The notes beneath the pieces were generated by a model that had not been told where the DNA came from, made no database searches, and saw only the letters and a list, made by a program, of their open reading frames with translations. A program made the translations under genes and the position numbers. DNA of 26,260 nucleotides. It comes from a virus. Below are positions 1 through 26,260 of the stretch, in pieces. The stretch is from positions 1-26,260 of the IMG/VR virus record IMGVR_UViG_3300024343_000102. The stretch is one strand, 5' to 3'. Every line of letters begins with the position of its first letter. The stretch's first letter is position 1.

Positions 1-3000
1 GTACTCCAACGTATGTTTCATTTATAACATTAGTCTCCTCCTGAACATATGCGTCTATAAGGCTCTGCCTTTCTTCTGACTGAACTATTTCTTGGGCTTG
101 GCCACCTTCTTGGGTAACTTCTTGAGGTCCTGCTTCGGGTTTTCCTTGCGCCACTTCTCCGCCAACTCTGGCTTCTGGCTGTACAGGAATTTCACTTGTT
201 GTTTGCTCTTGAACGGCATTTTCTCCAATTTTTGTTAGTTCTTCATTGATTGCCTTGATGCGCGCCTCTAATGGTGCAACAAGGTTGGGGTCCTTCCCTG
301 CTTTTTCTCTTGTTAATTGAGCTCTCTCTGTGATTAAAGAAAGCGATGTATTCATATCTGCTGTAGACAAACCATTTGGCATCATGTCAAATGCTGCCTC
401 AATCTCATTTAAATTATTTAAGTTCTGCTGCGCTTTTGACTTGGTGATCTTGCCATCCAACATCTGTGTCTTCATGGATGCTACGTATAGCTTCTTGAAG
501 TTGCTATCTGCAACAACATCCTTTAAGAACTTAACGTCATCTTCATTGTACAAAGAAATGTTGCCATTAACTACAGCTTGTAATACTGTACCGACAGACC
601 CCATTGTGAAACCTCCAATCATCTCAGCAACACCATCTTCAAATGTTTTAGAGCCTAGTTCTTTTAAGGTATCAGCTGTATCAAAATATTCACCTTGAGT
701 TAATTTTTTCTTTTGCTCTTCAGTCATGCCGCTTTGCTGAATCCAGTTGTATGCCTGTTTCAATCCTTGGTCTAGTACTAGAGCTTGCGTAAAACCGGTC
801 TCAAATTCAGCGACACCAGCCTGTGTTACACGAATTAATCCCTTAGCTAAAAGACTTTCAACCTCTTTAGCTGCAACTCTCTCAAGCGCTTCTTTAGTTG
901 CATTAGCTCCTACTTTTTTAGCAGACTTAATAGCAACATCCATCATTACCTTACCTAAGAATGAGTCACCCTTAACTAAGTTTTGTAGACCTACATTCTC
1001 AAGAACACCCATACCTGCTGCGTATGGTATCGCAATAATAGCGCGATCCCCTGCAGAAGTATATTGGAAGTCAGGGTCACTAAGCATCTCCTCTTCAATT
1101 CCACTATAAGCCTGTAAAGCTAGCCCAGTAAAACCAGCCGCTTTTCCGGCTATACCGGTTGCCATCGCAGGGAGAGACTCGAGAACACCACCTATGGCTT
1201 GGGTAATAAATCCTCTATCACCAGACTTCATATACTCAAGTGTGGTTCCTTCAGCTCCAAGCGTTTTAATGATAGATTCTTTGGCTTCGTTTTTTGCCTT
1301 GAGCATTGCCTGATTGTCAAGCAAGTTTTCAATCTGATCTTTGGTTAGGTTCTTGCCATTATATTTTATTGACTTATAGTAAGCCTTTTCTTCTGGAGAT
1401 AACTGATCGTATCTTTTTTCAGCAGATGCTTCCAAGGCGGCAAATGGTTCAACAAAGGCCATTGACACACCAGTCAATACTTTATTAACTAAAAACCCAC
1501 CTAAGTTACCCTCTTTTTCTTTAGCGGCAACATACTTACCTGCCACTAGGTTTAGCTTATTTTGTGATGCTTGAATTTCTTTCTTTTGCATCACAAAGTT
1601 CTGAGCTCTTGTTTCTAATGATTCAGCTTGATTGTCTAGTATCTTTTTCTGAGCATCATATTGTTCCTGAGTCATCTTGCCACTTTGAGCTAACTCATTG
1701 AACCTACTTACCTCATCATCGTATGCTTTTCTATCTTGTAGTATATTTTTTTGTGACTGTTCAAGGTCATTAAGCTTCATGTTATACGTCTTGACATTAT
1801 CCTGAATAATATCATCGGTATAATATGCGTCAATCTTAGCCTTTGCTTCTTTTATTTTGGCAGGATCTTTAGTGGCCAAAGCATATTGATAGTCATCATA
1901 TATCTGATCTTGCTTTGATTTACTTTGTTGATCACCGCCCACTTTCTTTTTCTTATAGTCTTGGTAGGCAGCGCTTTTATAAAAAGATTGAACATCATTG
2001 GTCGGGAGTCCGGTTCCTATGATTTGCTCTTGTATAATCTCTTTTTGCTCTTCAAATGGTAGCTTCTTAAACTCTGATTGGAACTCACTGGAAAGTAAGT
2101 TCTTACCCCTAATAATGGCAGATTGTTGCTGGTATCCATACTGACCTGTTCCCATCTTAGGGCCACTCATTTGGTCTTTACCTTCAAACTTATTAAGACT
2201 ATTCAATGCCTTATCAAAGTTTTCACTGTATGACTTAGTGGCATTTACTTCTAAGAATGCACGCAACTCACGCGCTTGCTCAGGGTTCTTTTCGTCAAAC
2301 TCAAATACCTTCTCCTTGCTACCGTCTTTTGTCTTTACTTTAATTTGGTCAATTGCAAATGCCCCTTCTTCAGAGAACTCAAATCCATACTTACCGTATT
2401 TTTCAGTCAAGTATTTGATAGCATTCTCTTCTGTTTTGGCTACAAAGTCTGAGTTAATATCATCAAACTTAGCAGGCTTCATAGTAGTTGTAGTTACAAC
2501 TCTAGAGCTTACGCTTTTGCCGTATCGATTATTTAACGCATTGATTGATCCTTCGTTTTGAATGGTATGCCATTTGCTCCCTGGAGTCATTCGCTGCCAT
2601 TGGCCATCCTTTATGCGATATTGGTTGTCAGCTTTCTCATCATCGTAGTTATTAAATAACTCATATTCTTGAGATAAAGATGCGTCCTTTTTAAACTGCT
2701 TATTGAGATTGCCAATTCTATTTGGATCTTGAATCTGTACATACTGAGCTTTCTGCCCGTATACTTTTACAGGAGCCTCCTCATACCACTTACCGTCCTT
2801 AAATTGATATGGCTTTTCTTCCTTACCTGGATAACCAGTAAAGATTTCACCTTTTGAAGACGAAGATGCCGTAGGCTTTGTTGTTGTGTTGGATAATCTG
2901 CCCGATGAAGACGTTCCTGATCCAGATGCCGTAAGATCTTTTTTTTTTACTGCATCAGATGGCGGAACAAAAGATGAGCCTGATGCTACTCCGTCACTTG

Positions 3001-3022
3001 GGGGTGTCCATTCGTTTTCCAT
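1..3022 (-). CDS. Very large virion-internal (ejection/cargo-type) protein, C-terminus missing
   Basis: The frame is open from an ATG at 3022 to the left window edge, giving at least 1007 codons without a stop; the 3' end lies outside. The start directly follows the TAA of the preceding gene. The N-terminus holds two copies of a short motif, WTPPSDGV (residues 5-12) and FVPPSDAV (18-25), then a Ser/Thr/Gly-rich low-complexity stretch. Residues about 405-490 are Gln/Lys/Glu-rich and look like a coiled coil. Residues about 602-637 and 656-676 are Ala/Gly-rich and hydrophobic, resembling membrane-active helices. Residues about 920-990 are rich in Glu, Gln and Pro. I see no enzymatic motif. Giant last-in-cluster proteins with (W/F)xPPSD N-termini are common in environmental Bacteroidetes phages and are usually taken as capsid-stored proteins ejected with DNA. 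The coding call is firm; the role is inferred from position, size and composition. Confidence 0.85.
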   Translation of the reverse strand, partial: MENEWTPPSDGVASGSSFVPPSDAVKKKDLTASGSGTSSSGRLSNTTTKPTASSSSKGEIFTGYPGKEEKPYQFKDGKWYEEAPVKVYGQKAQYVQIQDPNRIGNLNKQFKKDASLSQEYELFNNYDDEKADNQYRIKDGQWQRMTPGSKWHTIQNEGSINALNNRYGKSVSSRVVTTTTMKPAKFDDINSDFVAKTEENAIKYLTEKYGKYGFEFSEEGAFAIDQIKVKTKDGSKEKVFEFDEKNPEQARELRAFLEVNATKSYSENFDKALNSLNKFEGKDQMSGPKMGTGQYGYQQQSAIIRGKNLLSSEFQSEFKKLPFEEQKEIIQEQIIGTGLPTNDVQSFYKSAAYQDYKKKKVGGDQQSKSKQDQIYDDYQYALATKDPAKIKEAKAKIDAYYTDDIIQDNVKTYNMKLNDLEQSQKNILQDRKAYDDEVSRFNELAQSGKMTQEQYDAQKKILDNQAESLETRAQNFVMQKKEIQASQNKLNLVAGKYVAAKEKEGNLGGFLVNKVLTGVSMAFVEPFAALEASAEKRYDQLSPEEKAYYKSIKYNGKNLTKDQIENLLDNQAMLKAKNEAKESIIKTLGAEGTTLEYMKSGDRGFITQAIGGVLESLPAMATGIAGKAAGFTGLALQAYSGIEEEMLSDPDFQYTSAGDRAIIAIPYAAGMGVLENVGLQNLVKGDSFLGKVMMDVAIKSAKKVGANATKEALERVAAKEVESLLAKGLIRVTQAGVAEFETGFTQALVLDQGLKQAYNWIQQSGMTEEQKKKLTQGEYFDTADTLKELGSKTFEDGVAEMIGGFTMGSVGTVLQAVVNGNISLYNEDDVKFLKDVVADSNFKKLYVASMKTQMLDGKITKSKAQQNLNNLNEIEAAFDMMPNGLSTADMNTSLSLITERAQLTREKAGKDPNLVAPLEARIKAINEELTKIGENAVQEQTTSEIPVQPEARVGGEVAQGKPEAGPQEVTQEGGQAQEIVQSEERQSLIDAYVQEETNVINETYVGV

Positions 3023-4510
3023 TTATTTCTTTGTATAAGTTACACCATCTAATCCTACCATAGTCTGACCTTTTTTAAGAGCTGCCCATTTGGTATTCCA
3101 TTGATCTTGTGTCATTTTTGGTTGCTGTGTCTGTTGTTGATTATTCGAGGCTGATCTAGCTTTGCCCATTTTCTTGGTCCATGTGTCTCTATTACTAACA
3201 CCAAAGAAACCACCTATATCATCAAGCTTATAGAATGGTCCTTTTACATCCTTAGGATTTGATGCATTGATAATAAGATATGTGTTTTCACCTTTCTTTT
3301 CAAATAAGTATTTACCTCCAGATAGGCTACTCAATGCATTTACATCACCATTAACCCAAGCTGTTCTAACATCAGCGGCTGTCTTATAATATGCTGGCTT
3401 ATCTTCTGCTTTTACAGTAGTAGATTCACCTCCTCCTGCTGCTTTTGGTTCGTCTTGTAGTGACTTAAAACCAAGTTGCATCTCTACAGAAGCCTCAATT
3501 GATCTCTTGGCTCTTTCTTTTTGTTCTTCAGATATCATAGGTTGATAAACTCCCGATGCATCTTTTTGCATTGGTATTAGCTTCTTCTCAGACTCTTGCA
3601 TAAATGCTTCAAATTCCTCTCCTGATAATTCTGGCAGGTCCTGATATCTTCTAGACTCATTCTCTTTTTGAACCATTCCCATAAGTATTTGGTTACGATC
3701 CTGAGATGTGTAATAAGTGGTATAACCTTCATCCATATTGTCTTGAAGGATACTCATTGTCATTCTATTATTACTTGTTAATGCACCTGTCAAGTCAGCT
3801 AATTTATTAGCAAATCCAGGGCGTTTAGTTAAGTCAGTTAGTGTGGTAACGCCATTCTCTGTGACGTAATCTTTCCAAAGCTTTGTTGTTTCATTAACAG
3901 CTTTATCAAGCTCTACTTTATCAAACACAGCATTACTCGGGTCGGCCATTGTTTTTGCAGACTCAATTGTATCTGGAATAACTTGCCCAGTTTTAGGATC
4001 TAACCTCCCTGTGCTTACAGTGCCTGTTGATGGGTCAATAAAAACTTTCATATTTTTAATATCACCCATTCTAGCAAAGTATTCAGCAGCTTCAACGGAT
4101 GCCTTTGATGCTGTTCCGTCTTGAAGTCTTTTCTGAAGCTCGGCATTCTTAGCGTCAAAGCTTTTAATACTATTACCTAGTGTTCCCCAGCTTTCCATGA
4201 GATTATTCATGTTCTGCTTATATTGCTTTGGATCTAATTCTCCTCTTTTTAAAGCGTCATTCCAAGATTTTATAGTACCTACACCTTCTTGAGAAGAAGC
4301 AAGCATCATCTGTCCAAAGTTCTGACTTGCAAAAGCATCAGAAGTTTGAATAGTCTTTATATTGTCAGTCTTTAATTGGTCTAGGTATTCTTTCTCTTTT
4401 TCACGACGCTCACCAATACCAGATATAGTACCTGATAAATCGTTCATTTGCTTTGCCCAGTCGATAGAATCGACAGGAATATACCCGAATATGTTTTGAT
4501 TAATTGCCAT
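3023..4510 (-). CDS. Probable internal virion/ejection protein, 495 aa
   Basis: A complete 495-aa frame. Its ATG lies one base after the upstream gene, and its TAA abuts the start of the giant gene downstream. The protein is hydrophilic, mostly helical in composition and rich in Lys, Glu, Gln and Asn, with a Gly/Gln-rich break near residue 360 and a Gln-rich stretch near residue 460. It ends in a compact motif (TQDQWNTKW, then GLDGVTYTKK) resembling small C-terminal modules on other large phage structural proteins. No signal peptide, membrane segment or catalytic motif is visible. Its place between a T7 gp14-like Ala/Gln-rich protein and a giant virion protein suggests one of a set of proteins carried in the capsid and released at infection. 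It could instead be a tail accessory protein; I recognise no specific family. Confidence 0.8.
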   Translation of the reverse strand: MAINQNIFGYIPVDSIDWAKQMNDLSGTISGIGERREKEKEYLDQLKTDNIKTIQTSDAFASQNFGQMMLASSQEGVGTIKSWNDALKRGELDPKQYKQNMNNLMESWGTLGNSIKSFDAKNAELQKRLQDGTASKASVEAAEYFARMGDIKNMKVFIDPSTGTVSTGRLDPKTGQVIPDTIESAKTMADPSNAVFDKVELDKAVNETTKLWKDYVTENGVTTLTDLTKRPGFANKLADLTGALTSNNRMTMSILQDNMDEGYTTYYTSQDRNQILMGMVQKENESRRYQDLPELSGEEFEAFMQESEKKLIPMQKDASGVYQPMISEEQKERAKRSIEASVEMQLGFKSLQDEPKAAGGGESTTVKAEDKPAYYKTAADVRTAWVNGDVNALSSLSGGKYLFEKKGENTYLIINASNPKDVKGPFYKLDDIGGFFGVSNRDTWTKKMGKARSASNNQQQTQQPKMTQDQWNTKWAALKKGQTMVGLDGVTYTKK

Positions 4511-4511
4511 A

Positions 4512-5129
4512 TTAAATAGGTTTGAATAAGCCCAATGATTTTAAATAGTCTATATCTCCCATCTTTTGTTTTTTATCAGACTTATATAAATCAATCATTT
4601 CATCAGCTCCAGTCGCCGCTGTACCTAAAGAACTAAACGCACCCTCAATGGCAGCGTTTCTATTCTTCTCTGATTGAGCTCTAATGGCATTCTGCATTTG
4701 GATATCTCCAATACCAGCCATCCAATCACGCTCAGCTTTACGTGCCTCGATACCTGACTCAGCTTCAGCTTGCGCCATATCTCTTTGGAATTGTGTTTGA
4801 TTAGCTTGAGCTGCTAATGCCATGTCTTGCTCATTACCTGCCTGAGCTACCTGCCCAATACCACCAATGATACCTTCAGCTCCTACACCCTCAAGCGCCC
4901 CAACCATCTGAGCTTCTCTTTGAGACTGCTGTTGTTGAGCTAATTCAAAACCAAGCATAGGCGTCTGAACAGCCTTAAATGGATTAGTCTCTTTAATTTG
5001 CTTGAGTTGGTTTTTAGCTAGGTCTGCTGCTGATGCAGCTTGCTTCATGTCTTTGTTTGCCTTGATGGCTTGTGCGGCACTGAGACCTACGCCTCCTAAT
5101 GCCACTAATGTTGATGTTACTGCTGCCAT
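4512..5129 (-). CDS. Probable small internal virion protein (T7 gp14-like in character), 205 aa
   Basis: A complete 205-aa frame whose ATG overlaps the end of the acetyltransferase gene by 13 bases. Residues 1-22 form an Ala/Gly/Val-rich hydrophobic segment that could insert in a membrane. The middle is a long Ala/Gln/Glu-rich helix with repeated QAxAExxx-type spacing (about residues 95-165). The C-terminus carries a basic patch (KSDKKQK) and ends in the hydrophobic residues LGLFKPI. This build, a hydrophobic N-terminus followed by an Ala/Gln helix, is typical of the small internal core proteins of podoviruses that help form the DNA-ejection channel, such as T7 gp14. The similarity is in composition and genomic position, not a recognised sequence match. 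It lies first in a run of three probable ejection proteins. Confidence 0.75.
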   Translation of the reverse strand: MAAVTSTLVALGGVGLSAAQAIKANKDMKQAASAADLAKNQLKQIKETNPFKAVQTPMLGFELAQQQQSQREAQMVGALEGVGAEGIIGGIGQVAQAGNEQDMALAAQANQTQFQRDMAQAEAESGIEARKAERDWMAGIGDIQMQNAIRAQSEKNRNAAIEGAFSSLGTAATGADEMIDLYKSDKKQKMGDIDYLKSLGLFKPI

Positions 5130-5521
5130 ATCTTTATCATTTCAGTGCAGTTTTCAGATCCTTTTTCGAATCCACACTCTGCATAGTAGTTTATTAAGCT
5201 TTGGTTTTTAAGTGAGGTGTATACATACTTGCATCCATTTTCCTTAGCAACCTCCGATAGTGCGTTAATCAAAAGTAGAATAGCGTCCTTTCGGTCTTTA
5301 TCTTTATATTGAAAGTTAGATACAATAAACTCAACCCATGCTGTAGAGGAGTTGGTGAAGTATATAAATCCAGCGCAAATATCGATGCCTTCTTTTGTAA
5401 TCATCAGACCTCCACGGCCGTCCTGAGGTAGCATATCTTTAGGTGGCGGAGTCCATCTCCAGTCTTTCCACCATGACGCCAAAACATCGTAGTCGCGGTC
5501 ATCAAGATACCTAACTTCCAT
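5117..5521 (-). CDS. GNAT-family N-acetyltransferase-like protein, 134 aa
   Basis: A complete 134-aa frame. The N-terminal strand and helix (EVRYLDDRDYDVLASWWKDW) are followed by a WTPPPKDMLP turn. A central strand pair (DICAGFIYF and TAWVEFIVSN) precedes a helix starting near DRKDAILLLIN, which occupies the place of the acetyl-CoA-binding helix. The ending is the family's usual one: a strand (KYVYTSL), Asn-Gln, then YYAECGFEKG. Small GNATs with the same Trp-rich N-terminus occur near structural genes in many environmental phages. The acceptor is unknown and could be a virion protein, a host protein or a small molecule. A TAAATTTG box overlaps the upstream stop codon four bases before the ATG, so the gene may have its own promoter. 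The fold call is fairly sure; activity is not shown, since the canonical Q/RxxGxG/A loop is degenerate. Confidence 0.8.
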   Translation of the reverse strand: MEVRYLDDRDYDVLASWWKDWRWTPPPKDMLPQDGRGGLMITKEGIDICAGFIYFTNSSTAWVEFIVSNFQYKDKDRKDAILLLINALSEVAKENGCKYVYTSLKNQSLINYYAECGFEKGSENCTEMIKIWQQ

Positions 5522-5525
5522 GTAA

Positions 5526-5533
5526 CAAATTTA
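5526..5533 (-). promoter_or_regulatory. Bacteroidetes-type -7 box TAAATTTG before the acetyltransferase gene
   Basis: The minus strand reads TAAATTTG, its TAA being the stop of the upstream gene, then TTAC and the ATG at 5521. The geometry (box, four bases TTAy, ATG) is the same as at 6300-6307. It may be a promoter with a near-leaderless transcript or a translation-start context. Confidence 0.4.
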
Positions 5534-6295
5534 AGGAAAACTTTTGAATACTGATGTCTTGACAGCAAATAGCTCTATCTCACCTGTAGCTTCCCAAGCG
5601 CTTAATGAAAGTGTTAAGTTTAAATACCTACCTCTAGATCCGTAAGACTCTACAGATGATTTTTTATTTATGAATATATAGTCACCTGGATTCGGTGTGT
5701 TTACAAATCCACCGACTATTGATATTGAGCTTGTAGTAGATGATGTAACAGCTTGATTAATAGTACCGACAGCCATAATGTTTGTAATCTGACCAGAAAT
5801 ATTACTAGCCTTGTATACAAAATCACCTGGATTTATATTTGATATTGGAACGTTAAAAGATATAATAAGACCAGAGACACTAGATACTAAACCAACGCCT
5901 TGTACAGATAGAAGATCTAAATCCAACTGATTTTGTGGCCTTCTTATGTATGCAAAAAAGTCACCTTCTTTTTTAGAAAATTGAGCGCTATCTATTTGCA
6001 CTTGATCTAGGTCAGTAGATCCTAACACATCTAAAGCATTTGTACAGTCAAGATTCAAAGACTTAAACATCTTAGTCTCTACAGGTGATTCGTTTACTAT
6101 AGTCTCTATAGAAAAACCACCCGGTGTAGTTCCGTAAAATTGAGTTCTAGTTTGATTGGTATCATGTTGATATAGATTCCCACCTTTAAATGAATAGAAA
6201 GTACTATTAAGGCCAATCATCCACTCTGGGCGATAGGACCATCTAGAGGTCCAGCCCTCGGCCTTGTTAGAGAATGTAAGCGTATCTATAATCAT
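5531..6295 (-). CDS. C-terminal portion of the tail muzzle/stabilization-type protein, encoded as a separate gene, 254 aa
   Basis: A complete 254-aa frame with an ATG at 6295. It begins with TLTFSNKAEGWTSRWSYRPE, followed by FYSFKGGNLYQHD and a TRTQFYG motif. In the large tail proteins of environmental Bacteroidetes phages, as I remember them, this series (TxxFxxKxxGWxSxxSxxPE, Y.xKxGxLYxH, RxxFYG) occupies the C-terminal beta-rich part of one long polypeptide. The later segments KKEGDFFAYIRR and ELFAVKTSVFKSFP fit the same C-terminus. Here the part is on its own, about 3.6 kb beyond the end of the gene carrying the rest (9860-13804). It has its own start and a TAACTTTG box four bases before the ATG. 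Inference: it assembles with the larger protein at the tail. Alternatively it is an independent paralogue, which would need the larger protein to have its own complete C-terminus; I do not see one. Confidence 0.8.
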   Translation of the reverse strand: MIIDTLTFSNKAEGWTSRWSYRPEWMIGLNSTFYSFKGGNLYQHDTNQTRTQFYGTTPGGFSIETIVNESPVETKMFKSLNLDCTNALDVLGSTDLDQVQIDSAQFSKKEGDFFAYIRRPQNQLDLDLLSVQGVGLVSSVSGLIISFNVPISNINPGDFVYKASNISGQITNIMAVGTINQAVTSSTTSSISIVGGFVNTPNPGDYIFINKKSSVESYGSRGRYLNLTLSLSAWEATGEIELFAVKTSVFKSFP

Positions 6296-6299
6296 ATAA

Positions 6300-6307
6300 C
6301 AAAGTTA
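6300..6307 (-). promoter_or_regulatory. Bacteroidetes-type -7 box TAACTTTG before the separate muzzle C-terminal gene
   Basis: In the 18-base gap between the glycosyltransferase and the 254-aa gene, the minus strand reads TAACTTTG, then TTAT, then the ATG at 6295. If it works as a -7 box the transcript would begin at or very near the ATG, giving a leaderless or near-leaderless message. Confidence 0.45.
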
Positions 6308-6313
6308 CGAATT

Positions 6314-7231
6314 TTAGACCAAGCAGCTTTTCATGCTCTTGATCATCTCATAGTACCTATATGAGCATCTGTTTGGATCTAGCTGCAAGTCTGTTTCGAA
6401 TGGTATATTGTCCATATATGACGCCTTGTGAAACATGCCTTGTGTTGAATTAACGACACCGGCATTATGGAAAAAGTATAACTCATCCCATCGATCAGAC
6501 GGGCAGGTCGCCCAAGCAAAATCAAATTCTTTAGGCACCTCGACATGATGACCAAAAAACCAAGCGTTCCACAGCTCGGCCCACATGCTTGCCGTCCAGG
6601 CCTGTATGCCGTTCGGATCACCTTCCTTTCGGACGTGCTGCATCTCGGTCAATAGGTTGTATAAATCCTTGCTGTCTTGCTCAACTTTTCTCCAATAGTG
6701 CGATGTCAGATTCTTCATAAGCTTCTGAGCTCCTCCGCTATTATTCTTATTGAACTCAATTAGTTTTTTTGATATACCAACCTGACTACACATTTCATCT
6801 AAAACCTCTTCTCCCTTACTCATGATATAGTCGTAGCCTATGTATGATATAGTGTCTGAGAAGTACCATGTATCGTCCTGAAGATATGGAGTAAAGTCCA
6901 TGTACTTGGTAAAAACAAAGTCAGCGTCATGGAAAAAGAACGCATCGTTTGTTAGATCAGGATGCTTCTTGAAATGTTTTTGAAGCAAGTGCGCTTGAAT
7001 GGCAGGTGGGTAGTTGCATTCACCCATAGTGTCTTTATAGAAGAAGAATCTAGCTATGTCAGAGTAAGTCTGATAAAGCTTATTCCACGACTCTGGTATC
7101 TCATCTTGATACCCAGCTACAATGTCTATGTTCTTATAACCAAGGGATGCAAAGTTATGTATGCATACCTCAATCTGCCAAGCGTAGTAGTCAAGCGCAG
7201 GTTGCGCTGACAACATCCTAAGTGTCTTCAT
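6314..7231 (-). CDS. GT-A-type glycosyltransferase-like protein, 305 aa, coupled to the adhesin gene
   Basis: I chose the ATG at 7231, which forms TAATG with the stop of the adhesin gene; a TTG at 7237 would add only two residues. The N-terminus (YAWQIEVCIHNFASLGY, then IDIVAGY) fits the first strand-helix unit of a GT-A fold. FFFHDADFVF (residues about 99-108) supplies a hydrophobic strand ending in the DxD motif (D102, D104) expected to bind metal and sugar nucleotide. NNSGGAQ (163-169), a Trp-rich helix (about 209-221) and FFHNAGV (253-259) resemble acceptor-site and late metal-ligand regions of Golgi-type peptide glycosyltransferases. There is no signal peptide, so it should act in the host cytoplasm on newly made phage protein or on nucleotide-sugar acceptors. 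The neighbouring poly-Thr adhesin is the natural candidate substrate. The family is inferred from motifs; donor sugar and acceptor are unknown. Confidence 0.75.
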   Translation of the reverse strand: MKTLRMLSAQPALDYYAWQIEVCIHNFASLGYKNIDIVAGYQDEIPESWNKLYQTYSDIARFFFYKDTMGECNYPPAIQAHLLQKHFKKHPDLTNDAFFFHDADFVFTKYMDFTPYLQDDTWYFSDTISYIGYDYIMSKGEEVLDEMCSQVGISKKLIEFNKNNSGGAQKLMKNLTSHYWRKVEQDSKDLYNLLTEMQHVRKEGDPNGIQAWTASMWAELWNAWFFGHHVEVPKEFDFAWATCPSDRWDELYFFHNAGVVNSTQGMFHKASYMDNIPFETDLQLDPNRCSYRYYEMIKSMKSCLV

Positions 7232-9876
7232 TAGCAAGCTTTAGTCGCACCGGTCCAGTTAGACCCATTCCATTCGTATGCGACATTAATAATTAAATTC
7301 AAATACCAACCAGCAGGCGCAGGATCTGTGCCTAATAGATTTGTAAAGATAGAGTTTCCAGGCACACCTATGGCGCCATTGACGTAATAATTATCAATAT
7401 CAAGAACAGAACAAACTGTTGATTGTGAAGAAGAGTAAGACAACGTAAGCGTTGTTAATGGAGCTCTAGTTGTTGTGGTTGTAGTTGTTGTAGTTGTAGT
7501 CGTTGTTGATGTAGTTGTTGTAGTAGTGGTCGTTGTAGTGGCAGCACACTCAGAGCAACTTCCATAAGTGTAATATATGTCACCATTCTGAACGCCAGGT
7601 GATGCAGTAGCTGTAATCATAATGCAATCTCCATTGCTATCCTTCACGTAGTTAGGAAGCGATAGTGGCGCATATCCTTGATACCTCATCAATACAGCAG
7701 CACCGCCTACACATTTGGTACCATTATAGTAATAAGTAGGGATAGTAGTTGTAGTCGTCGTCGTTGTAACACCTGAGCAAGTTAATAGACTTAATATCTG
7801 ACCTGTATCAGCAATCAAACAAGCATAAGTAATACCTGACTTTCTAACTAAATACCACAAGAAGGCGCCATCGAATAACGTAGTGGCACCTGCATTGGTG
7901 TAAACAAAACTGTTTACTGCCAATGTTCCGGTATGGTAGTGCGTTACATATGTTGGTGTCGATGTGCAAGCTGATCTAGCTGTAGTAAATCCAGTAACAT
8001 CTAAATCAAAACCAGTTACAGGTGTTGACGTAGTGGTTGTACTAGTAGTTGTAGTAGTTGTAGTTCCAGTACATGCGGTGCAGTCGGCATACGTGACAAT
8101 AGGTGTGATGACATTATAGTATGGGAACGTTGCTGTAGTTGATCCATTTATTCTCCAGCAGTTTCCATCTGTAGTCTTAACTACTAATGAAGTAGTTATA
8201 GGCGTGCCTAATGAATTTCTTAACACAACAGTTAATGAATTATCAACACAAGACGTGGCTGTAAAATATGTACCGGCAGGAAGTGTAGTTGTGCTAGTTG
8301 TTGTAGTAGTTGTAGTTGTACCAGCACAAGTTGATTTTGCAATTATTGTACCCTCCTGATCAATCTGTACGCTATAATTAGAGTCATTAATCTGATACCA
8401 CTTTTTACCTCCCATAAATGGACGTAACCCTTCTGAGTCATAGAACACAGTATCTACTAGGTTTGGTATATACCCATCGCCATCAAAGTACATCAAGGTA
8501 AATGTTGGAATAACTAAACAAGCGTCAGCACCAGACTCTTTAAATTGCTCAACGTCAATTAAGAAAGGCTTCATGTTGCCTGGATCTGATACAGTGACAG
8601 ATATAATAGCTGACGAGCTAACGCCAAAGCAATTAGTAGCCCTTATTGTTATTGAGTAAATACCAGCAGGACAGTTCTCAAAGTATACAGTTCCATTTGA
8701 AAAAGTTGCTTGATTGGGTAACGTGCTTGAAAGTAAGTCCCATGACGTTGGGTTATTAATAACCTCTATACTTACACTTTCAGATGTATTTGTGTTAGCT
8801 GTGATTGGGTCTGCAATAATAAACGGAACAGCAAATTCAGAGCATGTGCAACTTTCTTTTGATAGAACTTCACCAGTCGAGCTTGCAGTTATATAATAAA
8901 TAGCTGATACACATGTATCTACTACATCAATTAAATGAAGGTATTCATCTCCAACATATACATCTAATCCAGTAAATGTAGAAAATAATTGATCTCCTAT
9001 ATTTGGAAGCGCATCCACACCATTATGATATATAGCAACATTAGGACATTGAGCGCAAACATTAGCAGCTGTGCCCTGATCTTCATCAATATAAAACTCA
9101 GTTAAATATGGATTAATTTTATTTACAATCCAAGTTGATCCACTGAATGGAGACGATACAATTAACCTTGCATCTTCAACTTGTAAATTCTTGTAAAACT
9201 CGACAGCTCCAACTCCATTATTAACTAAGCCATTATATGGAGCGACTAAGCCAATGTCTTCTGCTGGAATTCCTGCAGCTATTAATGCATTGTAATTTGA
9301 AGATGAGTTAAGTCCAACGTACTTGGTATCAACAACAATATCTCCATTCCATTCAATCTGATATCTAGTCGGCTGATCAGGATCAATGGTATTAAAACTA
9401 ATACCAGCTCTACCAATTCTATTGCCAAAATTCATATCGATTGACCGGCTATCAGTAGCGCCTTTATAAGATGCAACAGTGTCCATCTTGTCCTCATAAT
9501 CCCACAACAAGTATACATACTCGTAGTTATTTGGATTCAAGAATGTAAACTGACCTGTAAACACGCCTGCTGAATAAACGACTGGTATTTCGGTAGCTAA
9601 GCTAAGTATTGTTGTTTTGTCAGCTGCTGTATATGCAGTGTCTGAAACCAAATAGTATAGTTTATTACTTAACGTAGGTGCTAGTTGACGATAGTCAGAC
9701 AAGACATCACCTGCGACCACAGTGACAACAGATCCATTATATGGAACATAACCAACACCACCAATGCCTGTAGATGTATCGAATAGAGCAATAGCTCCAC
9801 CACTTAACACCACATTATCTATTGTATATGTTGAACTACCTGTATAGCTGAATGATTGCTTAGTTTTTGAACTCAT
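7231..9876 (-). CDS. Modular tail adhesin with poly-threonine linkers, probable receptor-binding protein, 881 aa
   Basis: A complete 881-aa frame; its start overlaps the muzzle gene by 17 bases. Residues 1 to about 260 are beta-rich with few cysteines and probably attach to the tail. From about 272 on the protein is built of Cys-bounded modules. Type B (about 70-80 residues, with an early Cys, YxxG, then a late strand ending in Cys) appears near 272-345, 439-517, 620-702 and 806-881. Type A (ending in a CxxC-like pair) appears near 532-603 and 712-778. An Ig/cadherin-like domain lies near 350-435 (AGIYSITIRATNCFG). Poly-Thr/Ser linkers at 520-531, 605-618, 704-711 and 780-803 separate the last five modules. 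No enzymatic motif is visible. The architecture resembles extended surface adhesins. Position after the muzzle gene and before a glycosyltransferase supports a host-contact role, possibly glycosylated. Function is inferred. Confidence 0.85.
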   Translation of the reverse strand: MSSKTKQSFSYTGSSTYTIDNVVLSGGAIALFDTSTGIGGVGYVPYNGSVVTVVAGDVLSDYRQLAPTLSNKLYYLVSDTAYTAADKTTILSLATEIPVVYSAGVFTGQFTFLNPNNYEYVYLLWDYEDKMDTVASYKGATDSRSIDMNFGNRIGRAGISFNTIDPDQPTRYQIEWNGDIVVDTKYVGLNSSSNYNALIAAGIPAEDIGLVAPYNGLVNNGVGAVEFYKNLQVEDARLIVSSPFSGSTWIVNKINPYLTEFYIDEDQGTAANVCAQCPNVAIYHNGVDALPNIGDQLFSTFTGLDVYVGDEYLHLIDVVDTCVSAIYYITASSTGEVLSKESCTCSEFAVPFIIADPITANTNTSESVSIEVINNPTSWDLLSSTLPNQATFSNGTVYFENCPAGIYSITIRATNCFGVSSSAIISVTVSDPGNMKPFLIDVEQFKESGADACLVIPTFTLMYFDGDGYIPNLVDTVFYDSEGLRPFMGGKKWYQINDSNYSVQIDQEGTIIAKSTCAGTTTTTTTTSTTTLPAGTYFTATSCVDNSLTVVLRNSLGTPITTSLVVKTTDGNCWRINGSTTATFPYYNVITPIVTYADCTACTGTTTTTTTSTTTTSTPVTGFDLDVTGFTTARSACTSTPTYVTHYHTGTLAVNSFVYTNAGATTLFDGAFLWYLVRKSGITYACLIADTGQILSLLTCSGVTTTTTTTTIPTYYYNGTKCVGGAAVLMRYQGYAPLSLPNYVKDSNGDCIMITATASPGVQNGDIYYTYGSCSECAATTTTTTTTTTSTTTTTTTTTTTTTRAPLTTLTLSYSSSQSTVCSVLDIDNYYVNGAIGVPGNSIFTNLLGTDPAPAGWYLNLIINVAYEWNGSNWTGATKAC
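7468..8319 (-). repeat. Four poly-Thr(Ser) linker tracts in the adhesin gene
   Basis: In-frame runs of ACN codons occur at 8284-8319 (12 residues), 8023-8064 (14), 7744-7767 (8) and 7468-7539 (24). All residues are Thr except one Ser in each of the first and last tracts and two Ser in the second. All four Thr codons are used within the longest tract. The tracts separate Cys-bounded modules. They behave as protein linkers rather than as a DNA tandem repeat with a fixed unit. Confidence 0.9.
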
Positions 9877-12800
9877 CTTTACCTAACGTTATAATATTAA
9901 AATCTGTTCTTGGACCACGTCCTTGAGTTAGTGTGTAGTCTACATATGTACTGCAGTAAAAAACTCTAACAATAACACTTCTCTGAGCGAGCGTGGTGTT
10001 GTTTTGAATTCTTCCATATATATTTTGAGCACCTACACCTGCTTGGCAGTAAGGAGGAAGCTCAACCCAGTTGGTTCCAAATCCATTATTAATCAATGTA
10101 ATTGACCAACTTGTTGTTCCTGATAATGCAAACAAATACTCAAGGTCTCCTGCTGTATTGTATGGGAAACTACCAGCTGTTGGATTGATTTGTATGTCGC
10201 AAGGTGTGTTTCTTCTAGATGTTGACGCAATGACGTAGTTGTGGTTATATGGATCGTATGCACCAAGTTTTGCCATGTTTGGAGTGCTGATCATTATATC
10301 TCTAAAATAGTCAGACATACCCATTCGAGATATCTGCATTACTTGGTCTCCTTGCATTTGCAAGACAACACCTCTCTTAGCATCGGTAAAATACATTCTA
10401 TCACTCCATGTAGCAAAGCTCTCTGGATTTGATGATATACCAAAATCATAAGGTAGTGCAATCTGCGTACCAAGTACCTCAGGAACTGAAGCCACTGACC
10501 CCCCACCTACGGCATCAACAAGTAAGTTTTTACCATATAAAACTGACGTGATTTTATCTTGGTGTAATACCACTAGGTCATTTGTTCTAGCGTAAAGTTT
10601 TTGGACAGTGCCAAAGTTTTTGTCTAAGTTTTTGAAGTTAGCAATAGATAAATTGAACTCATTTAATCTGTTAATTGATGAATCCCAACGATACAAGCCA
10701 CTGTATGTAACCGATGTGTCTTTTATCTGTTGCTCGTAGTCTTCAATAACACCGCTTGCACGTAGACTATACTTTAACCAAGGCTCATTAAAGCCATCTA
10801 ATATTCGGTTGGACTCAACACCATTTCCATAGCAATATGCGTTGTAGTCTGAGTTTTTATTGTCAGTGCTATTCAACTTAATAACAGCTTGATTTAAAGC
10901 ACCGGACTGATCTTGCTCTAAATTGCTGTTAGATATTTTACCTGGAGCTGATGAACCTGCTGCTATATTGATAGTTATTGAATATCTATCTGGCGTGGCA
11001 AGTACGGTATAATAGCCAGGAGGTATGTTTGAAGCTGTTACATAAACAGACTGTCCAACATCAAAATAATGCGGATGCTTTTTACCATTTTGAATAAGCG
11101 TAGTGTTTGCCGCAATTGTTGATACATCATAACTCCATAACACCAAGTGGTTGCCTATTTCAATTGGATATGTTCTACTCATTTCGTAGTAGATGTCCAC
11201 ATCGTCATTGGCAGGAACTGTCTCAGCTGAAAGTTTAGAATTAGATGGAGTCTGACTTACTTTTATATCTACTTTTATTTCATTCCTACTACTTCCGCTA
11301 TTTTCGCCAAATCCCCTTATAAGCATCCACTTATCAGAACTTGCCGTATTCATCTCAATTACATTACTAGTAAATGAGAATGTACTGAAGTTTTGAGTTA
11401 CATCAATAGCTTCTCTAAATATAACTGTAGATGCATTTACATTTGTACCACTTTGGGTATATTGATTAAACGAAGCATAAGCACCTGACTGCCAAAACCA
11501 CTCTTCTATATCTTTATAGTACTTATCAGCTACCCATGACATTGATGAGGCATTTTGACTAGTTCCATTTATAGGAGCTCCATCATTTAATATGTTTATA
11601 GATATGTCAGCTCCAGGAAAAATTGCACCAGGTCCTTTTATGGCAGCATGTCCACCATATATACTTGGATCATAACCAGCAAGGTATTGTCCTGGAGGGG
11701 TTGCTGATGAGTTATATACAGGGTCAGGTATCCCATATCCTCCAGTTCCATTTGGTAATGGTGTACCTTTAAATTGACCGCTTCCCCTTACATTTATAAC
11801 CCACTTGTCTCCTACATTGTACCCCAAAGAAGCATCGAATGAAAGCACAACATTAGTATCACCTGATGTTAATGTTGTTGGAGATGTGCTTATTGGTAAG
11901 TTTGCTAACCACCAACTTTGTGACACATCTGTAGTCCATCTAAATGTAGTTGAGCTTACTATTTCTATAGAAATTCTAACATCTGACAATGATGATGATG
12001 TCAATTGATCTATAGATATTCCAGGGCCTGTGTTGACTAATGTAGTGTCACCTGTTGCTGAATAATATATAGGTGGAGGTATATAAAAAATACCGTTTTG
12101 TAATACTGAAGGAGTTTGAGGTCCTGAACTATTATTATCAGGACCACGTCCACTTCCTTGAAAAGCAAATGTAACTTGACTAGGAATATCTAAAAATGTA
12201 TCAACAGCTTCCGCTTTTATTTTAAAATATAAACCCTCTGGGGCATTTGTAATAAATCCAGCTATTTTCTGTTCAAGTTCAAGTACCTTAAACTGCTTAT
12301 TTGAGTTGGTTGGTAATCCAGAAGCAGACTTAAATATAATGTAACCATTAACCTTAATCTTATCTCTATCAGCTTCATTAATCAAGAAATATCTGAAGTT
12401 ATCTTTTTTAAAGAATGTAATAGGAAATAGATTATAATATTCAGTCTTTGACTGCTTTACAAATAGTCTATATCCGGTTGCCCACTTTGGCGCCTCATTC
12501 TTAATGCTAACAATTAATGAGTTTGCTGTGCTTGAGTTAGCTGAAGGTATGTATATTGAGTTGGATAAGTCATTAACTGAGTTGTCATTAGTAGTAGTCA
12601 ATACGGTTGTCATTCGACCATAGTCATCTAAGTAGGCAATACCAATCTCGTAGTCGCGATCACTTCTCCAAGTTTGTTTAGGATTAGACGTGATTGGTTC
12701 ATCTACATACTTAACTGTGTAATCAATGTCAATGAAATCATTTGTATTGTATCCAATTAAATCTCTAAACTGAGTATAGTTACCCATAATTAGTCGACTA

Positions 12801-13804
12801 CCTATAATGTCTTGGGCTAATGCCTTGATTGGTACGTTATCAAATAATCTTGTAACCTGATCAGAAGAAAGAGCTGCATAGGTCTTGTTATTCATAAAGT
12901 AAAAACTATAATCAGAGTTATCTGGTATACTTAGTTCTTCTTTATTTAATGTCTCAACTATTTTTACGTTTAACGTCCTAGACTCCCAAACCAATAATTG
13001 AATCTCTTTTACAAACTCATTACCAGTCTCAAATGTAACCTGCACTTGGTTAAATTGATTGAGCATTCCCTTATTGTCACCAGTCTCTGTATCAATTTGC
13101 AACATCTTTGGATTAAATGCGGCAGCAGAAAGTGGAGACATTGAAGAGTATTCATTGTCTAAATATTTATATCGATAGCTAAAGTAAACGAATTTATCCT
13201 CAATGTTGTTGGGATTAGAGCTTGATGTTGTCTGTGTGCTTAACGATATGAATGGAGAGTTAAGGGGAGGCGCAACAATTAAGTTTATGTCATCATCAAT
13301 CCTAGGATCATCAACACTATAAGTCTTGCATCTATTGATGTTAATCTTTCTAGGTGGGTTTAAATTGTCATTCCAAATAAGAAGCCCTCCGCCATTACCG
13401 TCGGTAACGTAGTTAACTCCTGTAATTAGGTAGTTAGCATCAAATCCAAGTTGATTAGTGGTACTACCTAATACTAACAATGATGTGTTCGTAACTTGGT
13501 TGTGCTCAAATATACCCTCAAAGTTATCAGCCTTCACAAACCAATAAAGAAGATTCTCAGCCTCAACTGAAAGAGCTCCAATAGCAACAGCATTTACAGG
13601 TGTGGGTACTTGATATGCAGAAAGAATAGCCGCAATATTTGTCTTTAATGTATTACCTAAGGCATTCTGAACGGCACCAATATTTGATCCCTCAGATGTG
13701 TCAATAGTAATATTGAGCGCATCACGGTATTCGCCATCCGGTACCAATCTCTCGTCGAGATCTTTGTTCATCCTACCGGCAAGAAATGTTCTTTGAAACT
13801 CCAT
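9860..13804 (-). CDS. Large tail muzzle/stabilization-type protein with C-terminal BACON-like domain, 1314 aa
   Basis: A complete 1314-aa frame whose ATG directly follows the stop of the upstream connector gene. The N-terminus has the motif RMNKDLDERLVPDGEYRDALNI and then SEGSNIGAVQNALGN, which I recognise from the largest tail structural protein of many environmental and crAss-like Bacteroidetes phages. The middle is long, beta-rich, and Ser/Asn/Thr-heavy. Near residues 1190-1200 the sequence GAYDPYNHNYVIAS appears, which in relatives leads into a further C-terminal beta domain. Here it instead leads into a BACON-like domain (about 1203-1298) and then stops. The expected remainder is a separate gene at 5531-6295. 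The protein probably forms the tail tube/muzzle distal to the portal. The name is by analogy with crAss-like tail proteins; homology should be confirmed by profile search. Confidence 0.85.
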   Translation of the reverse strand: MEFQRTFLAGRMNKDLDERLVPDGEYRDALNITIDTSEGSNIGAVQNALGNTLKTNIAAILSAYQVPTPVNAVAIGALSVEAENLLYWFVKADNFEGIFEHNQVTNTSLLVLGSTTNQLGFDANYLITGVNYVTDGNGGGLLIWNDNLNPPRKININRCKTYSVDDPRIDDDINLIVAPPLNSPFISLSTQTTSSSNPNNIEDKFVYFSYRYKYLDNEYSSMSPLSAAAFNPKMLQIDTETGDNKGMLNQFNQVQVTFETGNEFVKEIQLLVWESRTLNVKIVETLNKEELSIPDNSDYSFYFMNNKTYAALSSDQVTRLFDNVPIKALAQDIIGSRLIMGNYTQFRDLIGYNTNDFIDIDYTVKYVDEPITSNPKQTWRSDRDYEIGIAYLDDYGRMTTVLTTTNDNSVNDLSNSIYIPSANSSTANSLIVSIKNEAPKWATGYRLFVKQSKTEYYNLFPITFFKKDNFRYFLINEADRDKIKVNGYIIFKSASGLPTNSNKQFKVLELEQKIAGFITNAPEGLYFKIKAEAVDTFLDIPSQVTFAFQGSGRGPDNNSSGPQTPSVLQNGIFYIPPPIYYSATGDTTLVNTGPGISIDQLTSSSLSDVRISIEIVSSTTFRWTTDVSQSWWLANLPISTSPTTLTSGDTNVVLSFDASLGYNVGDKWVINVRGSGQFKGTPLPNGTGGYGIPDPVYNSSATPPGQYLAGYDPSIYGGHAAIKGPGAIFPGADISINILNDGAPINGTSQNASSMSWVADKYYKDIEEWFWQSGAYASFNQYTQSGTNVNASTVIFREAIDVTQNFSTFSFTSNVIEMNTASSDKWMLIRGFGENSGSSRNEIKVDIKVSQTPSNSKLSAETVPANDDVDIYYEMSRTYPIEIGNHLVLWSYDVSTIAANTTLIQNGKKHPHYFDVGQSVYVTASNIPPGYYTVLATPDRYSITINIAAGSSAPGKISNSNLEQDQSGALNQAVIKLNSTDNKNSDYNAYCYGNGVESNRILDGFNEPWLKYSLRASGVIEDYEQQIKDTSVTYSGLYRWDSSINRLNEFNLSIANFKNLDKNFGTVQKLYARTNDLVVLHQDKITSVLYGKNLLVDAVGGGSVASVPEVLGTQIALPYDFGISSNPESFATWSDRMYFTDAKRGVVLQMQGDQVMQISRMGMSDYFRDIMISTPNMAKLGAYDPYNHNYVIASTSRRNTPCDIQINPTAGSFPYNTAGDLEYLFALSGTTSWSITLINNGFGTNWVELPPYCQAGVGAQNIYGRIQNNTTLAQRSVIVRVFYCSTYVDYTLTQGRGPRTDFNIITLGKDEFKN
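9900..10200 (-). other. BACON-like domain at the C-terminus of the muzzle protein
   Basis: Within residues about 1203-1298, the segment running from FALSGTTSWSITL through NWVELPP, QNNTTLAQRSVIVRV and YTLTQG follows the BACON plan: a Trp on an early strand, a second Trp-containing strand before a Pro turn, Asn-x-Thr then Arg, a hydrophobic strand, and a final TQG. BACON domains are typical of Bacteroidetes surface proteins and were noted in crAssphage, where they are thought to bind glycans or mucin. The domain starts where the usual C-terminal muzzle region would be expected. The motif match is by eye. Confidence 0.6.
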
Positions 13805-14713
13805 CTATTTAATCCATTTATCCTTACCTCGCATAGCCATAAGAAGTCGACCAGGATGCATGTTGCTTAATCTAATCTTAGTATTTCTAAGTAGAGCTGT
13901 CTTTTCTTTCTTAACTCTATTTACAATGTATTCCTGCACACCAAACTTATTGTTTAATAGTGCATATTTCAAGTAAGCGTAAACGTATTCCTCAGCAAGC
14001 TTGTTGATTGTGATAAGAGAATCGTCACCGTTCTCCATGCCATCTGAAATGTATTCAAGTACAATATATGCGTACTGAACACCAGACGTGAAGTCAATAA
14101 CACCAGCTGCTTTATTTACAAAGAACCTTGGGTTTATATTTGCATCAGCTGTCTCTAAACCAAAGTTATTAGCGATAGGATATCCAAAGTACCACTCTCC
14201 TTCATACTCCCAACCCCATTGGTTGTAGTATGGGCCAGGGCCTACGTATAATTGATTCTGTTGACGTAGTATGTCTAGCTTAGCCTCACCAATAACTACC
14301 TCACCATTTGAGTCAAATACAATGTCACCATTGTTGTCTTGGAGATACGCTGTAGCTGTGATGCTCTGACGAGACTCTGTAAGTGGATACATTACACCAT
14401 TTCGGAGCATTGATATCCTTGCATAGTTCACGTAGTCAGGCGGCAATACCATCTTTAATTGATCACCAAGCTCAAACTCAAGCACTTTGATATTTCTAAG
14501 CGCGTCGTAGTTAAGTTCTTGGATGGCTCTTTTTGCGTGAAAAAGAACAGTATATCGGTCGACATTATTTACCAACTTGTCATTGCCAACATAATTCAAT
14601 ATAAAGTTGTTCACTATGTAAGCCAAACTGACGTACTGATAAGACCCCCAATTGGCGTCCTCAGGAATGTTACCATTGTTGGTATAGTACTGATAGTTAG
14701 TAATATATGCCAT
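13805..14713 (-). CDS. Probable head-tail connector/ring protein, 302 aa
   Basis: A complete 302-aa frame. The ATG at 14713 overlaps the upstream stop as TAATG, and its TAG abuts the muzzle start. The protein starts with an Asn/Tyr-rich segment, then has a helical stretch (RYTVLFHAKRAIQELNYDAL, about 53-72) followed by FELGDQLKMVLPPDYVNYARISML. A strand-turn 'lPpDYvny' after a helical bundle is typical of phage head-tail adaptor or tubular proteins. The C-terminal third is helical and basic (about residues 235-302). Placed between another connector-like gene and the muzzle, it probably forms one of the rings stacked below the portal. I base this on order and fold-like features; no diagnostic residue settles it. 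Confidence 0.7.
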   Translation of the reverse strand: MAYITNYQYYTNNGNIPEDANWGSYQYVSLAYIVNNFILNYVGNDKLVNNVDRYTVLFHAKRAIQELNYDALRNIKVLEFELGDQLKMVLPPDYVNYARISMLRNGVMYPLTESRQSITATAYLQDNNGDIVFDSNGEVVIGEAKLDILRQQNQLYVGPGPYYNQWGWEYEGEWYFGYPIANNFGLETADANINPRFFVNKAAGVIDFTSGVQYAYIVLEYISDGMENGDDSLITINKLAEEYVYAYLKYALLNNKFGVQEYIVNRVKKEKTALLRNTKIRLSNMHPGRLLMAMRGKDKWIK

Positions 14714-15432
14714 TATTGTTTTTGTTGAATGTCTTGTACTTCTTCTGCCTTAGCTGCTGCTACGACATCTTTATCTCCAATTGATATACCAGAGTATTCG
14801 AGGATCTTGATAACCAAGTTAGCAAAGTCATCAAGCGGTAATTCAAAGTCAACGTAATTCGAGTCACTTGGATTAAAGAACGGATCACCAAATGCATCAA
14901 CTAAATAAGTCCATTGCGGGTCTCTTGGGTATCTTAAATATTGTGCCGCTATAGATGTAGATGCATAAGGCGGCGGAGGTGCTATTGCTGTTGGATATAC
15001 AATAATTCCACTCTGATCCATTGTGTATACTGGATATGCAGCAGTAGGAGCAGTTAGGTTTGAGTTTACTAGGTTTAATATCTTACGATGACTAACCTTC
15101 TCTACCTCTGTGTTATTATTATAGATTACTTTATCTAAGAAGAAGTAATCATTAGGCAATGTAAATCTACTTGTAATGCCATTATATGGTAGTGGCGAAA
15201 AAACAGAGAATGAATCTATGACTTCGGCCATATTCTTAGGAATATCTGTATATCCTTCTCCATGCATTCTAGCATTCTGCTTATTGATTGCATTGCTGTA
15301 ATTAAACATGTACTGACCAAAAATCTCAAGCTGTGCTTGTTTGGCAAATTGATTAAATTCCAATGGCGTAATAAAGCCACGGTTATCCTTGCTGATTATA
15401 GAGAGTACTGTATTTCGAACGTCATTGATCAT
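14713..15432 (-). CDS. Probable ring/neck structural protein, 239 aa
   Basis: I chose the ATG at 15432 (MINDVRNTVLS); the frame also permits a TTG at 15450 that would add six residues. The N-terminus VRNTVLSIISKDNRGFITPLEFNQFAKQAQLEIF is a helix-turn-helix-like segment that I recognise as common in structural clusters of environmental Bacteroidetes phages. Later come FTLPNDYFFLDKV and, near residue 150, a Pro/Tyr-rich region (VYPTAIAPPPPYAS). The C-terminus is a helix with Ala/Glu/Gln. It is coupled to the next connector by TAATG. A terminator lies just upstream and a TATCTTTG box 15 bases before the ATG, so a new transcript for connectors and tail may begin here. The role is inferred from order. 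Confidence 0.75.
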   Translation of the reverse strand: MINDVRNTVLSIISKDNRGFITPLEFNQFAKQAQLEIFGQYMFNYSNAINKQNARMHGEGYTDIPKNMAEVIDSFSVFSPLPYNGITSRFTLPNDYFFLDKVIYNNNTEVEKVSHRKILNLVNSNLTAPTAAYPVYTMDQSGIIVYPTAIAPPPPYASTSIAAQYLRYPRDPQWTYLVDAFGDPFFNPSDSNYVDFELPLDDFANLVIKILEYSGISIGDKDVVAAAKAEEVQDIQQKQ

Positions 15433-15447
15433 CTGACTGCTTTTGTA

Positions 15448-15455
15448 CAAAGATA
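15448..15455 (-). promoter_or_regulatory. Bacteroidetes-type -7 box TATCTTTG before the connector/tail operon
   Basis: The minus strand reads TATCTTTG, matching TAnnTTTG exactly. It lies directly downstream of the T-tract of the 15459-15487 terminator and 15 bases before the chosen ATG at 15432. No clear -33 TTTG is visible at the usual spacing. It supports the downstream ATG over the TTG at 15450, because the TTG overlaps the box. Confidence 0.5.
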
Positions 15456-15458
15456 AAT

Positions 15459-15487
15459 AAAAAAAGGCACTCCATTAGAAGTGCCCT
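15459..15487 (-). terminator. Intrinsic terminator after the 92-aa gene
   Basis: On the minus strand a stem of AGTGCC/GGCACT (15480-15485 with 15466-15471) closes an 8-base loop and is followed by seven T. It sits about 20 bases after the stop of the 92-aa gene, in the right orientation to end its transcript. Confidence 0.85.
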
Positions 15488-15508
15488 TTAGTAGTAGTTA
15501 GCTTTAGA

Positions 15509-15787
15509 TTAAGCTACGGCAATATCACTTACTGCTTGTGGGACAGTAATTTCATAGACTGGGTTAGTCCAAGATGTTTGTAATGCATTAGCAATTCCAT
15601 TTTGGATTGCATCGCGCATACTAAATGCAACTTGAGCAGCATGAGTCAATGTAACAACTTTACCACCAGCATAAGTAATTGCAGTAGCAGTGGCAGTAGC
15701 GGAAGCAGCATCAACTAAAATAACATTAGTTACTGCAACCAATTGATTACCAGCACTGGTAACCGGGATAGATAAAAACTTTTCCAT
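15509..15787 (-). CDS. Small Ala/Thr/Val-rich virion-associated protein, 92 aa
   Basis: A complete 92-aa frame. It opens MEKFLSIPVTSAGNQLVAV, has an Ala/Thr-rich strand region (residues about 27-48), then a helix (MRDAIQNGIANALQTSW) and a final strand ending in Ala. There are no cysteines and few charged residues. Such small, weakly charged proteins beside the capsid gene are often abundant head decoration or fibre-base proteins; I remember similar ones in Bacteroidetes phage structural clusters but know no assigned function. It is isolated as a single unit: a terminator lies upstream at 15834-15867, a TAACTTTG box at 15819-15826, and another terminator follows the gene. That arrangement suggests separate, probably high, late expression. 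Confidence 0.8.
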   Translation of the reverse strand: MEKFLSIPVTSAGNQLVAVTNVILVDAASATATATAITYAGGKVVTLTHAAQVAFSMRDAIQNGIANALQTSWTNPVYEITVPQAVSDIAVA

Positions 15788-15818
15788 TTTCTAAAAATTT
15801 AATGGGTTAAACAATGCT

Positions 15819-15826
15819 CAAAGTTA
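15819..15826 (-). promoter_or_regulatory. Bacteroidetes-type -7 box TAACTTTG before the 92-aa gene
   Basis: The minus strand reads TAACTTTG, matching TAnnTTTG, directly after a terminator T-tract and 31 bases before the ATG at 15787. This would leave a leader of roughly 25 bases. No -33 TTTG is seen. Confidence 0.5.
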
Positions 15827-15831
15827 ATCAA

Positions 15832-15867
15832 AAAAAATAAAGGGATATCGATCTTACCTGATATCCC
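15832..15867 (-). terminator. Intrinsic terminator after the 254-aa gene
   Basis: On the minus strand a perfect 8-bp stem GGGATATC/GATATCCC (15860-15867 with 15842-15849) with a 10-base loop is followed by TTTATTTTTTTT. The 153-base gap 15788-15940 otherwise holds the -7 box noted separately and about 70 AT-rich bases after the upstream stop with nothing I can assign. Confidence 0.85.
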
Positions 15868-15940
15868 ATTACTTCTGTTTCCAATGACTAAATTAGAAGT
15901 AGCAAATATATAATATTATTTGTTACTACCATATAAAATC

Positions 15941-16705
15941 TTAATCATTTCCTGAAAACTTTTCTTCAAGAAATTTGTATAGCTCTAAGCCTTCATCTGA
16001 TTGCAGATATGATGCAAGCGCGTGAATATGATCATGTCCAAATGGAACAGTTATTAAACGTTTCTTGTTGTCTTTTAGGTTGAAGTGGATGTCTTTATTT
16101 CCACGGAACGTAAAGTAACCTGATGTAAATGCACGAGCTGCAAAGTTATTGATCTTAAGAAGTGGATCAGACGCAGCCTCCATAAAGTCTTGTGGATAAC
16201 GCTTAGCAAACAACATCATGTCACGCTTAATCTCTGTAGAGCTCATGTTGTCTACATTTGAACTTAATACCAATCTAGCTACTGCCTCAAGAGTATTAAA
16301 GTCTTTGTCAGCTAAATCACGAGCTAAAAGTAATGCATCAATCTCAGAGAATAACTCCTCAACATCTTCTTGAGCATCTTTTTCTGAGTCAAATTCATAA
16401 AATTCTGATCCATTATTAGGATGATAATATAAGAATTCTTGAAGTACTGGGTTATTCTTTGGAACTTTTAAAATACCATCTTCAAATACAATAGGCTCAA
16501 CAATAACGTTAGCATCTTGTTCGTCTTGAAATGGGCTTTTTGAATTTCGCGCGTAGCGAAGTGGGTGATTCGTATTGGTCTCTTCATTGTAATACAAAAG
16601 ACGTTTACGAGGAGTGTCTTTGTGTGCAATAAAATAGCTCAATGGAGCTTCTTGCATATTTAATAAATAAGTCCTATCCTTAGGCTCTAGCTTTACTCTG
16701 TTCAT
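15941..16705 (-). CDS. Conserved phage structural-cluster protein downstream of the capsid gene, 254 aa, function unknown
   Basis: A complete 254-aa frame with ATG at 16705. Recognisable features are PLSYFIAHKD near residue 17, LRYARNSKSPFQDEQD (about 49-64), IVEPIVFEDGILKVPKNNPV (about 67-86) and a C-terminal VPFGHDHIHALASYLQSDEG. The middle (residues about 105-140) is acidic and helical. I have seen this series of motifs in genes following the capsid gene of environmental phages, without an assigned function. It has no signal peptide, membrane segment or catalytic motif. A terminator precedes it and another follows, so it is either expressed by capsid-transcript read-through or from a promoter I cannot identify; the 66-base upstream gap lacks a TAnnTTTG box. 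Confidence 0.8.
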   Translation of the reverse strand: MNRVKLEPKDRTYLLNMQEAPLSYFIAHKDTPRKRLLYYNEETNTNHPLRYARNSKSPFQDEQDANVIVEPIVFEDGILKVPKNNPVLQEFLYYHPNNGSEFYEFDSEKDAQEDVEELFSEIDALLLARDLADKDFNTLEAVARLVLSSNVDNMSSTEIKRDMMLFAKRYPQDFMEAASDPLLKINNFAARAFTSGYFTFRGNKDIHFNLKDNKKRLITVPFGHDHIHALASYLQSDEGLELYKFLEEKFSGND

Positions 16706-16724
16706 TTGATATAATTTGAATTAT

Positions 16725-16756
16725 TAAAAAAATAGAGAGGGGCCGTAACCCCTCTC
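16725..16756 (-). terminator. Intrinsic terminator after the major capsid gene
   Basis: On the minus strand GAGAGGGG/CCCCTCTC (16749-16756 with 16735-16742) forms a perfect 8-bp GC-rich stem with a 6-base loop, followed by TATTTTTTT. It starts about 15 bases after the capsid stop codon. Confidence 0.9.
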
Positions 16757-16771
16757 GTATTATTAGTCTTC

Positions 16772-18187
16772 TTATCCTTTGAAGATAAAGAAGTTGTTAG
16801 CACCTAATGTACAAAGCGCACGCTCTGACAAGAAGTTGACCTCCATAGCATCTAATGAGCTAGTTTGTGCACCACCAGCTGAACCAGTCATCCAAGTTTT
16901 GTAACGACGGTTTTCAGCTTCAGAAGCACGGTAACGAACGTGAAGGAATGGACGTTTTGCATTCTTACCAAGTACTTGATCGTAAACGCTCATTGTACCA
17001 GCAGGAACCAAAACACCATTAACAGCACCACCAACGATACCACCGCGGAGAGTTGCGTCGTTAAGGTATTTCCAATCAGTCTTGTAGAACTCATAACCAC
17101 GACGGAATCCAGAGAAACCAAGGTTAAGGGCCATTTCTTCGCTGTTGTCAAACAAACCATAAGAAGTACCACCAGCACCGTAAGAGTTCTGAGCAGCCAA
17201 CATATCGTCGATGTCGAAAGAGAACTGACGGTTTAAGAACAATACGTTCTCAGCGATAGCACCTTGCTTGTCAAGACGTTGTACGATTGTATCGAAGTCA
17301 CCTAAAGAAGATGGGTTACCACCAGACCAAACATTACCACGGCTTTCAATGGCATTGAACATACCTTGAGTACCAGCACCTGTAGTTGCAGGTGGTGTTG
17401 GAGAAGTAACACCAAGGGCAGTAGCGGCACCTGAGTTAGAAGCAGCAGGAACGCCTTCAACCATTGCCATTTCGAGGTAGTCCTCAAAACGTAAACGAGT
17501 TTCGTGCTCAGACTTCATATACCAGTAGTAACCAGTAGCACCATTTTCAGTAGTAACCTCAACCCAACCAACTTGAGCCATGTCAGAACCAGATACACGA
17601 TATGTATCTTTAATGATAATAGGCTTGTTGTCGAAGAAAAGATCCTGTGATTCTAATGAACCATCCATACCACTAGTTCCTTTTTTGAATTCAGAACCAT
17701 ATACAAATGCAGTAACAGTACCAGATGTAAATGGAGTTGATCCAAATGCAGAATAGTAAGCAACAGTAAATGTATTTGAAGTTACATCTACGATAACGCC
17801 TTTTGCGGATTGAGCTGAATTACTTTCAGATGAAAGAAATACAGTTTGGCCATTACGGAAATTACAAGTTCCTGAAGGAAGTGTAAATACTTGCTGACCA
17901 GCAGCAGGTGTTCCTAATGAACCATAAGTCAATCCAGTGTACTTCGTGTGAAGACGACCTTGTTCTGCCCATTTAATGAGGTCAGAGTTAGTAGGAAGTT
18001 CTGCACCTACCATACGCAAGAAAGATGCAATTGAACGGTTACCGTAACGCTCAAATTCTTGCTCGTAAGTGTCAGGCAAATATTGATTCAAGAAATCAAA
18101 ATTTGTGATGTAGTTTGTAGGCAATGTTGCCTTTACAGCACTCGGGGTCAACAATGGACCCGGAGATACAGCTAATGTACCAGCCAT
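16772..18187 (-). CDS. Major capsid protein (HK97-like fold, crAss-like type), 471 aa
   Basis: A complete 471-aa frame. The N-terminal arm (residues 1-30) leads into FDFLNQYLPDTYEQEFERYGNRSIASFLRM, a helix region typical of the crAss-like/environmental capsid family. Residues about 85-170 look like a beta insertion (FTLPSG, TVFLSS, TAFVYGSEFKKGT). The core follows with ETRLRFEDYLEMAMVEGVP, a spine-helix-like segment and a glycine-rich stretch (about 240-275). The end, FLSERALCTLGANNFFIFKG, is a typical capsid C-terminal strand. The upstream region is purine-rich (AACTAGAAAAAATG) without a Shine-Dalgarno site, a start context common for highly expressed Bacteroidetes genes. It follows the scaffold by five bases and ends in a strong terminator, as expected for the most abundant virion protein. 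Confidence 0.85.
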   Translation of the reverse strand: MAGTLAVSPGPLLTPSAVKATLPTNYITNFDFLNQYLPDTYEQEFERYGNRSIASFLRMVGAELPTNSDLIKWAEQGRLHTKYTGLTYGSLGTPAAGQQVFTLPSGTCNFRNGQTVFLSSESNSAQSAKGVIVDVTSNTFTVAYYSAFGSTPFTSGTVTAFVYGSEFKKGTSGMDGSLESQDLFFDNKPIIIKDTYRVSGSDMAQVGWVEVTTENGATGYYWYMKSEHETRLRFEDYLEMAMVEGVPAASNSGAATALGVTSPTPPATTGAGTQGMFNAIESRGNVWSGGNPSSLGDFDTIVQRLDKQGAIAENVLFLNRQFSFDIDDMLAAQNSYGAGGTSYGLFDNSEEMALNLGFSGFRRGYEFYKTDWKYLNDATLRGGIVGGAVNGVLVPAGTMSVYDQVLGKNAKRPFLHVRYRASEAENRRYKTWMTGSAGGAQTSSLDAMEVNFLSERALCTLGANNFFIFKG

Positions 18188-18192
18188 TTTTT

Positions 18193-19314
18193 CTAGTTTT
18201 TAGGTTTTTGTTTAATAACTAATCTGTTACCGTAACTAGGCTCTACAGCTCTTACCTGGAAACCACCTTCAGTTTTCTTAGTCACCTGAGTAGATTGGCG
18301 CACCATGTCGATATTCTTTGACTCCTTAGAGACTGTATCAACTGTGTCTGCCATTCCTTTCTCATAGAAGAACTTCGCAAACTTATCAGGGTTCGAAGCA
18401 ATCGCTATTGCTCGATGGAATAACTCAGCATCCTTTAGGTAACCCTCTTCATTTAGGAACTTATTTACAAAGTTCTTTAGTGAAGACTGCTCCTCAAGAA
18501 GTGACTTAGCTTCTGCTGGTTTATAGGTTAGTGCTTTGTCTTCGTCAATTGCAAATTTGAAACCTTCAAACTTATCTGAAAACAACTCACTAGTCTTGTC
18601 AGCAAAATACTGAGACCGCTTCGTTTGTTCCTCTTGCTCGCTAGTTGCGGCTTGTTTATATTGCTTGTAAGATTCGTAAGCTTCTTTTTCTTCTGCTGGA
18701 ACAAAAGCATCCCTTGACTCAAGCGGAGCTTTATACTGTTCTTTTAGTTTATTAAAGTAGTCACGAGCCTTAGTCAGCTCTTTTTTACGTTCTAGCTTTA
18801 CCTTTTTAATGTGCTTGTCATCATCAAAGTCCTCATCATATGAATACTTAGACTCGAGCTCAAACTTCACCTCATCAGCATCAAGCTCTGGGTTCTGTTC
18901 TTTGTGGTATTGGTAAAGCAAAGAATCTTCATCCATGGCGCTGTAGTCGACATTCAACTTCATGAAGTCTTCAATACCACGCCCAGTATCTTTCTTATAC
19001 TTTAGAAACGCAGAGACATCTTCAGGTAGTTCTTCAGCTTGTGCTCGCTGCTCAACTAACTCATCTAAAGATGTGATCTCTTTGTTCCATCTTTTACCTA
19101 GATATGAAAGAACTTTATTATCATCTAAATCCACCTCTTGTGGTGGGTTATTATCTACTATTGGCTCAGCAGCTGGTTGACCTTCCGTCAAGTCTACCTT
19201 GATGGTATCATTATCACCAGAGTGATCCTCTAATCCTTCAAGAAGCGCTGCTTCTTTTTCAGCCATAGACTTCTCTTCGAATTCTACAGCTCTTACTTTA
19301 AATTCACCTTCCAT
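18193..19314 (-). CDS. Probable capsid scaffolding protein, 373 aa
   Basis: A complete 373-aa frame immediately upstream of the capsid gene, with ATG at 19314. It is strongly charged (Glu/Asp/Lys-rich), has no cysteine I can see, and is mainly helical. An acidic disordered stretch lies near residues 25-70, and a long helix rich in Lys/Glu/Gln/Tyr runs from about 160 to 240. The C-terminus is basic (RLVIKQKPKN), as in many scaffolds that bind the capsid shell. The motif EGxFxVRAVE occurs at both ends (F5-E11 and F352-E358). Position, charge and helix content all fit a scaffold. No protease motif is visible here, and none is evident elsewhere in the window. A TAACTTTG box 15 bases upstream suggests a promoter driving scaffold and capsid. 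Confidence 0.75.
   Translation of the reverse strand: MEGEFKVRAVEFEEKSMAEKEAALLEGLEDHSGDNDTIKVDLTEGQPAAEPIVDNNPPQEVDLDDNKVLSYLGKRWNKEITSLDELVEQRAQAEELPEDVSAFLKYKKDTGRGIEDFMKLNVDYSAMDEDSLLYQYHKEQNPELDADEVKFELESKYSYDEDFDDDKHIKKVKLERKKELTKARDYFNKLKEQYKAPLESRDAFVPAEEKEAYESYKQYKQAATSEQEEQTKRSQYFADKTSELFSDKFEGFKFAIDEDKALTYKPAEAKSLLEEQSSLKNFVNKFLNEEGYLKDAELFHRAIAIASNPDKFAKFFYEKGMADTVDTVSKESKNIDMVRQSTQVTKKTEGGFQVRAVEPSYGNRLVIKQKPKN
18242..19296 (-). repeat. 14-base direct repeat at the two ends of the scaffold gene
   Basis: The plus-strand string TCTACAGCTCTTAC occurs at 18242-18255 and 19283-19296, 1041 bases apart, in the same orientation and reading frame. It encodes the shared VRAVE core of the motif at both ends of the protein. 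The flanking codons differ (FK versus FQ), so the match is partial beyond it. Confidence 0.85.
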
Positions 19315-19329
19315 TTAATTTAATTTTGA

Positions 19330-19337
19330 CAAAGTTA
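19330..19337 (-). promoter_or_regulatory. Bacteroidetes-type -7 box TAACTTTG before the scaffold-capsid unit
   Basis: In the 36-base AT-only-like gap between the 210-aa gene and the scaffold, the minus strand reads TAACTTTG, 15 bases before the ATG at 19314. It is one of the few real gaps in the cluster. No -33 TTTG is seen at the standard distance. Confidence 0.55.
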
Positions 19338-19350
19338 ATAATTATTTTAT

Positions 19351-19983
19351 TTATTCATTATCGTAGAACATACGATCAGAATCTTCTGTGTGCCACTTAT
19401 CAAAGCTCTCGCAGTTGTAGTAGTCTGTATTCACTAGATAGTCAGGGCGCTCTGGAAAAGGCTTTGTAACAAATGATGGCTCAGACCACTTAATGCGGTT
19501 GTTTGGCTGTAGTGCTATTTGACCATTGTCAAGTAAAATGATGTGATGACTCTTATGCTCTAGTGCATCCTCTGCTAATGATAGATCAGTATTTAAGTCA
19601 TTCGCTCCCCAGTTGATGGTGGCATAGTAACTACCCGGATAGAACTTATGGTCTTTCATGTAAACCTCAACTTTTGTGTCATACACATAAGATAGGTGTA
19701 GTAACGTAAAGTTGTATGAGAAGCAGTTCCATATCTGTAAGAAGTGGAATGGTAGATCTGGATCAGGTAGCTCGGGCTTAGTTAATAACGCATGGCTTGG
19801 TAACTTATCGCGCATTACTCCGTTCTCTAATAGAACTTGGAATAGTGCAGCCTGACCAGGCATGCATCTAACTGACATTATAACGCCAGGTGTAAACTCT
19901 CCTTGTCCTTTTTGATGTTGATACATGTATTCATTTCTAACGAATACTTTCAAAGGGAAGAAGTTATGTTCTATATATGCCAT
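19351..19983 (-). CDS. Conserved protein downstream of the portal, 210 aa, function unknown
   Basis: A complete 210-aa frame joined to the portal by TAATG. Landmarks are GVIMSVRCMPGQAALFQVLLENGVMRDKLP (about 33-62), a Pro/Asp turn then LQIWNCFSYNF, and a C-terminal stretch with LAEDALEHKSHHIILLDNGQIALQPNNRIKW. I remember this combination as common between portal and scaffold/capsid genes in environmental phages; no function is assigned that I know of. It has no signal peptide, membrane helix or evident active site. His/Cys residues are scattered and do not form a zinc finger. It is likely an assembly or minor virion protein, an inference from position alone. Confidence 0.8.
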   Translation of the reverse strand: MAYIEHNFFPLKVFVRNEYMYQHQKGQGEFTPGVIMSVRCMPGQAALFQVLLENGVMRDKLPSHALLTKPELPDPDLPFHFLQIWNCFSYNFTLLHLSYVYDTKVEVYMKDHKFYPGSYYATINWGANDLNTDLSLAEDALEHKSHHIILLDNGQIALQPNNRIKWSEPSFVTKPFPERPDYLVNTDYYNCESFDKWHTEDSDRMFYDNE

Positions 19984-22406
19984 TATTTAGGTCCAAACGC
20001 TTCTAAATCGAAGCCATCAAGTGAGTCTTCAGTACTCTCAAAGTTTTGAGGTGGTAGGTTGTTTTGTCGTTGGTTGATTAGCTCAGACTGACGAGTGGCC
20101 TGTAGGTCGACTCGTTTATCTTTCGCCTTCTCCTTCTCAGTTTCACGATCTTTTAATGTCTGCATCTGCATTCCGTTCAACTGCATGTTGTATTGGAACT
20201 CAATAGCCATTAGCTCTTTCTTGAGCTCGGCTTCTGCCTGCATCTTCTGAATGTCGCCTTGAACTTCCATCTGCTTGATTTGAGCTTTTGTTTGGCCTTC
20301 CAATTGGATGACCTGTGCCTTAGCTTCAGCAGCTGCTTGAGAAGATTGGATGTTTGTCTGCATCTGCATTTGGAACTCCATCTCTTTCTCTTTCTGCTTC
20401 TGCTCCATACGCTTACGACGTTTCATCTTAAGCATCTCGTTTGCAAGCTTAATGTTGTTGATCATGCGAATGTCAATTGCATCCTCTAGGTCAATTGTCT
20501 GCTGCTGTAACGCCATCTGAATGTTCTGCTCGAGCTGAGCCTTCTGCTCTTCATCTGGGGCAATCTCAATAAAGATACCAAAGTCGTGTAGGTATAGATC
20601 CTTAACGTCTTCAAGTATCGCCATGTTGTACTTGCCAATCTGCATAGCAAACTCCTCAGCGAAGTCAGCATACTCAAGTATGTCAGCAACGCGGATAGAT
20701 AAGCACTCAGCAACTCTTTTAGTGACATTAAGACCAGCTTCTAAGATGTGGCGAGTAGCTGTGTTTGAGTTTAGCGCTGCAAGCTTCTGAACACCAACCA
20801 AAGCATCTGGGTGTGGTGTTGATGCATCACGCACCTCGTTTACACCCGTCACATCGCGGATCATATTCAAGTAGTGGTTGTAGTTGCCGATAAGGGCAGC
20901 CATCTTAGCTTGGCCACTATTTGAGTTAAGCTCTTGAATTGGAATACGCGCGTTGTTGAACTCACCGTCTTGTGTGTAGCTACGTCCAATCACACTACCT
21001 GTTTGGAAGTATAGATTGAGCGCATCCTCAGGGTTGTATGCGGCACCTGTTCCAAGGTCTACCTCATTAATACCATCAGCATCAATGAACACACCATCAG
21101 GAACTACGCGAGCCATAACTTGCTGTAGCTTCAAGTGAGTCAATTGGATCTGATCGGCAAATGGAATCATTCGACGAACGAGTGACTCAATATTTCCTTT
21201 ATAGTAACGTGGAGCGTAAGCAATGTAGTTTGGAAGTGCTTTCTGTGATGCAGACTTAGGACGAACCATGTTCTTCATCATCTCCCACTTAATGATGATG
21301 TTTGATCCACCGACCAACACACCTTCATACCAAACGTCGCGAACGGCTTCAACTACCTCAAACATTTCGTTTGGTGGTGGGTTAAAGTTGTCATCCTTAC
21401 GGATCACTCGCTCTCCTCCGTTTTCAAGTAATTTCTTTTTCCAAACAAACTTCTTGTGAGTCTTATAATTAAAGTACAGCAACGTCACAACCTCATTTAA
21501 GAATGCGTCGTCTTGGTAGTTACGAATTATAGGGAAGTAGTCATACCAAGCTGAACCTGCGTTCTTAATCTCAGTAAGCTCCTCGTCAGTAAGGTTTGGA
21601 TTCATTTTAAGCAGCTCAGTGTAGTGAACTTGCTTAACCTCTCCGAAGTAGAAGCAATCAGAGAAGTCACTCTTTTCAGTATAGCTGTGGATCCAGTTTG
21701 CTGGGTCTACATACTCAACCTTAACGCCATCGTTGATAAGAAACTCATGTTTAGCAACACCAAGTCCTATCGTGGCTACGTCGTAGTAATAGTCTCTCAA
21801 CACATCTTCATAGTCATTCATCTTGAGAAGTGTGTTGATGGCAATCTCTTCAGCAATCTCAATGGATGGCTTGTAGTTCATCTGCATGTACAGAGAAAGC
21901 TCCTGATCATTTGCAGGCAGCTCATCTGGATTTACGTTGAACGCGTCAATTCCAAGTGTTTCCTTGGTCATCGTTAAGAAGTCCTTGGCTACCATGTCAG
22001 CCTCGATCATATCCTGGAACACGTTCTTCTTCTCAGCAGATAGAACGTCCTGAGCCTCAGCCTTAATGGTGTATGGTCTGTCTAGCATTCCATTGACAAC
22101 AACGTCAACAAACTTAGGTATGATTGGAACCGGAGTCCAATCCAAGTTAAGCATTGATATGTCGCCATTAACAGCGATCTCGTCCTTGTACTTTTGTACA
22201 GGCTGTTCTCCACGGGCATATAGTCTCAGGCGGTGGAATTCACCCCACTGCTGATAAAATCTGCTTGAATTAGACTTCCTCTTAAACCACTCCCCTTCGA
22301 TGGCTTTTCCTACCTTTAATCCGTACTCATATGTCGCCTTGACTTCATCTGGCGCCATTTGGTCCGGAAAGGGTAATGAGGAGATAACAACTGATGGTTT
22401 ATCCAT
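19983..22406 (-). CDS. Portal protein, 807 aa
   Basis: A complete 807-aa frame coupled to the terminase gene and to the next gene by TAATG at both ends. Features consistent with a large portal: an early charged helix followed by WGEFHRLRLYARGEQPVQKY, PVIPKFVDVVVNGML-like wing/clip entry (VPIIPKFVDVVVNGML near residue 93), a central TGVNEVRDAS stem segment (near 517-526), and NTATRHILEAGLNVTKRVAE after it. Residues about 655-780 are a long Met/Gln/Glu/Lys-rich coiled coil extending beyond the usual portal core. Size and layout match the large portals of crAss-like and environmental Bacteroidetes phages, and it sits directly after the terminase. It should form the dodecameric ring at one capsid vertex through which DNA is packaged and ejected. 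Confidence 0.88.
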   Translation of the reverse strand: MDKPSVVISSLPFPDQMAPDEVKATYEYGLKVGKAIEGEWFKRKSNSSRFYQQWGEFHRLRLYARGEQPVQKYKDEIAVNGDISMLNLDWTPVPIIPKFVDVVVNGMLDRPYTIKAEAQDVLSAEKKNVFQDMIEADMVAKDFLTMTKETLGIDAFNVNPDELPANDQELSLYMQMNYKPSIEIAEEIAINTLLKMNDYEDVLRDYYYDVATIGLGVAKHEFLINDGVKVEYVDPANWIHSYTEKSDFSDCFYFGEVKQVHYTELLKMNPNLTDEELTEIKNAGSAWYDYFPIIRNYQDDAFLNEVVTLLYFNYKTHKKFVWKKKLLENGGERVIRKDDNFNPPPNEMFEVVEAVRDVWYEGVLVGGSNIIIKWEMMKNMVRPKSASQKALPNYIAYAPRYYKGNIESLVRRMIPFADQIQLTHLKLQQVMARVVPDGVFIDADGINEVDLGTGAAYNPEDALNLYFQTGSVIGRSYTQDGEFNNARIPIQELNSNSGQAKMAALIGNYNHYLNMIRDVTGVNEVRDASTPHPDALVGVQKLAALNSNTATRHILEAGLNVTKRVAECLSIRVADILEYADFAEEFAMQIGKYNMAILEDVKDLYLHDFGIFIEIAPDEEQKAQLEQNIQMALQQQTIDLEDAIDIRMINNIKLANEMLKMKRRKRMEQKQKEKEMEFQMQMQTNIQSSQAAAEAKAQVIQLEGQTKAQIKQMEVQGDIQKMQAEAELKKELMAIEFQYNMQLNGMQMQTLKDRETEKEKAKDKRVDLQATRQSELINQRQNNLPPQNFESTEDSLDGFDLEAFGPK

Positions 22407-24625
22407 TATTCGATAATTTCGCTTCTTATGCCAGTATTCTTATATCTTACAAATTTAACACTTATTTTAGATTCCTGTTTAACAGGTATAAATAGGTGTC
22501 TTCTTGATGCCATTAATGCCAATCCTGAACTAATCGAGGCATCGTGTTTGGTTCGGTTATTAATATCAAATCGGGCCCAGTCATTTAACGTTCTCGTAAA
22601 ATACATGTCACCCATAGACTCTTTTTCTCTGTAGTTTCCTTCCGCATCAATACCAACATATTCCTCGATGTAAGTGTTGATACTATTAGCATGCGCGTGC
22701 TTTACGTCCTCACTAGAGTTGGGAATACCGCCTAGTTCAAGCTCAGTCTTTGATAGCTTAGACGTATGTTTGTCGGGCCTGTTCATTGAGAATGGACGAT
22801 ACCCTCTGTTCTTAAAGTGGTACAATAGTCGCTGTTTGTTGTTCTCTACAAGTATAGGCATTCCGTAGAAAAAACAAGCCATCAATACATCCTCAAAAAA
22901 TATCTCAGCGGTCTGTGGACGAGCAATATACTCCAAGAAGAAGTGATTGGTTGGCGCGCTTTCCATGTGAAAGTTGGTAATGCCATGCAATGCGCCGGCA
23001 GATCCACCACCCCCAACTACACCTGAGATGTCATAAGGGTCACACCCAAACACGCCAATGTCTTTATTGCCAGGATAGAACTTGCCGTCCTTCTTGACGA
23101 CATTGTTGCGCATCTTAGCGTCAGGAATCCACGAAACAATAAACCTACCTTTCGGATCAGGCGTCCAAATAACCTCAGTATCCTTCTCGCCGTTCTTCCA
23201 ATGGAAGTAGCCAGTTGTTAGGACGCGATCTTTAATCATCGCATCGTTGTAGTCAATCTGTTGGTATATCTTAGTTAAGTTGAATAGAGACGACTTACTC
23301 TCATCACGGAAAGCATGCGACTCTGTTCTAGGGAACTGACGGTAGTATTCGTTGAGTGCGTCTGAGTCTGACTTCATTGCAGCCACCTCATTATTCCAAT
23401 AGGTTATGACACCCATGGTAATCTCCTCACCATCGATACCCATAATAGGTTTCTTCGGGTCATCAAACACTGGCCATCCATACTCGTCAATAAAGCCCTC
23501 CATGTTCCACTCCATTGGGATGAACAAAGAGTAAAGCCCTGACTTGGTTTGGCCATTGGCAGATCGCTTGGTTGGGTCGCTGTCGTAGAACAGCTTCTTG
23601 AAATTCTCACCACCTTTACTAAGTGCGTTGGACGTGGAGCCCATCATGCACTTACCAATAATACGACTACCCAAACGTAAACAAGTCTTGGTTACGCGCC
23701 AGTTATTTAGAATGTTTTCAGGCTTCTCCCACTTACCACTCTCGTCGTGTACAAGTAAAAGCAGCTTTTCACCGTCATAGCTGTTGTCTGCGGTGTTTTT
23801 CCAGTCGATGGTAGTATCTAACCCTTCTATATCATCATCGCGCTCCTCATCCATATTCTTGCGCGTAATCTTACTCGCAGGAACACGGAATGCCAACTCC
23901 GTCTTCGGGTTGTCCATACCGTCTTGGATCGGCTTGAAAAAGAAGGGATAATTTCTTACAATTGGCACAACCTTGTCGGTAAACATCTTCTTGGCATCCG
24001 ATCCGGTCTTGGATAGAATACCAAGGCGAGCATCTCTGACAATTGTACCTGTATTTGACGTCTCTGCAGACGACATGAATGAGAAACCTGAACGACGGTT
24101 CTTTAGGTAGCACATGCCAAACGCTCGGCTGTCTGCCTTACATGCCTCCCAAAATATGTAGAAGATCCGGTTGGACTCACGGAAGTCAGGCAGACCAATG
24201 TCAATCTTGGTCCACTGAAGGTACATGTAGTGTGTACCAGTCATGTAGGTTGGATTACCATTGTTGATAAACCAAAAGCCTTGCTCACGCCTCTCAAACT
24301 CAGTCTCGATCATGTCGACGTACTTCAGCTTGAACGCATTGTCTCTTCGGTTCCAATCAAATATTGACTTGATTTTCTGTAGCTCGGCTGGATAGTCTAT
24401 TGGTTGCCATCTGTTGCCTCTGTTCTCTACTACTTTAGGAGTAGATGGCAAAGCAACCTTTAAGCCATTTATCTCATAGATTTCACCAATGGTTCCGTCT
24501 TTAGATATAACAATTAGGTCATACTCCTTATTGTAACCATAGTCCCATGACTTTTTATTGTTCTTAGTATTAAGAGCAGTCTTGTTGACGTAGTCAGTTA
24601 CTATGGAGTACAGCTTATTTTCCAT
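22406..24625 (-). CDS. terL: Terminase large subunit (packaging ATPase/nuclease), 739 aa
   Basis: A complete 739-aa frame. The ATPase half has a Walker A-like loop KNRRSGFSF (residues about 175-183), a Walker B strand LLLLVHDE (288-295, with D294/E295), and a coupling motif MMGSTSN (327-333). FPRTESHAFR (431-440) is a typical linker to the nuclease. The RNase H-like nuclease half has GCDPYD (D529), LVENN (E594) and HDASISSGLAL (D695), supplying the expected acidic residues. It would cut and translocate phage DNA into the procapsid through the portal encoded next. The P-loop lacks the usual GKS/T, as often in this group, where an Arg-rich loop replaces it. The upstream 91-aa gene overlaps by 11 bases, and the portal follows by TAATG. 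Confidence 0.93.
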   Translation of the reverse strand: MENKLYSIVTDYVNKTALNTKNNKKSWDYGYNKEYDLIVISKDGTIGEIYEINGLKVALPSTPKVVENRGNRWQPIDYPAELQKIKSIFDWNRRDNAFKLKYVDMIETEFERREQGFWFINNGNPTYMTGTHYMYLQWTKIDIGLPDFRESNRIFYIFWEACKADSRAFGMCYLKNRRSGFSFMSSAETSNTGTIVRDARLGILSKTGSDAKKMFTDKVVPIVRNYPFFFKPIQDGMDNPKTELAFRVPASKITRKNMDEERDDDIEGLDTTIDWKNTADNSYDGEKLLLLVHDESGKWEKPENILNNWRVTKTCLRLGSRIIGKCMMGSTSNALSKGGENFKKLFYDSDPTKRSANGQTKSGLYSLFIPMEWNMEGFIDEYGWPVFDDPKKPIMGIDGEEITMGVITYWNNEVAAMKSDSDALNEYYRQFPRTESHAFRDESKSSLFNLTKIYQQIDYNDAMIKDRVLTTGYFHWKNGEKDTEVIWTPDPKGRFIVSWIPDAKMRNNVVKKDGKFYPGNKDIGVFGCDPYDISGVVGGGGSAGALHGITNFHMESAPTNHFFLEYIARPQTAEIFFEDVLMACFFYGMPILVENNKQRLLYHFKNRGYRPFSMNRPDKHTSKLSKTELELGGIPNSSEDVKHAHANSINTYIEEYVGIDAEGNYREKESMGDMYFTRTLNDWARFDINNRTKHDASISSGLALMASRRHLFIPVKQESKISVKFVRYKNTGIRSEIIE

Positions 24626-24890
24626 GTCTTGCTCTTCCTTCTGCGAAACCTGATTTGCCGAGTGTAACTTCTACTATTGGCCCCTCTGCAGCCTTATTCT
24701 CCTCCTCTTCGATCTTGTTGAGCATATACATGGCATCCTCAAATGCCAAACGCTTAGCTGACGCTGCGTTCTTCATCTTATCGGCCGATATGTCGTCCTC
24801 AGCGTGAGTGATGATAGGTGACTTTAGCACCTTGATCAACTCATCGATAGCCTGCTTAGCAGCCTCTACTATTTCTCCCTTTTTAGACAT
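24615..24890 (-). CDS. Small helical protein before the terminase (possible small terminase subunit), 91 aa
   Basis: A complete 91-aa frame overlapping both neighbours. It is helical: residues 1-25 form one amphipathic helix and about 36-65 a second (DKMKNAASAKRLAFEDAMYMLNKIEEEE). The tail is Gly/Arg-rich (GFAEGRARHGK). The position right before terL is where small terminase subunits usually lie, but the protein is short, and I see no helix-turn-helix DNA-binding motif. It could equally be a conserved accessory protein of the packaging module. The TerS idea rests on gene order only. Confidence 0.75.
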   Translation of the reverse strand: MSKKGEIVEAAKQAIDELIKVLKSPIITHAEDDISADKMKNAASAKRLAFEDAMYMLNKIEEEENKAAEGPIVEVTLGKSGFAEGRARHGK

Positions 24891-25432
24891 ATGTTCTTGT
24901 TATACATTCGATATAGTGTCTCACCATCTATTATAAATTCATATTCGCTGTCAGGTGTGAATGAGACTGTGTCACCAACGTTTACGTTGGGGATGGTGTT
25001 TGTTTTATAAACAACCTCACCCCACAGTGCCTCATGTGCTCCCGTAGAGCTAATTAACTTATCCTCAGTTGGTATTGGTCTGATAAAGATAAACGGATCA
25101 ACAGCCTGCCAATCGGCATCTCTCTTGTAAAGATAGACCTGATCTAGCTCAGCTAAAAACAAATCGTCCATGATATAGTTCCAACTACTTTTCTGACGGC
25201 CCTTCATGTCGTTGTAGTACTTGAACACATTGTGGTGAACTACAACAGTGTCACCTGGTTGAACCGGGCCGTTGTAGTAAATAGGGACTGATACCACCAC
25301 TGCGTGGCGGTTAGATGTCTTGTGGTCTTCTTGAGATGAGCTGATATAGAAGTCTGTATCTCCAAACTTCCTTATGTTATCGTACCGCCTCTGACCAACT
25401 GGTTTGATGATGAAGCAGTATGGTGATTTCAT
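24869..25432 (-). CDS. GroES-like co-chaperonin with two tandem beta domains, 187 aa
   Basis: A complete 187-aa frame. Two segments share the GroES-type strand order G/A-x-V-V, then V-x-x-G-D-x-V: the first AVVVSVP...VQPGDTVVVHH (about 44-67) and the second GEVVYKT...NVNVGDTVSF (about 138-157). Each is followed by a late strand before a hydrophobic end (LDQVYLY and NICLKREK). GroES has one such domain of about 97 residues; here the chain looks like two. Phage co-chaperonins such as T4 gp31 replace host GroES to fold the capsid protein, a plausible job so close to the capsid genes. I do not see a classic IVL mobile loop, so binding to a chaperonin is uncertain, and another beta-barrel role is possible. 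Confidence 0.65.
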   Translation of the reverse strand: MKSPYCFIIKPVGQRRYDNIRKFGDTDFYISSSQEDHKTSNRHAVVVSVPIYYNGPVQPGDTVVVHHNVFKYYNDMKGRQKSSWNYIMDDLFLAELDQVYLYKRDADWQAVDPFIFIRPIPTEDKLISSTGAHEALWGEVVYKTNTIPNVNVGDTVSFTPDSEYEFIIDGETLYRMYNKNICLKREK

Positions 25433-25653
25433 TAGTAATCTATTTTGTATTCTATTGCAATGGGCATTGCATTAGAGAATGATTTCCATTTAATAATCTC
25501 TTTTTCCTTGATAATCCAAACGCAGATAGATCCATCATCCTCCTTACGGATGGTGTTAATCTCCCACGTTTTATCTAGGATAGACTGACCTACCATGTAG
25601 TGCATGCACTTCATGTAGTCAGGGCCAATGGAAATTTTTCTAATTATACTCAC
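25432..25653 (-). CDS. Conserved small protein of the packaging cluster, 73 aa
   Basis: A complete 73-aa frame with a GTG start at 25653 that overlaps the upstream gene's stop region by 14 bases; its own stop forms TAATG with the co-chaperonin start. It begins with SIIRKISIGPDYMKCMHYMVGQ and ends with MPIAIEYKIDY, a pair of motifs I remember in small genes of the same position in environmental Bacteroidetes phages. Internal ATGs exist at residues 14, 17 and 20, but they would remove the conserved IGPDY part, so GTG is preferred. No function is known to me. Confidence 0.75.
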   Translation of the reverse strand: MSIIRKISIGPDYMKCMHYMVGQSILDKTWEINTIRKEDDGSICVWIIKEKEIIKWKSFSNAMPIAIEYKIDY

Positions 25654-25876
25654 CTGTTTGTAGGTTTACACTGACATCGCCATACTTTTCAAAGATGGAT
25701 TGCTGCTCTTGTGTGAGCTTTCCTGCCGCAACTTCAAGTTGCTGCATCGTGAGTTCTTTCTGCTCGCCTAAACGACGAACGCTCATCTCGATGTCTGCTA
25801 GATTAAATTTTAGGTCTCTGTAAACTCGGTTAGCGTTAACCAACGCTTCGAGCTCTTCTTTTTTGATTTTTGACAT
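25640..25876 (-). CDS. Small coiled-coil protein, 78 aa
   Basis: I chose the ATG at 25876 (MSKIKKEELEALV), four bases after the upstream stop. A further ATG at 25906 would add ten residues and overlap the upstream gene, and the added residues look like the antisense-like tail of no known fold. The protein is almost entirely helical with heptad-like Leu/Val/Ile spacing through residues 5-60 (LEALVNANRVYRDLKFNLADIEMSV) and a Gln-rich C-terminus. Such short coiled-coil proteins often precede packaging genes in these phages. Role unknown. Confidence 0.75.
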   Translation of the reverse strand: MSKIKKEELEALVNANRVYRDLKFNLADIEMSVRRLGEQKELTMQQLEVAAGKLTQEQQSIFEKYGDVSVNLQTGEYN

Positions 25877-25880
25877 ATGA

Positions 25881-26260
25881 TTAGATTGAAATATACCAAG
25901 TTGCATTGGTATGACTATACTGTAGACATACCGGTGTGTTTGCTGTTAATGTAGCAGGAGCGCCAACAATAGCAGCACCAGCTGATGCCCATGTTGTTGT
26001 AGCTCTAGTTGCTGTTGACATAATTACATACTTAACACCATCAAGATTTGAGTTTGATGCTGGAAGAGTAACCGCAAAAGATGCGCCAGCTGTTCCTGTA
26101 AAGTATGTGTTTACGTTTGTAAGTGTAGCTGCTGTAAGCAAGTTAGTCGCGATTACACTAGGAGTCTGATTCAAGGCCAATAAGGCAGTGACATCAAAGT
26201 TAACTGTATTTCCAGCAGCATTAGTGCCAAATACTTTTGATGTTGTGCTTGGTGTTTCTG
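25881..26260 (-). CDS. C-terminal part of a fibre-like beta-rich protein, 5' end outside the window
   Basis: The frame is open to the right edge; at least 125 residues are present and the start lies beyond 26260. A TTG at 26180 is in frame but has coding sequence before it, so it is not the true start. The sequence is rich in Thr, Ala, Asn and Val with few charges: strands such as FAVTLPASN, GVKYVIMSTAT and AAIVGAPATL, then a final YSHTNATWYISI. The 'TLPxxxxxxGxxYxI...W' layout is usual for the C-terminal domains of phage fibres and head spikes, which form trimers. It is placed upstream of the packaging genes, so it may be a head fibre or the end of an unrelated tail fibre operon. Confidence 0.7.
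   Translation of the reverse strand, partial: ETPSTTSKVFGTNAAGNTVNFDVTALLALNQTPSVIATNLLTAATLTNVNTYFTGTAGASFAVTLPASNSNLDGVKYVIMSTATRATTTWASAGAAIVGAPATLTANTPVCLQYSHTNATWYISI

Follow-up and report, generated by a model that had tools for sequence, protein, structure and literature searches.

A phage protein family, phrog_4417, predicted to O-glycosylate the poly-threonine tracts of virion proteins

Combining profile searches, structure prediction, fold comparison and surveys of gene neighborhoods, we propose that the enzyme encoded beside a poly-threonine (poly-Thr) protein in a crAss-like phage is, in all probability, a dedicated cytoplasmic O-glycosyltransferase for the poly-Thr tracts of virion proteins. 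It very likely allows phages of two bacterial phyla to put sugar on parts of their particles. More broadly, and with somewhat less assurance, its family, phrog_4417, is probably a widespread and mobile virion-glycosylation system that is common to Bacteroidota and Bacillota phages and related to the peptide glycosyltransferases of lanthipeptide-type clusters. This system would combine a portable poly-Thr tag, present on any structural protein (adhesin-like, tail tube or capsid), with one dedicated O-glycosyltransferase.

The window, i.e. the whole 26,260-nucleotide stretch of viral DNA analyzed here, displays crAss-like features in Pfam and PHROG profile matches (the Crassvirus muzzle C-terminal domain, plus virion and terminase families of the crAss-like type). 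On its minus strand, a 1314-residue virion structural protein is followed by the 881-residue poly-Thr protein, the 305-residue enzyme and a muzzle-like protein, in that order. The muzzle-domain gene identifies this as a virion structural module and its phage as crAss-like. The features are as follows:

9860..13804, minus strand: upstream virion structural protein, 1314 residues (phrog_14478, E 9e-184), forming a single ORF with the poly-Thr protein in some relatives
7231..9876, minus strand: modular poly-Thr protein, 881 residues, the proposed acceptor (sequence; in the model, compact beta domains are connected by the tracts, which have low confidence)
8284..8319, minus strand: Thr tract 1, 12 residues (520-531)
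8023..8064, minus strand: Thr tract 2, 14 residues (605-618)
7744..7767, minus strand: Thr tract 3, 8 residues (704-711)
7468..7539, minus strand: Thr tract 4, 24 residues (780-803)
7229..7233, minus strand: TAATG stop-start overlap between the poly-Thr protein and the enzyme (sequence; the commonest overlap type among relatives)
6314..7231, minus strand: predicted glycosyltransferase gene, 305 residues, phrog_4417, GT-A fold (profile E 1.1e-67, AlphaFold2, fold search)
6920..6928, minus strand: DxD motif (D102-A-D104), putative metal/nucleotide-sugar site (invariant in 41 homologues; between two core strands of the model)
6467..6469, minus strand: H255 of HNAG, putative third metal ligand judging from its position (at least 90% conserved in 41 homologues)
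5531..6295, minus strand: Crassvirus muzzle C-terminal-domain protein (PF25729, E 1.4e-9)

The preliminary description of this DNA had pointed to a stop-start coupling of the two central genes at TAATG, and both ORFs were indeed found at these minus-strand positions, with a junction that is conserved in relatives. Among the 140 family loci scored, the junction was TAATG in 53, TGATG in six and ATGA in three, and the remaining 78 had another spacing. In the Enterococcus phage phiFL1A, the identical one-base overlap joins the gene of the major tail protein to that of its homologous enzyme. The length of 305 residues assumes that the enzyme starts at the ATG inside TAATG (7233-7229), instead of the upstream TTG proposed by the ORF listing.

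The enzyme matches phrog_4417, a family with no named function, over its full length (residues 5-301 on positions 2-292 of the 293-position profile). It matched no Pfam family at E <= 1 and no NCBIfam model, its 41 homologues (29-75% identical to the window protein) matched no named glycosyltransferase (GT) family at E <= 0.1, and the search of PDB sequences for such a family returned nothing useful. The AlphaFold2 model (pLDDT 96.3) adopts a Rossmann-like GT-A fold. Its best VIA matches (glycogenin, LgtC and the catalytic domain of UGGT) are all GT-A enzymes, with glycogenin-1 aligned over 219 residues at 3.5 A (Z 14.9), and 823 of the 998 chains compared reached Z >= 8. Foldseek agreed on these GT-A neighbors, with moderate TM-scores of 0.4-0.5. 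As regards the choice between peptide- and DNA-acting enzymes that the preliminary description had raised, the model stands near the protein-acting glycogenin and UGGT, and the top 50 PDB fold matches include no DNA glucosyltransferase, an absence that excludes nothing.

The reported DxD motif holds up well, since FFHDADFVF corresponds to residues 99-107 of a protein modeled with a GT-A fold, and D102 and D104 are invariant in the 41 homologues; H255, G258 and K269 are at least 90% conserved. No signal sequence is evident, from sequence alone, at the N-terminus (MKTLRMLSAQPALDYY), in line with the absence of a signal peptide noted earlier. Similarly to glycogenin (GT8) and UGGT (GT24), the enzyme combines the overall fold and the position of DxD with a late histidine followed by conserved glycine and lysine residues, but its sequence is only 6-10% identical to theirs and has no Pfam match. 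The C-terminal motif of GT8 is H-x2-G-x2-K(PW), whereas that of the present family is H255-x2-G258-x10-K269. Because this spacing differs and the sequence matches neither Glyco_transf_8 nor any other named GT family, we do not assign the enzyme to CAZy family GT8. As predicted from the model, it looks like a GT-A fold glycosyltransferase. The activity of every member being predicted, one could also regard the protein as an inactive GT-fold chaperone or binder of Thr tracts. We consider this very improbable, because the DxD motif is invariant and the C-terminal histidine at least 90% conserved in 41 members with identities down to 29%, as for a working enzyme.

The 881-residue protein carries four near-pure Thr tracts totaling 58 residues (54 Thr and 4 Ser), so that the linker count previously given was exact, the residues being spread over the four tracts. 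Small domains alternate between the tracts, namely type A (434-519, 619-703 and 804-881) and type B (532-604 and 712-779). AlphaFold2 gives the compact domains scores of mostly 80-90, and the stretches that it models below 50 include 519-531, 605-617, 703-711 and 781-803, which are the tract positions. The label "adhesin" is an inference of the preliminary description: a long beta-domain architecture is seen, and no adhesin family was matched. Fold-search matches of this protein were generic Ig/cadherin-like multidomain proteins, which we set aside. A virion role is likely, because a single ORF joins the poly-Thr protein and the upstream virion structural protein in several relatives (L089-L091, L097, L099, L102 and L113).

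The tracts use all four Thr codons, mixed. Compared with the window, 19 related contigs, which are not all independent, display 456 synonymous differences and 34 Thr/Ser swaps in the tract codons. The tract lengths are near-constant (about 12/12-14/8/24), and because the search pattern admits Thr and Ser only, these kept lengths are to be read as a sign of few interruptions. Since the codons drift while Thr/Ser identity and lengths are kept, selection appears to act on the hydroxyl residues rather than on DNA repeats. A microsatellite origin was rejected as the main explanation, the codons being mixed and the protein identity kept.

Homologues of the enzyme were gathered from a phage collection, viral contigs and bacterial genomes, and neighboring ORFs were scored positive when they contained a Thr/Ser run of at least seven residues with at least 60% Thr. 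The ORF immediately upstream of the enzyme carries such a tract in 140/151 cases, as compared with 48/1497 for the other ORFs of the same loci, 1/689 in enzyme-less crAss-like loci and 0/138 in enzyme-less Enterococcus loci. The preliminary description had asked whether enzyme and poly-Thr protein go together across related genomes. They do so in 54 of the 59 members that are non-redundant at 80% identity, which have a Thr-tract protein within 3.5 kb (runs of at least six residues included); the loci are related by descent, so that none of these counts are of independent events. The other five members are cellular and lie in lanthipeptide-type peptide gene clusters. Two candidate exceptions to the pairing (L007 and L138) were dismissed, their Thr tails being present but interrupted. 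Few bacterial genomes contain a member of the family (5/397 and 2/395), and the five members of the 397-genome draw, taken from one order, all have a Thr-tailed neighbor (5/5; one of them is the center genome, already in the set).

The partners fall into 28 sequence families, and the enzyme is encoded with phage structural genes, its gene adjoining or lying close to those for major tail, major head, muzzle or virion structural proteins. Among the partners are the major tail proteins of three phages (phiFL1A, 1706 and Semele), the phiFL1A major head protein, two proteins of the Chryseobacterium phage MA9V-3, and adhesin-like proteins from crAss-like and other phages. Hence the acceptor is not specifically an adhesin, as had been supposed, because Bacillota phages pair the enzyme with C-terminal Thr tails on their major tail and head proteins.

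Joint gain and loss was seen in two sets of close relatives, each of related loci, so that the Fisher p-values are guides only. First, Enterococcus-type major tail proteins (65-100% identical) were fetched regardless of the enzyme, which gave three enzyme-bearing and 11 enzyme-less loci. Thr tails are present on the major tail and the major head protein alike in 3/3 of the former and 0/11 of the latter (Fisher 0.003; the head protein of one of the 11 is missing from the data). The protein bodies align closely, and the tail alone is gained or lost. Second, among crAss-like loci fetched by an unrelated gene, poly-Thr occurs in 3/3 loci with the enzyme and in 0/35 loci that span the region without it (Fisher ~1e-4). 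In one locus (L170), the enzyme and poly-Thr genes are both missing, cleanly, between the same flanking genes. These comparisons bear on the view that the tracts are plain flexible linkers or tails, the enzyme acting on a cell-wall polymer, teichoic acid or phage DNA, and the two genes being merely neighbors. It is well established in general that phage glycosyltransferases can act on host polymers or DNA (PMC12619734), and poly-Thr proteins with no such enzyme nearby are common. Yet the major head protein, encoded about 2 kb from the enzyme gene, bears its Thr tail only when the enzyme is present. In bIL285, a prophage of L. lactis IL1403, the enzyme (orf45) adjoins the major head protein and the Thr tail is on a tail protein 1.3 kb away (orf50), which has a run of nine Thr close to its C-terminus. 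Furthermore, with 28 partner families and hosts of two phyla, the Thr tract is left as the common factor. We therefore regard this plain-linker view as improbable.

The rule runs in one direction: the enzyme nearly always implies poly-Thr, and the converse fails. A scan started from poly-Thr DNA yielded a real tract protein at 93 loci. Of these, 62 extended at least 1.2 kb downstream and were scorable, and the enzyme was found at 10 of the 62; it is a recurrent neighbor of tract genes, usually within about 25 bp. The idea that poly-Thr always implies the phrog_4417 enzyme was thus rejected; poly-Thr does not require it. The other neighbors of poly-Thr genes comprised five GT2 matches and one PF11397 match, and at most loci nothing was recognized. 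The PF11397 (GlcNAc) and GT2 genes (L258, L329, L332 and L340) likewise adjoin poly-Thr phage proteins but belong to other Pfam families and occur at few loci, which suggests convergent pairings.

The five tract-less members are chromosomal and come from Niabella, Pedobacter (two), Mucilaginibacter and Arachidicoccus. Around them are encoded LanB dehydratases (three), LanC-like proteins (four), C39 peptidase-ABC transporters (three) and small ORFs with GG leaders. Given these lanthipeptide-type cluster genes, the acceptors of this cellular branch are likely to be peptides too. In a tree of 56 members, 50 tract-associated phage or prophage sequences form one group (99/99), which leaves out the long-branch L154, and the five cellular members fall outside it. 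An independent hint at peptide modification comes from GenBank, where the phage 9183 member carries a note of homology to a PqqD-family peptide-modification chaperone. A second glycosyltransferase domain (Glyco_transf_7C) is fused to two cellular members and encoded by the gene next to a third, which suggests two-step glycans. By extension, the phage enzyme might prime the tracts with one sugar that host or other phage enzymes extend, the resulting host-dependent glycan giving the biological property. This possibility, which is a variant of our explanation and not a contradiction of it, is a less likely one, as no second glycosyltransferase was recognized among the genes adjoining the window pair.

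Our preferred reading, a dedicated O-glycosyltransferase for poly-Thr tracts, is based on the following lines of evidence: the pairing of enzyme and tract, the diversity of the partner families, their joint gain and loss, the conservation of Thr/Ser, the GT-A fold with DxD and His, the lanthipeptide-type surroundings of the cellular members, and the rarity of a family whose members in the 397-genome draw all have Thr-tailed neighbors. Weighing against it are the 10/62 poly-Thr loci, the relatedness of the loci, the lack of a named-GT match and the TM-scores of 0.4-0.5. We propose that the enzyme and the poly-Thr protein constitute a two-part virion-glycosylation cassette. The enzyme, a putative cytoplasmic, metal- and nucleotide-sugar-dependent GT-A glycosyltransferase, would be made together with its partner and would move sugar to the hydroxyl groups of Thr and Ser within the tracts, either ahead of virion assembly or in the course of it. 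The glycan would thus be attached to the partner protein, with the Thr tracts as presumed acceptors, and by analogy with GT8-like folds the linkage may be of the retaining (alpha) type. In the poly-Thr protein of the window, the linkers between beta domains would become extended and sugar-coated; in other phages, the C-terminal tails of the major tail and head proteins would carry the sugar coat. The glycan might shield or stiffen the particle. The "self-glycosylating" adhesin of the preliminary description is supported by pairing and fold as regards glycosylation, but it is better worded as a protein glycosylated by its neighbor.

If true, this proposal gives a function to the unannotated phage protein family phrog_4417, provides a sequence rule for glycosylated virions (a Thr tract plus phrog_4417) and links phage virion glycosylation to glycosylated ribosomal peptides. 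The rule is testable at once, since the pair is already present in culturable phages (Lactococcus bIL285 and 1706, Enterococcus phiFL1A). We found no description of the family or of the pairing in the open-access literature. What appears to be new is the enzyme family itself, the use of poly-Thr as a portable acceptor tag, the range of hosts and the connection with peptide natural-product clusters.

It is worth comparing this cassette with two known systems. GtfA and GtfB belong to the GT-B class and occur in bacteria that have an export system (accessory Sec). According to PMC6973325 and PMC7948813, serine-rich-repeat surface adhesins undergo cytoplasmic O-glycosylation of low-complexity Ser/Thr stretches by glycosyltransferases encoded alongside. 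The two systems thus seem alike in having a low-complexity Ser/Thr acceptor encoded beside its glycosyltransferase; here, by contrast, a predicted GT-A enzyme is of phage origin and its proposed acceptors are assembled into virions. The closest precedent appears to be virion glycosylation in mycobacteriophages. In Che8, Corndog and Myrna, phage-encoded glycosyltransferases modify phage structural proteins (Freeman et al. 2023, as cited in PMC12619734 and PMC12363180), with glycans at the C-terminal ends of capsid and tail-tube subunits (same papers) that reportedly change antibody recognition (PMC12363180). By virtue of this antibody effect, the present pairing could bear on how hosts and proteases see the phages of gut and food bacteria. 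The C-terminal site of the mycobacteriophage glycans resembles the position of the Thr tails in the Bacillota phages. What distinguishes the present system is the phrog_4417 enzyme, the dedicated poly-Thr tracts and the Bacteroidota and Bacillota hosts, together with the occurrence of tracts in the inter-domain linkers of an adhesin-like protein as well.

The poly-Thr protein, the proposed acceptor of the predicted glycosyltransferase (the enzyme, phrog_4417 family), and a gene lying near that of the enzyme are laid out in the window as follows:
7231-8577, minus strand: alternating A and B beta domains of the poly-Thr protein, in the order A-T-B-T-A-T-B-T-A
5117-5521, minus strand: GNAT-acetyltransferase-like gene (phrog_17252), two genes past the enzyme
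The lengths of the Thr tracts (12/12-14/8/24) are almost constant among relatives, and the GNAT-acetyltransferase-like gene is retained by most crAss-like relatives. In seven of the compared loci (L089-L091, L097, L099, L102 and L113), a single open reading frame of about 2,070-2,195 amino acids combines the poly-Thr protein with a homologue of the upstream virion structural protein (9860-13804).

Poly-Thr proteins also occur beside other genes. In the unrelated phages L329, L340, L332 and L258, other glycosyltransferases (GT2; PF11397 GlcNAc-type) lie about 2 kb or less from them, the gap being a mere 12 bp in L329 and L340. Genes of a peptidase/peptidoglycan-binding group (VanY, PG_binding) recur downstream of poly-Thr genes devoid of the phrog_4417 enzyme, mostly 0.25-0.6 kb 3' of them (L259, L262, L280, L287, L297, L323, L325 and others). 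In Bacillota prophages (L118, L122, L124, L129, L135 and similar ones), a single prophage has C-terminal Thr tails on as many as three of its structural proteins, namely the major tail, a small head-region and the major head proteins.

On five Bacteroidota chromosomes (L115, L120, L123, L148 and L155), homologues of the enzyme are also found within gene clusters of the lanthipeptide type, which encode GG-leader peptides. A second glycosyltransferase domain (Glyco_transf_7C) is fused to the homologue in two of the five and is encoded by the adjacent gene in L155. Together, this genetic context and the Glyco_transf_7C association suggest that the products of these clusters are glycosylated ribosomal peptides.
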